A DNA stretch of 64,000 nt. Origin: Hymenobacter sp. J193 (GTDB lineage: Bacteria; Bacteroidota; Bacteroidia; Cytophagales; Hymenobacteraceae). Shown piece by piece: positions 1 to 64,000 of this stretch. Both the position numbers and the translations under genes were made by a program. The notes below the pieces were generated by a model. The model searched no databases and had not been told where the DNA came from. It was given only the letters and a program-made list of their open reading frames with translations. The DNA is taken from positions 4,487,001 to 4,551,000 of the forward strand of contig NZ_JAJONE010000001.1 of the NCBI RefSeq assembly GCF_024700075.1, in the 5' to 3' direction. The stretch's first letter is position 1, and each line of letters begins with the position of its first letter.

Positions 1-1
1 G

Positions 2-328
2 GCGTTTGCGACGCAGGCAGGGCAGCCGCTGCATCTGCTCGTGCGCGGCACCAACTTCCAGGTGAAGGTGTGGGAAGCACTATTGCGAGTGCCCGGTGGG
101 CAGGTTGTTAGCTACCAGCACGTGGCCCAGGCCGTAGGCCAGCCTAAAGCACTGCAGGCCGTGGGCTCAGCCGTGGGTGCCAACCCCGTCGCCGTGCTTA
201 TTCCCTGTCACCGCGTGATTCGGAAAGAAGGTGTGCTGGGCCAGTACCGCTGGGGCAGCGTCACCAAAAAAGCCCTGATTGGCTGGGAAATGGCGCAGGC
301 TGAAAAACAAACGGCCCAAGTTTCGTAG
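2..328 (+). CDS. Methylated-DNA--protein-cysteine methyltransferase domain (5' partial)
   Basis: The frame is open to the left window edge, so only the C-terminal part is present. The visible domain is the DNA-binding and active-site half of O6-alkylguanine-DNA alkyltransferase. It carries the suicide cysteine motif PCHRVI, preceded by VGSAVGANPVAVLI and followed by the GQYRWG segment. The protein takes the alkyl group from O6-alkylguanine onto its own cysteine. The residues before RGTNFQVKVWEALL do not show a start, and an Ada-type fusion (AraC domain plus methyltransferase) is possible upstream. A GTG at 41 would only give a truncated domain. Domain call is firm; whether it is Ada or a stand-alone Ogt is unknown. 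Confidence 0.88.
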   Translation, partial: AFATQAGQPLHLLVRGTNFQVKVWEALLRVPGGQVVSYQHVAQAVGQPKALQAVGSAVGANPVAVLIPCHRVIRKEGVLGQYRWGSVTKKALIGWEMAQAEKQTAQVS

Positions 329-363
329 CTTACCCGTCGTTCTACCCACTAACGCGCCGCTCC

Positions 364-915
364 ATGCCCGAAAAACTGCAAACCGTACTCTGGATTCTGG
401 TCGCGCTGGTCGTGTTTGTATGGCGCATGATTCAGAAGGCCCGCGCTACCACGGCCCGGGAGCAGCAGGAGCGGCGCTATTCCCGGCCCGACAGCACGGG
501 CAAGCCCCGCCCCATGACGTCCAGCCCCTCGGCGAAGTCCTTTGAAGACCTGTTGCAGCAGATGATGGCCGAAAATACCGGCCAAGCAAAAGGCTCGGTT
601 ACTACGCCGGCCGGCCGGGCGCTGCCTCGGGCAGCTGCCCGCCCCGCCCGGTCCCTCGAAGCGGCTACTGAGCCGGCCCGCAGCCAGGAAAAGCCCGCGA
701 AGATGCGGGAGCCGCGCAGCCTGGAAGCGCCGGCCACGGTTGCCCGCCGGGCCTCTGCCCAGCCCCGCGCTGCCGTGCAGCACGGCCAAGAAGACTACTG
801 GAGCCGTCAGCAGGCCCAGCAAGCGCCACCAGCGTCCTTTGCCGAGCAGCTTCGCAATCCCACCGATGTACGCCGCGCCTTTATCCTGGGCGAGATTCTG
901 CAGCGGCGGTTTTAA
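364..915 (+). CDS. Hypothetical protein with N-terminal membrane anchor
   Basis: A 183-residue protein with one hydrophobic segment at about residues 5-21 (LQTVLWILVALVVFVW), followed by a basic, low-complexity Ala/Arg/Pro-rich region. The segment SAKSFEDLLQQMMAEN (about 56-71) and the end SFAEQLRNPTDVRRAFILGEILQRRF look like conserved short helices separated by a disordered linker. It starts 35 bases after the methyltransferase stop on the same strand and may be cotranscribed. I do not recognise a named domain. The layout (single anchor, long disordered linker, helical tail) is common for Bacteroidota hypotheticals. Function unknown. Confidence 0.7.
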   Translation: MPEKLQTVLWILVALVVFVWRMIQKARATTAREQQERRYSRPDSTGKPRPMTSSPSAKSFEDLLQQMMAENTGQAKGSVTTPAGRALPRAAARPARSLEAATEPARSQEKPAKMREPRSLEAPATVARRASAQPRAAVQHGQEDYWSRQQAQQAPPASFAEQLRNPTDVRRAFILGEILQRRF

Positions 916-1040
916 CGTAAGGCCTCCCGTGTAGTAGACTTCGAAACCGGTGTGTTTCAAGTAAAATTCTAGAAGGAGAAATGCACTTGTAAGTAGTGGG
1001 CAAGGAATAGCGGTGCAAAGATTGGTTACTCTTTTTTATC

Positions 1041-1628
1041 CTAGAAAAATAAGATATCATACTCCAAGCAGATGTCGATTAGCGCCTGTTTATCGTCTGC
1101 TGCTGCTTCAACAGCCTCTAGATCCTCGGTAACCGTTGCTGTTGTCAGATTTCCTTTTCGATAAATAAAATGGTACCCTTCCTCTTCCATGTCCAAGAAG
1201 GTTGCTTCAGTCTTTAACAGACTACTCAGGTGCAAAAACCAGCTCCTTATACTAGGAGAGTTTTGGAATAGCCTACTCATGCAGGAAGTAGCAGCCTTAA
1301 GTCTAATAAAGCAGTAGTTGCCTGATGCTGATTCTTTTACATCAAGATAGATGCACCCGACTCGGCCCGTGTCATCAGTAGGGAAGAGTTGCGGGTAGTA
1401 ATTTTTTCTATCTAGCAAAAGCCTCCAAGGCCACGCATCCCCATACAGGTCACGAATCGTTTTTTCATGATAGGCTAGGATTGCCTTATCAAGCGGAAAA
1501 TCGAGGGTAACACAAGTGCCAAAAGGCTCTTCCAACTCCTCAATTGACCCATGTTGGGAAAGATGCGTTAGCAATAAGCACTCCTCGGAGCGCTTGATAA
1601 AAAGTACGTAACTATAGTCGAGTCCCAT
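1041..1628 (-). CDS. Hypothetical protein
   Basis: A 195-residue soluble protein with no signal peptide and no membrane segment. It begins MGLDYSYVLFIKR and ends in an acidic stretch (EDLEAVEAAADDKQALIDICLEY). The coding sequence is clearly richer in A and T than its neighbours, suggesting recent acquisition or a lineage-specific gene. I see no catalytic motif and do not recognise the family. It stands alone on the minus strand between a plus-strand gene and the DUF4159 gene. Confidence 0.6.
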   Translation of the reverse strand: MGLDYSYVLFIKRSEECLLLTHLSQHGSIEELEEPFGTCVTLDFPLDKAILAYHEKTIRDLYGDAWPWRLLLDRKNYYPQLFPTDDTGRVGCIYLDVKESASGNYCFIRLKAATSCMSRLFQNSPSIRSWFLHLSSLLKTEATFLDMEEEGYHFIYRKGNLTTATVTEDLEAVEAAADDKQALIDICLEYDILFF

Positions 1629-1703
1629 AAAGTTAGCGGGGCCACTTTTGGAAGGGCTGCTCTATTGCATTTTAGAAGTATTACCTGAGCTGTACATAAA
1701 GCT

Positions 1704-2369
1704 TTATTCCTGCGTCAGGGCGTAGGTGACGAGGTTGGCGCCCATTTTAAGTGCGGCTTCGTGCGTGGCAGGCGTATCTTCGGGATAAGTGCCCAAGTCT
1801 TCCCAGCCGTTGCCCAGGTCGCACTCATAGGAGTAGAAGCACACCAGCCGACCTTTGTAGAGCAGCCCAAAGCCCTGGGGCCGCTTGCCGTCGTGCTCGT
1901 GCACTTTAGGCAGGCCGCGCGGAAACTGGTATTTCTGGTGGTAGATGGGGTGGGAGAAAGGTAGCTCCACGAATTCCAGCTCGGGAAACACTTTTTTCAT
2001 TTCGGGCCGGATAAACTTGTCGAGCCCGTAGTTGTCGTCGATGTGCAGGAAGCCGCCGCCGATAAGGTAGCGGCGCAGGTTACGGGCCTCCACATCGGTG
2101 AAGGCGACGTTGCCGTGCCCGGTCATGTGCACAAAAGGGTAGGTAAGCAGCTCCGGCGAGTCAAGTTCCACGGTGGCCTCGTCGGGGGCAATGTTGGTTT
2201 TCAGCGTCTGATTGCAGAATCGGATGAGGTTGGGCAGGCTGGTTTTGTTGGCGTACCAGTCGCCCCCGCCGCCGTAGTGCAGCTTGGCAATGCGGAAGCT
2301 GGGCGCTACAGGCGCGGCCGCCGTGAGCAGGAAAAGCAATAGAACAGAGAAGAACGTAATCTTGCGCAT
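1704..2369 (-). CDS. DUF4159 domain-containing secreted protein
   Basis: The start is placed at MRKITFFSVLLLFLLTAAAP, which gives a normal signal peptide; an upstream ATG at 2393 would add eight residues. The mature part matches the DUF4159 pattern: FRIAKLHYGGGGDWYANKTSLPNL, then TYPFVHMTGHGNVAFT, RRYLIGGGFLHIDDN, a block HPIYHQKYQFPRGLPKVHEHDG, and CFYSYECDLGNGWED. Members of this family have a class I glutamine-amidotransferase-like or ThuA-like fold without a proven activity. In Bacteroidota they often sit near MoxR/VWA gene clusters, but here the gene is alone. Length (221 aa) is typical. Family call is firm, function unknown. Confidence 0.88.
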   Translation of the reverse strand: MRKITFFSVLLLFLLTAAAPVAPSFRIAKLHYGGGGDWYANKTSLPNLIRFCNQTLKTNIAPDEATVELDSPELLTYPFVHMTGHGNVAFTDVEARNLRRYLIGGGFLHIDDNYGLDKFIRPEMKKVFPELEFVELPFSHPIYHQKYQFPRGLPKVHEHDGKRPQGFGLLYKGRLVCFYSYECDLGNGWEDLGTYPEDTPATHEAALKMGANLVTYALTQE

Positions 2370-2573
2370 GTTGGAAAGGCAAAGCAGTGCCATTGCTACA
2401 AAGTAACGGATAGCATGGAAAGTTCAGGACTGCGGGCCGCTGCGAGGCTCTACAAAAGTGCCTGTAACGCAGGAGAACAACTCAGGAGAGCTTCGTTGCC
2501 GGACAACTCAAAAAGCTGTTTATTGCTGCTTGTTACAACTTCGAATTCATCATTGCTTATTCTAACGCACTAG

Positions 2574-4010
<1,437 letters not shown>

Positions 4011-4025
4011 CCAAGCCCCGCTCAG

Positions 4026-4733
4026 CTATACCAGTTCCCGCGCCACGTGCACGGTGTGCACGGCGGCCAGCGCGGCGGTTTCGGTGCGCAGACGCGAAGA
4101 GCCCAGCGTTACGGGCCGGATGCCTCGAGCAAAAGCCGCCGCAATTTCCTGGGGGGTAAAGTCGCCTTCCGGGCCAATGAGGATGCAGCAGCCGGTGCCC
4201 TCTGCCGCCACGCGGGCCAGTGGAGTCCGTTCCCCTTCGTCGAGGTGGGCAATGAAGGTGGTAGCCGGCTCCACGGTGGGCAGAAAGCGGCCAAAATCTG
4301 TTAGTTCGGTGAACTGCGGCAGCCACGCCTGCCCCGACTGTTTGAGGGCGCTGACGGCAATTTTCTCCAGGCGGTCCAGCTTCAACTCCCGCCGCTCGGA
4401 GCGGGCGCAGCGCAGAAACGTGAGCGTATCAACACCTATTTCCGTTGCTTTTTCCACCAGCCACTCCATCCGGTCGAGGTTTTTGGTGGGCGCCACGGCT
4501 ACGTGTACCTGGTAGGGGCGGCGCGGCATCTGCTCTTCCCGGGTGATGCGCAGGCGGCAGCGTTTTGGATCAGCTACGTCTACCTCGGCCTGAAACACGC
4601 CCCCACGCCCGTTTACCAGTACCACCGCGTCGCCGGTCGCCAGGCGCAGCACCCGCACGGCGTGCTTGCTTTCGTCTTCGGGCAGGGTGTAGGTGGGCAG
4701 GGAGAGGTCGGGGGCAAAAAATGTGTGTGGCAT
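4026..4733 (-). CDS. rsmE: 16S rRNA (uracil(1498)-N(3))-methyltransferase
   Basis: RsmE methylates N3 of U1498 in 16S rRNA using S-adenosylmethionine. The 235-residue protein has the N-terminal PUA-like part (SKHAVRVLRLATGDAVVLVNG) and the SPOUT-type C-terminal domain with NLDRMEWLVEKATEIGVDTL, IGPEGDFTPQEI and VTLGSSRLRTETAALAA, which form the cofactor-binding knot. It is convergent with rtcB. A TAnnTTTG promoter box ends only four bases before the ATG, so the mRNA may be leaderless. Identification is firm. Confidence 0.95.
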   Translation of the reverse strand: MPHTFFAPDLSLPTYTLPEDESKHAVRVLRLATGDAVVLVNGRGGVFQAEVDVADPKRCRLRITREEQMPRRPYQVHVAVAPTKNLDRMEWLVEKATEIGVDTLTFLRCARSERRELKLDRLEKIAVSALKQSGQAWLPQFTELTDFGRFLPTVEPATTFIAHLDEGERTPLARVAAEGTGCCILIGPEGDFTPQEIAAAFARGIRPVTLGSSRLRTETAALAAVHTVHVARELV

Positions 4734-4737
4734 ACGG

Positions 4738-4745
4738 CAAAGCTA
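4738..4745 (-). promoter_or_regulatory. Bacteroidota -7 box (TAGCTTTG) before rsmE
   Basis: On the minus strand TAGCTTTG fits the Bacteroidota -7 consensus TAnnTTTG exactly. Only CCGT separates it from the rsmE ATG, so transcription would begin at or next to the start codon. Confidence 0.55.
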
Positions 4746-4822
4746 CGGCGAATTGATGGGCCCGAATTGCGCCTGCGGGTGCATATTGCCACTATAACCT
4801 GCCATAATAACCCATCCTACCT

Positions 4823-5212
4823 ATGAACCTGAACCAGCTGACCGTTCCTTCCCACAATCTGTCCGTTGCCGTGGCGTTTTATCAGCGCCTGGGTTTGCGT
4901 CTGATTGTGGATGCCCAGCCACGCTATGCCCGCTTCGAGTGCCCCGGGGGTGACGCTACGTTTTCCCTGCACCACGCGGAAGAACTTCCCACCGGCCACG
5001 GCATCTGGATATATTTTGAGTGTGCTGATCTGGATGAGCGGGTGAGCCAGCTGCAGGCCGCCGGCCTCACGTTCGATGCGCTGCCCACCGACCAGCCGTG
5101 GCTATGGCGCGAAGCCCGCCTGAAAGACCCCGACGGCAATCCGCTCATTCTGTACTATGCCGGCAAAAACCGCAAAAACCCTCCCTGGCGGGTGACAGAA
5201 GCCAAGAATTAA
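4823..5212 (+). CDS. VOC family (glyoxalase/bleomycin-resistance fold) protein
   Basis: A 129-residue single-domain protein with two beta-alpha-beta-beta-beta modules. LTVPSHNLSVAVAFYQRLGLRLI opens the first; IWIYFECADLDERVSQLQAAGL opens the second; WGREARLKDPDGNPLIL-like text (WREARLKDPDGNPLILYY) closes it, containing the metal-ligand glutamate region typical of the superfamily. Substrate cannot be predicted from sequence. It starts 89 bases from the divergent rsmE gene and is followed directly by a strong terminator. Confidence 0.85.
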   Translation: MNLNQLTVPSHNLSVAVAFYQRLGLRLIVDAQPRYARFECPGGDATFSLHHAEELPTGHGIWIYFECADLDERVSQLQAAGLTFDALPTDQPWLWREARLKDPDGNPLILYYAGKNRKNPPWRVTEAKN

Positions 5213-5215
5213 AAT

Positions 5216-5255
5216 AAAAAGCCCCTTGATACCGGCCGGTACCAAGGGGCTTTTT
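5216..5255. terminator. Bidirectional rho-independent terminator
   Basis: An inverted repeat AAAAAGCCCCTTG / CAAGGGGCTTTTT encloses the palindrome TACCGGCCGGTA, with A-runs and T-runs on both sides. It serves the plus-strand VOC gene and the minus-strand nuclease gene. Confidence 0.9.
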
Positions 5256-5278
5256 ACGGCCAGGAATTGCAGCAGGGC

Positions 5279-6064
5279 TTAGCCCAATGTGTCGTTCAGC
5301 AGCCGCGCCAGCCGGATACCGGCCTGCTGAATGCGCACTTTCATCAGCTCGGAGTGGGCTGGGAAGTACTTGTAGTCGATGTCGGTGCCGTTGGGGGCTT
5401 CCTTGTAAATCTGCTCACTGGCCTGGTACGACTCCCAGAACCACTGCTCTACCGTGGCCTTTTCCCACACCTGGGTGAGGGCGCGGGGTAGCTTGCAGTC
5501 GTAAGCCTGGCTCATTTCGGTGTAGGTGAGACCCTGGTAATCAATCAGGCCGCTGTCCCAGAGGCTGTGCAGGTTGGTGTCCTTGCCCCGGAATTTCAGC
5601 TTGATGTCGTTGCCGCCTTTGTCCTCGGCGTGGCCCGCGTGCAGGGGCTGGTGGGCGTCGCCCACGAGGTGCACAATGAACTTGAGCGCCACGGCTTGCT
5701 CGGCCGGCGTTTTGGCCGGGTCTTTCACTTCCTTGAGCTTGGCCAGCAGCACGTTGTAGGCGTTGGCCTGCTGCTGCCCACGCAGCTCCGTCAGGTACTG
5801 CTCCTGGTTGAGGCCCGAAGCCGTGTTGACGTAGTGCCAGGGCCCGGTCTCTTTGAACTCGGGGTAGTAGCGGATTTCGTCGGGGTAGGTGCTCACCAAC
5901 GTGAGGGTTTCCGTGCCCAGCAGGCGCTGCACGGCCTGGCGGGTTTTAGAGGTGAGGTGGCGCTCGGCAATGCGGCCCACGGCGCGGTGCCCATCAACGC
6001 CCCAGGCGTGGGAGGCGACAGGAGCCAGCAGCGCGAAGGCCAGTGGCAGAAAACGGTTCAACAT
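5279..6064 (-). CDS. S1/P1 nuclease family protein, secreted
   Basis: The start is set at MLNRFLPLAFALLAPVASHA because this gives a signal peptide cleaved just before WGVDGH; S1/P1 enzymes use the mature N-terminal Trp and the nearby His as zinc ligands. Further zinc-ligand segments are visible: DEIRYYPEFKETGPWHYVN, FIVHLVGDAHQPLHAGHAED and NDIKLKFRGKDTNLHSLWDSG. These trinuclear-zinc enzymes cut single-stranded DNA and RNA and have 3'-nucleotidase activity, here likely periplasmic or extracellular for nucleic-acid scavenging. The length (261 aa) is normal for the family. The frame continues upstream to 6217 but that part is not needed. Confidence 0.93.
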   Translation of the reverse strand: MLNRFLPLAFALLAPVASHAWGVDGHRAVGRIAERHLTSKTRQAVQRLLGTETLTLVSTYPDEIRYYPEFKETGPWHYVNTASGLNQEQYLTELRGQQQANAYNVLLAKLKEVKDPAKTPAEQAVALKFIVHLVGDAHQPLHAGHAEDKGGNDIKLKFRGKDTNLHSLWDSGLIDYQGLTYTEMSQAYDCKLPRALTQVWEKATVEQWFWESYQASEQIYKEAPNGTDIDYKYFPAHSELMKVRIQQAGIRLARLLNDTLG

Positions 6065-6240
6065 GAAAAAGACCAAAAAGAACGTGTCCGCAAAATACCC
6101 GTTTTTCGGCGGATAGCTGCATTCAATGTATGGTAAGCTCCGATGCTGGTCCGCAGCGCCATATTTTACACTGCCGGAACGTGGTGCCTGTCGTATAGAA
6201 AAAAGCACTATTCCCATTCAAGGATAAAAAGCTTTTTCTC

Positions 6241-7380
6241 ATGACACCCAAACTCAAAAAACTACGCGACCAAGTTATCGTCATTACCGGCGCCTCCTCG
6301 GGTATCGGCCTCGTTACGGCCCGCATGGCGGCCGAAAAAGGCGCCCGGCTGGTGCTAGCGGCCCGCAGCGAAAAAGCCCTGCGTGAGCTGGTAGAAGAAA
6401 TTGAAGACCTCGGCGGCGAAGCGGCTTACGTGGTAGCCGATGTAAGCAGGCGCGAAGACATTCAAAACATCGTGCGCGAAGCCGAGCAGCGCTTCGGCGG
6501 CTTCGATACGTGGGTAAACAATGCCGGCGTAAGTATCTACGGCCGCCTCGACCAGATTCCCGAGGAAGATATGCGCCAGCTTTTCGACGTGAATTTCTGG
6601 GGCCTTGTGAACGGCTCGATGGAAGCCGCTCACCACCTCAAGCACAAGGGCGGGGCCATTATCAACGTGGGCAGCATCCTGAGCGACATTACGGCCATCC
6701 TGCAGACCATCTACTCGGCCAGCAAGCATGCCGTGAAAGGCTTCACTGATGGCCTGCGCATGGAGCTGGAAATGGAGGGCGCCCCGGTTTCGGTGACGCT
6801 TATTCAGCCCGCCGCCATTGACACGCCGTACCCCATTCACGCCAAAAACTTTATGGAGCGCGAAGCCAAGCACGCCCCACCTGCCTATGCGCCCGAAACC
6901 GTAGCCCGCGCCATCCTGCACAGTGCCACTACTATCGAGCGTTCGGTGGTAGTGGGCGGAGGCGGCAAAGCCTTTATCGAAATGGAGCAGTGGACGCCGC
7001 GCCTGCTCGATAAGTTTATGGAAAATGCGTTTGTCAAGCAGGAAAAGGCCGATTACCCGCCCCGCCCGCTCAGCCAGAACGCGCTCGACCACCCCATGGG
7101 CGCACTGGAGGAACGCGGCAACTACCCCGGCCACACCCGCGAAAACAGCTACTATACCCAAGCCGTGACCAGCAAAGTGCCCGTACTCAAGATGGCCCTG
7201 GCCGCGGGTGCTGGCTTAGCCCTGGTATCGGTGCTGGGACGAGGCAAGAAAAACAACGGTACCAGCACTGCCACTGCCCCGTCAAAGCCACAACCTCAGG
7301 CAGCGCCCGTGGCCCCGGCACCGGTTATCGAAACCCAGTTCACTTACCCGGTAAACGACAGCACGCCCAGCGTACACTAG
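6241..7380 (+). CDS. SDR family NAD(P)-dependent oxidoreductase with C-terminal extension
   Basis: A classical short-chain dehydrogenase: the nucleotide-binding TGASSGIG motif lies at about residues 17-24, NNAG at about 97-100, and the catalytic YSASK block (Tyr and Lys) near 160. Residues 1-250 form the Rossmann domain. The remaining part, about 125 aa, is an extension with a hydrophobic stretch (VLKMALAAGAGLALVSVLG) that may anchor it in the membrane, followed by a Thr/Ala/Pro-rich tail. This extended SDR type (379 aa against about 250 for the basic family) is frequent in Bacteroidota and Proteobacteria. Substrate is unknown. It is divergent from the nuclease gene and ends at a strong terminator. 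Confidence 0.9.
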   Translation: MTPKLKKLRDQVIVITGASSGIGLVTARMAAEKGARLVLAARSEKALRELVEEIEDLGGEAAYVVADVSRREDIQNIVREAEQRFGGFDTWVNNAGVSIYGRLDQIPEEDMRQLFDVNFWGLVNGSMEAAHHLKHKGGAIINVGSILSDITAILQTIYSASKHAVKGFTDGLRMELEMEGAPVSVTLIQPAAIDTPYPIHAKNFMEREAKHAPPAYAPETVARAILHSATTIERSVVVGGGGKAFIEMEQWTPRLLDKFMENAFVKQEKADYPPRPLSQNALDHPMGALEERGNYPGHTRENSYYTQAVTSKVPVLKMALAAGAGLALVSVLGRGKKNNGTSTATAPSKPQPQAAPVAPAPVIETQFTYPVNDSTPSVH

Positions 7381-7393
7381 CCGGAAGCCCGGT

Positions 7394-7443
7394 ATGAAAG
7401 AAAAAAGCCCGCTGCTATAAAGCAGCGGGCTTTTTTCTTTCAT
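7394..7443. terminator. Long bidirectional terminator
   Basis: A perfect 23-bp inverted repeat with loop ATAA: ATGAAAG-AAAAAAGCCCGCTGCT and its complement. It lies between the convergent SDR and pckA genes and can end both transcripts. Confidence 0.92.
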
Positions 7444-7456
7444 CGTCAACTACGCG

Positions 7457-9076
7457 TTACACGGCCACGGCTACTCTGGGCGCTCCGGCCATGATTTCCT
7501 CGTTGGCGAAGTCGGCGAACTTCTGGAAGTTGGCTACGAACTTGTCGGCCAGATCGGCAGCCGTCTTGTCATACGCCTCTTTGTCGTGCCAGGTATTGCG
7601 CGGGTCCAGGATGTTAGCTGGCACACCGGATACTGCCGTGGGCATTTCCACCCCGAAGATCGGGTGCTTTACAAACTCCACGTCTTCCAGCTCGCCGTTC
7701 AGGGCCGCCGTAATCATGGCGCGGGTGTAGGGCAGCTTCATACGGGAGCCGGTTCCGTAGGCCCCGCCCGTCCAGCCGGTGTTGATAAGCCACACGTTCA
7801 CGTCGTGCTCGTCCATCTTCTGGCCCAGCATTTCGGCGTAGGTGGTGGGGTGCAGGGGCAGAAAAACCTGGCCGAAACAGGCGGAAAAAGTTGTCTGCGG
7901 CTCCGTGATGCCCACTTCCGTACCGGCTACCTTGGCGGTATAGCCGCTCATGAAGTGGTACATAGCGTGGCTTTTATCGAGCTTGCTGATGGGCGGCAGC
8001 ACCCCAAAGGCATCGGCCGTGAGGAAGAAGATATTCTTCGGTACGCCGCCTACGGAAGGCTCCACCGCGTTGTCGATAAAGGAAATGGGGTAGGCGGTGC
8101 GGGTGTTTTCCGTCACGCTCTTGTTGGCGTAGTCTACCGTTCGCGTGCCGGGCACGAAGCGTGTGTTTTCCACGATGGAGCCAAAGCGGATGGCGTCCCA
8201 GATCTGGGGCTCTTTCTCCTGGCTCAGGTCGATAACCTTGGCGTAGCAGCCGCCTTCGAAGTTGAAGATGCCCGCGTTGCCGGGCATCCAGCCGTGCTCG
8301 TCGTCGCCGATGAGGCCACGGTTGGGGTCAGCGGAAAGGGTGGTTTTGCCGGTGCCCGAAAGGCCAAAGAAAATAGCTGTGTCGCCCTGCTCTCCGATGT
8401 TGGCCGAGCAGTGCATGCTAAGGGTGTTTTTTTCGTGGGGCAGCAGGTAGTTGAGCACCCCGAAGATGCCTTTCTTCATTTCGCCCGCGTAGCCGGTACC
8501 ACCAATCAGAATCATCTTCTTCGAGAAGTTGATGATGGCGAAGTTGGGCTGGCGGGTTCCATCTACGGCTGGGTCGGCTTCGAAGCCCGGCGCGCAGATA
8601 ATGCTGAAGTCCGGCGTCCAGCTGGTGTCGGCGCCTTCGGCGGGGCGCAGGAACATGTTGTAGCAAAACAGGTTGTGCCAGGCCAGTTCGTTTACTACGC
8701 GCAGCTTCAGCTGGTATTCCGGGTGGGCACCTGCGTACGCGTCGCGCACGAACAGCTCCTTGTCGGCCAGGTACTGCACCATTTTAGCGTACAATTGGTC
8801 GAACTTCTCGGGAGCGAATGGGATGTTGATATCACCCCACCATACGCTTTCTGCGGTGCTTTCGTCGCGTACTACGAACCGGTCTTTGGGGGAGCGACCA
8901 GTGAATTTACCGGTATCAGCCATGAGCGCACCGGTGTCGGTGAGGGTGCCTTCGCTACGGCGTAGGGCCTGTTCTACCAGTTCGGCGGGTGGGAGGTTAA
9001 GGTGAACAGGACCGGAGGTCCGGGTGAATCCAAGTGCCTGAAGGCGAGTGGATACATTGGCGCCAGTTGGGTGCAT
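7457..9076 (-). CDS. pckA: Phosphoenolpyruvate carboxykinase (ATP)
   Basis: This enzyme converts oxaloacetate and ATP to phosphoenolpyruvate, CO2 and ADP, the entry step of gluconeogenesis. The 539-residue sequence shows GKFTGRSPKDRF (substrate site), IGGTGYAGEMKKGIF, the kinase 1a/P-loop FFGLSGTGKTTLSAD, the kinase 2 motif LIGDDEHGW and FEGGCYAK. Length matches the ATP-dependent class, not the GTP class. Transcribed alone; a TATTTTTG box lies 53 bases upstream. Identification is firm. Confidence 0.97.
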   Translation of the reverse strand: MHPTGANVSTRLQALGFTRTSGPVHLNLPPAELVEQALRRSEGTLTDTGALMADTGKFTGRSPKDRFVVRDESTAESVWWGDINIPFAPEKFDQLYAKMVQYLADKELFVRDAYAGAHPEYQLKLRVVNELAWHNLFCYNMFLRPAEGADTSWTPDFSIICAPGFEADPAVDGTRQPNFAIINFSKKMILIGGTGYAGEMKKGIFGVLNYLLPHEKNTLSMHCSANIGEQGDTAIFFGLSGTGKTTLSADPNRGLIGDDEHGWMPGNAGIFNFEGGCYAKVIDLSQEKEPQIWDAIRFGSIVENTRFVPGTRTVDYANKSVTENTRTAYPISFIDNAVEPSVGGVPKNIFFLTADAFGVLPPISKLDKSHAMYHFMSGYTAKVAGTEVGITEPQTTFSACFGQVFLPLHPTTYAEMLGQKMDEHDVNVWLINTGWTGGAYGTGSRMKLPYTRAMITAALNGELEDVEFVKHPIFGVEMPTAVSGVPANILDPRNTWHDKEAYDKTAADLADKFVANFQKFADFANEEIMAGAPRVAVAV

Positions 9077-9128
9077 AGAGCCGAAAATGAAGTAAGGGTG
9101 GGTGGGAAAAAACGGGGTAATTACAGGG

Positions 9129-9136
9129 CAAAAATA
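9129..9136 (-). promoter_or_regulatory. Bacteroidota -7 box (TATTTTTG) before pckA
   Basis: TATTTTTG on the minus strand fits TAnnTTTG and lies 53 bases before the pckA start. No clear -33 box is seen. Confidence 0.45.
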
Positions 9137-9325
9137 GACAAAAACGCGGACTGCCTATGATATGTTTCATAAAAGCGAATTTTCGCTCATGTACTTGTTA
9201 GAGAAAATTCGCTTTTCAGTGAATGGCTAGCTCAAACCTGCCAGTTGGGAAAGTTTTGTAGATTTACCAACCCCATCTGCCTCCAGGCAGAAAACTGTTC
9301 TCCTTCCACATCTTATTTACTTTTC

Positions 9326-10750
9326 ATGCAATCAACCTCCGTTGTTCAGGAGCAACCCAACACGCAACAAGGTCATCCGCCCGGACTTTATCTGCTGTTC
9401 CTCACCGAAATGTGGGAGCGGTTCAGCTACTACGGCATGCGGGGCCTGCTCATGCTTTACCTGTCGAAGACGGCCCTGGAGGGCGGCTTGGGTATTCCGG
9501 CGGCCAGTGCTTCGCTGATATATGGCTACTTCACCGGCTTTGTGTACTTGACGCCTATTCTGGGGGGCTGGCTGGCCGACAAATACATTGGGCAGCGCCG
9601 CGCCATCCTGATCGGGGGCCTTACTATGGCTCTGGGGCAGTTTTTCCTGTTTATGCAGCCCGATCTTTCCCGGGAAGCGGCCTTTTTCGGGCTTCCCTGG
9701 CCCACAGCCCTCGGGCTGCTGCTGCTGTGCGTAGGCAACGGTTTCTTCAAGCCGAACATTTCCACCATCGTAGGTAAGCTGTATCAGCAGGGCGACTCCC
9801 GGCGCGATGCCGCCTTCACCATCTTCTACATGGGCATCAACACGGGCGCTTTCTTGGCCCCGCTGGTGTGCGGTTACCTGGCGGAAGATTTGTTCGCCAC
9901 TAAAACCGTGGTGGATGGCGTGGAGCAGGTGGCCAACTATGGTTTCCGCTACGGCTTCCTGGCGGCGGGCATCGGTATGCTGCTCGGGCAGCTGCTTTTC
10001 AACCTGCTGGGCAAGCGCTACCTCGGCGACGTGGGCATGTACCCCGAAGGCCAGAACGAAGACAAGAGCATTGCCAAGGCGCCGCTCACCAAGGAAGAAA
10101 CCGACCGCATGGCCGTTATCTTCATTATTACGCTGTTCGTGGTGTTTTTCTGGGCCGGGTTCGAGCAGGCCGGCTCCTCCCTCACGCTCTACACCGATAA
10201 GTATATCAACCGCGAGGTGCTGGGCTTCCTGATTCCCACGTCCTGGTTCCAGTCGGTGAATGCGGGCTTTATTGTATTGCTGGGCGCGCCGGTAGCGGCC
10301 CTGTGGATCAACCTGAGCCGCAAGGGCAAGGACCTGAGCATTCCCGTGAAGATGGGCCTGGGCATGATTCTGCTGGGCGTAGGCTTCCTGTTTATGGTAG
10401 GCGCCGTGATGGAGCGCGGCGGCGACGTAGCCGACCAGACCATCAAAGCCAGCATCTGGTGGCTCATTGCCACGTACTTCTTCCACACCATTGGGGAGCT
10501 GTGCCTGTCGCCGGTGGGCCTGTCGATGGTGTCACGCCTTTCGCCGCCCACGCTCACGTCCATGCTGATGGGCGTGTGGTTCCTGGCTCCCTTCGTGGCG
10601 CAGATTGCCGGCGGCTATATTGCCAAGTACGTAGAGGAACTAGGCGCGCTCAAAGTATTCGGACTGATTGCCGGCTTCGTTATTCTGGCCGGTCTGATTC
10701 TGGTTGCCATTGCCAAGAAGCTCTTTTACATGATGCACGGCCGCGGCTAA
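9326..10750 (+). CDS. Peptide MFS transporter (POT/PTR family)
   Basis: A proton-coupled di/tripeptide symporter of the inner membrane. The start at 9326 (MQSTSVVQEQ) gives 474 aa, and the signature ExxER motif appears as TEMWERFSYYG in the first helix. The PTR2 signature FYMGINTGAFLAPLVCGYL follows near residue 165, and about 12-14 hydrophobic helices are visible. An earlier in-frame start at 9245 would only add a non-membrane leader. No peptidase neighbour is present. Substrate class is inferred from the family. Confidence 0.94.
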   Translation: MQSTSVVQEQPNTQQGHPPGLYLLFLTEMWERFSYYGMRGLLMLYLSKTALEGGLGIPAASASLIYGYFTGFVYLTPILGGWLADKYIGQRRAILIGGLTMALGQFFLFMQPDLSREAAFFGLPWPTALGLLLLCVGNGFFKPNISTIVGKLYQQGDSRRDAAFTIFYMGINTGAFLAPLVCGYLAEDLFATKTVVDGVEQVANYGFRYGFLAAGIGMLLGQLLFNLLGKRYLGDVGMYPEGQNEDKSIAKAPLTKEETDRMAVIFIITLFVVFFWAGFEQAGSSLTLYTDKYINREVLGFLIPTSWFQSVNAGFIVLLGAPVAALWINLSRKGKDLSIPVKMGLGMILLGVGFLFMVGAVMERGGDVADQTIKASIWWLIATYFFHTIGELCLSPVGLSMVSRLSPPTLTSMLMGVWFLAPFVAQIAGGYIAKYVEELGALKVFGLIAGFVILAGLILVAIAKKLFYMMHGRG

Positions 10751-10770
10751 ACCATCAGGCATTAGCCTTA

Positions 10771-10806
10771 AAAAAGCCCCGCTGGATTCGTCCGACGGGG
10801 CTTTTT
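10771..10806. terminator. Terminator, copy 1 of a duplicated hairpin
   Basis: AAAAAGCCCCG and CGGGGCTTTTT pair around an inner GGA-TTCG-TCC hairpin. It follows the peptide transporter. Its sequence is the reverse complement of the hairpin at 11141-11178 with a single internal difference. Confidence 0.88.
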
Positions 10807-10876
10807 GTTGAAAGCTATAGGTTAATTTGATGCCGAAGCGTTATCGGTTACTTTCGGGATATAAGCCGTTTTATAC

Positions 10877-11122
10877 ATGTCAGACCGCCTTCACACAGTA
10901 CTCATTATCCTCTTCAGCTTTGCCTTGCTATGGGCCGCCATAAGCCTGATTAGCGTGCAGGTGAGCCTGAAATACGAAACCAGGGTAGATGGCTGCCTTT
11001 CCGCCGTATCCGGCCACGACCTGTGCGCCAGCTATAGCCTCATGAAATGGGTAACCGGCACGCTGGTGGTGACAGTAGTGCTGCTGATTGGATTTAGCCT
11101 CCAGCTGATCAGGAAGAACTGA
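10877..11122 (+). CDS. Small membrane protein, hypothetical
   Basis: An 81-residue protein with two predicted membrane helices (about residues 5-27 and 55-76) joined by a short loop with two cysteines (GCLSAVSGHDLC). The tail LQLIRKN is basic. No family is recognised. It is a monocistronic unit enclosed by two nearly identical terminators in opposite orientation, which isolates it from both neighbours. Confidence 0.6.
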   Translation: MSDRLHTVLIILFSFALLWAAISLISVQVSLKYETRVDGCLSAVSGHDLCASYSLMKWVTGTLVVTVVLLIGFSLQLIRKN

Positions 11123-11140
11123 GGCCCGCGAATACGCAAG

Positions 11141-11178
11141 AAAAAAGCCCCGCCGGACGAATCCAGCGGGGCTTTTTT
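11141..11178. terminator. Terminator, copy 2 of a duplicated hairpin
   Basis: AAAAAAGCCCCGC and GCGGGGCTTTTTT pair around GGA-CGAA-TCC. It lies between the small membrane gene and the convergent groEL gene. It is the inverted near-copy of the hairpin at 10771-10806. Confidence 0.88.
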
Positions 11179-11253
11179 GGTACAAGAAGAGGACGAACTG
11201 TCCGAAGGAATCCATTTGATTCGGGCATCCTAGGCGTTCAATCCGCGGCCGAA

Positions 11254-12924
<1,671 letters not shown>

Positions 12925-12943
12925 TCAGAGAAAGAAAAGAAGC

Positions 12944-13234
12944 TTATAGCACGGCCAGAATGTCCGACTCCCGCATGATGAGGTAGTCGGTGCCTTCCAC
13001 GGTGATTTCGGTGCCGGCATACTTGCCATAGAGCACTTGGTCGCCAACGCTTACCTGAGGCTTGATGGTAGTGCCGTTGTCGGCCACTTTGCCTTCGCCT
13101 ACAGCTACAACTTCGCCGCGCTGGGGCTTTTCTTTGGCCGTGTCGGGGATAATGATGCCCGATTTGGTTTTCTCCTCGGCAGCGGCCGGCGCGATGATGA
13201 CGCGGTCAGCCAGCGGTTTCATGCTAAGCGACAT
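12944..13234 (-). CDS. groES: Co-chaperonin GroES (Hsp10)
   Basis: The lid of the GroEL chamber. The start at 13234 gives [13 protein letters not shown] and 96 aa; a second ATG at 13222 ([10 protein letters not shown]) is also possible. The mobile loop ([18 protein letters not shown]) and the conserved [15 protein letters not shown] and [13 protein letters not shown] blocks are present. First gene of groES-groEL. The open frame continues upstream to 13414 but that part is non-coding in character. Confidence 0.97.
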
Positions 13235-13415
13235 ATGGTACGTTTTGGTTGAAAAGGTTACTTGAAACAAGGTGGTGCCCGCTGCCCAACACTTCCTGTG
13301 CCAGCCCGCCCGAACCTGACAGAATGAACACGAAAACCGCATTCTTGGCGGAATCTTGCACCAAATCCTGACACACAGCTGACAGAGGCTGCCACTGCAG
13401 CGGGCTAAAAACAAA

Positions 13416-13449
13416 CATCCGGTGACTCCGCAAGCGGAACCACCGGATG
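13416..13449 (-). terminator. Terminator after secG
   Basis: CATCCGGTG and CACCGGATG form the outer stem around an inner CCGC/GCGG stem. On the minus strand it is followed by TTTGTTTTT, fitting a terminator for the secG transcript. Confidence 0.8.
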
Positions 13450-13483
13450 GTAGCGGTAAAGCTGAAAACGGCTAACGTCAGAC

Positions 13484-13867
13484 CTACTGAGCGGGCTGGG
13501 CCGCCGGAGCAGGAGCCGGCGTGGTGGCCGGAGCCGTAGCGGGAGCCTGGGCCGGAGCGGCTGAAGGAGCCGGTGCGGCAGGTACGCGGGTTTCGAGGGC
13601 GCGCTGCTGGTTTACGCTACGCACGGGCGCCGCGCTCGACTGCCCGTTGATCATATGCGTACCCAGGGCCAGCACAATCAGGCCAATGGCAAAGCCCCAG
13701 GTGAGGCGCTCCAGCAGGTCGCCGGTGCGCTTTACGCCCATGAGCTGGGCCGTGCCGCCCGCGCCAAACTGGCTGGAGAGGCCGCCACCTTTGGGGTTCT
13801 GAGCCAGCACCACCAGGGCCAGCAGCAAGCATACAAGAATGATCAGGCTAATCAGGGCAATGTACAT
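13484..13867 (-). CDS. secG: Preprotein translocase subunit SecG
   Basis: SecG is the small accessory subunit of the SecYEG channel. The protein has helix 1 (YIALISLIILVCLLLALVVLAQ), the conserved loop NPKGGGLSSQFGAGGTAQLMGVKRT, and helix 2 (LTWGFAIGLIVLALGTHMI). A low-complexity Ala/Pro tail follows, common in Bacteroidota SecG. The ATG directly touches the TAG that would end the frame-corrected upstream gene, indicating tight coupling. Confidence 0.95.
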   Translation of the reverse strand: MYIALISLIILVCLLLALVVLAQNPKGGGLSSQFGAGGTAQLMGVKRTGDLLERLTWGFAIGLIVLALGTHMINGQSSAAPVRSVNQQRALETRVPAAPAPSAAPAQAPATAPATTPAPAPAAQPAQ

Positions 13868-15309
13868 CTACTCCGTAAGTTTCAGGTGTTGAATTTGGTC
13901 GGCAAAGTACGCCTTTTTTCCGGCTGGCGCACCATCAGCCGTTCATATATTTCAATGGCTTTGGCCACTTTTCCCTGCCGAACCATGATTTTGGCCAGGC
14001 TTTCGGAGGCCAGCTCCGGCACGCTGCTGGTGCTGCGCACCGATAAATCGGCCTGCTCATCGGCGGGGGGCGGCAGCGCGGCCGGGCTTTTCAGGCGGGG
14101 CTTATTCTTAAGGAAACGATTGATCAGGTCAATGGACGTAGGCAGCGGAGCCAGCCGATGGGTTTCCGCGTAAGCCAGCAGCAAAGCGTCGGGCTCGAAG
14201 AACGTATCGAGCGGCAGCGGCCCGGTTTGGGCTTCGCTCGGCTCCAGGGCGTAGCCCAGACGGCTCCCGCCCGCTAGCCCGTAGCCAATGGCAGCATCGG
14301 CGTAGAATGCGGGCACAGTGCGGGCAGCGTTTTCATCCTCGGCCTCGGGCAGCTCGTACACGATGGGCGGAGCCGCGGGCTCCGGCTCCTCAAAGCCGTA
14401 CTCGAAGCGGGAAGAGCCCGCATCAGCCGGGGGCCGGATGGGGGGCGGTAGGGCCGGCAGGTCGTCGGGGATGAGGAGCGCGGGAACTGGTATTGTTTCG
14501 GCGCTTTCGGCGACTGGCAGGGGAGCAATTGCCTCTTGCTGGTTGGTAGTTTCCCCCGCGTCCTCAGCTATTTCCGGGGCGGCAGCGTCCGGCTCGATTA
14601 GGCTGGCAGTAGGAGCATCCTCGGTAACAGGCTCTTCAGCAGCCAACAACGGTGCCTCATCGGTTGCTTCGGCTTCCGGCTGCAATTCGGGCCGCTCTAT
14701 CAGGGTTTCAACCGAAATCGGTGCGGCCTCCGCTTCTGGTGGCAGCGCCATTTCCTCCGTTGACGATGGCGCCACTAGATAGCTTTCAATAGCAGGTTCC
14801 TCAGCGCCAGGCTCCGGCAGCGGGTGCGTTTCCGTTACATCAACAAGTTCTGTATCCGGCGCAGTCGTGGGTGCAAAGGGTTCTGGGCGCACCTCCTCCG
14901 GCGGCGCTTCAGGCAAGGCAGAGGACTCCGGCAGCGAAGCGGATACCTCAACCGTTGTCAGTTCCACTACGGCCGGCTCCTCCTCAGGCGGCAGCGCGCT
15001 GCGGGGCTCCGACTGGCTTCCTGCGGGCACTGCCGCAACCAGGGCCGGGGCCGGCGCATCTACCAGGACCGGCTCAGCCGTGGTTTCAATCAGGCGGCGC
15101 AGCAACTCCCGGTCGGCGGCGTAGGTGGCCGCGTGGCGCAGGCGCTGGCTGGCCAGCATGCTGCCCTGGTCGTGGGCGGCCTTGGCCAGTAGCAGGTGCG
15201 CTGTCTGGCAGTAGGGGAAAGCGGCCGCCAACTGCTCCAGCTCACGCACTTCGCCCGGCGAAATACGCGTGACGTGGTCAAGAATCTGCAGCAGCGACGC
15301 GCGGGTCAT
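13868..15309 (-). CDS. Conserved hypothetical protein with C-terminal TPR-like helices; apparent frameshift near the 3' end
   Basis: The N-terminal block (LLQILDHVTRISPGEVRELEQLAAAFPYCQ and LLLAKAAHDQGS) and a C-terminal TPR-like segment (LAKIMVRQGKVAKAIEIYERLM) flank about 270 residues of acidic Pro/Glu/Ala-rich linker. I recall this layout from Bacteroidota proteins encoded just before secG; function unknown. As read, the frame ends at 13882 with a poor tail (RRTLPTKFNT). If the A6 run (T6 on the plus strand, 13914-13919) had seven bases, it would continue as PEKKAYFADQIQHLKLTE and stop at 13868, touching the secG ATG. That ending fits the family, so 13868 is given as the end. Uncorrected, the product is 475 aa. 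Confidence 0.75.
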
Positions 15310-15435
15310 ACAGTTAAATTATTGTGAGGCAGACGGTTAATTGCTGTGGCAGGAAGTGTGAGCGTTCAGGGGCCCAAAGCCGGCGGGGCGCAACAATACG
15401 GGAATTTCAGCCAGCAAACCAGTTGCGTCGGCTAC

Positions 15436-15972
15436 TTACCAGTTGGCCACCGACTTGTTGAAGGCATCGTTGATGATGCGCCGATTGATTTCGCGGATTT
15501 TGGTCTGGTTGGCGTTGATCTGGGACGCATCCTGGGTGCCGGGAAAGTCTTCCTGGCTCTGGAAGGTCTGCTCGAAATCCTGCTTTGAATCCAAGGTATT
15601 GGTATACTTGACCCGCACCTGAATAGTCAGGCGGTTGAGGCCGGCCTGGTCGCGGCCATCCTGCTTTTCGATGGCTGCTGGAGCAATATCGTAGGAAATA
15701 ATGGCTCCCTCGAACTGCAAATCCCCATCGCGGGGCACCAGCTTCAGCGTGGTGTTACGCTGAAAGAAGTCCTTGAAGTCCTCGGTGAACTGCTGGGAAA
15801 TGGAGGAGGGGCCATTAGCCGCATTATTTGAAAACGTCTGGATAGACATAGTCTTAGCTCCGCCAGTAATGACGCCCGAAAAGGAGTACACCTTGCAGCC
15901 CGCTACCGAAAACAGGACGCCAACGGCCAGCAGCCCGTAGCAGATAGCCGACTTAAACTTGTTCCAGATCAT
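15436..15972 (-). CDS. lptE: LptE-family outer-membrane assembly lipoprotein
   Basis: A 178-residue lipoprotein: residues 1-26 are a signal with the lipobox SVAGC, and the mature part begins CKVYSFSGV. LptE plugs the LptD barrel and helps move lipopolysaccharide to the outer leaflet. Bacteroidota members show the GAKTMSIQTFSNNA and LTIQVRVKYTNT strands seen here. Its start overlaps the sigma-54 activator gene by 20 bases, so the two are translationally coupled. Family assignment rests on motif recall and context, not a search. Confidence 0.85.
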   Translation of the reverse strand: MIWNKFKSAICYGLLAVGVLFSVAGCKVYSFSGVITGGAKTMSIQTFSNNAANGPSSISQQFTEDFKDFFQRNTTLKLVPRDGDLQFEGAIISYDIAPAAIEKQDGRDQAGLNRLTIQVRVKYTNTLDSKQDFEQTFQSQEDFPGTQDASQINANQTKIREINRRIINDAFNKSVANW

Positions 15973-17311
15973 ACTGCTTGAGCTTGCGGTAGAGGGTGCG
16001 CTCTGAAATACCCAGGTCGTGGGCGGCGTACTTACGCTTGTTGTTGTGTTTCTTCAACGCCTTGATAATCATTTCCTTTTCCTTAGCTTCCAGGCTCAGG
16101 GTTTCCTCCTCGGTTTCGTGCGGAATGTCTTCCACCCGCTGGCTGTCGTCCTCGTAGTCCGTGGTTTCCTCGATGGAAGGCGTGAGAATGTACTCGGAGG
16201 CGGCTCCATCGGCGGCCGGGCGCAGGGGGCGGCCGCCTTCGTACGGTACGGGGCTGAGGTTGGTGAACAGGTGGCTGTTCTGGCGCAGCAGCTCCTGGGT
16301 TTCCTGGGGGCGCTGCCCGCCGGCCAAATCCAGTACCAGCCGCTTGAGGTCGGTCATGTCGCGGCGCATGTCGAATAATACCTTATAGAGCAGGTCGCGC
16401 TCCGAGTAGGCGTTGCCGGCGCCATCGGTGGCCTGGCCGGCGGCGTGGACCAGCATGGGCAAGCGGCTGCTCTGGTCGGCGGGGAGGTAGCCACGGAGGC
16501 GGCGGGCATCCACCTCGCGGTCCGTTTCCAGCACCGACATCTGCTCGGCCACGTTCTTGAGCTGACGGATGTTGCCGGGGAAGCGGAAGCGCTGCAGTTC
16601 CTGCACTGCCTCAGGGTTGAGGCTGATGGGCTTTACACGGTATCGGTCGGCAAAATCCGTGGCGAACTTTCTGAATAATAGATAGATGTCATCTCCTCGT
16701 TCACGCAGTGGTGGAACGGTGATGGGCACGGTGTTGAGGCGGTAGTACAGGTCTTCGCGGAAGCGTCCTTCGCGCACGGCATCCAGCAGATTCACGTTGG
16801 TGGCGGCCACCACGCGCACGTCGGTCTTCTGTACTTTGCTGGAGCCCACCCGGATAAACTCGCCGTTTTCGAGCACGCGCAGCAAACGGGCCTGAGTACC
16901 CAGGGGCATTTCCCCAATTTCATCAAGGAAGATGGTGCCGCCGTTGGTTACCTCGAAATAGCCTTTGCGGGCTTCCTGCGCGCCGGTGAAGGAGCCTTTT
17001 TCGTGCCCGAACAGCTCTGAGTCGATGGTGCCCTCAGGAATGGCGCCGCAGTTGATGGCAATAAACTGCCCGTGCTTGCGCGGCGACAGGGCGTGAATGA
17101 TCTTGGAAAACGACTCCTTGCCGGAGCCACTTTCGCCCGTTATCAGCACCGTCATGTCCGTCGGGGCCACCTGCGCCGCCACCTGAATGGCGTAGTTAAG
17201 CGTAGGCGCGTTGCCGATGATGCCGAAGCGCTGTTTGATACTCTGTATTTCGGAAGGTGTCAAGCTCGTTTTTGGTTTTTGGTTTTTGGTTTTTGGCTTG
17301 TCGGGAGCCAA
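15953..17311 (-). CDS. Sigma-54 interacting AAA+ transcriptional activator
   Basis: An enhancer-binding protein that hydrolyses ATP to open sigma-54 promoters. It has no receiver domain. Visible are Walker A (GESGSGKE), the sigma-54 contact loop as GSFTGA rather than GAFTGA, Walker B (GGTIFLDEIGEM), the arginine-finger region (GRFREDLYYRLN), and a C-terminal Fis-type helix-turn-helix (ALKKHNNKRKYAAHDLGISERTLYRKL). The first 16 residues (MAPDKPKTKNQKPKTS) come from a TTTTTGG heptad repeat. The ancestral start may have been the TTG at 17263, just before TPSEIQSIKQRFG. Downstream lptE is coupled to it. Confidence 0.92.
   Translation of the reverse strand: MAPDKPKTKNQKPKTSLTPSEIQSIKQRFGIIGNAPTLNYAIQVAAQVAPTDMTVLITGESGSGKESFSKIIHALSPRKHGQFIAINCGAIPEGTIDSELFGHEKGSFTGAQEARKGYFEVTNGGTIFLDEIGEMPLGTQARLLRVLENGEFIRVGSSKVQKTDVRVVAATNVNLLDAVREGRFREDLYYRLNTVPITVPPLRERGDDIYLLFRKFATDFADRYRVKPISLNPEAVQELQRFRFPGNIRQLKNVAEQMSVLETDREVDARRLRGYLPADQSSRLPMLVHAAGQATDGAGNAYSERDLLYKVLFDMRRDMTDLKRLVLDLAGGQRPQETQELLRQNSHLFTNLSPVPYEGGRPLRPAADGAASEYILTPSIEETTDYEDDSQRVEDIPHETEEETLSLEAKEKEMIIKALKKHNNKRKYAAHDLGISERTLYRKLKQYDLEQV
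17269..17296. repeat. Four tandem TTTTTGG heptads
   Basis: Exactly four copies of TTTTTGG on the plus strand. They form the left boundary of the four-helix-bundle cassette and encode the KPKTKNQKPKT part of the sigma-54 activator N-terminus. The right boundary (17763-17794) carries the inverse heptads. Confidence 0.9.
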
Positions 17312-17317
17312 AGGCCA

Positions 17318-17695
17318 TTAACCCAATGAGCGGTAATAGCGGATGAAGCCCTGCACTAGCTGGATGCAACTGCCAATTTTCTCCTCTATAGCTTGTAGTT
17401 GTTCGTTGGAAATGAATGCTAGGTCATAAGCCAAGTAGCATTGTGTTTCGAGTTCATACAATGAGCCTCGGGCAATAACCAGAAACTGAATTGTATCACG
17501 CGGATGCTGGCGTCCACTTCCTTCACTAATGTTAGAGGGCACCGATACTGCTGCCCGCCGCATCTGACTGGTCAGCCCAAACTTTTCTTCGGGTGGAAAT
17601 GACTGGGTAAGCACATAAACCAGCTTCACCAGTTCGCGGCCATGCTGCCACACTCGCAGGTCTTTGTAGTTCTGTTGGACGACTGGCTTGTCCAT
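17318..17695 (-). CDS. Four helix bundle protein (23S rRNA intervening-sequence family)
   Basis: A 125-residue all-helical protein with the family signatures YKDLRVWQHGRELVKLVY, FGLTSQMRRAAVSVPSNISEGSGR and SLYELETQCYLAYDL. The family was named from ORFs in intervening sequences of 23S rRNA genes. It also occurs as free-standing genes, and a related protein is the accessory protein of diversity-generating retroelements. Its molecular function is unknown. Here it sits between miaB and the sigma-54 gene, bounded on both sides by CCAAAAA-type heptads in inverted orientation, which suggests a mobile cassette. No transposase or reverse transcriptase is nearby. Confidence 0.92.
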   Translation of the reverse strand: MDKPVVQQNYKDLRVWQHGRELVKLVYVLTQSFPPEEKFGLTSQMRRAAVSVPSNISEGSGRQHPRDTIQFLVIARGSLYELETQCYLAYDLAFISNEQLQAIEEKIGSCIQLVQGFIRYYRSLG

Positions 17696-17762
17696 AGCTT
17701 AAGTGGAAACGGCCTGCTTTCAGAAAAACTTTACAGAACACCTGGGAAGTTGGCAGAACCAG

Positions 17763-17794
17763 CCAAAAACCAAAAGCAACCAACCAAAAACCAA
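17763..17794. repeat. CCAAAAA heptads, right boundary of the four-helix-bundle cassette
   Basis: CCAAAAACCAAAAG, then CAACCAA, CCAAAAA and CCAAC on the plus strand, inverse to the TTTTTGG copies at 17269-17296. The run ends at the last base before the miaB stop codon. Confidence 0.85.
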
Positions 17795-19255
17795 CTAAAC
17801 TATTTCCCCCAGCAGCGCGGCGCCGGTGGTAGTAGTTACCAGTACGTTCACGTAGTCGCCTTTCTGGGCGGTGCCTTTGGGGAAGATGACCACCTGGTTC
17901 TGGCTGTTGCGGCCGCTGAGCTGCTCCTCAGAGCGTTTCGAACGACCTTCTACCAGCACCTGATGCACGCGGCCGACCATGCGGGCGTAGCGGGCCCGGG
18001 CGTGCAGCTGCTGGCGGTCAATGACTTCCTGCAGGCGGCGCTTCTTCACGTCCAGGGGAATGTCGTCTTCCAGCTTGCGGGCAGCCAGGGTGCCGGGGCG
18101 CTCGGAGTAGAAGAAGTTGTAGCCCATGTCGTACTGCACGAAATCAATCAAGCTGAGCGTGTCTTGGTGCTCTTCCTCAGTTTCCGAGCAGAAACCCGCA
18201 ATCATATCGGTGCTAATGGCGCAGTCCTCGCCGAGGATGCGGCGGATGGCCTGCACCCGCTCCTCGTACCAGGGCCGGTCGTAGGTGCGGTTCATGAGCT
18301 TGAGCACGCGCGAGTTACCGCTCTGAGCCGGCAGGTGAATGTACTTGCAGATGTTGTCGTAGCGCGCCATCGTGTGCAGCACTTCATCCGTAATGTCCTT
18401 CGGATGCGAGGTAGAGAAGCGCACCCGCAACAGGGGGCTGATGAGGGCCACGCGCTCCAGGAGCTGAGCAAAGTTCACGAACTCCAGCCCGTCATCCGAG
18501 GCCCATTTGTAGGAGTCCACGTTCTGACCCAGCAGCGTCACTTCCTTGTAGCCCTGGGCCACCAGGTCGCGGGCTTCCTGCACGATGCTGTGCGCGTCGC
18601 GGCTCCGCTCGCGGCCCCGGGTGAAGGGTACCACGCAGAAGGAGCACATGTTGTCGCAGCCGCGCATGATGCTGATGAAGGCCGTGATGCCGTTCGAGTT
18701 CAGGCGCACCGGGGTGATGTCGGCGTAGGTTTCTTCGCGGCTCAGCAGCACGTTTACGGCCTTCTGGCCGCCATCCACCTGCTGAATGAGCTGGGGCAGG
18801 TCGCGGTAAGCGTCGGGGCCTACCACCAAATCCACCAGCTTTTCTTCTTCCAGAAACTTGCTTTTCAGGCGCTCGGCCATGCAGCCCAGCACCCCCACCA
18901 GCAGGCCGGGGTTGCGCTTTTTGTGGCCGTTGATCTGGGAAAGGCGCATGCGTACCGTCTGCTCGGCCTTCTCCCGGATAGAGCAGGTGTTCAGCAGCAC
19001 CAGGTCAGCCCCCTCAAGCTGGTCGGTGGTATCGAAGCCTTCGTTGAAGAGGATGCTCGACACGATTTCGGAGTCGGAGAAGTTCATCTGGCAGCCGTAG
19101 CTCTCAATGTAGAGCTTGCGGGTGCGGCCGGTGCGGGTAGCGGCCTGCACGCGCACAGCGCCCGAGGGCTCATGCGCGTGCGTGGTGGCGTCCACGGCGG
19201 GCGTGGGCAAGGTAGGCGTATCGAGAAAATCGAGCGTAATCAGCGGTTGGGACAT
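17795..19255 (-). CDS. miaB: tRNA-2-methylthio-N6-dimethylallyladenosine synthase
   Basis: A radical-SAM methylthiotransferase that converts i6A37 to ms2i6A37 in tRNAs reading UNN codons. The N-terminal UPF0004 domain holds [15 protein letters not shown] and two more cysteines ([18 protein letters not shown]) for one cluster. The radical-SAM cluster is [18 protein letters not shown]-terminal TRAM region ends the 486-residue protein. A TATCTTTG promoter-like box lies at 19302-19309. The window also encodes MiaE, which hydroxylates the MiaB product, and MtaB, the related t6A enzyme. Confidence 0.96.
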
Positions 19256-19339
19256 GGAAAAAGCCTTTTGCAGGCGGCAGATTCACAGTTCAGAGAACGG
19301 CAAAGATAACCTTTCGGGACGAAAATGACAGAATGGCAG

Positions 19340-19452
19340 GAAGGTGAAGTGGTGAAATTGTGAAATGGCGAGTTGATTTTCCGCTGGCGCATAGCTGCGC
19401 AAGTGGCGCGGCCAGAACGTCAAACGCACTATCTCACCATTTCACCTTCAGC
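19340..19452. repeat. Inverted repeat of GTGAAATG-type octads in the miaB-pabB gap
   Basis: The left arm is three near-tandem octads (GTGAAGTG, GTGAAATT, GTGAAATG); the right arm is the inverse GGTGAAATGGTGAG. The right arm overlaps the 3' end of pabB and encodes its last residues. The space between (about 60 bases) is GC-rich without other features. Confidence 0.6.
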
Positions 19453-20702
19453 ACCTCCAGCAGGGCGCGGGCTTTGAGCAGGCATTCCTCGTATTCGCGC
19501 TCCGGTACCGAGTCGTAGGTGATGGCCGACCCGACTTGGAAGGAAAGGTAGCCAGTGTCCGAGCGGTACTGCAGGCTGCGAATAATCACGTTGAATTCAA
19601 ACCCCCCATCGGGCCAGGCGTAGCCAATGCTGCCGCTGTAGAGGCCGCGCCGGGTGCGCTCATACTGCTCAATCAGCTGCATGGCCCGGATTTTCGGCGC
19701 CCCGGTCATAGACCCCATCGGGAAGGTCGCGCGCAGCACATCCACCATATCCACGTCAGGCCGCAACTCAGCCTCCACGGTCGATATCATCTGCCAGACG
19801 TGGCGGAAGGGGTAGAGGCCGAACAGCTCGGGCACCTGCACGGTGCCGGTGCGGGCTACGCGGGCCAGGTCGTTGCGGACCAGATCCACAATCATCAGGT
19901 TTTCGGCGCGCTCTTTTTCATCGGCCAGTAGCGTCTGGCGCAGTTGCTCGTCTTCCGTGGGCGTAGTGCCGCGCCGGATGGTGCCTTTAATGGGCTGAGA
20001 AATAATAACCGGATCATAATGCGCCAGGAACCGCTCGGGCGAAGCGCACAGCAGGTAATGGTCGTGGTAGCGGAAGAAGCCGGCAAACGGGGCGGGGGAG
20101 GTTGCATTCAGCTGCAGAAATACATCCACCGGGTCCAGATTGATGTTTTCGGCGTAGAACTCCTGGCACAGATTCAGCTCGTACACCTCGCCATTAAGAA
20201 TGTCCTCCCGAATAGCTTCCACGGCCGCCAGGTAATCGGCCTTGGGCATGCGGGGCGTCAGGACGGGCACGGGCGGGGGCATTGGCGGCGGCACAGCCGT
20301 GGCCAGAATAGCCTCGAGCACCCCAGCCGTTTGGCCATGAATTTCCAGCGCATCAAGCCGCCAATAAAGCCAGGTTTGCGGGTAGAAAAAATGCAGTGCC
20401 GGCCAATCCAGCCCCGAGACGTTGGCACTGTGCAGCTGCTCTATCTCATTTTTTACTTCATACGTGAGGAAGCCCATGCGCGGGGTGGCATCCACGGGGC
20501 GCGGCGGCCACTGGCGCAGCTCGGCCAGGGTGCGGGGTGCGTTGGGCGCGTTATCGGCTACGCCCAGCAGCCGGGCGAAAGGACCGGCAGGATATTCCAG
20601 CCCATTTGGCTCGAAGTAGGCGCAGTGCGCGAAGCCGGCGGCCCAGCGCAGAACTCGGGCCAGGAAGTCGGGCGGAAGGGAAGCAAGCGGAACGGTAAGC
20701 AC
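19434..20702 (-). CDS. pabB: Aminodeoxychorismate synthase component I / anthranilate synthase component I family
   Basis: A chorismate-using enzyme: PabB makes 4-amino-4-deoxychorismate for folate, TrpE makes anthranilate. The PIKGTIRRG motif favours PabB, because PabB uses that lysine where TrpE has alanine (PIAGT). Other core blocks are DEKERAENLMIVDLVRNDLAR, FPMGSMTGAPKIRAMQLIEQ, YSGSIGY and SFQVGSAITYDSVPEREYEEC. A GTG start at 20702 is chosen because a TACTTTTG box ends four bases before it and the upstream residues look non-coding; the frame is open back to 20843. The last codons (LKVKW) overlap an octad repeat. No glutaminase partner gene is adjacent. Confidence 0.9.
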   Translation of the reverse strand: MLTVPLASLPPDFLARVLRWAAGFAHCAYFEPNGLEYPAGPFARLLGVADNAPNAPRTLAELRQWPPRPVDATPRMGFLTYEVKNEIEQLHSANVSGLDWPALHFFYPQTWLYWRLDALEIHGQTAGVLEAILATAVPPPMPPPVPVLTPRMPKADYLAAVEAIREDILNGEVYELNLCQEFYAENINLDPVDVFLQLNATSPAPFAGFFRYHDHYLLCASPERFLAHYDPVIISQPIKGTIRRGTTPTEDEQLRQTLLADEKERAENLMIVDLVRNDLARVARTGTVQVPELFGLYPFRHVWQMISTVEAELRPDVDMVDVLRATFPMGSMTGAPKIRAMQLIEQYERTRRGLYSGSIGYAWPDGGFEFNVIIRSLQYRSDTGYLSFQVGSAITYDSVPEREYEECLLKARALLEVLKVKW

Positions 20703-20706
20703 GGCG

Positions 20707-20714
20707 CAAAAGTA
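20707..20714 (-). promoter_or_regulatory. Bacteroidota -7 box (TACTTTTG) before pabB
   Basis: TACTTTTG is an exact TAnnTTTG match, followed by CGCC and a GTG in the pabB frame. If used, the transcript would start at or next to this GTG. Confidence 0.5.
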
Positions 20715-20846
20715 CGAGGGCTGCAGGGGACGAAGAGCAAGTGGTGCAGGACCGGATGGGAGGCTGGAGTGGCCGCCAGTCGCGAGACTGGCTTCTGCCC
20801 GCCAGGGCATTAACACATCAGCAAATTCTCCACATGAGCACATTCA

Positions 20847-22424
20847 TCAGTCCAGGTCCTGCAGGGCTACTTTGGCTTTGGTGTCGGTGCTGTTCTTGTA
20901 CTCGTGCTTGGGGTAGGCCAGCACTTTTTGGAAGTAGGCGCGGGCCGTGCTCTTCTGCCCCTCGGCCTGGTACAGGTAGCCCAGCTGCAAGGCCGATTGA
21001 GGCGCGAAGTAGTACGGCGCATTGCCCGCCACGGCAATAGTGCGGCGATAAAGCAGCCGGGCCGAGTCGGGGCGGCCGAGGCCCTGCCAGGCGCGGGCCC
21101 GGCGGTAGGGGGCCTCTATCTGGTCGCGCAGGGGCGTCTGGTGGGTGGGGCGGAAGGTGTCCAGCGTGGCCAGGGCCTCGCTGTAGTAGCCGCCGTCAAT
21201 CTGCAGGCGGGCGCGGGTAAGGGTGGCGTTCAGGGGCACGCGGCCATCGTAGAAGCGCTGGGCGTAGGTATCTTCCTCCACCACCGTGCGGCCGCCGCCC
21301 CGCGCAATCTGCTGGCGGTAGCGTTCCGCCGCAGCCTTATCACCGCGCAGCCAGGCCGTCAGGTACAGCTTGAAGGCGGCATCCTTACGGTAGTGCTGGC
21401 CCTGAAACTCGCGCAGGAACTGCAGGTTTTCGCGCTCCGAAGCCGCATACTGACCTTGGTAGAGCAGCAGGTCGGCGGCCATGTGGTGCAGGTAGGCTAC
21501 GGGCAGGTAGCCCGCGCCGGTGGGCCGGGCGCCGTAGGCGGCCAGCGCTGCCTCGGTATGGTGCTGGCGCTTGTTGAGGCTGATGGCCAGGTAGCTGAAC
21601 AGCAGGTTGTCGGGCTGCTGGATGGCCCACGAGCTGGCCAGCTGCACGGCCTGCTCGGTTTTCTTGTAGTAGGTTTCCTCCACCAGGGCCAGCATAATGC
21701 GGGCTTCGGGCTGAAAGTCGTTGGGCTGGCCGGCAGCAACGCGCAGGTTCAGCAGGCCGGCCTCCACGCTGCCCGGTAGCCCCAGCAGCTTCAGAAACCA
21801 GCGGTAGCCCTCGGGCAGGGAGCCAATGAAAAACTGCATCATGCCCAGCGTTTTGCGGGCCGGCAAGTAGCTGGGGTAGCGGCGCACTACCTGCTGCATG
21901 CCCGCGTAGGCCTGCCGCATGCTCCATGCCCCCTGAATTTCGTGCTGAAACGCAACCTGCGCGGCGGCCTGGTGCAGGCGGATTTCGGCGGCGGCGTAGG
22001 CTCGTAGCGCCGTTTGCTCGGGCGACTTTTCCAGCTGGGCCAGCCGCTCGTCCTGGGCCTCAATAAGTGGCTCGTAGCGGCGGGCGTCCTGCGTAACCAT
22101 CAGCTCCGTGAACTCAATGCAGTCGGCCACGAGCAGGGTGCCGGCGCTGCCGGCGGCGCGTTGCTGCTCGGAAAGCAGCAGGGCGCGGGCGGGCGCGGGG
22201 CGCAGCTTTAGCAGCTCACTGTAGGCGCGGCGGGCGGCGGGCGTCAGCTGGAAGTTGAAACCAGTTAACGGGTCAAGGGCTCCAGTGGCCGGAGCCTGGC
22301 GTTCGGCAGCCGCCTGGCCCGCCCCGGCCGCCGGCCAAGGCAGCCACAGTAATGCCAGCGGCCCCAGGAGCAGGGGCCACCTCAGTTGATGGAACGTATT
22401 CAGGAGCCAGGCCAAGCCAGTCAT
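20847..22424 (-). CDS. Tetratricopeptide-repeat secreted protein
   Basis: The ATG at 22424 (MTGLAWLLNTFHQL) is preferred because the longer GTG frame starts inside the upstream terminator. The N-terminus has a hydrophobic export segment (WPLLLGPLALLWLPWPAAGAG). The rest, about 480 aa, is helical. Recognisable TPR-like units are YLPARKTLGMMQFFIGSLPE, ALATLDTFRPTHQTPLRDQI and YFAPQSALQLGYLYQAEGQ. The arrangement loosely recalls TTC39/Iml2-type proteins, but this is a tentative resemblance. It ends 145 bases before the chosen pabB start. Function unknown, probably a periplasmic scaffold. Confidence 0.8.
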   Translation of the reverse strand: MTGLAWLLNTFHQLRWPLLLGPLALLWLPWPAAGAGQAAAERQAPATGALDPLTGFNFQLTPAARRAYSELLKLRPAPARALLLSEQQRAAGSAGTLLVADCIEFTELMVTQDARRYEPLIEAQDERLAQLEKSPEQTALRAYAAAEIRLHQAAAQVAFQHEIQGAWSMRQAYAGMQQVVRRYPSYLPARKTLGMMQFFIGSLPEGYRWFLKLLGLPGSVEAGLLNLRVAAGQPNDFQPEARIMLALVEETYYKKTEQAVQLASSWAIQQPDNLLFSYLAISLNKRQHHTEAALAAYGARPTGAGYLPVAYLHHMAADLLLYQGQYAASERENLQFLREFQGQHYRKDAAFKLYLTAWLRGDKAAAERYRQQIARGGGRTVVEEDTYAQRFYDGRVPLNATLTRARLQIDGGYYSEALATLDTFRPTHQTPLRDQIEAPYRRARAWQGLGRPDSARLLYRRTIAVAGNAPYYFAPQSALQLGYLYQAEGQKSTARAYFQKVLAYPKHEYKNSTDTKAKVALQDLD

Positions 22425-22429
22425 ACAAG

Positions 22430-22461
22430 AAAAAAGGAACGACACGGGGCCGTTCCTTTTA
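22430..22461 (-). terminator. Terminator after the zinc-ribbon gene
   Basis: AAAAGGAACG and CGTTCCTTTT form the stem, with TTTTTT following on the minus strand. It separates the zinc-ribbon gene from the TPR gene. Confidence 0.85.
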
Positions 22462-22504
22462 AGGAGGTGATAGGGTAACAGATAATGTTTCCTAGCACCA
22501 GTTG

Positions 22505-23254
22505 CTATGCAATGCGGGCTTCTACATCGGCCAGCACACGGCCGCAGTGCTCACATACAATGATTTTCTTGTGGGCGATGATGTCGGCCTGACGCTGGGG
22601 CGGCACTGTGTTGAAGCAGCCACCGCAGGCGTCGCGCTTCACCGTTACCACGGCCAGGCCGTTGCGCACGTTGCCGCGGATGCGGGTATAAGCCGTTAGT
22701 AGCCGGTCCTCAACGGGCTTGGCGGCGCCTTCGCGCTCATCCATGAGCTTTTTCTCGTCGGCTTCACTTTCGCCCACGATGGTGTCCAGCTCTACCTTCT
22801 TGTTGTCGAGGTCCTTCTTGCGCTCTTCCAGGCGCTGCTTGGTGCCGGCAATGTCCTGGATTTTCTGCTCGATGTGGTACTGGGCCTCTTTGATTTTCTT
22901 GTCGGAAATCTGGATTTCCAGGCGCTGCAGCTCGATTTCCTTGGCAATGGCCTCGTACTCACGGTTGTTGCGCACGTTCTGCTGCTGGTCCTCATACTTC
23001 TTGATGAGGCCTTCAGCGTCTTTGGCGTTCTGCTTGCGCTGCTTGATCTGCTCGTTGAGGCCGGCAATTTCCTCATCAAACTTGCTCACGCGCACCTCGT
23101 AGCCCGCAATTTCGTCCTCCAAGTCACGCACCTCTTCGGGCAGGTCGCCCCGCACGCGCCGGATTTCATCAAGCTGCGAATCGATGCGCTGCAGGTTCAG
23201 GAGGGCTTCCAGCTTACTGGCAACCGGGGTTTCCGCGGAGGGGTTAGCAATCAT
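22505..23254 (-). CDS. C4-type zinc ribbon / long coiled-coil protein
   Basis: A 249-residue protein: about 190 residues of coiled coil (LEALLNLQRIDSQLDEIRRVRGDLPEEV and many heptads after it), then a C-terminal zinc ribbon with CGGC and CEHC pairs (RDACGGCFNTVPPQRQ, IIVCEHCGRVL). This family (CT398-like) probably binds nucleic acid or protein partners; function is not established. The start at 23254 (MIANPSAETP) overlaps the end of the Nif3-like gene by 11 bases, so the two are translationally coupled. This pairing is recurrent in Bacteroidota as far as I recall. Confidence 0.92.
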   Translation of the reverse strand: MIANPSAETPVASKLEALLNLQRIDSQLDEIRRVRGDLPEEVRDLEDEIAGYEVRVSKFDEEIAGLNEQIKQRKQNAKDAEGLIKKYEDQQQNVRNNREYEAIAKEIELQRLEIQISDKKIKEAQYHIEQKIQDIAGTKQRLEERKKDLDNKKVELDTIVGESEADEKKLMDEREGAAKPVEDRLLTAYTRIRGNVRNGLAVVTVKRDACGGCFNTVPPQRQADIIAHKKIIVCEHCGRVLADVEARIA

Positions 23255-24344
23255 AACGGACAGGGTTGGTGAGGGTCTCAGCAATTAAGACCGCAAAAGT
23301 ACTCCCAAAGTTACCCATAAGCAAATCCCGGAAGATTTCCCCGGTAAACTGCTCGCTCTCGAAATGGCCCACGTCGCAGAGCATCAGCCGGCCTTCGGCC
23401 CCAAAGTATTCGTGATATTTCAGGTCGCCGGTCACGTAGGCATCGGCTCCGGCGGTGCGGGCTTTACCAATGAGGAAAGACCCTGCGCCGCCGCATAGCG
23501 CCACTTTCCGGATGGGCTGCTCAAAGTCGGTGTGCTTGACCACAGGCACCCCCAGAGCCGCCTTCAGGCGCTGGCGGAACTCGGGTGGGCTCAGTGGCTC
23601 CGGCAACTCGCCCACCATACCCGCGCCCACGTCCTGATGCACGTTTTCAAGCTTCACGATTTCGTAGGCTACCTCCTCATAGGGGTGAGTCTGGCGTAAT
23701 GCCCGCAACACCGCGCTTTGCAGATGCAGCGGGAGCAGTACCTGCACCTGCTCCTCGGCCACGGTTTCCGGCTCCGTGGGCTGCCCGATAAATGGATTGG
23801 TGCCCGCGCCGGGCGTGAAGGTGCCGGTACCGGAGGTGCGGAAACTGCACGCCGAGTACTGGCCAATCTGCCCGGCCCCGGCCTGGTACAGAGCCTGGAG
23901 CACAGCGTCGGTGTGGGGAGGCGGCACGTAAGTGATGAGCTTGGCGAGCAAACCAGGCTTGGGGTCGAGGATGCGCAGACTTCGGAGGCCCAGCTTTTCG
24001 GCCAGTTTGCGGTTTACGCCCTGCAGCACATTGTCGAGGTTGGTGTGGGCGGCGTACAGGGCAATGTCGTGGCGGATGGCCAGCAGCAGGGTCTGCTCCA
24101 CTTCGGTGGCCCCGGTGAGGCGCTTGAGCGGCTTGAAGATGAGCGGGTGGTGGGCTACCACCACGTTGCAGCCCCGGCGGCGGGCTTCTTCCACCACGGC
24201 CAGGGTGCAATCCAGGGCAATAAGCACGCCCCGGACCTCCATTGCGGGGTTGCCGCACTGCAGCCCGGCGTTGTCGTAGCTTTCCTGGTAGGCCAGCGGC
24301 GCCGCTTGTTCCAGCACACGCATGAGGGCTTGGACGGTAGGCAT
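23244..24344 (-). CDS. Nif3-like dinuclear metal centre hexameric protein
   Basis: The NIF3/YbgI/YqfO family forms toroidal hexamers with two metal ions per subunit. Metal-binding motifs are visible: VVAHHPLIF (His-His) early and CDVGHFESEQF (His, Glu) at the end, plus YAAHTNLDN. A middle insertion of about 100 residues (YVPPPHTDAVLQALYQAGAGQIG) is the YqfO-type domain. The 366-residue length fits the long form. Sometimes annotated GTP cyclohydrolase 1 type 2, which is not demonstrated here. It is coupled to the downstream zinc-ribbon gene. Confidence 0.93.
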   Translation of the reverse strand: MPTVQALMRVLEQAAPLAYQESYDNAGLQCGNPAMEVRGVLIALDCTLAVVEEARRRGCNVVVAHHPLIFKPLKRLTGATEVEQTLLLAIRHDIALYAAHTNLDNVLQGVNRKLAEKLGLRSLRILDPKPGLLAKLITYVPPPHTDAVLQALYQAGAGQIGQYSACSFRTSGTGTFTPGAGTNPFIGQPTEPETVAEEQVQVLLPLHLQSAVLRALRQTHPYEEVAYEIVKLENVHQDVGAGMVGELPEPLSPPEFRQRLKAALGVPVVKHTDFEQPIRKVALCGGAGSFLIGKARTAGADAYVTGDLKYHEYFGAEGRLMLCDVGHFESEQFTGEIFRDLLMGNFGSTFAVLIAETLTNPVRYDC

Positions 24345-24467
24345 TGTTTTTAAATGTGGGTAATGTGAGAAGAGGGGTAAATGTGGTAAATAATTTCCGG
24401 GGAGGCTGGGCAGCTGGAGCGGTAAACAGCGGCTACAGGCTGCATTCCACCCATTTTACACAACAGC

Positions 24468-25145
24468 TCACCTGCGCACATCGTCCAGCACTTCCACGTA
24501 GCGGGCCACGTTTTCGATTAGCTGGCGGCGCTTGTACTGCATGAGGTAGCGCGGGTGATCCAGCACCTCGATGCGCCTGAATAGCTGCAGCTCCTCGTTG
24601 AGGCGGTGCAGGAGCAGGGCGTTGCGGCGACCCAGGCACACGGCGGCGTGGCGGGCCAGCCCTACCTCGTGCACCTGCCGCTGCAGCCCGTCGCGGATGG
24701 CGGGCAGCAGGGCGGTTTGCAAGGCGGGTGAGTCGTAGTAATTGTAGTTTAGCCCGTTTTTCAGCAGCACTAGCGGGTAGAGGGAGCCCAGGAAAAAGTC
24801 CTGGTAAAACGCCGTCGGGCCGCCTAGCGCCGCCACCACTTCATACACAAACTGGCTGGATGGCTCCCGCTGCCGGGGTAGCGCGTTGGCAATACCACAC
24901 GCATCCTGCAGCGCTACCGGGTCGGTGAAGGCAATGCCGGTGCGGCCGTTGCCCAGGCGGCCGGGGTTGATGCCCAGCAGCGCCACGCGGGGCTGGTCGC
25001 CGGAGTAATACTGCTGCGCAAACCGGGAAAGCAACTCACGCGGGGTGTTTTCCTGGTACGGGCTGAAGGCCTGCACTCCGTCGGGCAGGGGCAGAGGCGG
25101 CGGAAATTCGGTCAGGAAGGGCAGGAGCCGGTCGGCAAAAGACAT
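24468..25145 (-). CDS. SMUG2-type DNA glycosylase family protein
   Basis: A uracil-DNA-glycosylase-fold protein, 225 aa from the ATG at 25145 (MSFADRLLPFL). The substrate-pocket motif is VALLGINPGRLGNGRTGIAF and the C-terminal catalytic loop is VLDHPRYLMQYKR, which carries the His-Pro seen in UDG superfamily proteins. It would remove damaged pyrimidines from DNA; specificity is not readable. The 94-residue upstream extension of the frame (to 25424) overlaps the lpxK start region and is not coding. Divergent from lpxK. Confidence 0.88.
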   Translation of the reverse strand: MSFADRLLPFLTEFPPPLPLPDGVQAFSPYQENTPRELLSRFAQQYYSGDQPRVALLGINPGRLGNGRTGIAFTDPVALQDACGIANALPRQREPSSQFVYEVVAALGGPTAFYQDFFLGSLYPLVLLKNGLNYNYYDSPALQTALLPAIRDGLQRQVHEVGLARHAAVCLGRRNALLLHRLNEELQLFRRIEVLDHPRYLMQYKRRQLIENVARYVEVLDDVRR

Positions 25146-25220
25146 AGGGGAAAGGCCGGAAGCATCAGTTTTTCCTGCGCTTACGTTAGTCGGCTGCCGG
25201 GTTGGCAGCACATAACCCGT

Positions 25221-25228
25221 TAATTTTG
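25221..25228 (+). promoter_or_regulatory. Bacteroidota -7 box (TAATTTTG) before lpxK
   Basis: TAATTTTG fits TAnnTTTG and lies 25 bases before the lpxK ATG. Confidence 0.45.
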
Positions 25229-25253
25229 CCCCGGCCCATCTGCCCATGTTTGC

Positions 25254-26303
25254 ATGAACTCCTTCGTAACGCTCCTGCTGCTGCCTTTGAGCTGGCTCTA
25301 TGCCAGTGTTATGGCGGTGCGCAACTGGCTGTACGATACGGGGCTGAAAGTCAGTAGCTCCTTTCCGGTTCCCCTCATTGTAGTGGGCAACCTGCGAGTG
25401 GGCGGCACCGGCAAAACCCCGCACGTTGCCTGGGTGGTGCGCGAGCTGCAGCAGTTAGGTGAGCAGCCGGCCATCCTGAGCCGGGGCTACGGCCGCCAGA
25501 CCCGGGGCTACCGCCGCGTAACGCCGCAGGAAACCGCCACCACTGTGGGCGACGAGCCCCTGCAGCACTGGCAGGATTTTGCGGGTGCCGTGCCCGTAGC
25601 CGTGGCCGAAGACCGCCGCTTGGGTATCCGGCACCTGCTGGCCGAAACCACTGCCACGGCCGTGGTACTCGATGATGCCTACCAGCACCGCCGCGTGCAG
25701 CCTACGCTGTCTTTCCTGCTCACGGAGCATCAGCGGCCTTTCTACGAGGATTGGGTGCTGCCCGCCGGGCGCCTGCGCGAAAGCCGGGGCGGGGCCCGCC
25801 GCGCCGATGTCATCATCGTAACGAAGTGCCCCGCCGAGCTACCCGCCGCCGAGCAGGTGAAAATCCGGCAACGTATCGGGCGCTACAGCCGGCCGGGCGC
25901 GCCGGTGCTGTTTTCCAGCTATACTTACGGGGCACCCGTGGCGGTAGGCGCCGCCGCGCTGGCCAGCCCGGCCGGCGTGCTGCTCACGGGCATTGCCCAG
26001 CCCGGGCCGCTACGCGAGTACCTCACGCACGCCGGCTATGCACTGGCCCACCACGCCGCCTTTGCCGACCACCACGCCTTCACGGCGGCCGAAATTCGGG
26101 CGGTAGTGGCTCAACTCCCGCCCGGAGGCAGCATCTTTACCACGCAAAAGGACGCCATGCGCCTGCGCGAGCCGGCCCTGCAAGCCGCGCTGGCGGGCGT
26201 ACCGGTGTTTTTTATTCCCATTGAAGTCCGGCTGCTGGGGGATGGTGCCCGTCAGCTCCGGCAGTTTCTGATGTCTTCCTTTCAGCCCCACGCTGTTGTC
26301 TGA
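25254..26303 (+). CDS. lpxK: Tetraacyldisaccharide 4'-kinase
   Basis: LpxK phosphorylates the 4' position of the lipid A disaccharide at the inner membrane. The 349-residue protein has an N-terminal membrane-associated helix (LLLLPLSWLYASVMAVRNWLYD), the P-loop as VGNLRVGGTGKTPHVAWV, SRGYGR, VGDEPL and the DDAYQHRR motif. It overlaps the following porin gene by 8 bases, so an outer-membrane lipid enzyme and an outer-membrane barrel are cotranslated. Identification is firm. Confidence 0.96.
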   Translation: MNSFVTLLLLPLSWLYASVMAVRNWLYDTGLKVSSSFPVPLIVVGNLRVGGTGKTPHVAWVVRELQQLGEQPAILSRGYGRQTRGYRRVTPQETATTVGDEPLQHWQDFAGAVPVAVAEDRRLGIRHLLAETTATAVVLDDAYQHRRVQPTLSFLLTEHQRPFYEDWVLPAGRLRESRGGARRADVIIVTKCPAELPAAEQVKIRQRIGRYSRPGAPVLFSSYTYGAPVAVGAAALASPAGVLLTGIAQPGPLREYLTHAGYALAHHAAFADHHAFTAAEIRAVVAQLPPGGSIFTTQKDAMRLREPALQAALAGVPVFFIPIEVRLLGDGARQLRQFLMSSFQPHAVV

Positions 26304-28242
26304 TTTATTTGCTTTGTGTTTGCAGTGGCGAAAAAGTGGCCTCGCCGCCAGATTTCGCGCCGCGCTGCTGGCGGGTTTGCTGGCGTTGCTGCTGGCGGCT
26401 CCGGCCCGCGCCCAGATTATTGACGACTCGACCAAGGTGCTCTACGGGCCGCTGACCACGCGCATCGTGCGGGAGCGGGACGTGTTGCGCGACCAAACCG
26501 AGGGCACCACGCTCGATACCACCCTCAATACCTTCCACAACCAGCGCTACTGGTTGCCCGACTCGTCGTTTTACCAGGACCTGGGCAACCTGGGTACGGC
26601 CTCGCGCCGCCTGCTCTGGCAGATGCCCAATCAGCTGGGCGCCCGCCTGGGCCGCAACGCCTTCGACCGGTATGCGCCCAACCCGGCTACCATACCGTAC
26701 TACGATACCCGCTCGCCATTCACCTACTTCCGCTACCAGCAGAGCTCCGTGGGCGAGCAGATATTTGAGCTGACTCACAGCCGCAGCTTCAAGAAGCTGG
26801 CCAACGTGGGCATCACCTACAACCGCGTGGCCAGCAACAAAGTCCTGGGCTCTATTCCCCGGAACCAGATGGTGCGCCACTCCACCATTACGCTGTTTGG
26901 CCGCTACCAGACCGAGGACGAGCGGTATCACCTGCTGGCCAACTACCTTATCACCCGGCACGAGGCGGTGGAGCAGGGCGGCATCCGGCCCCAGGCGGGC
27001 GATACGGCTCTGCGCCAGCTGTTCGACTACCGCTTGGAGGAAGTGTGGCTTTCCCAGGCTGTGAACCGCGACAACCGCGACGATGCCCACCTCACCCAAA
27101 CCTACCGCTTGCTGAGTAGGGGCCTCACCGCCTACCATACCCTGGACTTCAACCGCCAGCAGAACCGCTACAACGACGACGCCATTCCCTACGATGCGGA
27201 GGGGCGCATCCGCTATTATTCGCCCGCCACGGCCCGGCGCCAGACCCGCTACGACTCGCTCAAGACCGAAGACCGCGCCAACTACCGCCAGCTCGACAAC
27301 ACCGTGGGCGTGCTCGGCCACACCGATGCCGTGGACTACCGCCTCTACGGCCGCTACCGAAATGCCCGCCTCGAAACCCGCTCTTTGCTGGCCAACGGAA
27401 CTACGCCTACGACCTCGGAGCGTACCTTCAATCAAGTGTTTCTGGGCGGCACGGCCGCGTTCCGCTACCAGCAGTTTGCCATTGAAACCGCCGGCGAGTA
27501 CAAGCTCGCGGATGAATATTGGCTGCGGGCCTCCGCCCGACTGGGGCCGCTGACGGCCGAAATAGCCAGCACCTCGTACTCACCCACCCTCACCCAGCAG
27601 CAGTTCGATGGCAACCACTTTCAGTGGAAGCATCTTGACAAGACGGAATTTAACAACACCAAAGTAAACCAGCTGCTGGTGCGGGCCGAGCGCACGTTTG
27701 GACCGCAGCGCATTATGGTTGAAGGCGCCGTGGTGAATATTACCAGCTTGGTGTACTACAACGAGCAGGCTGTACCAGCGCAGCTGAAGGAAGACCGCCG
27801 CCTTTTCATTGGCCACCTGCGCCACCGCCTGGTGCTGGGCAAGCTCCGCGCCGACCACGACCTGACCCTGACCGGGGGAGGCAATGGGGACGGCCTGCGG
27901 ATTCCGGCCATTGTGCTCAATAGTCGCGTGGCCTACCAGGGCTACCTGTTCAAGAAGGCACTGTTCGGGCAGATCGGGCTGGAAACCTACTTTCAGTCGC
28001 GCTGGCGGCCCTACGACTACAGCCCCAGCACCCAGCAGTTTTTCGTGCAGAACAGCTTCACGGCCCGTAGCTACCCGGTGATGGATGTGTTTGTAAGCGG
28101 TGACATCAAGGCCGTCACATTCTTCCTGAAGCTGGCTTACCTCAACCAGGGCTTGTACCGTAACGGCTACTTCACGACGCCCTACTACACTGGCAACCCG
28201 CGCAGCTTCCAGTTTGGCGTCCGCTGGAATTTCTTTGATTAA
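26296..28242 (+). CDS. Putative porin, outer-membrane beta-barrel
   Basis: The protein (648 aa) starts inside the lpxK stop region and carries a signal peptide (LLAGLLALLLAAPARAQ) after a short basic head. The rest is rich in alternating aromatic and polar strands typical of a large barrel: PYYDTRSPFTYFRYQQ, IFELTHSRSFKKLANVGI, TITLFGRYQTEDERYHLLANY. It ends with an aromatic strand, FQFGVRWNFF, as expected for insertion into the outer membrane. This matches the Bacteroidota putative porin family. Cargo unknown. Confidence 0.88.
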   Translation: MSDLFALCLQWRKSGLAARFRAALLAGLLALLLAAPARAQIIDDSTKVLYGPLTTRIVRERDVLRDQTEGTTLDTTLNTFHNQRYWLPDSSFYQDLGNLGTASRRLLWQMPNQLGARLGRNAFDRYAPNPATIPYYDTRSPFTYFRYQQSSVGEQIFELTHSRSFKKLANVGITYNRVASNKVLGSIPRNQMVRHSTITLFGRYQTEDERYHLLANYLITRHEAVEQGGIRPQAGDTALRQLFDYRLEEVWLSQAVNRDNRDDAHLTQTYRLLSRGLTAYHTLDFNRQQNRYNDDAIPYDAEGRIRYYSPATARRQTRYDSLKTEDRANYRQLDNTVGVLGHTDAVDYRLYGRYRNARLETRSLLANGTTPTTSERTFNQVFLGGTAAFRYQQFAIETAGEYKLADEYWLRASARLGPLTAEIASTSYSPTLTQQQFDGNHFQWKHLDKTEFNNTKVNQLLVRAERTFGPQRIMVEGAVVNITSLVYYNEQAVPAQLKEDRRLFIGHLRHRLVLGKLRADHDLTLTGGGNGDGLRIPAIVLNSRVAYQGYLFKKALFGQIGLETYFQSRWRPYDYSPSTQQFFVQNSFTARSYPVMDVFVSGDIKAVTFFLKLAYLNQGLYRNGYFTTPYYTGNPRSFQFGVRWNFFD

Positions 28243-28298
28243 CCACCTAGCTGATACGCTATTTAGCTAAGCGTATGGAAAGCTGCTCTTGAACTACT

Positions 28299-28940
28299 AT
28301 GACGGATTATTCGGCGCCCCAGCCTTCAGAGGAAGAAGCTCAAAAACGCGAGAAAACCATCCTTAAGCTCAAGCTGAACACCGACCCGCGCTGGGTGGAT
28401 ATTGCCAGCAAAAACATTGAGGACATTCTCGTCGACCACGCCTACTGCGAGCAGAAGGCGGCCAGTACCGGTATTTCGCTGATTGTGAAATACCCCGAGA
28501 AAACGCGCCTCGTAGACGAGCTGACGGAGCTGGTAGCCGAGGAGTGGGCCCACTTCGAGCGGGTGCTGCAGGAGCTGCGCAAGCGCGGCCACCAGCTGGG
28601 CCGCCCCCGCCGCGACGAATACGTGGTGCAGCTGATGGCCCACGTGCGCAAAGGCGGCCTGCGCGAGCGGCAGCTCATGGACCAGCTACTGGTGTCGGCG
28701 CTGATTGAGGCCCGCAGCTGTGAGCGGTTCAAGCTGCTCTGGAAACACATTCCCGACCCTGAACTCAGCAAGTTCTACTACGAGCTGATGGTGTCGGAAG
28801 CCGGGCATTTCGTGGCGTACGTGGACCTGGCCAAGGAATACTGCGACGCCCGCGAAGTGGATGCCCGCCTGCAGGAGCTGCTCAAAATAGAGGGCGACAT
28901 CGTGACCAATCTGCCCGTGCGCGACGACCGGATGCACTAG
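28299..28940 (+). CDS. miaE: tRNA-(ms[2]io[6]A)-hydroxylase
   Basis: MiaE is a carboxylate-bridged diiron monooxygenase that hydroxylates the isopentenyl group of ms2i6A37 in tRNA. The ferritin-like four-helix fold is seen with its ligands: the helix IEDILVDHAYCEQKAAS (Asp/Glu and the EXXH-like region), AEEWAHFERVL (E..H), SALIEARSCERF and SEAGHFVAYV (E..H). Length 213 aa is normal. It depends on the MiaB product, and miaB lies about 9 kb away on the other strand. A composite REP-like terminator element follows. Confidence 0.94.
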   Translation: MTDYSAPQPSEEEAQKREKTILKLKLNTDPRWVDIASKNIEDILVDHAYCEQKAASTGISLIVKYPEKTRLVDELTELVAEEWAHFERVLQELRKRGHQLGRPRRDEYVVQLMAHVRKGGLRERQLMDQLLVSALIEARSCERFKLLWKHIPDPELSKFYYELMVSEAGHFVAYVDLAKEYCDAREVDARLQELLKIEGDIVTNLPVRDDRMH

Positions 28941-28962
28941 CGGTGAGATAGTGACGTGTCAG

Positions 28963-29114
28963 TGCGAGGCGACGCCGCAACAATCCATCCTGTACAGCAC
29001 CAGACCGGTTATAAAACCAGAAAAGCCCCTGCCGTTTGTACTGACGGCAGAGGCTTTTCACATTTCAGGACTTTACACGTTGCTCAGGACGGATTATTTC
29101 GGCTCCGCCTCGCA
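28963..29114. repeat. Composite REP-like element with nested terminator (element A)
   Basis: Outer arms 28963-28992 and 29085-29114 are 30-base imperfect inverted repeats: GCGAGGCGACGCCG...ATCCATCCTG against CAGGACGGAT...CGGCTCCGCCTCGC. Inside is a terminator hairpin at 29021-29058 (AAAAGCCcCTGCCG / CGGCAGaGGCTTTT). The signature ATCCATCCTG before and CAGGACGGA after the hairpin recurs at 38461-38612. Confidence 0.8.
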
Positions 29115-29127
29115 CCGACGCGTTCAA

Positions 29128-29162
29128 ACCTGTCACCTGTTACCTGTTACCTGTTACCTGTT
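29128..29162. repeat. Five ACCTGTT heptads
   Basis: ACCTGTC followed by four exact ACCTGTT copies. They encode the last residues (QVTGNR) and the stop codon of the glycoside hydrolase gene on the minus strand. Confidence 0.85.
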
Positions 29163-30981
29163 CACCATCCCCCTTTGAAGAAAGCAAGCCCGCCGGCACC
29201 GACAGAGCGCCCGTATGCGGGTCAATGACGCCGTTGCGCTCATCCTCGATGTTAGTGGCCTGGGTATAAACGTCGCCGGCAATATCGCGCCGACGCAGCT
29301 CCTGCTTGAACTGCCGGATGCGCTCCGTCCGCTCTTCCCCGGCCTGGGGCCCGCCGTAGTCGGCAAAGCCGAAGCCGCCCCACTCACTCACAATCAGGGG
29401 CTTCTGACGACGGTAGAAGAACGGGTCGCCCACCACCAGCGGGAAGGCGGCCGTGCCAACCATTTCGCCCTCCACCAGCCGGTCGAGCAACTCCTGCCAG
29501 CGCGGCAGGTCGGGGGTGTAGAGGTGGGCCGTGAGCAAATCGGACTTCAGGCGGCCCTCCTGCGAAATGTGCTGCCAGCCGTCGTTGTCCACCACCAGAA
29601 ACTGCGGATGCTCGATCTGCATGTAGTGGTACATGTCGGTTATGTAGCGGCGAGTTTCGGGGTTGGTAGCAATGTCCTGGCAGCCCCAGTCCTCGTTATA
29701 AAGGCTCCAGATAACCACCGAGGGGTGCGACTGAATAAGGGCCAGCATGCGCAGCAGTTCGGCACGGTGGTTTTCGCGGCTGCGCGGGGTGGAGGAGTGG
29801 GGGCTCGGCACTTCTACCCACAGCAGTAGGCCCAACTCATCGGCCAGATTATAGATGCGCGGATCGACCCCGGCAATGTGCACCCGCACCAGGTTGCAGC
29901 CCAGCTCAAGCATGGCATGCATGTGCAGGCGCATTTCCTCGTAGGTGGCCGTGCCGGGCTGGTAGAGGATGCCGTCGAGATAAGTAGGCTCGTTGTTGAG
30001 GTACACGTGCCGCCCTCGGGATTCTACTTTGCGCATCCCGAAATGCGTTTCAATCTGGGCAGTATACCCTTCGGAATCGATGAGCTGAGCCACCAGCCGG
30101 TAGAGGTTGGGCATGCCCGGCCCCCAGAGTTTTGCCCCGGGTAGCTCCATCACCATCCGTTGCTGGCGCTGGCCCGCCTCTAGGCGCAGCTCAAACTCCG
30201 ACACGGCCAGGGGCTGCGGGGCTGGCTCGTTGGTGGAGAATACCTGCAGGCGTACAGTATACACGCCGGGGTCGTGAATCCGGGTGGTCATATTGAAACG
30301 CACCAGCCGGTCTTCAATCACGCTTTCCACGCCCACGCGGGTGCGAAGGCGGTTGCGCTCCACCATCTCCAGCCATACCGAGCGCACGGCTCCGGTATGC
30401 GTTTGGTACCAGATGCCGCCGCGCTTGTACACGTGCGACTCCTGCTTGCCGCGGGGCGTTTCGGCGTCCATGGTATCGGCAATGCGCACGGTGATGCGGT
30501 TGTTGGGGCGCAGGTACTCGTCGCGCAGCTCAAACGAAAACGACGTGTACTCGCCGTAGTGAATGTCTTCGCCCTCAATCGTGCGCAGCAAGTGCCCGTT
30601 GAGCCACACCTGGGTTTCGTAGCCGCAGGCCCCGAAGGTGAGCTGAAACAGACTGTGGTCGTCGCCCCGCTCGGGTAAAGAAAATTCCCGTTCGTACCAG
30701 GCTACTACCTTATCCTGCCACCGGGAGGAAGGCTGGCCGGGCTCCCGGGTTTGCTCCATGTGCTCCTCCACCGAGCCGGGCCAGTTGGCTACGTGCTCGT
30801 ACTGGTGGCTGACGTACCAGGCATCGCGCAGGCCTACGTCACCGGGGTCCAGAGCAAAGCGCCACTCCCCGTCGAGCAGCAGATAGTTGTTGGAGCGCAG
30901 CACGGCCCGCGGGAGGGGGTTCGTCGTGCGCAGGTCGCCATTGGTAGCCGAAAAGCCGAAGTTAGGTTGCGTGGAATTCAT
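29140..30981 (-). CDS. Glycoside hydrolase family 2 protein
   Basis: A 613-residue enzyme with the GH2 order: jelly-roll sugar-binding domain (about 20-190, with YEREFSLP and VWLNGHLLRT), immunoglobulin-like domain (about 190-290), and TIM barrel. The acid/base glutamate is in SLYNEDWG and the nucleophile in LIVSEWGGFGF. No signal peptide is visible, so it is probably cytoplasmic. It belongs to the beta-galactosidase/beta-glucuronidase/mannosidase group; the substrate is not predictable. The C-terminal QVTGNR is encoded by a heptad repeat, so the native end may have been altered. Confidence 0.9.
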   Translation of the reverse strand: MNSTQPNFGFSATNGDLRTTNPLPRAVLRSNNYLLLDGEWRFALDPGDVGLRDAWYVSHQYEHVANWPGSVEEHMEQTREPGQPSSRWQDKVVAWYEREFSLPERGDDHSLFQLTFGACGYETQVWLNGHLLRTIEGEDIHYGEYTSFSFELRDEYLRPNNRITVRIADTMDAETPRGKQESHVYKRGGIWYQTHTGAVRSVWLEMVERNRLRTRVGVESVIEDRLVRFNMTTRIHDPGVYTVRLQVFSTNEPAPQPLAVSEFELRLEAGQRQQRMVMELPGAKLWGPGMPNLYRLVAQLIDSEGYTAQIETHFGMRKVESRGRHVYLNNEPTYLDGILYQPGTATYEEMRLHMHAMLELGCNLVRVHIAGVDPRIYNLADELGLLLWVEVPSPHSSTPRSRENHRAELLRMLALIQSHPSVVIWSLYNEDWGCQDIATNPETRRYITDMYHYMQIEHPQFLVVDNDGWQHISQEGRLKSDLLTAHLYTPDLPRWQELLDRLVEGEMVGTAAFPLVVGDPFFYRRQKPLIVSEWGGFGFADYGGPQAGEERTERIRQFKQELRRRDIAGDVYTQATNIEDERNGVIDPHTGALSVPAGLLSSKGDGEQVTGNR

Positions 30982-31158
30982 GAAAGCGCCGGTAGGTTAG
31001 GGCTTACAAACGGGGATTCGGGCGTTACGGATGCCATCCGCTGCAATTCCGCAACGTTGAGCTGAATAGCCCGTGCCATCAACAAATCAAAGTAGTTATG
31101 AAAACTTTTGCTCTTATCAGAGCAATTGCAGGGGATTTACTTAGCCCTAATAACTATA

Positions 31159-31533
31159 TTAATAGTCGTTTGGCTTTATCTTGATAGTATCATTGAATAT
31201 ATTACCAATTCCCCGATAGCCACCCTCAATATACTCTTCGCGGGAAGTTACTGTAGAACCGCTTTCGAGTTTCGCAATGACATAATAAGCGTTTTCACCA
31301 GGGCTTTTAAAAATGACGTTTGTTTGCTCGCCCTGCGCAAGCCCTTTCACCTCTATACTGCCTCGTTCATGCTTTAATGTAAGGAGCTTTATAGGTCTCT
31401 TTGATTGATTCTTTACTATTACACAGACGTAGCCTTCAGGGAGAGACTCACTACTAAGCCTGTTTGAGAGAAAAATACTGGCTACTAGGCCGAAGCTGAT
31501 GCAGGCAAATACACCGAGGATAACTTTTTTCAT
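31159..31533 (-). CDS. Hypothetical signal-anchored protein
   Basis: A 124-residue protein with an N-terminal membrane or signal segment (VILGVFACISFGLVASIFL) and a small beta-rich domain (YVCVIVKNQSKRPIKLLTLKHERG, TNVIFKSPGENAYYVIAKLESG). The sequence is more AT-rich than the surrounding genome, hinting at acquisition. No known family is recognised. The gap 30982-31158 before it holds no further gene I can support. Confidence 0.6.
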   Translation of the reverse strand: MKKVILGVFACISFGLVASIFLSNRLSSESLPEGYVCVIVKNQSKRPIKLLTLKHERGSIEVKGLAQGEQTNVIFKSPGENAYYVIAKLESGSTVTSREEYIEGGYRGIGNIFNDTIKIKPNDY

Positions 31534-31607
31534 AAGGATGCCTAGCCCACTAGGACTCTAGAGTGTACATCTATCGGATTCTAACTGATTGCTGAAATAA
31601 ACCTGGC

Positions 31608-32879
31608 TTAGGTCTTCTGCTTTTTCTTTTTAGCAGCCGGGAAGAGCACGTTATTCAGGATGAGGCGGTAGCCGGGGGAGTTGGGGTGCAGGGCCAGGTC
31701 GGTGGGCTCTTCCTCTACCAGGTGCTGGTAGTCTTCGGGGTCGTGGCCGCCGTAGAACGTCCAGGTGCCTTTGCCCAGCGTGCCGTGCATGTAGCGCACC
31801 TCGCCCGAGGCCTTATTGTCGCCCATCACCACCACGTCGGGCTTGATGAGCTGCTTGCGGAAGGCCGTAGTCTGGCCCATAAAGCCCTTGATGGTTTTCT
31901 CGTGGTCCTGAGTGAGCATGGTGGGCACCGGGTCGTACTTGGCTGAGAACGTGAACAGCTGGAAGTAGTCATTGTCCTCGTACACCCCGCGCTCCTGGGG
32001 CTGCATGTCGATGTTGGAGTACTCGTACTGGTACGGGTCGCGCACGAGCTGAAAGTCCTTGAAAGCCAGGGTACGGTTGAAGTTGAGCTTGCTCTGAGCG
32101 GCCGGGTCAGCCGGGTCGCCGTCGTACATGCTTTCCACCATATCCACGCCCAGGCCAGCCAAGGCAATGTCGTAGGTGTCGGTGGCCCCGCACATGGCAA
32201 ACATGAAGCCGCCACCGGCCACAAACTCCTGCATGCGCGTGACCACGGCGCCCTTCATCTGGCTGACTTTGGCGAAACCGTTGCGCTTGGCCGCCGCCTC
32301 CGAGTCGCGCTGCTGCTGCTGGTACCAGGGGCGGTTGCGGTAGGAGGCGAAGAACTTGCCGTACTCGCCCGTAAAGTCCTCGTGATGAATGTGCAGCCAG
32401 TCGTACTTGGGCAGGTCGCCGTGCAGCACTTCGTCGTCGTAAATCTGGGTGTAGGGAATTTCGGCGTAGGTAAGCACCATCGTCACGGCATCGTCCCAGG
32501 GCTGCTTGCCCTTGGGTGTGTACACCGCAATCTTGGGTACTTTCTCCAGCTTCATGATGTCCATGTTGGCATTGGGGTCCGCAATTTCCTGCAGCACGCT
32601 GCCGTACTGGGCTTCCGAAATCACCTGGTAGCTCACGCCCCGCACAGCCAGCTCATTTTCCAGCCCCTCCACGCCGTTGCAGGCAAAGGCCCCGCCGCGG
32701 TAGTTCAGCAGCCAGTCTACCTCCACCTGCTTGGTGAGCAGCCAGAAGGCAATGCCGTAGGCCTTAAGGTGCTCCTTCTGGGTCTGATCCATGGGAATGA
32801 GCACGCGGTTAGCCCGCGCCGCCAGCGGCAGCAGGGTCAGCAGCAAGCCCACAAACAGAAAAAACGACTTCCGCATCAT
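31608..32879 (-). CDS. Conserved secreted Bacteroidota protein (often annotated asparagine synthetase B)
   Basis: The start at 32879 gives a signal peptide (FLFVGLLLTLLPLAARA) followed by NRVLIPMDQTQKEHLKAYGI. I recall near-identical openings in many Bacteroidota proteins labelled asparagine synthetase B. However, no AsnB glutaminase (N-terminal Cys) or ATP-pyrophosphatase motif is present, so that label is doubtful. Segments such as YDWLHIHHEDFTGEYGKF and FVAGGGFMFAMCGATDTYDIAL resemble ThuA/GATase-like folds; this is inference. The exported protein ends with a basic tail (KKKKQK). A TACATTTG promoter box lies at 32909-32916. Confidence 0.8.
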   Translation of the reverse strand: MMRKSFFLFVGLLLTLLPLAARANRVLIPMDQTQKEHLKAYGIAFWLLTKQVEVDWLLNYRGGAFACNGVEGLENELAVRGVSYQVISEAQYGSVLQEIADPNANMDIMKLEKVPKIAVYTPKGKQPWDDAVTMVLTYAEIPYTQIYDDEVLHGDLPKYDWLHIHHEDFTGEYGKFFASYRNRPWYQQQQRDSEAAAKRNGFAKVSQMKGAVVTRMQEFVAGGGFMFAMCGATDTYDIALAGLGVDMVESMYDGDPADPAAQSKLNFNRTLAFKDFQLVRDPYQYEYSNIDMQPQERGVYEDNDYFQLFTFSAKYDPVPTMLTQDHEKTIKGFMGQTTAFRKQLIKPDVVVMGDNKASGEVRYMHGTLGKGTWTFYGGHDPEDYQHLVEEEPTDLALHPNSPGYRLILNNVLFPAAKKKKQKT

Positions 32880-32908
32880 GTACGATATCCGTAAAAAACC
32901 AACGTAAG

Positions 32909-32916
32909 CAAATGTA
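32909..32916 (-). promoter_or_regulatory. Bacteroidota -7 box (TACATTTG)
   Basis: TACATTTG on the minus strand, 29 bases before the secreted-protein start at 32879; exact TAnnTTTG. Confidence 0.5.
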
Positions 32917-33004
32917 CCAAAACCAGCGGGAGTCCGCCCGAAAGCGGTTACCTTGCGGCGCCCGTTCCGCGTAGGGTGGGGCACCAATTTCAGGGTCTGA
33001 GGCT

Positions 33005-34243
33005 ATGCACTTGCTAGAAAACATTCGGGAGGCGTTCCGTTCCATTCACAGTAATCTGCTGCGCACGGTGCTCACGGGCCTTATTGTGAGCATCGGCATC
33101 ATGGCGCTGGTAGGTATTCTCACGGCCATCGATGCCATGAAGAACTCCCTGAACCAGACCTTCGCCAGCCTGGGGGCCAACTCCTTTGAAATGACGGCCA
33201 AGGGTTACAGCAACCGCTTCCGGCAGGGCGGCCGCCGGGAGCGCACCTACCCGCCCATCAGCTACCTGCAGGCCCAGCAGTACAAGCAGCAGCTCGGCGA
33301 CGATGCCAAGGTGGGCCTCTCGGCCTTTATTGCGGGCGCTACGGAAGTGAAAGCCAACGGGGAGAAAACCAACCCGAACATGAACGTGGTGGCCGGCGAC
33401 GAAAATTACCTGCTGATTCAGAACTACGAGCTGGGCAGCGGCCGGAGCTTTTCGCAGACGGAGCTGGACAACGGCGCCAACGTGGCCATTGTGGGCAGTG
33501 AAATCAAGGATAAGCTCTTTCCCAGCCAGAACCCCGTCGACCAGTACGTGTATTTCCTGGGCCGCCGGTTTCAGGTGGTAGGCGTGTTTGAGAAAAGCGG
33601 CCCCACCATGGGCGGGGGCGGCGCCGACCGCACCATCCTGATTCCACTGGAAACCGGCAACCAGATGCCCCGCCAGCAGGCCCTCACCTACGACGTGAAA
33701 ACGGCCGTGGAAAAGCCCGAGAACCTGACGTACGTAACGGGCCAGGCCACCGGCATCATGCGCGCCGTGCGCCACGACGAACTGGGCCAGGAGGACTCCT
33801 TTGACTTGGAGCGCTCCGATTCCCTGGCTGCCAAGCTGGACAGTCTCTCCGGGGGGATGAAAGTGGGTGGTTTCCTGGTAGGCTTTATCACCCTGCTCGG
33901 CGCCAGCATTGCCCTCATGAACATCATGATGGTGTCGGTGACGGAGCGCACCCGGGAAATTGGGGTGCGCAAGGCGCTGGGCGCTACGGCCCTACAAATT
34001 CGTCAGCAGTTCCTGATCGAGGCCATTGTGATTTGCATCATGGGCGGGCTGTTCGGCATTCTGCTGGGCGTGGCTATGGGCAACGGCGTGTCGTTATTTG
34101 TAGGCAGTGGCGGCTTCGTGGTGCCCTGGCTCTGGATGACGATGGGCCTGATTATCTGCGTGACGGTAGGGCTGGCCTCGGGCTATTACCCCGCCAGCAA
34201 AGCCGCTGCCCTCGACCCCATCGAGAGTTTGCGCTACGAGTAG
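33005..34243 (+). CDS. ABC transporter permease (MacB/FtsX type)
   Basis: A 412-residue inner-membrane permease: helix 1 at about 20-40 ([21 protein letters not shown]), a periplasmic MacB-PCD domain (about 45-270), and three C-terminal helices. The FtsX-type cytoplasmic coupling loop is [19 protein letters not shown]. Such permeases act with a LolD-like ATPase in lipoprotein release, peptide export or mechanotransmission. No ATPase gene is adjacent, so the partner must be elsewhere. It is divergent from the secreted-protein gene. Confidence 0.92.
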
Positions 34244-34476
34244 GAGAGAAACCTGGCGCGCAGGAAACCGAACCGTGCGGAATGGAAAAAGCGTGTCCCT
34301 GGCCTTATCGATGACGGGTTGGGAACAGCTGATTTAATGCGTTTCCGGGCAGCAGCTAAGTGGCCAGGCAGAGCACCATCAGCACAAACGGTAAGCGCCG
34401 TGCTGCTTTTCTCAGACTGCCGACAACTGCAGGTTGGGACGTAGGTATGAGCCAGAGAGCGGCTGCCCCGGCGCCG

Positions 34477-35415
34477 TTAGCTGGCCGGTGGCTGCAGGAA
34501 GTCCAGGACGGCTGCCAGAACCTGCGCCGGCTGCTCCTCGAACATATAGTGCCCGCTGTCCAAGATACCGACGACCCGGACGTCTTCGGCCATATAAGGC
34601 AAACTCATTTGCAGGTAATTGTACGACACGTGGCTGCCAATACCCAGCACCGGCATGGTAAGGCGCGCGTAGGTGCTAGCGTCGGCTATATCCTGGTCCA
34701 GTGCCTGATACCAGGCGTTTGAGGCGCGGATGTTCTCGGGCTGGTTGTAGACGGCTGCGTACACTGCCCGGTCGAAGGCCGACATGCGGCCCTCGTCCAG
34801 CATCACGTAGCGAAAGAGGTGCTCCAGCAGATACTCAAACCGCCCGGCCAGCAACTGCTCGGGCAACTCCTTCACCTGATTGAAGGCCATCCACCAGAGG
34901 TAGGGCTGCTGGCCGTTCATCTTATCGGTAAAGGAGCCGGGGGCTGGTAGCAGCGGCATCTGCCGCAGACCTTCGCTGGGGTGCGCCCCATCGGCCAGGA
35001 TAAGCTTATGGGTGGCCTGCGGATAATTAAACCCGAAGCTGCTAGCCACCATACCGCCGATGTCATGCCCCAGGAGCGAGGCCTTCGTCACGCCCAGGTG
35101 GCGCAGCAGTTCGTAGATGTCCCGGGCCATGGTCTTTTTGTCGTAGCCCGCGGCGGGCTTCTCAGAACTGCCCATGCCGCGAATATCAACGATGATAACC
35201 CGGTAATGCCGGGCCAGCCCGGCGGCAATGGGGTGGTAGGAGTACCAGGTTTGCGGCCAGCCCGGCAGGCACACCAGCACTGGGCCACTCCCGCCCTCTA
35301 CGTAGTGGAGCCGCACGCCATTAACGGTGGCGTAGTGGTCAGTGAAGCCGGGCAGGCGTCGGAGCAGCGCCTCGTCGGAGTAGGAGGCCGGAAACAGGGA
35401 AGAAACGGGTTGCAC
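34477..35415 (-). CDS. Alpha/beta hydrolase, epoxide-hydrolase-like
   Basis: The 312-residue protein has the oxyanion segment CLPGWPQTWYSYHPI, the nucleophile elbow GHDIGG with Asp118 (epoxide hydrolase and haloalkane dehalogenase use Asp here, esterases use Ser), and a late His in SGHYMFEEQP. A cap domain lies at about 140-230. Substrate is unknown. It starts 4 bases after the NmrA-like gene stop and belongs to a three-gene cluster led by an AraC regulator. Confidence 0.9.
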   Translation of the reverse strand: MQPVSSLFPASYSDEALLRRLPGFTDHYATVNGVRLHYVEGGSGPVLVCLPGWPQTWYSYHPIAAGLARHYRVIIVDIRGMGSSEKPAAGYDKKTMARDIYELLRHLGVTKASLLGHDIGGMVASSFGFNYPQATHKLILADGAHPSEGLRQMPLLPAPGSFTDKMNGQQPYLWWMAFNQVKELPEQLLAGRFEYLLEHLFRYVMLDEGRMSAFDRAVYAAVYNQPENIRASNAWYQALDQDIADASTYARLTMPVLGIGSHVSYNYLQMSLPYMAEDVRVVGILDSGHYMFEEQPAQVLAAVLDFLQPPAS

Positions 35416-35419
35416 AGGC

Positions 35420-36304
35420 TTAAGCGGTTAAAAAGGTGATGGGGTTGGTCCAGGTCAGCTCCGGGTAGCGGGCATTGTCGAGCGCCGGGTTCTGCACACT
35501 GAACATGCTCAGCAGGTATTGCATCTGCTGCCAGTCGGCGTAGAGTTGCTGCTCACCGGCCGGGTTGGCCGCCCGGGCGCGCCGGATAGCCGCGGCCAGA
35601 TCGGCGCGGGAGCCCAGCCGCACCAGCGTGAAGCGGCCTTTGTCGGTGGCCTCGGCCAGGGCAACCAGCTCGCGCGGGCTGGGCTGAAAGCTGGCGATGC
35701 GCAGGAAGCGGGGCGTGGCCGGGTCCAGCGCAGCAGCGGCCGTAAAGGCGGCCGTGTCGCCCTTCGTGGTGAAGTCGATGCGCCAGTCGGCGTCTTCCCA
35801 ATAGCCTACCTGCTGCTGCCGGAAGTTCAGCAGCGGAATGTTGTAGCTCAGCACTTCGGCGAAAGCGCCGTTGAGAATGGACGTTGCGGCGATGGGAGCC
35901 TGGTCGAGGCGGGCCCGGAACGTGCGCCGCAGGTCGAAGTTGCGGTTGGCGCCGGGAGCCTGAAGGGTGTAGTCGCTGGCAAAGTCGGAGGGAATAAAGC
36001 GCGGCACGCGCGCTGCCACGGCCGCGCTGAGCAGCTGCGACTGAGCCTGCACGATAACCTGCTCCAGCCCCGCCAGGGCCGATACCACGCAACTCGCGCC
36101 CTGGCACGCCTGGGCGAGGGCCGCATGGTCCGTGAATTCGACGCGCCATACGTCCGCGCCTTGCCGGCAGAGGCGGTCTGTCTTCGCCTGGTCGGTTTCG
36201 GGGCGTACCAGCGCCCGCACGGTTGCGCCGCGCCGGTGCAGGGTGCTGATGATGCGGCCGCCCAGGTCGCAGGTGGCGCCGGCCACTACAATAAGAGCAT
36301 TCAT
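35420..36304 (-). CDS. NmrA-like / isoflavone-reductase-like NAD(P)-binding protein
   Basis: A 294-residue Rossmann protein. The dinucleotide motif VVAGATCDLGGRI (GxxGxxG form) lies at residues 6-18. RALVRPETDQ determines cofactor preference, and FIPSDFASDY is typical of the aromatic-alcohol-reductase/NmrA group. It may be a reductase or a redox sensor; the sequence does not decide. Its neighbours, an epoxide-hydrolase-like enzyme and an AraC regulator, suggest a small inducible detoxification or catabolic unit. Confidence 0.87.
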   Translation of the reverse strand: MNALIVVAGATCDLGGRIISTLHRRGATVRALVRPETDQAKTDRLCRQGADVWRVEFTDHAALAQACQGASCVVSALAGLEQVIVQAQSQLLSAAVAARVPRFIPSDFASDYTLQAPGANRNFDLRRTFRARLDQAPIAATSILNGAFAEVLSYNIPLLNFRQQQVGYWEDADWRIDFTTKGDTAAFTAAAALDPATPRFLRIASFQPSPRELVALAEATDKGRFTLVRLGSRADLAAAIRRARAANPAGEQQLYADWQQMQYLLSMFSVQNPALDNARYPELTWTNPITFLTA

Positions 36305-36423
36305 GCAAGTAGGGGTTGAGGGGAAAGCGCCGCAGTTCGTCGGCCGCTTTAATTACCTCAAAGGTCCCCCAATGCTTCCCGGACCAGTGCCTGATTCCTG
36401 CCTTCTACTTACATATTCTTGCG

Positions 36424-37317
36424 CTATTGGCGCGCGGTCGGGCCCTGTTGAAACGCCCGGGGACTCTGACCCACGGCCCGCTTGAAGGCGGCAGCAAAAT
36501 GGGCCGGCGAGGCAAAGCCCAGCGCATCACCGATGGCAGCCACCGGCAACTCGCCGGCTCGCAGCAAAGCGCGGGCGCGCCGGATTTTCCAGTCCAGCAC
36601 GTACTGATAGGGGGCGCGGCCGGTGGTGTGCCTGAAGCGGCGGGCGAAGTGAAACACACTCAGGTTGGCCATGCCGGCCAATACCTCCAGCGTCACGGGC
36701 GCTTCCGCGTGGGCCTCCAGGTAAGCATCGATGCGGGCCAGCACCGCGGCCGGCAGCCGGCCCCCGGGCCCGCTCGTTGGGCGGTGCTCGAACGTGGCGT
36801 GGTGCTCAATGAGATGGTAGCAGAGCGTAGTTACCAGCGACTCGGCATAGAGCTGCCCGAGGCCATTTGCCCGGCCCGTGGCCGCCAGCAGCTGCTGAGC
36901 GAGCTGGGCGAGCAGCCCATCCTCGCAGCGAAACCGCTCCCGCAGGGCGAAGGCGCGCACGTCCAGGTCGCGACGGGCCCGGTTTTCCAGGGCAAGGGCA
37001 TCCAGATGCACCTGAATGATGTCTACCGGGCTGTCCCAGTTAAACGGGCCGTACTCCCCACCCGGGTACAGGCCCACGTCGCCGTGCCGGAACTGGTCTG
37101 CTTCCACGCGGCTTCCGGTGCGGCGGCTGGCAACTACCGGCTGCGGCCCCTGATGCACCAGGAGCAGGTGGTGCTCGTGGCAGTGAGCCGGCAGAGCCGC
37201 TGGGGCCAGCTGGTAGCGCTCAATCCGTACCCCGGGCCAGTCCAGCACGGCACTGCTCGTCAGGGCCGGGCCCTCGTAGAGCTCGGAGGTGTAGGTATAG
37301 GTGGCAGGTGCAGGCAT
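36424..37317 (-). CDS. AraC family transcriptional regulator
   Basis: Start chosen at 37317 (MPAPATYTYTSELYEG). Residues 1-150 form a cupin-like sensor (PAHCHEHHLLLVHQGPQPV, FRHGDVGLYPGGEYG). The last 100 residues are the double helix-turn-helix DNA-binding domain (LEVLAGMANLSVFHFARRFRHTTGRAPYQYVLDWKIRRARALL). The upstream frame to 37467 lacks coding character. It probably controls the two following genes, from which it is separated by 119 bases. Confidence 0.92.
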   Translation of the reverse strand: MPAPATYTYTSELYEGPALTSSAVLDWPGVRIERYQLAPAALPAHCHEHHLLLVHQGPQPVVASRRTGSRVEADQFRHGDVGLYPGGEYGPFNWDSPVDIIQVHLDALALENRARRDLDVRAFALRERFRCEDGLLAQLAQQLLAATGRANGLGQLYAESLVTTLCYHLIEHHATFEHRPTSGPGGRLPAAVLARIDAYLEAHAEAPVTLEVLAGMANLSVFHFARRFRHTTGRAPYQYVLDWKIRRARALLRAGELPVAAIGDALGFASPAHFAAAFKRAVGQSPRAFQQGPTARQ

Positions 37318-37614
37318 AAGTGGCAAGTAACAGCTTCCGACCTGTAATAGTTGGCCGCAGTACCCCGGCACCCTCTGATACGAGTCGATACCTAACCCAG
37401 GCAGAAGGGTCAAAATCCGTCCAGATGCCCGCTGGTTGAGCGTAGGCTTTGTGCGGGAAGGGAGCATAAAGGCAACGCTAGTACAGATTCAAACCTCTCC
37501 GCGTCTTGTAAAATACTTCAGCGTAGGTGCTACTAATGGGGATGAGTTGGTCGCCAAGCTGAACCCGATTTTTCCGATGTGTTCGATTTTGTTTAGGAGC
37601 ACCAGAGAGTACCA

Positions 37615-37660
37615 GGGCAATTCGACGAAATGCAAAATTTCGCGTCTCGCCGAATTGCCC
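37615..37660. promoter_or_regulatory. Nested palindrome, candidate operator or RNA hairpin
   Basis: Outer arms GGGCAATTCG and CGAATTGCCC are perfect. Inside, CGAAAT-gcaaa-ATTTCG forms a second hairpin. There is no adjacent T-run, so a simple terminator is unlikely. Confidence 0.6.
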
Positions 37661-37767
37661 GAAGCAACAGAAAGCGTAGGCGCTTTTTGGGCAGAAACTC
37701 CAAGCCCTACAACCCAGGAACAACACAACCAGCAGCTTATCCACTACTAACCTTGTTTATTTTATTA

Positions 37768-37775
37768 TACATTTG
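37768..37775 (+). promoter_or_regulatory. Bacteroidota -7 box (TACATTTG) before XRE-like gene
   Basis: TACATTTG, an exact TAnnTTTG, sits in a very AT-rich stretch 33 bases before the ATG at 37808. Confidence 0.6.
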
Positions 37776-37807
37776 CAGAATAAGATAATCTAAACCATTT
37801 GAGTAAT

Positions 37808-38449
37808 ATGGCCGAAAGTGTTGCTGAGCGTTTTGCGCTCCTTGTTAAGGATTTGGGTATATCAAAAAATGCCTTTGCAAAGTCTCTAGGTCGAACAGCC
37901 ACGGTTATTCAGCACCTGATAGAAGGACGGAATAAGCCGGGTTTCGACCTGCTTGAGACATTATTCACTGTTTATCCAAATGTATCAAAAGATTGGATGC
38001 TGTTGGGTAAAGGCCCCAGGTACGTAGCCCAAGCCGGCCAGCTTTTTCCGCCGGTCAATGCGCCCAGCGTTGATGAGGAAGCAGAAGACGAAGAGGCACC
38101 AGCACCCGAGGAAGAGGAAGCTGCGCAGGACTTACCTGCGGCAGAAGCTCCACAAGCTGCAGCGGCCAATGCTAAACCACCCGTGCTTGCTGCTGCCCCT
38201 GCCTCTGAGTCCCTGCCCTCCATAGCCGCGGCAGTTGCTGAGCCAGCTCCGGCAGTTGCACCGGCGCCTGTCGCGGCTCCGGCTGCCGTGGCCCCGCAGG
38301 CTCCTGCCGAAGGCTGGCAAGCCGCTTTATACACGCAGCAGATGGCCCACCAGCTGGCCCTGGCTGAACTGCGCAACCAGCACCTGCAGGAGCAGCAGCG
38401 CCTGATGCAACAAATGATGGACCTGATGCAGCGGCAGATAAGCCGGTAG
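37808..38449 (+). CDS. XRE-like helix-turn-helix protein with coiled-coil tail
   Basis: Start at ATG 37808 (MAESVAERFALL); an upstream TTG at 37799 is less likely. Residues 1-65 form an HTH (LLVKDLGISKNAFAKSLGRTATVIQHLIEGRNKPGFDLLETLF). This is followed by SKDWMLLGKGPRY, a motif usual after HTHs in phage-repressor-like Bacteroidota proteins. A 120-residue Ala/Pro/Glu linker and a Gln-rich coiled coil (NQHLQEQQRLMQQMMDLMQRQ) complete it, probably an oligomerisation element. The first 60 codons are AT-richer than the rest, so the two halves may have different histories. Target unknown. Confidence 0.82.
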   Translation: MAESVAERFALLVKDLGISKNAFAKSLGRTATVIQHLIEGRNKPGFDLLETLFTVYPNVSKDWMLLGKGPRYVAQAGQLFPPVNAPSVDEEAEDEEAPAPEEEEAAQDLPAAEAPQAAAANAKPPVLAAAPASESLPSIAAAVAEPAPAVAPAPVAAPAAVAPQAPAEGWQAALYTQQMAHQLALAELRNQHLQEQQRLMQQMMDLMQRQISR

Positions 38450-38460
38450 GAACCGCCGCC

Positions 38461-38612
38461 GTTATTGCGAGTGCGAGAACGAAGAATATTCCTCGCATCA
38501 GGCGGTGCCAACCCATCCTGAATAAAACCAGCAAGCCCCTCGTCCGTGCTAGCGTCAGGGGCTTGCTGGTTTTATTCAGGACGGACTGCTTTGTGCTGTT
38601 TGCAATGACAGG
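38461..38612. repeat. Composite REP-like element (element B)
   Basis: The outer ends resemble each other inverted (GTTATTGCGAG at the left, GCAATGAC at the right). CAACCCATCCTG directly precedes and CAGGACGGACTGC directly follows the terminator at 38517-38580. These flanks match element A (28963-29114). Confidence 0.7.
38517..38580. terminator. Very long bidirectional terminator hairpin
   Basis: Perfect 24-bp arms, whose core is ACCAGCAAGCCCCT / AGGGGCTTGCTGGT, surround a 16-base loop. It lies between the convergent XRE-like and mtaB genes. Confidence 0.9.
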
Positions 38613-38618
38613 TTTACC

Positions 38619-39959
38619 CTAATGCTGAAAAACTTCGATGCCCAGCTCTTCGGCTTCCATCAGGTTCTGCGGGGTCACGACGGTCAGGCGCAGGCGCTTC
38701 AATTCCCCTACCAGCAACGGGTCGTACCGGGCCGTGACGCGGATGTAGTTGGGGGTGAAGCCTTCCATCTGACCGTTGGTTACGTCATCTTCGAAGAGCA
38801 CCTGCGCCTGCTGGCCCGTGTGCTGCTCGTAGAAAAAGCGCTTTTTCTTTTCCGAAAGGCTGCGCAGCTGGGTGGTTCGGTCGTGGCGGAGGCGGTCCTG
38901 CACGCGGCCGGGTAGGGTAGGCGCCAGCGTGTTTTCGCGCTCCGAGTACGGAAACACGTGCAGGTAGCTCACGTCCAGCTCGCTGAGAAACTGGTAGGTT
39001 TCCAGGAAGTCCGCCTCGGTTTCGCCGGGGAAGCCCACGATTACGTCGACGCCGATGCAGGCGTGCGGCATCACCTCCTTGATCAGGGCAACCCGTTCCT
39101 GGTACAGCTCGCGGCGGTAGCGCCTGCGCATAAGGCCCAGAATCTTGTTGGAGCCTGACTGCAGCGGAATGTGAAAATGGGGCATAAACCGCTTCGAGCG
39201 GGCCACAAACCGGATAATCTCATCGGACAGCAGGTTGGGCTCGCAGGAGCTGATGCGAAACCGCTCAATGCCTTCCACCTCGTCCAGGGCCTGCACCAGG
39301 TCGTAGAAGTTCTCCCGCCGTTCCCGCTCCGGACCCTGCAGACCGAAGTCGCCGAGGTTTACGCCCGTCAGCACGATTTCCTTTACGCCGGTGGCAGCCA
39401 GGGCCTGCACGCGCTCCACCACGCTCTGCACCGAGCTGGAGCGGCTTTTTCCCCGGGCCAGGGGAATGGTGCAGAACGAGCAGGAATAGTCGCAGCCGTC
39501 CTGCACTTTCAGGAAGGTGCGTGTCCGGTCGCCGTAGGAGTGGGCCGCGTGAAACTCGGTGGCGGCAGCAATGGGCGAGGCGAAAACCTGGCCCGGCTGC
39601 CCGACCGCCGGCTTCTGAAAGCCCGCCAGTGTTTCCACCAGCTGAAACTTCTCGGCCGCGCCCAGCACGGCGTGCACACCCGGAATTTCGGCAATTTCCC
39701 GGGGCTTGAGCTGAGCGTAGCAGCCCACAATAGCCACAAACGCTTCGGGATTATGCTTCAGCGCCTCCTTCACCACCTTGCGGCACTTGCGGTCGGCGTG
39801 GTCGGTGACGGAGCAGGTGTTGATGACGTAGATATCAGCTGCGTCCTCGAAGCTGGTTTTCACGAAGCCGTGCTCCTCAAACTGCCGCCCAATGGCCGAC
39901 GTTTCGGAGAAGTTGAGCTTGCAGCCCAGCGTATAAAAGGCAACTTTTCTGGTTTCCAT
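38619..39959 (-). CDS. mtaB: tRNA t6A37 methylthiotransferase
   Basis: A radical-SAM enzyme that adds a 2-methylthio group to t6A37 in ANN-decoding tRNAs. It has VAFYTLGCKLNFSETSAIG (the CKLN form separates MtaB from MiaB), NTCSVTDHADRKCR, CYAQLKP, and the radical-SAM cluster GCDYSCSFCTIPLARGKSRS. A C-terminal TRAM-like region closes the protein. The ATG at 39959 (METRKV) is preferred over an in-frame TTG at 39965. A TATCTTTG box ends 11 bases before this ATG. Confidence 0.95.
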   Translation of the reverse strand: METRKVAFYTLGCKLNFSETSAIGRQFEEHGFVKTSFEDAADIYVINTCSVTDHADRKCRKVVKEALKHNPEAFVAIVGCYAQLKPREIAEIPGVHAVLGAAEKFQLVETLAGFQKPAVGQPGQVFASPIAAATEFHAAHSYGDRTRTFLKVQDGCDYSCSFCTIPLARGKSRSSSVQSVVERVQALAATGVKEIVLTGVNLGDFGLQGPERERRENFYDLVQALDEVEGIERFRISSCEPNLLSDEIIRFVARSKRFMPHFHIPLQSGSNKILGLMRRRYRRELYQERVALIKEVMPHACIGVDVIVGFPGETEADFLETYQFLSELDVSYLHVFPYSERENTLAPTLPGRVQDRLRHDRTTQLRSLSEKKKRFFYEQHTGQQAQVLFEDDVTNGQMEGFTPNYIRVTARYDPLLVGELKRLRLTVVTPQNLMEAEELGIEVFQH

Positions 39960-40046
39960 AAGCAAGGCCGCAAAGATACGGCTACTTGCCGGTTGTTGCG
40001 GATACCTTGCTTAGGGAAGTTGGCGCCGTTCCGGCAGGGCTGCTAC

Positions 40047-40427
40047 TTAGCCCGCGTTCCGGCGGGCCGTCAGCCGGTGCCGCACCAAGTCTATCAAATC
40101 CGCCAGATCTGGCTGCCGGAGTTCCTGAGGCGTCAGAAATACCTGCCACGGGCCAGAAGCGTCGCGCCGGAACACGGCTGGGAGCGGGTGCGTGGCCAGC
40201 TTGGGGTAAAGCCGATGAAGCTCGTCGCGGTGCAGAAAGGTGGCCGTGGCGGGCAATTCTTGTAGAAACTGCCGCCACTCCGGCTTCATGCTCGTAGCGC
40301 CGTAGGTGAGGGCACACAGGGAGCAGGCGTAGGTAGCCGGCGACAGGGTTTTGTGCAGGGTGTCGAGCAGGCCATTCAGCGGGCCGGCCTTGGCATTGTA
40401 CACAAACAGGAGGTCCGGCTGGTCCAT
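40047..40427 (-). CDS. Conserved hypothetical protein
   Basis: A 126-residue soluble protein starting MDQPDLLFVYNAKAGPLNGLLD. Conserved-looking features are the opening LFVYNAKAG, a CSLCALTYG segment with two cysteines two residues apart, and FLHRDELHRLYP. I recall similar short proteins across Bacteroidota labelled hypothetical or, without support, GTPase; no P-loop is present. It starts 23 bases after the sulfatase gene stop on the same strand, so it could be cotranscribed. Function unknown. Confidence 0.75.
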   Translation of the reverse strand: MDQPDLLFVYNAKAGPLNGLLDTLHKTLSPATYACSLCALTYGATSMKPEWRQFLQELPATATFLHRDELHRLYPKLATHPLPAVFRRDASGPWQVFLTPQELRQPDLADLIDLVRHRLTARRNAG

Positions 40428-40449
40428 CAGGGGCTGGTTGATAGGGTGC

Positions 40450-42304
40450 TTACTTACGCAGAAAGTCCTCGAAAGAAACCTGCTGGTAGGCCTGGCCCTG
40501 CTGCACTTGCCGGGCGGGTACCCGCGGGCTGCGGGTAATCGGTTGCCGGGCGGCGTTGTCGAAGGTAACCGGCCCACGCGGCGTTATCAGCCCAAAGCCA
40601 TCCGTGAAGCAGTAGAAGGCAAAGGCCGAAGCTGAATCGGCGGCCAGCACGTTGCGGCTGAACGCATACGCCGTGGCGGGCAGCTGCAGCTGCGCCAGCA
40701 GCGTGGCGGCTACATCCGTCTGGGAGCCAATGGTACGGACAACGCGGCCCCGGGCTTCGGGCCGGAGCGCGCCGCCGGTGAGCAGCAGCGGAATCCGGAA
40801 TTTAGCTGGGGCGTAGTTGGGCGTGCCGCCCGGCTGCGGGTGGCCGTGGTCAGCTACCAGCACTACCAGCGTATTGCTCCACCACGGCTGCTGGCGGGCC
40901 GCCCGCAAGAACTGGCCCAGGGTGTGGTCGGTATAATACACGGAGTTGCGGAAGAGCGTCGCCTCGTCGCTGCCCGGGAAGCGGGTACGCATGGGCACAT
41001 CAAACGGCTCGTGGCTGCTGAGCGTGAAGGCCGTGACGAAAAACGGCTGCCGCTGCCGGCCCAGGTCATCCAGCACCCGCCGAAACAGCACGTGGTCGTG
41101 GGCGCCCCATTTGGAGTTCTGCTCCCTGGCCCGGAAGTCGCTGCGCTCGGTAATCTGGTTGTAGCCGGCCGCTACGAGGTAGCTTTTCATGTTGGCAAAG
41201 GCTAGCTCGCCCCCCATAATAATAACGGGAGCTGTAGCCCGCTGGCGCCAGGGAGCGAGCCAGGTGAGGCAGCCGCTCGGTTTTTCGCGGGTACTTGATG
41301 ATGCTGGTAGTGGGCTGATTGGGGTAGCCGCTCAGCAGGGCCACCAGCCCTTTCTGGCTCCGGTCGCCGGCCGCGTAGATGTTGGAGAACAGTACGCCCG
41401 TACGCGCCAGGCTGTCCAGCGTGGGCGTGGTGCCGGGCTGCCCGCCCAGGCTGCCTACCCATTTGCTGGTGAAGCTTTCCAGAATAATAAAGAGCACGTT
41501 GGGCCGCGCCGTACGCAGCAGCGAGGCCGGCGCCGGGCGAGCCGGCGCGGCGTAAAGCTCCTGCACCAGCCGGCGGGCGGTGCTGTCGGGCATGTACTGG
41601 TACTGATTCACGGTGCTGCTCTGCTGCAGCAGGGAGTTTACCACGTTCCAGGCCGTATTCACGGCGGCGTGGTTGGCAAACGGCACCGTGGAGAAATATA
41701 CGTCGCTCTGGTTGACGGGAATCTGCTGCACCCCGCCCCGCAGCGGCACCACTACCAGGGCTATATATAGGAGGCTTACCAAAGCAGCCCTTCCGCGCCC
41801 GAAGCCGGACGGAGCCGCCGGAAGCCGGCCTATCAGCCCGGTATACAGGCCCCAGCTGCTGGCCAGCAGCAAGCCCCAGAGTGCCAGCAGCAGCCCCCAC
41901 GGGGCCGAGCCGGCTGAGGCGGCCATTTCCGTGGGCGTGTTCAGGTATTGCAGCGGGGTAGCATCAAGCCGGAAGCCCCAGGCCTGATACAGCTCCAGGT
42001 CAGCCACGGTGAGCACGGATACGACCAGCACCGCAACCGCCGTAACAAAACGCAGCAGCCGCTCCAGCGGGAAGCGTGGTCCGGCCAGGCAGTCGGCCAG
42101 AAACAGCAGAAAAGCCGGCAAACACAGGTAGGCCGCCGCCGATGCATCCAGCCGCAGCCCGAAAACAACAATCTGCGCCACCTCGGCCAGGGGCAAGGGG
42201 GCAATCAGCTGGTGGTGGTAGCCCAGAAACAGCAGCTTGGCTGCCACAAAAAAGAGCAGCCAGAACAAAAAGTAGCGCGGCTGAAACGCAAAGCGGTTAT
42301 TCAC
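40450..42304 (-). pseudogene. LTA synthase family sulfatase, interrupted by a +1 frameshift
   Basis: The first part has five membrane helices (residues 1-180) and the start of an alkaline-phosphatase-fold domain (NVLFIILESFTSKWVGSLGG). It runs off frame after SSRYYYGG. The second part, in another frame, begins GGELAFANMKSYLVAAGY and carries FTLSSHEPFDVP and the metal-ligand VADHGHPQPGG. The switch is at a C6 run on the plus strand (41210-41215, G6 in the gene). With five G the two parts join without loss into one normal protein of about 615 aa. Related enzymes transfer phosphoglycerol or phosphoethanolamine at the outer face of the inner membrane. The GTG at 42304 is favoured by a TACTTTTG box; the frame extends to 42325. 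Confidence 0.85.
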
Positions 42305-42307
42305 GCC

Positions 42308-42315
42308 CAAAAGTA
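42308..42315 (-). promoter_or_regulatory. Bacteroidota -7 box (TACTTTTG) before the sulfatase gene
   Basis: TACTTTTG on the minus strand followed by GGC and GTG, so the GTG at 42304 would be nearly leaderless. Exact TAnnTTTG match. Confidence 0.45.
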
Positions 42316-42536
42316 ACACCAGCAAGTGTGCGGTTGCGTGGGCGGCAGATAATTGGTGCTCTGTTCGCCAAACCTTGTGCTGTATTAGTCAACGCAGGAC
42401 AAAGGCTAGTGTTTTTCAGCGCAAAAACCGAGGTTGGTATAAGTTTTAAAGGGGGTAGGTGAAAAAAAGCTACCTTTTTCAAGAAAATGACCCCGAAAAA
42501 CGCAGGGTGCATTTGGAAACATGGATGCCGTTCTTC

Positions 42537-42544
42537 TACATTTG
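42537..42544 (+). promoter_or_regulatory. Bacteroidota promoter before glnA
   Basis: TACATTTG (-7 box) with TTTG at 42512-42515 as a plausible -33 box (21-base gap), 35 bases before the glnA start. Confidence 0.6.
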
Positions 42545-42579
42545 CCCTTGTAGTTTCATAGTCTCCACATAAATCCTAT

Positions 42580-44769
42580 ATGGCCATTCTCCGATTTAAA
42601 GCTCTTGAGCTAGTCGACCAGCGCAAAACGGTCGAGGTGATTTCTTCCGGTGAGCGTCGCTCAGACTCGTTCGGCAAGAACGTGTTTAACCTCGATGCCA
42701 TGCGGGCTACCATGCCCGGGGAATATTTCAAGAAGCTGCAATCGGCTATCAAGCAGGGCGCGCCGGTGGAGCGTTCCGTGGCCGACGCCGTGGCCTCGGC
42801 CATGAAAACCTGGGCCATGGCCAAAGGAGCTACCCACTACACCCACTGGTTTCAGCCACTGACCGGCGCCACCGCCGAAAAGCACGACTCGTTTTTTGAC
42901 CTGAACTCGGACGGCCGCCCCGTAGAAAATTTCAAGGGCTCGGCGCTGGTGCAGCAGGAGCCGGATGCTTCCTCGTTCCCGAACGGCGGTATCCGCAACA
43001 CCTTCGAAGCGCGTGGCTACACCGCCTGGGACCCCACGTCGCCCGCTTTCATTCTGGAAACGGCCGGTGCTAAAACGCTGTGCATCCCAACCATCTTCGT
43101 AGCCTACACCGGCGAAGCACTGGACTACAAAGCCCCGCTGCTGAAGTCCCTGGCTGCCTTGGAAAAGGCCGCCGTAGACGTTTGTCAGTACTTCGACAAA
43201 GACGTACAGCGCGTAAACACCACACTGGGCATCGAGCAGGAGTACTTCCTGGTTGATAAAGCCCTGCACACGGCCCGCCCCGACCTGGTGATGACCGGCC
43301 GCACCGTATTTGGCCACTCGCCCGCTAAAGGCCAGCAGCTGGAGGACCACTACTTCGGCTCGATTCCGCCCCGGGTACACGCCTTCATGCTGGACTACGA
43401 AGAAGAGGCCAACAAGCTGGGTATTCCGCTGCGCACCCGCCACAACGAAGTAGCCCCGCACCAGTTTGAGTGCGCGCCTACCTTCGAAGACGCCAACCTT
43501 GCCATCGACCACAACCAGCTCCTGATGGACCTGATGGACAAGGTGGCCGACAAGCATAACTTCAAGGTTTTGCTGCACGAGAAGCCTTTCGCGGGCGTAA
43601 ACGGCTCGGGCAAGCACAACAACTGGGCAATGAGCACCGATACGGGCATCAACCTGCTTGCCCCGGGTCGTAAGCCCAAGGAAAACCTGCAGTTCCTGGC
43701 CTTCTTCATCACCACCATCAAGGCGGTGCATACCTACGGCGACCTGCTGCGCGCCTCCATTGCCTCGGCTTCCAACGACCACCGCCTGGGTGCCAATGAG
43801 GCCCCACCGGCCATCATGTCGGTATTCGTGGGCTCGATGCTGGACTCGGTGCTGGATGAGCTGGAGCGCACGGCCAAAGTGCCCCTGGACAAAGGCGACA
43901 ACATCTACCTCAAGCTGGGCATCGACAAGATTCCGGCTATCCTGCTCGACAACACAGACCGTAACCGCACCTCGCCGTTTGCCTTCACCGGCAACAAGTT
44001 TGAGCTGCGCGCCGTGGGCTCATCGGCCAACTGCTCCTCGGCCATGACGGTGCTCAACGCCATTGTCGCCGAGCAGCTCATCGACTTCAAAACGAAAGTG
44101 GATGCGCTGATTGAGCAGGGCAAGAAAAAGGAAGTGGCTATTGTGGACGTGCTGCGCGAGTACGTTATCAGCTCCAAGGACATCCGCTTCGAGGGCAACG
44201 GCTACTCCGACGAGTGGAAAGAGGAAGCCGCCCGCCGTGGTCTGGCTAACATTCCCACCACGCCCCACGCCCTGGATGCGCTGGTAACCGAAGAGGCCTC
44301 GGCGCTGTTTGAGCGGCACGGCATCTTCTCGCACGTGGAGCTGCACGCCCGCCACGAGATTCTGCTGGAGGATTACATGAAGAAAATCCAGATCGAAAGT
44401 CGGGTAATGGGCGACCTGGCCGTGAACCATATCATCCCCACGGCGGTTGCATACCAGACCAAGCTGGTGAACAACGTGCGCGGCCTGCGTGAGCTGGGCC
44501 TCGACGAAGAAGACTCTCAAGTAACTGTAGATACCATAAAAGCTATTTCGCGTCACATCAACAACATCAAAACTCAGGTAGAGCAGATGGTTGATGCCCG
44601 TAAAGTGGCCAACAAAATAGACGACACGCGCGAGCGGGCCATTGCCTATTGCGACACCGTCAAATCACATTTCGACACCATTCGCCGCTCCGTGGATAAG
44701 CTGGAGCTGATGGTGGCCGATGAGGACTGGCCCCTGGTAAAGTATCGTGAACTTTTGTTCCGGCACTAG
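42580..44769 (+). CDS. glnN: Glutamine synthetase type III
   Basis: Makes glutamine from glutamate, ammonia and ATP. The 729-residue length and layout identify type III (GlnN). The type-specific N-terminal domain is FGKNVFNLDAMRATMPGEYF; the catalytic core has LGIEQEYFLVD, RHNEVAPHQFECAP (metal and ATP ligands), NGSGKHNNWAMST and NRTSPFAFTGNKFELRAVGSS. A C-terminal helical region carries IETRVMGDLAVNH-like text (IESRVMGDLAVNHIIPTAV). This type is characteristic of Bacteroidota and some cyanobacteria. Monocistronic, with its own promoter box and terminator. An integrase gene lies next on the opposite strand. Confidence 0.97.
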   Translation: MAILRFKALELVDQRKTVEVISSGERRSDSFGKNVFNLDAMRATMPGEYFKKLQSAIKQGAPVERSVADAVASAMKTWAMAKGATHYTHWFQPLTGATAEKHDSFFDLNSDGRPVENFKGSALVQQEPDASSFPNGGIRNTFEARGYTAWDPTSPAFILETAGAKTLCIPTIFVAYTGEALDYKAPLLKSLAALEKAAVDVCQYFDKDVQRVNTTLGIEQEYFLVDKALHTARPDLVMTGRTVFGHSPAKGQQLEDHYFGSIPPRVHAFMLDYEEEANKLGIPLRTRHNEVAPHQFECAPTFEDANLAIDHNQLLMDLMDKVADKHNFKVLLHEKPFAGVNGSGKHNNWAMSTDTGINLLAPGRKPKENLQFLAFFITTIKAVHTYGDLLRASIASASNDHRLGANEAPPAIMSVFVGSMLDSVLDELERTAKVPLDKGDNIYLKLGIDKIPAILLDNTDRNRTSPFAFTGNKFELRAVGSSANCSSAMTVLNAIVAEQLIDFKTKVDALIEQGKKKEVAIVDVLREYVISSKDIRFEGNGYSDEWKEEAARRGLANIPTTPHALDALVTEEASALFERHGIFSHVELHARHEILLEDYMKKIQIESRVMGDLAVNHIIPTAVAYQTKLVNNVRGLRELGLDEEDSQVTVDTIKAISRHINNIKTQVEQMVDARKVANKIDDTRERAIAYCDTVKSHFDTIRRSVDKLELMVADEDWPLVKYRELLFRH

Positions 44770-44827
44770 AGTCCAGCGCCAGAATCGAACCGAAGTTGGG
44801 TGGGAATTTTCTTCGGTTTCGATTTCG

Positions 44828-44859
44828 AAAAAGCCGTTCCGGGTGGGGCGGCTTTTTTT
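44828..44859 (+). terminator. Terminator after glnA
   Basis: AAAAAGCCG and CGGCTTTTTTT pair around a GC-rich loop, 59 bases after the glnA stop. Confidence 0.88.
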
Positions 44860-44888
44860 GTTTTAGCGCTTAGCGGTGACTAACAGAA

Positions 44889-44985
44889 ATGCCTTTAAAT
44901 AGGCATGAAGCGCGTTTGCCCTTGCAGTGTTAAGCAGGGGTAAGCAGCATTAAGCACCAGTTTGCCACTAAATCTGCCACTACTT
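44889..44985. repeat. Short-repeat cluster between glnA and integrase (candidate attachment region)
   Basis: It contains ATGCCT-TTAAAT-AGGCAT (44889-44906), three tandem decamers GTTAAGCAGG/GGTAAGCAGC/ATTAAGCACC (44929-44958), and two TGCCACTA copies after them. Such arrays next to a tyrosine recombinase can be arm or core sites. No second attachment copy was found. Confidence 0.35.
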
Positions 44986-46317
44986 TTAGGCTACGCGCCG
45001 CGCCGTTTTGCGGTAGTTGCTCAGCAGCTCCTGCTCGTCGATGCCCAAGTAGCGGTTAAAGCTTTTCTCCGTGGTATGACCCGTGGCCAGCATGACCTGC
45101 GTCTTGGGCATGCCCTGGTAAATCTTAAGGGTGGCAAACGTCTTGCGGCCCGTGCGCGTGCCCAGCTTCAGGCGCGTGATGCCCGAAAGGTGCTGCACAA
45201 GGGGAAAGTAGCGGTGCAGCTCGAAGACCACCGGCAGGCACGTAGGCAGCCCGCTGCCGGCATACTTTTCTATCAGGGCTACGGGCCGAAACACGTCGTC
45301 GTCAAAAAACGGAATCAAACAGGGCTTGTCGGTTTTGCCAGCGTGCAGCTTTACCAGCTCACCCTGAATCCAGTCTGGACTCATGCGGTCCGCGTCGCCC
45401 AGGCGCAGGCCCAGGTAGGCGCACTGCAGCACCTTGTCGCGGGCGTGCTCAGCGCGTGTCATGAACTCTTCCTGGGTGACAACGGGCCGGCCGCCCTGGT
45501 GCGTGCGCACGGCGGGCTCGAACTGACTGGCCAGGTAGGCTTGCACTGCGGGCTGCTGAAAATCAATGGCCGCCAGACGCAGCAGTTCGGCCTGGGTGAG
45601 TGCGTCCACCCCCCGGTACACGTCCGGGGCTTCGAAGCGACGGTACTTGCCGCTGACGGGCAAGTCCTGCTCCTCGCACCAGCCCAGAAAGTTTTTCAGC
45701 CGCTTCACGTGCGTGCTCAGCGTGTTGACGTCCTTCTTTTGATCGAGCAGCAGCCACTGGCTGAAGGCGTGGTAGAACGAGCGGTCCAGCTGCTCCAGCG
45801 CCAGCGGCGTGCCGGTGGCCGCCGCAAACTCCTCGAACACGGCGCGGGTGCGGCGCAGCGCCTGCACCGAGTCACGCGTCAGGGAGCGGCCGGTGCGCAC
45901 GGATACTTTGCTGGCCTGATGCTCAATCCACTGGGCCATGTAGTCCAGGAAGCCGGGCGGGGCCTGCGCTACTTCCGGCAGCTCCGCCACGTCGGTTTCG
46001 GCCTCGAGCAGCTGCTGGTAGCGCTGGCGGATGGCTGCCTCCATCTGCGCCGGGTCAAGCGCCTGGTCCTGGCGCCGGGCCTGCTCGTGGGTCTGGGTGC
46101 CGGCCTGCTGCCAGCGGGTGAGCGTGGCGTTAATGGCCTCGGCCGGGGAGCCGGGATTGCCCTTCACATACTGGCGGCGCTTGTCCCACTGCTTGGGCGT
46201 GCATCGCTCGCCCGAAGGCAGGCGCAGGCGGTGGCCTTCCCAGCAGAAGGTAAGCTGGATGCGGGCCAAGCCCTTTTTGGTAATAAAGGCCGTCAGTAAC
46301 TGGCGCGTGACTTCCAT
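44986..46317 (-). CDS. Tyrosine recombinase / site-specific integrase with altered His box
   Basis: A 443-residue phage-integrase-family protein. The arm-binding N-terminal domain ends near 110, a SAM-like core-binding domain spans about 120-220, and the catalytic domain 235-430. Catalytic residues visible are Arg305 (YLGLRLGDADR), Lys328 (HAGKTD), Arg391 (GRKTFATLK), His414 (ATGHTTEKSF) and the nucleophile Tyr423 (NRYLGID). The usual His of the HxxR box is Arg388 (RTGR), which may lower activity. It marks the edge of a region rich in IS remnants and lineage-specific genes. Confidence 0.9.
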   Translation of the reverse strand: MEVTRQLLTAFITKKGLARIQLTFCWEGHRLRLPSGERCTPKQWDKRRQYVKGNPGSPAEAINATLTRWQQAGTQTHEQARRQDQALDPAQMEAAIRQRYQQLLEAETDVAELPEVAQAPPGFLDYMAQWIEHQASKVSVRTGRSLTRDSVQALRRTRAVFEEFAAATGTPLALEQLDRSFYHAFSQWLLLDQKKDVNTLSTHVKRLKNFLGWCEEQDLPVSGKYRRFEAPDVYRGVDALTQAELLRLAAIDFQQPAVQAYLASQFEPAVRTHQGGRPVVTQEEFMTRAEHARDKVLQCAYLGLRLGDADRMSPDWIQGELVKLHAGKTDKPCLIPFFDDDVFRPVALIEKYAGSGLPTCLPVVFELHRYFPLVQHLSGITRLKLGTRTGRKTFATLKIYQGMPKTQVMLATGHTTEKSFNRYLGIDEQELLSNYRKTARRVA

Positions 46318-46417
46318 AGCAGCAGCGGGTCATGAGCTCAGCAGCCGCTTCCCGTAACCGGCTGCCGGCGGTTCTAGGTAAAGATAACGCAGTTACCGGG
46401 CCTGGAGTAAAACAGCG

Positions 46418-46843
46418 CTATTGATTAACTACCTGCTGCTGGGCCTCGCGCAGCCAGGCCTGCGCCTGGTCCATGTCGCTGAACATGCGCAGGTGCAGGC
46501 GGCCCTCCAGGCCCAGCAGCATGGCCTTGGCCGACTGCGCGGCCAGCGAGTCGGGACTGACCACGTGGGCAAAATGAGTGAGGCCCTGCGCGGCGGCCCG
46601 CACGCCCCAGTCGGTGACAATCCACTCCACGGCGTGGTCCCAGGGGCCCAGCACCTGGCGGTTATCGTTGAGCAGGTAGGCGCAGGCCTGCTGCTGCAGG
46701 GGGAGCAAACAGGCATCGGCACCCGAAATGATGCCCGTGTAGGTCTGGTAGCCGATCCAGTTGTTGTAGACCCAGTGGTTGGCCTGGTCGTAGTCAATGG
46801 TCAGGTAAACTTTGCCGAAGCCGTTGAGTAGTTCCGTTGCCAT
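46418..46843 (-). CDS. STAS/SpoIIAA-like fold hypothetical protein
   Basis: A 141-residue protein with the pattern of small Hymenobacter-type proteins of STAS/SEC14-like fold: strand GKVYLTIDYDQANHWVYNNWIGY, helix, YLLNDNRQVLGPWDHAVEWIV, GLTHFAHVVSPDSLAAQS, and the closing FSDMDQAQAWLREAQ. It resembles the protein at 54420-54818 in layout. The assignment is by pattern, not by search. Role unknown; such domains often mediate regulatory protein contacts. Confidence 0.65.
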   Translation of the reverse strand: MATELLNGFGKVYLTIDYDQANHWVYNNWIGYQTYTGIISGADACLLPLQQQACAYLLNDNRQVLGPWDHAVEWIVTDWGVRAAAQGLTHFAHVVSPDSLAAQSAKAMLLGLEGRLHLRMFSDMDQAQAWLREAQQQVVNQ

Positions 46844-46889
46844 GATAGGGAGAGTAAGAATAAGCTAAGCAAAGGTAACGCGCTTCTAA

Positions 46890-46907
46890 GAGCGTGTTAG
46901 GGATTTT
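46890..46907. repeat. Solo IS5-type terminal inverted repeat
   Basis: GAGCGTGTTAGGGATTTT, preceded by TAA, resembles the left end of the complete IS at 51463 (GAGCGTGTTTGGGAATT). No matching right end was found nearby. Coordinates are accurate to about two bases. Confidence 0.55.
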
Positions 46908-46917
46908 GATAAAGGCA

Positions 46918-47439
46918 TCAACGGATAACCAAGTCTGGGTTGTCTCTTTCGAAACTATCGTGCATATCTTTCCACATAGCAACGTCTTCGTCAAACTCTT
47001 CTTCATCCCTAGCAGGCGGGTATTCCACTGTGATGCAGCTTTTGTACGCTCCGGTCACCTGTCTGATTTCTGCTTCCACTAGGTACGCATCCTCATAAGT
47101 GTCGCTTCCTTCGTCCGTATCGTACCAAACGGAGATGCCGAACACGACCTTCCCGTCATTGGTGAATTGGATGATGGTACTGAACACGTCGTCTCGCAAC
47201 CCCTTGTGGTTGTAAAAGTTGAAGAGGTGATTCGGATTTGCTACCGCGTACGCAATTAGTTCAGCGATGGAATGCAGCGGCCGAAACACCTCCGGTGTGT
47301 TGTATTTATCATTCTGCCAGACGTACAGCGATTTATTTACCAATGGCTCAATGCAGGTGCGGTCGCAAAAATGGGCCAGAAAGCGTTCCACGGTGTCCTC
47401 GTCACGCCCTGCCGAGAGACCATATATGTCGTAGTACAT
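46918..47439 (-). CDS. Hypothetical protein in the mobile region
   Basis: A 173-residue soluble acidic protein (MYYDIYGLSAGRDEDTVERFLAHF; middle LHSIAELIAYAVANPNHLFNFYNH; end EEEFDEDVAMWKDMHDSFERD). Base composition is lower in GC than the genome average. I recognise no family; immunity proteins of contact-dependent toxins can look like this, but no toxin gene is visible. Its start codon is 12 bases from a decayed IS5-type transposase start, and a solo IS end lies just past its stop. Confidence 0.6.
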   Translation of the reverse strand: MYYDIYGLSAGRDEDTVERFLAHFCDRTCIEPLVNKSLYVWQNDKYNTPEVFRPLHSIAELIAYAVANPNHLFNFYNHKGLRDDVFSTIIQFTNDGKVVFGISVWYDTDEGSDTYEDAYLVEAEIRQVTGAYKSCITVEYPPARDEEEFDEDVAMWKDMHDSFERDNPDLVIR

Positions 47440-47448
47440 AGCAACTGG

Positions 47449-47650
47449 TTATGGTCGAGAGCTACCAACCGCTCACGGATGTTCAGTGGCAAGGTATCAA
47501 GTGGCTGCTGCCGGTGCAACGCAAACGGCGCTTGTGTTTGCGGCCCTGCGCTACGTGTGCCGCACAGGCTGTCAATGGCGGTGCTTGCCCAGCCTGTTTC
47601 CCAAGTGGACAGCGGTGTACTATTATTTCCACACCTTCCACACCTGAAAA
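47449..47650 (+). pseudogene. IS5-family transposase remnant, 5' part
   Basis: Clear decay of the transposase found intact at 51545. The opening YQPLTDVQWQ...LLPVQRKRRLCLR matches YQPLTDSQWQ...LLPLQRKRRLCLR. A deletion of about 13 bases after CLR shifts the frame, although the DNA still parallels the intact copy up to the VYYYF codons. Homology stops near 47640, and the rest of the transposase is missing. Confidence 0.85.
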
Positions 47651-47662
47651 CCTCTGACTACT

Positions 47663-48052
47663 ATGCGTAAGATGCAATTCGCCATACTGTTGGCTTTGAG
47701 CTTAGCCAGTTGCGAACCTCAGATTACTATAGACTCAGACTTCGCCCTGATGCACGTTGTCGGCGGCACAGGTTTGTATCAATACGGTACCTTGCCTGTC
47801 ATTCCCGGGGGCTGCGACGCCGTCAAGTGGAACGAACGGTACATTCTGGCCAAGGGGCACTGCAGTTATTATGTCGGGAGAAACGAGTACAGCGGCAAAA
47901 CGCTGCCTGCTAGCGGCGACGTGTACTTTCTGATTGATCGACAGCGCTACACCCGTAAGCAGGAGAGGGACCCTGGATTCAGTGGCCCGCTGACTCAGGA
48001 GGAAGCGGCCGAATGGGAGCAGAAGATTCCAGGGCCGTTCCAAACGCTTTAG
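47663..48052 (+). CDS. Hypothetical lipoprotein
   Basis: A 129-residue protein with a lipoprotein signal (FAILLALSLASC, cysteine at about residue 17). The mature part is a small globular domain (YGTLPVIPGGCDAVKWNERYILAKGHCSYY with two more cysteines; GDVYFLIDRQRYTRKQ). No family recognised. It follows the transposase remnant by about 20 bases and ends exactly at the MITE: its TAG is built from the duplicated TTA plus the first MITE base, yet removing the MITE would leave the same stop. Confidence 0.6.
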   Translation: MRKMQFAILLALSLASCEPQITIDSDFALMHVVGGTGLYQYGTLPVIPGGCDAVKWNERYILAKGHCSYYVGRNEYSGKTLPASGDVYFLIDRQRYTRKQERDPGFSGPLTQEEAAEWEQKIPGPFQTL

Positions 48053-48137
48053 AGCGTGTTGGAATTTCTGAGAAGACCATTTGCGCCCTACTTCGGCAGG
48101 CTCAGCATGACTAAAATCTAAATTCCCAAACACACTC
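48052..48137. mobile_element. 86-bp MITE related to the IS5-type element
   Basis: The ends are GAGCGTGTTGGAATTT and AAATTCCCAAACACACTC, matching the ends of the IS at 51463-52343. The direct repeat TTA is present on both sides (48049-48051 and 48138-48140). There is no coding capacity, so it would be mobilised in trans by the IS transposase. Confidence 0.8.
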
Positions 48138-48515
48138 TTAGCTACCCTGGGCGCTTTTATGCTGCAAGTGCGCCCGCCACCGCTCGTGCTGGTAGAGTAG
48201 GTAGGCCGTTTTGCCTAGCAGGTAGAGAATGATAAAGTTTAGGATAAGCCAGGGGTCAAGCTCCCGAATGCGCAGCACCAAGCCATGCGCCTGCCAGTAG
48301 CCGGTCCAGAGCGCGTAGGCTCCGAACAGCAGGAAGGCCCAGCGCTTGCCCGCACGGATGCCCAGGCCCACTCGGACGAGCAGGCCCGTTAAAAGCAGCA
48401 GGAGGGTGGCAAGAACGGCGAAGAAGAGCCATACCTTCCTATCTGAGGCTGGAGGCGTCCAGGTAGTGAGAAAGCGGCTGAGCATTTGCACGCTGGCGGC
48501 CACGTTGCAGAGCAA
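48138..48515 (-). CDS. Small multi-helix membrane protein, possibly truncated at the 5' end
   Basis: The product (up to 125 aa) has three hydrophobic helices (KVWLFFAVLATLLLLLTGLLV, WAFLLFGAYALWTGYW, LDPWLILNFIILYLLGKTAYLLY). No family is recognised. The frame is also open upstream from ATG 48572 except for one TAG at 48528-48530. Removing that stop would give MYSALRRPIQASNL-x-FLTLLLCNVAAS, adding another helix, so the present reading may start from an internal codon (for example the ATG at 48485) or be a pseudogene. Its stop codon lies in the MITE target duplication. Confidence 0.5.
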   Translation of the reverse strand: MLCNVAASVQMLSRFLTTWTPPASDRKVWLFFAVLATLLLLLTGLLVRVGLGIRAGKRWAFLLFGAYALWTGYWQAHGLVLRIRELDPWLILNFIILYLLGKTAYLLYQHERWRAHLQHKSAQGS

Positions 48516-48587
48516 CAGCGTCAGAAACTACAGGTTGGAGGCCTGGATGGGGCGGCGAAGAGCGGAGTACATACGGGGCAAAGTAGC

Positions 48588-48878
48588 TTAACTCCTCGAA
48601 GCACTACGCACCAAATTCACAAAAACGGCTACCAGGGGCGAATACGTGAGTAAGCCTACCATCGCCCCGAGTTCGTCGCTGAGTCCGCTGCCAAGCCAAG
48701 CGGGGAGCAAGGCCAGCCCCAGTGCTACCAGCTTCGCACTCACGGATGATTCCGGCCGTGATAGTTTCAAAATGGGGACAAAAAGCACCAACACCACAGG
48801 AACCAGCAGGAGTAAACCAGAAAGGGCTATTGGGGTGTTTTCCGACAGAAAAAGTGTGAGCACCATACAGGAAGGCAA
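48588..48878 (-). CDS. Small membrane protein, hypothetical
   Basis: A 96-residue protein (or 92 from the ATG at 48866) with three hydrophobic segments: ALSGLLLLVPVVLVLFVPIL, KLVALGLALLPAWLG and MVGLLTYSPLVAVFVNLV. No motif or family is recognised. It is 16 bases from the possible start of the next minus-strand membrane gene, so they may be cotranscribed. Confidence 0.5.
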   Translation of the reverse strand: MPSCMVLTLFLSENTPIALSGLLLLVPVVLVLFVPILKLSRPESSVSAKLVALGLALLPAWLGSGLSDELGAMVGLLTYSPLVAVFVNLVRSASRS

Positions 48879-48936
48879 ATGAGCATGCAGGAGCCAAGGC
48901 TTGCGCCTATGGGGTAGATGCAGTCAGCCGATTTAA

Positions 48937-50019
48937 CTAGCCTTCCTGGCTGCTCTTATCGTTCATCTTGACGTAGTTGGTGGTGGCGTGCAGGACAGCC
49001 TTCTTCGCTTCGTAGACGCGCTCCAAATTGTTGATCAGCGCATCATAGCGCACCATTTCCGCATTGACGATGCGTAGGCTTTCTTTTACAGAAGAGCGCA
49101 GCTTCTTCGGGTCGCTGTGCAGCGCTTGATTCGCGGCGTCGTTGCTGGTCACGCGCTTGAAATCCATGACGGCTTTGGCGAGTCGCTGACCGGCCGTGAT
49201 TTTATCGGCCTGCGCGGCCGACTGGATGATTTTTCCCGCCGCAAGCTGGTCAAAGCTGTTCTTGGCCAGCATCTCGTTTAGGCTGCTCAGCGAGAGCGGG
49301 CTTGGCGCAGCGGGGGGAGAGGCAATATCAAACTCCAGCAATTCGCCCGTGAGCGTAGCCAGCGTGTTGCTGTGCGTAGCCAGTAAGCCCGGTAGCTGAC
49401 CAGCGTCCTGCTTGCTCCACCAGGTGTTATCCAACAAATCCTTGCTGATGCTTTGCACCTGCTCCCGCGACTTGGGCGACAGCGTCTGCGACTGGAGCGC
49501 GGCATCGATTTGCCCTGGAAGAAATAGCTCCTGGTAGATTTTTACCTTGAATAGGCTGAGTTGCTTGGCCTCTTCCTGCTGCTGCTCGCTGGCCTGCTGC
49601 GCATCTTGTGCGGGCTGCTCCAGCCGCTTGCGCTGCTGCTGCTCGATGAAGGCCGCAATTTGTGCGTTTCCTTTCTGCTCTTCCTGCTGGCGAGACGCCT
49701 GGTCTTTCACCAGTTCTTCTTGGCTCCACTGGCGATACATCACGCGCCGGTGCACCAGGATTTCTTGCTGGTTCGCATTGCGCCGCAACTGCTGCACATA
49801 GTTATTCAAGCTTTGTGCTTGCGAAAACTGCTGCAGGCGCATGCTCTCTGACCTCTGGTGCGTCTGCTGGGTGCGCTGCTGCACCTGGGAAGGGGTAGGG
49901 CCGGGTCGAGGGGGAGCCGGGGTATACGCCGGCCGGGGGGGAGTAGGAGTATGGATGGGGCGGTACTGCGCCAGGCAGGCCACCGGGCTAAGAAGCAAGA
50001 GGAGTAAGGGTAGTTTCAT
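48937..50019 (-). CDS. Hypothetical secreted Gln-rich coiled-coil protein
   Basis: A 360-residue protein with a signal peptide (KLPLLLLLLSPVACLAQ), a Pro-rich segment (TPTPPRPAYTPAPPRPGPTP), and a long Gln/Glu/Arg coiled-coil stretch (about 50-160). A helical C-terminal half follows (SLSSLNEMLAKNSFDQLAAGK, LRIVNAEMVRYDALINNLERVYEAKKAVL). I know no family for it. It probably acts in the periplasm as an oligomer; this is inferred only from composition. Confidence 0.65.
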   Translation of the reverse strand: MKLPLLLLLLSPVACLAQYRPIHTPTPPRPAYTPAPPRPGPTPSQVQQRTQQTHQRSESMRLQQFSQAQSLNNYVQQLRRNANQQEILVHRRVMYRQWSQEELVKDQASRQQEEQKGNAQIAAFIEQQQRKRLEQPAQDAQQASEQQQEEAKQLSLFKVKIYQELFLPGQIDAALQSQTLSPKSREQVQSISKDLLDNTWWSKQDAGQLPGLLATHSNTLATLTGELLEFDIASPPAAPSPLSLSSLNEMLAKNSFDQLAAGKIIQSAAQADKITAGQRLAKAVMDFKRVTSNDAANQALHSDPKKLRSSVKESLRIVNAEMVRYDALINNLERVYEAKKAVLHATTNYVKMNDKSSQEG

Positions 50020-50110
50020 AGACGGGCGAAAACAATCTATAAAAGTAAGTATTTAACTGTTAGATACTACAGCTTTCTGCAGCGGCATCTGCCACGAAGC
50101 AGCCGGTGTC

Positions 50111-50800
50111 TTACCGGGCCACACCAACCTGCTGAGCGACTTCCCGCTCCAGGGCACCCAGCCGGCGGAAGAGCCGCAGCGCCAGAACCGTATCCACCGC
50201 AGTAAGGGCCATGAGCAAGATAACAAAGCCGTTTTGCTGCAGTGCCCGGTCGGGGTCCAGTGTTTGGCTGGGATAGAGTGCCTGCAGGGCGCGTGAGCCC
50301 ACCAGCGGTATTAAATGAAGCATCCACCACCAGGCCAACAGCCGGTACCAGGCCCTAGGCAGGCTGCCGCCACTGGAAGGAGCGTTGCGCACCAGGGAAG
50401 AGAAAATGTCCTCCATCACCTGGAAGGGGCGGAACAAACTGAAAAGGGGAATCACCCATAACCAGCCGATATACCACGCGCCGAACTGGGGCCGGAACTG
50501 GCGCAACCGGTAGATATTGGCGTAGGCCCGGTGCGACCATAGCGCAGACGCCAGCATGGTTAAAAAGCCGACGAAAACCTGAAGCACCTCTGTCCATACA
50601 AGCGCCAAACCGTTCTTTTGCAGCGGCGTCAGGGTATTCGTGCCGTGGGATAACCGGTAGTTGAGCAGGAACTGCCAGCCATTGAGGGCAAACGAGACCA
50701 GGGCTACGCCGCCACTGAGCCACAGCAGCACCAGGACAAAGCGGAGGCGGAACCGATTGTCGAGCAGGGAAATGGTGTTAGCGGTAGAAGTAACGGACAT
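50111..50800 (-). CDS. DUF4328 domain-containing membrane protein
   Basis: A 229-residue protein with about six membrane helices. The DUF4328 hallmark is present as WSHRAYANIYRLRQFRPQFGAWYIGWLWVIPLFSLFRPFQVMEDI (aromatic-rich loop, W-x-IP, PxQxM). The N-terminal helix is RFVLVLLWLSGGVALVSFAL. Function of the domain is unknown. It sits in the accessory zone without an obvious operon partner. Confidence 0.85.
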   Translation of the reverse strand: MSVTSTANTISLLDNRFRLRFVLVLLWLSGGVALVSFALNGWQFLLNYRLSHGTNTLTPLQKNGLALVWTEVLQVFVGFLTMLASALWSHRAYANIYRLRQFRPQFGAWYIGWLWVIPLFSLFRPFQVMEDIFSSLVRNAPSSGGSLPRAWYRLLAWWWMLHLIPLVGSRALQALYPSQTLDPDRALQQNGFVILLMALTAVDTVLALRLFRRLGALEREVAQQVGVAR

Positions 50801-50862
50801 AGAACGAGGGGATAGCTAGGAGCACCCGTGGCGGCAGCGGCTGGGGCTTCTGTCAGGTTGTA

Positions 50863-51342
50863 CTACGGCAGGCGCAACAGCAGCACCTGGGCGTCGGGGT
50901 TCTCTTTGGTGGCGGCGCTGAAGCTGAGCACCACGTGCTGGCCTCGCCACTCATAGCTATTCACGTAGCTGGTTCCTGGCTGGCCGGGGCCGTAGCGGAC
51001 AATAAGCTGCTGCTTGAGCTGGTCGCTGTGGCGCTGGCCCCGGGTAGTAAAGCTGATCCGGTCCAGGCCATCCGGGGTGAAGGTGTAGAGGACTTCGGTG
51101 AGCGGCACGCCGGCGTAGTGCAAATCTTCCTGGGGGGCGATGTAGGTGATAGTGGGGCCATCATCGAAGAACACGCGCAACTTCGGGTACCGGGCGTACG
51201 TCTCGCCGAAGTGGTAAGCGCGAAAGCCATTTTCCTGGTCCAGCAGCGTGGCGGCTGCCGGCTTGGCCAGGGTAGATTGGGCAACGGCCGGGCTGGCCAG
51301 GAGCAGTAGGGAGAAAAGTAGGTAGACTATCCGATTAGGCAT
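50863..51342 (-). CDS. Hypothetical secreted protein
   Basis: Start at 51342 (MPNRIVYLLFSLLLLASPAVAQ) gives a clean signal peptide and 159 aa. The mature domain is beta-rich: LRVFFDDGPTITYIAPQED, VLYTFTPDGLDRISFTTRG, LIVRYGPGQPGTSYVNSYEWRGQHVVLSFS. No family is recognised. It ends at 50863, about 60 bases from the DUF4328 gene start on the same strand. Confidence 0.68.
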   Translation of the reverse strand: MPNRIVYLLFSLLLLASPAVAQSTLAKPAAATLLDQENGFRAYHFGETYARYPKLRVFFDDGPTITYIAPQEDLHYAGVPLTEVLYTFTPDGLDRISFTTRGQRHSDQLKQQLIVRYGPGQPGTSYVNSYEWRGQHVVLSFSAATKENPDAQVLLLRLP

Positions 51343-51462
51343 GGCTTGGGAAGTTCTATAGCGGCGGGGTACGCAAAGATACCCCGTAGGCGCGCCACGG
51401 CCACACCCGTGCCGGCTGCGGCTTCTGAGAGGGGACAAGCCTAAAGGATGACGAATGTCTTA

Positions 51463-52343
51463 GAGCGTGTTTGGGAATTAGGTTCGGGCCAAAAGAAACG
51501 AGCCAGTAAGTTGCGTGGGGAGTTCCTAGGCTCCTTTTCGCTTTATGGGTGAGTGCTATCAACCCCTTACTGACTCGCAGTGGCAAGTTATTGCGCCGCT
51601 GCTGCCCCTGCAACGCAAGCGCCGCTTGTGTTTGCGCCAAGTCGTTGACGCGTTGCGCTACGTGTGCCGCACGGGCTGCCAGTGGCGCAGCCTGCCGGCG
51701 TGTTTCCCGCCCTGGTCGGCGGTGTACTACTATTTCGCCCGCTGGCAAGCCACCGGCACGCTGCAACGGCTTAACGAGGCCGGCAACCGCGCCGACCGGC
51801 TGGCGAGTCAGCGCTTGCCCACCCCGTCGCTGGCCCTAGTCGACGCGCAAAGCGTCAAACTGGCCCCGCGCCTGAACCAGCAGCGCGGCCTCGACGCGCA
51901 CAAACGGGTGAACGGCCGCAAGCGCCAGGTCCTGTGCGACACGGGCGGCCGCATCTGGCAGGTGGTCGTGCACGCGGCCAGCGGACACGACAGCCGGGCG
52001 GCCCACCCGCTCTTGCCCCGGCGCGAGCAGCTGCGCCCGGCCTGGGCCAGCCGGCTGCGCACCGTGCTCACCGACCGGGCCTACCACGGTCGTTTTGCGC
52101 AGCAGGTCCGGGCCTTGGGCTGGCAGCACCAAGTGGCCAGCCGCCCGCCCAGTGCCGACCGGGGCTTCGTGCCCGTGGCCCAGCGCTGGGTCGTGGAGCG
52201 CACCTTCGCCTGGCTCAACTGCTTTCGGCGCATCGTCGTGGATTACGAGCGCACCCCGGCCAGCCATGCGGCCTGGATACTGCTCGCCAATCTGACCATG
52301 ACGTTACGACGTGCTACAACCGAGTGAATTCCCAAACACCCTC
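51463..52343 (+). mobile_element. Complete IS5-family (IS1031-like) insertion sequence, 881 bp
   Basis: Terminal inverted repeats GAGCGTGTTTGGGAATT (left) and GAGGGTGTTTGGGAATT (right, reversed) differ at one base. The target duplication TTA is seen at 51460-51462 and 52344-52346; three-base TNA duplications are typical of the IS1031 group. It contains one intact transposase. It has inserted into the 3' end of the minus-strand gene at 52304-52696 and replaced its last codons. Confidence 0.9.
51545..52327 (+). CDS. IS5 family transposase
   Basis: An intact 260-residue DDE transposase. The N-terminal DUF4096-like helix-turn-helix part contains YQPLTDSQWQVIAPLLP and ALRYVCRTGCQWRSLP. The catalytic triad is Asp100 (LALVDAQSVK), Asp177 (VLTDRAYHG) and Glu219 (VVERTFAWLNCFRRI), with the DRAYHG and R...RxxxxYER signature order of IS5/IS1031 enzymes. 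It starts 82 bases inside the left IS end. A decayed relative lies at 47449 and a MITE with matching ends at 48052. Confidence 0.95.
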   Translation: MGECYQPLTDSQWQVIAPLLPLQRKRRLCLRQVVDALRYVCRTGCQWRSLPACFPPWSAVYYYFARWQATGTLQRLNEAGNRADRLASQRLPTPSLALVDAQSVKLAPRLNQQRGLDAHKRVNGRKRQVLCDTGGRIWQVVVHAASGHDSRAAHPLLPRREQLRPAWASRLRTVLTDRAYHGRFAQQVRALGWQHQVASRPPSADRGFVPVAQRWVVERTFAWLNCFRRIVVDYERTPASHAAWILLANLTMTLRRATTE

Positions 52344-52696
52344 TTAGCGCCGCGCAGGCTAGATTTTCGCAGGTAGTAAGGCACAATATCGGGGGCGTAG
52401 CGGGTGGCGTCCCGGCCAGCCCGCACCACTTTGAGCCACTGGCCAGCCTCATCACGAATAATTACCAGGTCGCCGGGCTGCAGGTGTGGCATGGGATAGT
52501 TGGAAAGCGTATCCCGTAGCGCCGGATACAGGATGGCATGGAGGGCAAGTTGGGTGAGGCGAGGATTAGTACTGGCTTTTAAGACTGACTCAACACTTGT
52601 CGGCTGCGGTAGCTGCGCGGCTTTGGGCGTGATGCTGCCCTGCGCCCAAACCGGGGCAGCGCATAAGCAAATGGCAAGTACAAGCAGCTGTCTCAT
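52304..52696 (-). CDS. Small secreted protein whose 3' end is replaced by the IS
   Basis: A 130-residue protein with a signal peptide (MRQLLVLAICLCAAPVWAQG) and a mature part with PHLQPGDLVIIRDEAGQWLKVVRAGRD and YAPDIVPYYLRKSSLRGAK. The last 12 residues (RVFGNSLGCSTS) are encoded by the IS end. Removing the IS and one TTA copy restores ...GAKTFVIL and a TAG, so the original protein ended five codons after the insertion point. Function may therefore be kept. Family unknown. Confidence 0.75.
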   Translation of the reverse strand: MRQLLVLAICLCAAPVWAQGSITPKAAQLPQPTSVESVLKASTNPRLTQLALHAILYPALRDTLSNYPMPHLQPGDLVIIRDEAGQWLKVVRAGRDATRYAPDIVPYYLRKSSLRGAKRVFGNSLGCSTS

Positions 52697-52864
52697 GAGT
52701 TTGATAGGTTACCCCCGCTCCACCGCCGCTCCAGCCTCTTCGGCCACTGGCCAGCGTAGCAGGTCTCAGTTACTTCTTCACCGGCAGCTGCAGCAACTGC
52801 CGGATGCGCCTTACCCGCCAGCCGGACCCAGATACGCCCACCTTACGCGCTGCGGCTGGAGCTA

Positions 52865-53149
52865 CTACAGTCCCTGCACCGCCTGAATAAGCGCGTTTTC
52901 CATCTTCTGACGCCGGGCCGTGGCCGTCCAGAAAGGCGAGTCGGCCCGGCCCAGCTCGGCCAGCTGCTTGAGGCTGTCGGCAATGCGGGCGGCCAGGGCC
53001 GGTTCCAGGGGGCGCTGCTGCAGCTGTTGCAGGATGCGCTGCCACTCCAGGCGACATTGCTCCAGAGTCATCAGGTCGGTCCGGGCTAAAAAGAGCTGCC
53101 GCATTTGCCGGCGGATTTCAGCAAGTTCCCTATGTACCTCCATACACAT
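52865..53149 (-). CDS. Small helical hypothetical protein
   Basis: A 94-residue, fully helical protein (VHRELAEIRRQMRQLFLARTDLMTLEQCRLEWQRIL; IADSLKQLAELGRADSPFW). The likely start is the second ATG (MEVHREL) at 53143. No family recognised. It stands alone, with unassigned sequence on both sides (52697-52864 and 53150-53312), where I see no other gene. Confidence 0.5.
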   Translation of the reverse strand: MCMEVHRELAEIRRQMRQLFLARTDLMTLEQCRLEWQRILQQLQQRPLEPALAARIADSLKQLAELGRADSPFWTATARRQKMENALIQAVQGL

Positions 53150-53312
53150 ACAGGCATAACATACACCCCAAACATACGCTTTTCGTCAGGACAAACAAGC
53201 AACAGTAGTACCACCGTGGAGGGGGGTGTGAGGGAGAAGACGGAGGGCCTGCAAGTGCAGCCAGCCTTGTCGATCTGAGAAATCGGGTTTTTGGAGTAAG
53301 GTACTCCGGAGT

Positions 53313-53849
53313 TTACCCAGGAGTCGGGTAAGGCGCCGACTGATCGGGGTGCTTTAGCTTGACCCAGACGTAGTCGTCCTGTATCTGCCCGTGCTTAACC
53401 ACGGCCTGCCGACGGATGCTCTCCAGGTAGAAACCGTTTTTCTCCAAAGCCCGCATCGACGGCTGGTTGAAGGCAAACACGCCGGCCTCCAAGCGCACTA
53501 TATTAAAGGTTGCAAATGCATACGTGATAAATAAGCCAATAGCTTCGGTGGCTACGCCCTTGCCCCAGTACGGGGCGCCTACCCAGTACCCCAGCCCGGC
53601 GCTGAGCCGGAATACGTCCTCTTTTTGCCACAGGCCAATGCTGCCTACCAGTTCCCCAGCCAGCCAGATGGCCAGGTTTTCGGCCGGCTGCTTGGGCGCC
53701 TGCGATGCAATAAATGCCTCGGCGGCGGCTACGGTGTACGGGTCAGGGGTGCCGTCAAAGCCGTTGGCCAGGATAACGGGGTGGTTTCGCAGCAGGGCTA
53801 CCCGCGGAGCGTCCGTTGCGCTAAAAGGTTTTAATTCCAGCATCAACAA
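53313..53849 (-). CDS. GNAT family N-acetyltransferase (RimJ/RimL type)
   Basis: A 178-residue acetyl-CoA-dependent acetyltransferase. The acceptor side shows LGYWVGAPYWGKGVATEAI, in which the pyrophosphate-binding Q/RxxGxG/A loop appears as WGKGVA. It is followed by FNIVRLEAGVFAFNQPSMRALEKNGF, the usual end of RimJ/RimL-like enzymes. Substrate may be a protein N-terminus or a small molecule. The start could also be the second ATG (MLELKPFSATDAP), six bases in. Monocistronic. Confidence 0.92.
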   Translation of the reverse strand: MLMLELKPFSATDAPRVALLRNHPVILANGFDGTPDPYTVAAAEAFIASQAPKQPAENLAIWLAGELVGSIGLWQKEDVFRLSAGLGYWVGAPYWGKGVATEAIGLFITYAFATFNIVRLEAGVFAFNQPSMRALEKNGFYLESIRRQAVVKHGQIQDDYVWVKLKHPDQSAPYPTPG

Positions 53850-53938
53850 AAATAGAACAAAGAAGTACGCCTGGAGTAACCCTCAAATCAGTAAAAACCC
53901 TGCTTAACTAAGTTCTGGTTACAAACTCATCTAAAAAC

Positions 53939-53978
53939 AAACGTGCCCGCTCCGGCAACTACCGGAACGGGCACGTTT
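53939..53978 (-). terminator. Terminator after the 84-aa lipoprotein gene
   Basis: AAACGTGCCCG and CGGGCACGTTT form the outer stem, with TCCGG/CCGGA inside. On the minus strand it is followed by TTTGTTTTT. Confidence 0.88.
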
Positions 53979-53998
53979 AATGGCATACAAGGCAAAAA

Positions 53999-54253
53999 CT
54001 AGTTCTGCGGCGTTGCGGGAACTTCTTCCACGAGCTTATCAGCCTCTTTGTTCTGCACTACGGCCGTGTCGCCGGGCTCCCGGGCCATATCTTCCTGAAC
54101 ATCGTTGGCGGCTTGCTCGGTGGCGGCACCCGCTTCATTGGCGGCGTTTTCGGTGGTGGCTTCCGCATTTTCCTGCTGGCTCTCCGAGCACGAAGTAGTG
54201 GCGAAGGCAGCAAATGCGGCGAAAAGAAGCAGGGATTTGAAGGACAGTTTCAT
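53999..54253 (-). CDS. Small acidic lipoprotein
   Basis: An 84-residue lipoprotein: signal KSLLLFAAFAAFATTSC with the lipobox cysteine at about residue 22, then a low-complexity Glu/Ala/Asn/Thr tail (ENAEATTENAANEAGAATEQAANDVQ). No fold is expected. Similar short acidic lipoproteins are common in Hymenobacter-type genomes. Outer-membrane or periplasmic location is inferred from the lipobox. Confidence 0.75.
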   Translation of the reverse strand: MKLSFKSLLLFAAFAAFATTSCSESQQENAEATTENAANEAGAATEQAANDVQEDMAREPGDTAVVQNKEADKLVEEVPATPQN

Positions 54254-54419
54254 AAGAAGTACGTGGTGTGATGGTCAGCCCGTCTGTACGGTAACTGCCG
54301 CAATCAGGTCGAATAAGTTTTCGGCATGAAGAAAAAAAGCTGTTGGCTCTACTTAGTTTAATACTTTAGAATGTGTGTTGTATATAGCTATTATTGAGGG
54401 ATATACTATTGAAATAAAA

Positions 54420-54818
54420 TTACTCGCATATCCAGCGGCGGGCTTCCTCAATATCATCAAAGCGACGCAGCTCGAAGGCAATATCCGTTTCGGCCTGCTC
54501 GTACATCCGGTCGATGGTCAGCCGGTTGAGCGGATCGTCGGAGGCCAGCAAGGCAAACCGCCGGAGGCCCATCCGGCTGAGCGGCAGCAGTACCGTGCGG
54601 TGTACCCAATCTAGGTCCTTAGGCCGTACGGGGCCCAGCAGCCGGTCGTCGGCAATCCAGCCCTGCACGCGGTGCTCCAGAGCTAGCTGAAGGCCCTGCG
54701 AAACGCTTTGCCGGAAACCGGTGCTGTTGGCGAAGCTGAGCCATTGAAGCTCAATAATCGGGCAGACAGTGGTGTGCAGGTAAATGTTCAGGTAAGGAAA
54801 CGACAGCGCGGGTTGCAT
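54420..54818 (-). CDS. STAS/SpoIIAA-like fold hypothetical protein (paralogue of 46418 gene)
   Basis: Start chosen at 54818 (MQPALSFPYLNIYLH); the frame continues to 54866. The protein reads strand IIELQWLSFANSTGFRQSVSQGL, ALEHRVQGWIADDRLLGPVRPKDLDWV, GLRRFALLASDDPLNRLTIDRM, and ends FDDIEEARRWICE. The order W-x-N, DxRxxG, DW, FA, and a closing F-D-x-x-x-A-x-x-W-I helix is shared with the protein at 46418-46843. Role unknown. The gap 54254-54419 is AT-rich and holds no gene I can support. Confidence 0.65.
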   Translation of the reverse strand: MQPALSFPYLNIYLHTTVCPIIELQWLSFANSTGFRQSVSQGLQLALEHRVQGWIADDRLLGPVRPKDLDWVHRTVLLPLSRMGLRRFALLASDDPLNRLTIDRMYEQAETDIAFELRRFDDIEEARRWICE

Positions 54819-54904
54819 ACGGTAGGGACGCCGGGGCTGGTGAAACCAGACGTGTAGGGCCCGCATACGGGAATCGGCGGGCTATGGTCGAGTTTAAGTA
54901 AGCG

Positions 54905-55410
54905 TTACGGCTTTGCAGTCAGCTGCCGGGGCAGTTCGGCATCGTCGGGCAGCAGCTCGGCGCCGCTGCCGGCATCGGGCACCAGCGTTTTCCAGGCGGC
55001 TTTCTTCAGCTCGTCCAGGCGGGTGAGCGAGTCGGCTACGGTGGGGTGGGCTTTCAGCTTATCGAGCACGCCAGAACGGTGCGCCACCTTGATCAGCTGC
55101 TCCACCACAAACGGCAGAATCCAGCCGACCACGTTGGAAGCCAGCACCCCGCGCAGCCCGATGCGTACCAGCAAGCGGGCGGCCATCCGTTCGAGTAGCA
55201 GGGCCCGGGCGGCGGGCAGGGCCTTATCGGTCAGGAAATCCTGTACCAGCCGGATGTTGCCTTTTTTACTTCGGCCCGCAGCACCTCCTGCACCGAGTCG
55301 AGGGCAGCGGCGGCGGCTTTGCGAAACAGGCGGCCGGTTTGCCAGGCGGCCAGTCCGGTCGCCTTGGTCATATTGCCAAGCAGGGTAATCCAGATGGGGC
55401 GGTTTTTCAT
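54905..55410 (-). pseudogene. Hypothetical protein interrupted by a frameshift at an A6 run
   Basis: The start at 55410 gives MKNRPIWITLLGNMTKATGLAAWQ...VQEVLRAEVKK and then leaves frame. The second half in another frame begins GNIRLVQDFLTDKALPAARALLLERMAARLLVRIG and runs to LTAKP at 54905. If the A6 run (T6 on the plus strand, 55262-55267) had seven bases, the reading ...AEVKKGNIRLVQDF... would be continuous, giving about 168 residues. It has a hydrophobic stretch (GVLASNVVGWILPFVVEQLI). No family recognised. It may be an intact gene with a base-calling error. Confidence 0.7.
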
Positions 55411-55570
55411 AAGTCGGGTGGCGCCGTAGCGCCCTGCAAGTACGCAGCCGGCTGCCGGGCGGACAAGCATTCCATACAGAAACCGACGAAACTGCCGCTG
55501 CCCGCTGGCGTAGGCACCGTATGCTGTCAACCGACGACGCAACTTTACAGCCCTGACTTCCCCGTTCGTT

Positions 55571-56545
55571 ATGCACCAAATCATCATTTCCCAGCCCGGC
55601 GGCCCCGAAGTATTACAGCTTATTTCTACCGGTGTACCCCAGCCAGCCCCACACCAGGTGCTGGTGCGCGTGCAGGCCGCCGGCATCAACCGCCCCGACG
55701 TGCTTTTGCGTCAGGGCAAGTACGCCGGCAGCGGCGACGTGGCCGGTACCGTGCCGGGGCTGGAAATTGCGGGCACCGTGGAAGCCGTGGGCGCCGCTGC
55801 CGGGCGCTGGCACCCCGGCGACGCAGTGTGCGCGCTCCTGGCTGAAGGGGGCTACGCCGAGTACGCCGTGGTAGATGCCCGCCACTGCCTGCCCGTGCCC
55901 CCCGGCTGGACGATGGGCGAAGCCGCCACGCTGCCCGAAACCGTGTTTACCGTGTGGCACAACGTGTTCCAACGCGGGCAGCTGCAGCCCGGCGAAACCC
56001 TGCTCGTACACGGCGGCAGCAGCGGCATCGGCGTCACGGCCATTCAGCTGGCGGCGGCGCTGGGGGCCACGGTGTTTGCCACGGCCGGCTCCGACGAGAA
56101 ATGCCGCGCCTGCGAAAAGCTGGGCGCTACGCGCTGCTTCAACTACAAGACGGAAGATTTTGAAGCCGAGCTGAAAGACCAGGGCATAGACGTGGTGCTG
56201 GATATGATTGGCGGCGACTATACCCCCAAGAACCTGCGCCTGCTCAGGGACGATGGCCGCCTGGTGTTCATCAACGCCATGCAGGGCCCCAAAGCCGAGT
56301 TCAATGCCCTGGACGTGATGCGCCGCCGCCTCACCATTACGGGCAGCACCCTGCGCCCCCGCTCCGCCGACTTTAAAGCCGCGCTGGCCGCCGCGGTGGA
56401 GCAGCACGTTTGGCCGCTGCTGGCTGCCGGCCGGTTCCGCCCCGTCATCTACCGCCGCTTCCCGCTGGCTGAGGCCGTAGCGGCGCATGAGCTAATGGAA
56501 AGCAGTGCGCACATCGGCAAAATCGTGCTGGAAGTCGGCAGCTGA
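55571..56545 (+). CDS. NAD(P)H:quinone oxidoreductase, zeta-crystallin/PIG3 type
   Basis: A 324-residue medium-chain dehydrogenase/reductase without zinc-ligand cysteines. The N-terminal GroES-like domain contains GINRPDVLLRQGKY and PGLEIAGTVEAVG. The Rossmann part has LLVHGGSSGIGVTAIQLA (cofactor motif GxSGxG) and KTEDFEAELKDQGIDVVLDMIGGDY. The family reduces quinones with NADPH; exact substrate unknown. Divergent from the frameshifted gene; a weak hairpin (56571-56608) may terminate it. Confidence 0.93.
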   Translation: MHQIIISQPGGPEVLQLISTGVPQPAPHQVLVRVQAAGINRPDVLLRQGKYAGSGDVAGTVPGLEIAGTVEAVGAAAGRWHPGDAVCALLAEGGYAEYAVVDARHCLPVPPGWTMGEAATLPETVFTVWHNVFQRGQLQPGETLLVHGGSSGIGVTAIQLAAALGATVFATAGSDEKCRACEKLGATRCFNYKTEDFEAELKDQGIDVVLDMIGGDYTPKNLRLLRDDGRLVFINAMQGPKAEFNALDVMRRRLTITGSTLRPRSADFKAALAAAVEQHVWPLLAAGRFRPVIYRRFPLAEAVAAHELMESSAHIGKIVLEVGS

Positions 56546-56694
56546 GGGTAGCTTTTCAAGCGGTTGAACAAAACCGGCCGGTGATACACGTGGTACCATC
56601 GGCCGTTTCAGCGAAATCAGGTGTCAGCTTCGGGAAAAGAAAAGCTGCTCCGGTAAACTTGTCAGAACTACAGCACCTTCTCCCGGCAGAACCG

Positions 56695-57321
56695 TCAGGC
56701 TTTCTTCCATTTGATGGTGCAGCCAATGGCTTTGGTGGAGCTTACCGTAGCGGGCTTGCCGGCCAGCAACTCGGTCATGGCATTTTCCAGGTACTTGGTC
56801 TTAACCAGCTTAGCGTCCTCCGAGTTGTCGTCGATGGCGCCGATGTAGCTAACGACGAAGTCATTGCCCTGGCGGGTAAGCACGTAGAGGTGGGGCGTGC
56901 GCGTGGCGCCGTATTGCCGCGCCACCTGCTGGGTTTCATCCTGCAGGTAGGGGAAGGCATAGGCCTTGCTTTTGGCTCGCTTCTGCATTTCGGCGAAGGA
57001 GTCGCCAGGCACGGTGGCGGGGTCGTTGGGGTTGATGGCCACTACCGGGTAACCCTGGCTGGCATATTGCTGATGCAGGGCCAAGATGCGGCTTTCGTAG
57101 GCTTGAGCGTAGGGACAGGTGTTGCAGGTAAACACCACGATATAGCCCTTGGCCGCCTTGTTATCGGCCAATGACACCAGCTTTCCGTCAACGTTCTTCA
57201 GCCTGAAGTCCGCCGCCTTGTCGCCCACCTGGTAGCCGGCCTCTGCTGCCGGACGCCACATCATGAAGCTGCTTAGGGCCAGCACGAGGCCCACAGCGAG
57301 AAAAGGAAGAAGCTTTTTCAT
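56695..57321 (-). CDS. Thioredoxin-fold redoxin, membrane-anchored or exported
   Basis: A 208-residue protein with a signal or anchor (LLPFLAVGLVLALSSFMMW) and an AhpC/TSA-like thioredoxin fold. GDKAADFRLKNVDGKLVSL opens the fold and VVFTCNTCPYAQAYES carries the CxxC pair. FAEMQKRAKSKAYAFPYLQD and GATRTPHLYVL (cis-Pro) follow. A C-terminal extension ends CTIKWKK. It is likely a periplasmic thiol-disulfide or peroxide enzyme. The next minus-strand gene upstream is TlpA-like, suggesting a redox pair, although 65 bases separate them. Confidence 0.9.
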   Translation of the reverse strand: MKKLLPFLAVGLVLALSSFMMWRPAAEAGYQVGDKAADFRLKNVDGKLVSLADNKAAKGYIVVFTCNTCPYAQAYESRILALHQQYASQGYPVVAINPNDPATVPGDSFAEMQKRAKSKAYAFPYLQDETQQVARQYGATRTPHLYVLTRQGNDFVVSYIGAIDDNSEDAKLVKTKYLENAMTELLAGKPATVSSTKAIGCTIKWKKA

Positions 57322-57386
57322 AAGCGCAGACGTGAAAAAGTGAGGGAAAGGAGAAAGAGGATGCTAGCCCGAAACTGAGGCGGAAG

Positions 57387-57875
57387 TTATTTTATAAACG
57401 CCTGTAGGTGCTTTTTCAGCTCTTCAGCTGTGAATTCCTGCTCGAAGGTGGCGCGCCGCTGCCGGGCATTGTTCAGCAGCAGGGTAAAGGGCAGGGCACC
57501 GCTCCATGTAGGGTCTATCTGAGCGAGGTAGGTGTTGGGGTTGGTTTCGTTGAGCAGCACCACCTCCGACTTCAGCCCGCGCTTCAGTACAAAGGGCTTT
57601 ACTTTTTTGTCGAGCTGCGAGGCGTAGTCCATGCTCACCAGCAGCACCTTCACCTTCTGCCCGGCGTAAGTGGCGGTCAGCTGGTCGAAGTAGGGGAGCT
57701 CTTTGATGCAGGGCGCGCACCAGGTAGCCCAGAAGTTCACTACGTAGGTGGTGTCATTCGGCAGGCTGAGGCGGCGCTGCAGCTCGGGCAGCTTGATGAC
57801 GGCCACCTGCTGCGCCCGGCCGGGTTGGGCGAGCAGCAGCACAACCGCCATAATCAGGAAAGAAAGTCTGAGCAT
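57387..57875 (-). CDS. TlpA-like thiol-disulfide oxidoreductase
   Basis: The start at 57875 gives a signal peptide (LRLSFLIMAVVLLLAQPGRAQ) and 162 aa. The thioredoxin fold shows VVNFWATWCAPCIKELPYF (active site CAPC) and a cis-Pro loop in SGALPFTLLLNN. Exported TlpA/ResA-type proteins reduce periplasmic disulfides, for instance in cytochrome c maturation. No cytochrome genes are near. The gap to the lactonase gene (57876-57959) is small, so cotranscription is possible. Confidence 0.92.
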   Translation of the reverse strand: MLRLSFLIMAVVLLLAQPGRAQQVAVIKLPELQRRLSLPNDTTYVVNFWATWCAPCIKELPYFDQLTATYAGQKVKVLLVSMDYASQLDKKVKPFVLKRGLKSEVVLLNETNPNTYLAQIDPTWSGALPFTLLLNNARQRRATFEQEFTAEELKKHLQAFIK

Positions 57876-57959
57876 AAGCTGAAATTCCTTGGTATCAGCT
57901 GATAGACAGCAAAGCGCGCCGGAAGTTGCCTGCCGCCCCACAAACATCTGAGCGGCAGG

Positions 57960-59156
57960 CTACGCCAGAAAATCGGGCACCACCTGCAGGCAAACCGGCG
58001 CGGATACTTCCACTGACGTGCCGGTAGCGGTGAGCATGCCGGTCTGGCCATCGATGCGGTACGTGACGATGTTGTTGGTCTGCTGATTGGCTACCAGCGC
58101 CACGCGGCCGCTGGGGTCGAGGGCAAAGTTGCGCGGAATCTTGCCCTGGGTATCGGCGTGCTGCACCCAGGTGAGCTTTCCGCTGGTCGGGTCAATGGCG
58201 TAGACCACGATGCTGTTGTGGCCCCGGTTGGAGGCGTAGAGAAACCGGCCGTTGGGCGACACGTGAATATCGGCGCAGGCATTCCACGCGGTAAAGCCGG
58301 CCGGGAGCGTGGGAAGCGTGTGCAGCTCGCTGAATTTCCCCTGGGCCGCGTCGTAGCTCAGGGCCGTGACGGTGGAGTTCAACTCATTGATGAGGTAGCC
58401 CCAGCGCTTATTGGGGTGAAAGATGAGGTGGCGCGGCCCGGCGCCCGGCGCAGTGGCAAAGGCAGTGGTAGGCGTGTTGAGGAATTTGCCCGTGCCTGGC
58501 TCCAGCGGGTACGCCACCACCTGGTCGATGCCCAGGTCCACGGCCAGGGCAAAGCGGTTGGCGGGGTCGGGCAGGAAGCAGTGGGCGTGGGGCACGTTCT
58601 GGTTTTTGTGCGGACCCGAGCCGGTGTGCTGCTGAGTAGCCGAGGGCGCCCCCAACTGGCCATTGGCTTGCACGGGCAGGGCGCACACGCTGCCTCCGCC
58701 GTAGTTGGCCACCAGCGCGAGGCGGCGGGTGTGGTCGAGGCTGATGTAGCACGGCCCTGGTCCAAACGACGACTGCTCATTCAGCAGGGTGAGGCCGCCG
58801 GTTTTGCGGTCGACGGCGAAAGCCCGCACCGAGCCGCTCTTCATGCCGTTGTATTCCTCGGTTTCGTTGGCCGTGTACAGCAGGCGCTGCTGCGGGTCGA
58901 GCGTTAGGTAGGTGGGGTTGGGGCCGGCTTTGGAGGCGCCCACCCGGGTGAGGGCACCGGTTTCCGGGTTCAGGCGATACAGAAATACGCTTTCTGCATC
59001 GGCAGCGGCGTAGGTGCCCACGTACACCAGATACGAAGGGTCTTTGCGGCTGCCGGTGAGGGCGGACGCGCACCCGGAAACGGCTAGCGGCAGGCCGGCC
59101 AGCGTCAAACCGGTAAGCTTCAAAAAATGACGGCGCGAAGAGTTTGGAAGGGTCAT
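57960..59156 (-). CDS. Lactonase family (6-phosphogluconolactonase-type) beta-propeller protein, Tat-exported
   Basis: A 398-residue seven-bladed propeller of the YbhE/Pgl family. A twin-arginine signal is clear (NSSRRHFLKLTGLTLAGLPLAVSGCA), and the cysteine in VSGC could be lipidated. Family blocks are LVYVGTYAAADAESVFLYRLNPETGAL, TYLTLDPQQRLLYTANE, GPHKNQNVPHAHCFLPDP and GAGPRHLIFHPN. Blades repeat the pattern GRFLYASNRGHNSIVVYAID. The Tat signal argues for a periplasmic sugar lactonase rather than the cytoplasmic pentose-phosphate enzyme. Confidence 0.92.
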   Translation of the reverse strand: MTLPNSSRRHFLKLTGLTLAGLPLAVSGCASALTGSRKDPSYLVYVGTYAAADAESVFLYRLNPETGALTRVGASKAGPNPTYLTLDPQQRLLYTANETEEYNGMKSGSVRAFAVDRKTGGLTLLNEQSSFGPGPCYISLDHTRRLALVANYGGGSVCALPVQANGQLGAPSATQQHTGSGPHKNQNVPHAHCFLPDPANRFALAVDLGIDQVVAYPLEPGTGKFLNTPTTAFATAPGAGPRHLIFHPNKRWGYLINELNSTVTALSYDAAQGKFSELHTLPTLPAGFTAWNACADIHVSPNGRFLYASNRGHNSIVVYAIDPTSGKLTWVQHADTQGKIPRNFALDPSGRVALVANQQTNNIVTYRIDGQTGMLTATGTSVEVSAPVCLQVVPDFLA

Positions 59157-59303
59157 GCGGGCAGCGCGGGAAAAGGATGAAACGTCAGGGAGGCAAGGTA
59201 GCTACTGCGCCGGAGTTGTGGCGGCGAAATATCGGCGGCGCTGGAGCGTCTACCAGGCGAGGCTGGCAGGGCGCCGGCGCCATCGACCGTAGCTATTAGC
59301 TCG

Positions 59304-59311
59304 TACCTTTG
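59304..59311 (+). promoter_or_regulatory. Bacteroidota -7 box (TACCTTTG) before ispG
   Basis: TACCTTTG fits TAnnTTTG and lies 57 bases before the ispG ATG at 59369. Confidence 0.5.
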
Positions 59312-59368
59312 CCGCCGGTACCACCTTCCTGCCGCAACTTTCGCCTTCCGCCGCTGGTTTTCCTTTCT

Positions 59369-61459
59369 ATGAACAAGACGTATTGCCCCAGCCTCACCGA
59401 GTACAAGCGCCGCCTTTCGCGGGAAGTGAAAATCGGCGACCTGCCCATGGGCGGCCTCAACCCGATTCGGGTGCAGAGCATGACCACCGTGGACACCATG
59501 GACACGCTGGGCTCGGTGGAGCAGACCCTGCGCATGGTGGAGGCCGGCTGCGAGTACGTGCGCATCACGGCCCCCAGCGTGAAGGAAGCCCAGAACCTGC
59601 TGGAAATCAGGAAGGAGCTGCGCAAGCGGGGCTGCAACGTGCCGCTCATTGCCGATATTCACTTCACGCCCAACGCCGCCGAGCTGGCCGCCCGCATCGT
59701 GGAGAAAGTGCGCGTAAACCCTGGCAACTACGCCGATAAAAAGAAGTTCGACGTCATCGACTACACCGATGCCTCCTACGCGGCCGAGGTGGAGCGCATC
59801 CGGGAGCGGTTCCGCCCCCTGGTGCAGATCTGCAAGCAGTACGGCACGGCCATGCGCATCGGCACCAACCATGGCTCGTTGTCGGACCGCATCCTGAGCC
59901 GCTACGGCGACACGCCCCTGGGCATGGTAGAGTCGGCGCTGGAGTTTCTGCGCCTTTGCGAGGAAGAAAACTACTACGACGTGGTGCTGAGCATGAAGGC
60001 CTCCAACACCCAGGTAATGGTGCAGGCCTACCGGCTGCTGGTGCAGAAGCTCGATGAGGAGGGCCTACAGCCCTACCCGCTGCACCTGGGCGTGACCGAA
60101 GCCGGCGAAGCCGAAGACGGCCGCATCAAGTCGGCCGTGGGAATCGGCACCCTGCTCGAAGATGGCCTCGGCGACACCGTGCGCGTTTCGCTCACCGAAG
60201 CTCCCGAAGCCGAAGCCCCCGTAGCCCGCGCCCTGATTGACCGATACACGAACCGCGCGGCCGAAGCCAAGCCGATTCGCCCGTTGGGCGAGGAATTAGG
60301 AATTAGTAATGAGCAATTAGTAATTGAAAACGAGGCCACTGCTGCCATGCCTGCCCCTGCGTTTGCCAATTCTTCATTACTAATTACTAATTCCTCATTA
60401 CCGATAGACCCTTTCCAGTACCACCGCCGCCCTACGCGCGAGGTGCTGAACCTGGGCGGGCAGAATGTGCCCCGGGTGATGGTGGACCTCTCGGCCCTGG
60501 ATGCGGTGGAGTATGCTGACCTGCGCGCTGTGGGCCATTTGTACTCCGCGTTTCTGGACAAGTTTCAGATGAATGACCTCGGCGCCGACTACGTGTACTC
60601 GGGCCAGCGCCCGGTGCCGTTTATGCTGCCCAACGGCCTCAAGGAAGTGGTGGATTACAGCGCCTGGCTTGATGCCGGTCAGCGCCCCGACCATTACCCG
60701 GTACTGACCCATACTGAATACGCTGCCCCTGGTGCCCGCCACCCCGAGCTGAACTTTGTGTTCCAGCACCTCGACTCGCTCACGCCCGCCTCCCTGGGGC
60801 AGCTGCGCGCCGACGCTACGGCCGTCATTATTCTCTACACCGACAACGCCCACGCTATGCCCGAAATCCGCCGGGCGTTTTTCGAGCTGATGAATAATGG
60901 CGTGACCAATCCGGTCATCATCAACCGCCAGTACCCCGCGCTGACGCCCGAGCAAACCCAGCTCTACGCCGCCACCGACGTGGGCGGCCTGCTGCTCGAC
61001 GGCCTCGGCGACGGGGTAGTACTGAGCACCGAGCTGCTGCCCGCCCGCCCGAAACAGGAGTGGCTCACGACGCTGGATCAGCTCAACCAGCTTTCCTTTG
61101 GTATTCTGCAGGCGGCGCGCACGCGCATGAGCAAGACCGAGTACATCAGTTGCCCGAGCTGCGGCCGCACCCTGTTCGACCTGCAGGAAACCACCGCCAT
61201 GATCCGCAAGCGCACCGACCATCTGAAGGGCGTGAAAATCGGCATTATGGGCTGCATCGTGAACGGCCCCGGCGAAATGGCCGACGCCGACTACGGCTAC
61301 GTGGGCGTGGGCAAAGGCAAAATTGCCCTCTACCGTGGCCAGGAAGTCATTAAGAAAGCCGTGCCCGAAGCCCAGGCCGTAGATCAGCTGATTGACCTCA
61401 TGCGCGAGGACGGCCGCTGGATTGAGCCGGTACTGCTGGAGGAGCCGGTGGCGGGGTAG
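59369..61459 (+). CDS. ispG: 4-hydroxy-3-methylbut-2-en-1-yl diphosphate synthase, long form
   Basis: IspG (GcpE) reduces MEcPP to HMBPP with a [4Fe-4S] cluster in the MEP isoprenoid pathway. The start MNKTYCPSLTEYKRR at 59369 is chosen; the frame is open to 59309. Visible are VKIGDLPMGGLNPIRVQSMT, the TIM barrel (VPLIADIHFTPNAAELAARI, RIGTNHGSLSDRI), a central insertion typical of the Bacteroidota/plant long form, and the cluster ligands SCPSCGRTLFDLQ and GCIVNGPGE (Cys, Glu). The 696 aa include about 37 residues (about 308-345, ELGISNEQLVIENE to SLLITNSSLPI) encoded by a repeat element inserted in frame. Confidence 0.95.
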   Translation: MNKTYCPSLTEYKRRLSREVKIGDLPMGGLNPIRVQSMTTVDTMDTLGSVEQTLRMVEAGCEYVRITAPSVKEAQNLLEIRKELRKRGCNVPLIADIHFTPNAAELAARIVEKVRVNPGNYADKKKFDVIDYTDASYAAEVERIRERFRPLVQICKQYGTAMRIGTNHGSLSDRILSRYGDTPLGMVESALEFLRLCEEENYYDVVLSMKASNTQVMVQAYRLLVQKLDEEGLQPYPLHLGVTEAGEAEDGRIKSAVGIGTLLEDGLGDTVRVSLTEAPEAEAPVARALIDRYTNRAAEAKPIRPLGEELGISNEQLVIENEATAAMPAPAFANSSLLITNSSLPIDPFQYHRRPTREVLNLGGQNVPRVMVDLSALDAVEYADLRAVGHLYSAFLDKFQMNDLGADYVYSGQRPVPFMLPNGLKEVVDYSAWLDAGQRPDHYPVLTHTEYAAPGARHPELNFVFQHLDSLTPASLGQLRADATAVIILYTDNAHAMPEIRRAFFELMNNGVTNPVIINRQYPALTPEQTQLYAATDVGGLLLDGLGDGVVLSTELLPARPKQEWLTTLDQLNQLSFGILQAARTRMSKTEYISCPSCGRTLFDLQETTAMIRKRTDHLKGVKIGIMGCIVNGPGEMADADYGYVGVGKGKIALYRGQEVIKKAVPEAQAVDQLIDLMREDGRWIEPVLLEEPVAG
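60290..60401. repeat. AT-rich heptad-built inverted repeat inserted in frame in ispG
   Basis: The left arm has GAATTAG-type heptads (GAATTAG GAATTAG TAATGAG CAATTAG); the right arm has the inverse (TCATTAC TAATTAC TAATTCC TCATTAC). The arms pair over about 29 bases with two or three mismatches. The composition is far from the GC-rich surroundings. Confidence 0.85.
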
Positions 61460-61515
61460 AGCAGAAGTGTAAACGGTAGATCCAAGTACTTCTACTTTGT
61501 CCTAGGAGGTTAGAT

Positions 61516-61815
61516 ATGCTGGATTTCTACTTTATTCAGGACAGCCAAAATCCATCTAGCAAAGACCTCTTCTTACAGTATGGTGGTGGAATAAAGGATG
61601 AATTATTCTATCAGCTACAGGCTGAAGGAATCATTGAACCGTGGTTTGATTACTACGGCAAGTTTCGCTGGGGTAGTGAAATTGTGGCGGGCATGCTGCT
61701 GAAGCTAAAACGACAGCCTCAAGCAGCTTCCTTACCTGAAGAACGTGAGGCTTTTATGGCAATTCTGCAAAAGGCTGTTCAGGAAGGATGCGGACTTATG
61801 GGATATGGTGACTGA
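61516..61815 (+). CDS. Small hypothetical protein with strong Shine-Dalgarno
   Basis: A 99-residue soluble protein (MLDFYFIQDSQNPSSKDLFLQYGGG; FDYYGKFRWGSEIVAGMLLKL; AFMAILQKAVQEGCGLMGYGD). It is more AT-rich than its neighbours. AGGAGG lies 7 bases before the ATG, unusual in Bacteroidota, which seldom rely on Shine-Dalgarno pairing. No family recognised; resemblance to small phage or mobile-element proteins cannot be excluded. The sequence 61816-61972 after it shows nothing I can assign. Confidence 0.6.
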   Translation: MLDFYFIQDSQNPSSKDLFLQYGGGIKDELFYQLQAEGIIEPWFDYYGKFRWGSEIVAGMLLKLKRQPQAASLPEEREAFMAILQKAVQEGCGLMGYGD

Positions 61816-61972
61816 GTTCACGTCTCTAGTAGAACGAGGAGAAAGAGCTCAGAATGCATTTGATTAAAATGGGCTGTATCCTTGGGCAATTCTCTTATAA
61901 TTCAATTTCAGTATCAGAGTATACGATTAATGCCTACGAGGCTGCGGTCTATACGAATTTTAAGCTCGGATA

Positions 61973-62845
61973 ATGTCTAACGCTTCTCGGTTTTCCTTGC
62001 CGGCGGTACCATCCGTGTTGTTTGCCATTATCAGTGTACAGGCAGGGGCTGCCTTGGCTAAGGGCTTGTTTCCGCTGCTGGGGGCGGCCGGTACCACGAG
62101 CCTCCGCATTGGTCTGTCGGCCCTGGTGCTGCTGGCGGTGGTACGGCCGCGGCTGGGGCAGCTGCAGGCTGCGCAGTGGCGGGCCGTGGTGCCCTACGGC
62201 CTGGCGTTGGGGCTCATGAATTTCCTCTTCTACTGCTCACTGGCGCGCATACCGCTCGGTCTGGCCGTAACGTTGGAGTTTATCGGCCCGCTGGCTCTGG
62301 CCCTAAGCGGCTCCCGGCGCTGGTTGGATGCGGTTTGGGTGGCCTTGGCGGGCCTGGGCATTGCTCTTATCACGCCGTGGAGTGGTCAGGGTATCGACCT
62401 CATCGGCATGGCTTACGCCCTGGCTGCGGGAGCTTGCTGGGCTATTTACATCGTACTGGGACAACGCACTGCCGCCGTACTACCCGGTTCGGTAGCCGTT
62501 GCCGTGGGTATGCTCTTTGCGGTGCTGCCTGTGCTGCCATTTGCCGTAGCGAGCGGCAGCTTATTGCATCTGACGCCGCAACTCTTGCTGCAGGGCGCTG
62601 GGTTGGCGCTATTTTCCAGCATTCTGCCTTTCACCCTGGAAATGCGGGCCCTCAAGTCCCTTCCGACGCGCACCTTCAGCATTCTGATGAGCCTGGAGCC
62701 GGTAGCGGCGGCCGTTTCGGGGTGGCTGCTGCTGAGCGAGCAGCTGTCGGGGTGGCAGTGGCTGGCGGTGGGCTTCATCGTGCTGGCCAGCGTAGGGGCT
62801 ACGCTCACTAGCCAGCGCCCCGTACCGGCGCTGCATGGCGAGTAG
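61973..62845 (+). CDS. EamA family transporter, RhtA-like
   Basis: A 290-residue inner-membrane exporter with ten helices in two EamA repeats. LFAIISVQAGAALAKGLFPLLGAAGTTSLRIGLSALVLLAV opens the first; IDLIGMAYALAAGACWAIYIVLGQR opens the second. YCSLARIPLGLAVTLEFIGPLALAL, SILPFTLEMRALKSLPTRTFSILMSLEPVAAAVSGWLLLSEQL match RhtA-type threonine/homoserine exporters closely. Substrate is inferred from that resemblance only. Followed 70 bases later by a Rossmann-fold gene on the same strand. Confidence 0.92.
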   Translation: MSNASRFSLPAVPSVLFAIISVQAGAALAKGLFPLLGAAGTTSLRIGLSALVLLAVVRPRLGQLQAAQWRAVVPYGLALGLMNFLFYCSLARIPLGLAVTLEFIGPLALALSGSRRWLDAVWVALAGLGIALITPWSGQGIDLIGMAYALAAGACWAIYIVLGQRTAAVLPGSVAVAVGMLFAVLPVLPFAVASGSLLHLTPQLLLQGAGLALFSSILPFTLEMRALKSLPTRTFSILMSLEPVAAAVSGWLLLSEQLSGWQWLAVGFIVLASVGATLTSQRPVPALHGE

Positions 62846-62914
62846 GGCGCGGAACTTTACCAGCCTAAGCCGCTCGTTAAAAAACATCCGCCTCGCTCGT
62901 TCGTCTGCCCTGCC

Positions 62915-63613
62915 ATGAAACTACGCGTAATCCTGACCGGAGCCACGGGCATGGTGGGAGAGGGTGTGCTGCTGGAATGCCTGAACAGCCCACAGGTAGA
63001 GCAGGTGCTCAGCATCAGCCGGGGGGCCAGCGGCCGGATCCACCCCAAGCTGCGGGAAATCATCCACACAGATTTCCATAATCTGGCACCCATCCAGGAC
63101 CAGCTGACGGGCTACAACGCCTGCTTTTTCTGCCTGGGCGTGTCGTCGGTGGGCATGAAGGAACCCGAGTACCGCCGCCTCACCCAGGACCTCACCCTGC
63201 ACTTTGCCCAAACGCTGCTCGCCCACAACGGCCCCGACCTCACGTTCTGCTACGTATCGGGCGCGGGTACCGACGATACGCTGCGCAGCCGCCAGATGTG
63301 GGCCCGCGTGAAGGGCGAAACCGAAAACGCATTGCGGGCACTAGGCTTCCGGCAGGCCTACATGTTCCGCCCCGGTTTCCTGCGTGCCACACCGGGTCAG
63401 CAGCATGTGCTGTCGTACTACAAGTATTTCGGCTGGCTATATCCGGCGCTGCGTCGATTCATGCCGAAGTATGTATCCACGCTGGCGGAGCTGGGGCAAG
63501 CTATGCTACACGTGTCGCAACGTGGCTACGCAAAGCCAGTGTTGGAAGTGTCGGATATCGTGACGGCGGCCACAGGGTATGGCAATCCTATTATCCTTCT
63601 CACGGCTGAATAA
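62915..63613 (+). CDS. Rossmann-fold NAD(P)-binding protein (epimerase-like)
   Basis: A 232-residue atypical SDR: the nucleotide motif LTGATGMVGEGV is at residues 7-18, followed by VLSISRG and a partial catalytic segment (GAGTDDT, KGETENALRALGF). It resembles YbjT/Htatip2-like oxidoreductases, which are often epimerase-like without a known substrate. The C-terminal part (YPALRRFMPKYVSTLAELGQAMLHVSQRG) is typical. No signal peptide. Function unknown beyond cofactor binding. Confidence 0.88.
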   Translation: MKLRVILTGATGMVGEGVLLECLNSPQVEQVLSISRGASGRIHPKLREIIHTDFHNLAPIQDQLTGYNACFFCLGVSSVGMKEPEYRRLTQDLTLHFAQTLLAHNGPDLTFCYVSGAGTDDTLRSRQMWARVKGETENALRALGFRQAYMFRPGFLRATPGQQHVLSYYKYFGWLYPALRRFMPKYVSTLAELGQAMLHVSQRGYAKPVLEVSDIVTAATGYGNPIILLTAE

Positions 63614-63713
63614 CCTCCGCGCCTTCTGCGGAAACTTCTGCGTCTTCTGCGGGCTAACAAATTTGTTTTACCGTGAGAAGGTCCTTCGTAGAGCGTAGGA
63701 TAACAAGGAAATA

Positions 63714-64000
63714 CTACTTGCACCCGTCCTTGCGGCGCGTGTCGATGATGTAGGCAATGCGCCAGCCCTCGGCCAGCTTCACCAGCTGAAAGGAGTTGTA
63801 GCCGCAGTGGCTGAACTTGTCGCTGACGTAGAACTGGTAGGGCGTCCAGACGCTGGCCAGCTGCGCGTCGATAAGCACCCGCTCAAAGCTGATGCGCTCA
63901 TCGTACACGCCTTGGTGCGGCGTGCCCACGGCCTTCAGGAAGGCGGCTACGTTTTCCGTCTGCACCTGCGTTTTGCCGCCGCGGTTGCTGATGGTTTGCA
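63714..64000 (-). CDS. NTF2-like (SnoaL/DUF4440 type) protein, 5' partial
   Basis: The frame is open to the right window edge, so the N-terminus is missing. Visible is the C-terminal part of a small alpha+beta barrel: VAAFLKAVGTPHQGVYDERISFERVLIDAQLASVWTPYQFYVSDKF, CGYNSFQLVKLAEGWRIAYIIDTRRKDGC. The strand pattern LASVWTPYQFY, then FQLVKLAEGWRIAYIIDTR, is the signature of nuclear-transport-factor-2-like proteins. A GTG at 63965 is internal to the domain and unlikely to be the start. Ligand or activity unknown. Confidence 0.8.
   Translation of the reverse strand, partial: QTISNRGGKTQVQTENVAAFLKAVGTPHQGVYDERISFERVLIDAQLASVWTPYQFYVSDKFSHCGYNSFQLVKLAEGWRIAYIIDTRRKDGCK

Follow-up and report, generated by a model that had tools for sequence, protein, structure and literature searches.

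The in-frame insert in the ispG gene of Hymenobacter sp. J193 probably belongs to a class of heptad-armed stem-loop elements that resemble the intervening sequences (IVS) of rRNA genes, as a short form that carries no gene, a reading we prefer with moderate confidence. The insert lies in a stretch of 64,000 nucleotides, hereafter the window (C1:4487001-4551000 of genome G000, which is 5.66 Mb in size). In this reading, an element has a loop with an inverted array on either side, each array made up of a few imperfect 7-bp units. The loop of the long form is a gene that encodes an IVP/S23 four-helix-bundle protein; the short form has some 10-120 nt of other sequence instead. These elements occupy places that tolerate stem-loops: operon gaps and, rarely and in frame, disordered protein linkers. 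Short forms would rely on IVP proteins that act on the hairpin in trans, and the stem may be cleaved by RNase III in the mRNA.

Table 1. Features of the two heptad-armed elements in the window and of the genes that belong to them (window positions).
Feature	Position	Strand	Pfam match
GTTTTTG array, arm of long-form element	17268..17299	.	
23S rRNA IVP / S23-like four-helix-bundle gene, 125 aa	17318..17695	-	PF05635, E 7e-38
CCAAAAA/CCAACCA-type array, partner arm	17757..17799	.	
ispG coding sequence with insert	59369..61459	+	PF04551 GcpE, E 6.7e-121
Left heptad arm (GAATTAG GAATTAG TAATGAG CAATTAG TAATTG)	60291..60326	+	
Spacer of ispG insert, 40 nt	60327..60366	+	
Right heptad arm, imperfect inverse of left	60367..60401	+	

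The sequence-only reading had described inverted, heptad-built arms lying in frame in ispG, an essential gene, and both the arms and the frame were borne out. The insert (60291-60401) has a spacer between two arrays that are inverted to each other and built of imperfect 7-bp units of the AATTAGT/AATGAGG type; its roughly 112 bases add about 37 residues (308-345 of IspG) and leave the frame intact. The arms are 85% complementary over 34 nt, an alternative register (33 nt, 82%) being nearly equal, and Tandem Repeats Finder gives the left array a period of 7 (score 42). The RNA fold of the insert reaches -41.4 kcal/mol, whereas dinucleotide shuffles lie at -23.5 +/- 3.3 (z -5.5; none of 200 shuffles matches it), so that the insert has the stem-loop with complementary ends that is a trait of IVS; Rfam gave no match across window positions 60000-60700. 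In 324 kb including the window, our period-7 detector found five arrays scoring at least 14, versus zero to three at other periods from 4 to 15. An AlphaFold2 model of IspG (43 sequences, pTM 0.84) predicts the linker to be a disordered loop, with pLDDT below 50 at model residues 306-339 and well-folded parts on either side.

The nearest named relatives of the window IspG are from Hymenobacter, and within this genus the linker varies widely. We searched 101 genus genomes with IspG by tblastn, where one unbroken match denotes a long linker and a match in two or three pieces a split at the linker. The match was unbroken in 36 of the 101 genomes and split in 65; we read every long linker and 34 of the 65 split-match linkers. 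The latter measure 14-15 residues between anchors in every case, and the long ones 32-67 residues. Residues 308-345 are thus not conserved across the genus: by our reading, the AATTAGT insert occupies three of the 36 long linkers, and the others hold AGTT (10), AGCT (10) or GAATGAG (1) heptads, a non-heptad CCCCTC palindrome (4), or other or decayed sequence (8). The palindromic linkers (in G091, G080, G002 and G043) are of the type CCCCTC..AAAAG..GAGGGG and encode the peptide SPPSPLSKREG..SLLERGLGGEV. On a tree of the IspG flanks, linker excluded, we count at least 11 changes between long and short and at least 20 changes of family; this is a 450-bp tree of a single gene, in which interspecies exchange of ispG could inflate the counts and which, like our other trees, does not separate gain from loss. 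Full and empty linkers are mixed within supported sister groups (G058/G061, G043/G041 and G059+G060/G025), and related species differ at this one site in heptad family as well. G000 and G054, which are not sisters on the tree, have much spacer in common. Outside Hymenobacter, the linker has at most 25 residues in 68 of 72 named loci; among these 72, visual inspection showed heptad pairs in the linker of one Bacteroidetes MAG and of two Mucilaginibacter species, M. corticis and M. rivuli.

Searching the insert's own genome with its 112 bases gave 12 matches at E <= 1e-3, comprising the query, its own reverse complement and eight other loci. Seven of the eight match in the arms alone, and C1:671281 aligns through the spacer at 72%; spacers are mostly unshared between copies. 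The pattern AATTNNN, repeated four times with one mismatch allowed, has 95 forward matches in this genome versus five for the reversed pattern, a control that is sizeable in several other genomes. The stretches we read contain 17 rows of paired AATT elements, 16 of them distinct. The extra row comes from C1:35510 and C1:4836912, which are near-identical including their flanks and lie near both ends of C1, perhaps through assembly overlap or duplication.

Three of the 16 distinct copies lie in frame in genes, encoding IspG, a UvrA-like protein and an E1 dehydrogenase fusion (identified by Pfam). All three translate as ..ISNEExxI or ISNEKxxI..NSSLxITNS or a near variant, and insertions similar to the NEQLVI/NSSLLI type do recur elsewhere, as the ISNEExxI..NSSLLITNS peptides of the two other proteins, encoded by the same type of DNA arm. 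The coding copies have AATGA, not AATTA, as the left-arm heptad in the stop-prone phase, and their frame is open through the whole element, as it is in none of the 13 other copies; the coding copies are therefore a filtered or adapted minority. In IspG, an element was probably inserted into the linker, after which stop-free copies, with the AATGA heptad in the stop-prone phase, would have survived. Among 30 orthologs read for each of the other two proteins, the UvrA-like insert occurs in two (G000 and G034; G063 may hold one arm) and the E1 dehydrogenase insert, judged by eye, in about 10.

In the manner of known heptameric arrays, the copies of this family consist of tandem 7-bp units and are dispersed and mostly intergenic. 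Heptads of other families are widespread as well. AGCT heptads reach 469 matches in one genus genome, with a reversed control of zero in 99 of the 101; phylum-wide they occur in 66 of 296 genomes and 40 of 139 genera, where the reversed control reaches 38 matches in some. G000 itself has long AGCTTAG arrays at C1:178809-178861 and C1:1445861-1445934. The sites of a single genome often differ in heptad family. Genome-wide matches to a family are higher where IspG holds that family (AGCT p 1e-6; AGTT p 7e-5; AATT p 0.03, n 3), an association that is weak after allowing for relatedness: over independent pairs it stands at 4.6 versus 0 of 6 for AGTT (median p 0.06), 1.4 versus 0 of 5 for AGCT and 0.6 versus 0 of 2 for AATT.

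The loop of the second element in the window is an IVP gene. Its arms are inverted and complementary at 31 of 38 positions, and 0 of 2000 shuffles and 0 of 2944 pieces of the window did as well. One relative of its product with a solved structure, XCC0516 of X. campestris, was found at E <= 0.01. The CCAAAAA-type arm has a weak period of 7: lag 7 is not above lag 11, Tandem Repeats Finder assigns a period of 11, and the period-7 detector misses the array, which counts against our reading. A second IVP gene (PF05635, E 2.6e-29) lies between AATT arms at C1:943817-944250; these arms are 370 nt apart and 29/32 complementary, in a stretch that had been chosen beforehand for its heptads. The AATT and GTTTTTG families each therefore include a member that, like some IVS, encodes an IVP/S23 protein, and the ispG copy is gene-less. 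A short GTTTTTG pair is present at C1:4748765-4748905, and it is because both heptad families of short elements also frame IVP genes that we link the two forms in this genome. Two of the four IVP genes examined in Hymenobacter-genus DNA are without heptad arms, a further point against the preferred reading. Domain searches of the IVP proteins found no catalytic domain; a below-cut-off resemblance to Avd (PF22296), a protein of retroelements, is only a hint that an IVP protein might act on the hairpin. The ORFs adjoining the window element, both on the minus strand, presumably encode a MiaB-like protein (17795-19255) and a sigma-54-type regulator (15953-17311); the N-terminus of the latter, PKTKNQKPKTS, would be arm-encoded.

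The sequence-only reading had also proposed that the ispG insert shares its heptad design with the CCAAAAA and ACCTGTT arrays of the window, and that one mechanism spreads such paired arrays. This holds for CCAAAAA, which pairs with GTTTTTG around the IVP gene, and fails for ACCTGTT: the repeats detected at window positions 28900-29500 include no inverted counterpart of its five units (29128-29166). A single mechanism of movement is plausible for the paired arrays, with the IVP protein as its putative agent.

On plasmids, too, IVP genes tend to have heptad arms. We collected 29 plasmid IVP loci (19 from 25 records for a first IVP type and 10 from 27 for a second) and scored 27, leaving out a near-duplicate (L332, of L331) and a record without annotation (L345). 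Period-7 arrays stand on both sides of 21 of the 27 IVP genes, compared with 5 of 70 other genes (pooled Fisher 1.3e-11, which overstates independence as several loci are related). In the first set arrays were on both sides of 12 of 17 genes, on one side of three and absent from two (other genes, both sides, 5/53); in the second, nine of 10 had them on both sides and one did not (other genes 0/17). Control periods of 5, 6, 9, 10 and 11 gave 0/17 and 0/10 in the two sets, and period 8 gave 2/17 and 0/10. The units vary by locus (AGTAGGG, AGGGTGT, AACAGGG, GGGAAAA, AATTCGC, ATTAGTG), and the both-sided cases come from Cyanobacteriota, Bacteroidota (Bernardetia) and Bacillota (Monoglobus, with AATTAGG heptads); an IVP gene of Chloroflexota (Chlorohelix) has an array on one side. 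Some of these genes separate the partners nrdB/nrdA, cas6/cas4, cas2/cas1 or hsdS/hsdR. The both-sided arrays are inverted-complementary in 17 of 21 loci; the four others (L329, L337, L378 and L383) speak against our reading, as do IVP genes of viral contigs, which at a slightly lower threshold have arms on both sides in 2/9, on one side in 4/9 and on neither in 3/9. For the second IVP type, none of 15 candidate stretches from viral contigs proved to be a relative.

Among known systems, the closest is the IVS. Short IVS without an ORF occur in Salmonella, and IVS are excised by RNase III without religation; cleavage of the stem in heptad elements would be the counterpart. According to excerpts of one account, 23S rRNA IVS are stem-loops with complementary ends, some with an S23-family ORF, found sporadically at fixed tolerant sites; in Coxiella, tandem heptamers directly precede the S23 ORF, and S23 proteins have no known function (PMC4990558). 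The stem-loop, the ORF in some members, the sporadic presence at tolerant sites and the heptamers each have their likeness in the heptad elements. IVS are located in 16S or 23S rRNA genes, whereas the ispG insert is in a protein gene and other heptad elements are in operon gaps, with many copies and many families; we therefore say that the insert works like an IVS and do not class it as one.

Bacterial heptamer arrays have been described for decades without an agreed mechanism. Excerpted accounts report GGGAATC in Xanthomonas, with 70 convergent pairs in one genome and 75 in another, and GGGGA(T/C)T in Nostoc (PMC4692102), as well as TAACTGA in Beggiatoaceae, cyanobacteria and Bacteroidetes, with no mechanism of spread evident (PMC4679880). 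As far as these excerpts go, such repeats, including the cyanobacterial STRR/LTRR, are like ours in having 7-bp units in heterogeneous, mostly intergenic copies, and differ in that they carry no tie to an IVP gene, no in-frame inserts in core genes and no replacement of families at one site. The literature we searched, chiefly titles and the openings of abstracts with thin coverage of subscription journals, gave no general tie of IVP/S23 genes to paired heptad arrays.

The main rival remains growth in place, in which 7-nt polymerase slippage at hairpin-prone sites, together with template switching, would build both arms and nothing would move between loci; we consider it rather unlikely. It accords with a period of 7 favoured regardless of unit, with the unshared spacers and with an idea about polymerase length quoted for heptamers in the excerpted literature (PMC4679880). 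It also accords with arms that match by family and not unit by unit, since permuting the units mattered (p <= 0.05) in one element out of 64, a list with two duplicate entries; this test has low power at about four units per arm, however, and in G015 several arm pairs are mirrored perfectly (30/30 to 32/32). Arms of different loci have little unit order in common, the mean excess being 0.46 in G000 (340 pairs) and 0.17 in G015 (68 pairs), values given without significance, and the comparison revealed nothing clear in favour of copying of arms between loci. Growth in place would not, on the other hand, lead one to expect a single family such as AGCT at anywhere from tens to hundreds of sites in one genome, nor whole IspG inserts opposite short linkers in sister species, and it leaves IVP genes as loops unexplained.

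A quite unlikely alternative is that selection keeps a hairpin at each site, for mRNA stability or as an RNase III site, with the sequence drifting freely. The etfB-etfA gap is its best case: judged by eye, 24 of 30 gaps hold a paired heptad hairpin and two a single arm (according to automatic detection, 18 of the 30 have two arrays), the hairpins are of eight heptad types, and the tree of the locus requires at least 19 changes of state. Four of the 30 gaps are nevertheless empty, many IspG genes lack a hairpin, and drift alone does not explain families common to many loci.

It is improbable, too, that an ordinary transposase (Y1/RAYT or DDE) moves the element in the manner of REPs, MITEs or Rickettsia palindromes. 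In favour of this, the palindromes are short and lie both within genes and between them, and excerpted accounts of REP/RAYT and MITEs describe similarly short, dispersed stem-loops, sometimes within genes, with different REPs at about the same recB site (PMC3733652). Rickettsia palindromic elements, to which the sequence-only reading had likened the insert, are described in comparable excerpts as about 150 bp long, in named families, with CGTC at one end (PMC10969869; PMC3733652); the parallel is sound for behaviour, namely in-frame insertion into metabolic genes there and into protein genes here, and breaks down for make-up, as the heptad elements have neither the consensus interior nor the tag. 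GTAG or CGTC, on either strand, falls within 12 bp of an end in only three of 18 elements. The same 18 show no target duplication, their flanks having words of at most 4 nt in common with ends set by eye, and neither MITE-type fixed terminal repeats nor a conserved interior was found in the elements examined; these absences weigh on our own reading as well. Genomes with Y1_Tnp are somewhat richer in heptads (median 110 versus 79.5 matches, p 0.007), and the insert's own genome has three partial PF01797 matches over cut-off. PF01797 is nonetheless without a match in 28 of 101 genomes, including the heptad-rich G007 (304 matches) and G099 (236) and the nearest relative, G034 (159), so that a Y1 transposase is probably not the required enzyme. 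Reverse transcriptase (PF00078) was likewise rejected, being present in 18 of 101 genomes and without a match in heptad-rich G015 and G007; neither enzyme fits well as the mover.

An ancestral IspG domain, for which the open frame speaks and nothing more, is refuted by the short linkers within and outside the genus.

With the heptad-armed, IVS-like element as our preferred reading, we suggest more tentatively that IVP/S23 genes and paired 7-bp arrays may form one mobile class over several phyla. The IVP protein would recognize the hairpin and assist its insertion in the form of RNA or single-stranded DNA, different heptads could serve to rebuild the arms, and gene-less forms would re-enter tolerant slots, including the linkers of core enzymes. 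If so, gene-less short forms would explain the heptamer arrays of cyanobacteria and Bacteroidota. The tie between IVP genes and heptads gives heptamer arrays and S23 proteins each a testable partner and points to a wider element for which rRNA intervening sequences are one habitat; IspG is a core enzyme with a linker that heptad hairpins have repeatedly refilled.

The IVP proteins themselves carry a trace of the period. The domain end was located in 117 of 120 homologs, 26 of which have tails of at least 12 residues; 20 of these 26 fit a heptad-translation pattern, which was fixed after the tails had been viewed, and residue identity in the tails is maximal at lag 7 (0.184, versus 0.04-0.11 at other lags). 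On cyanobacterial plasmids, four heptad-flanked IVP genes (L329, L338, L378 and L379) lie among cas genes, between cas6 and cas4 or cas2 and cas1.
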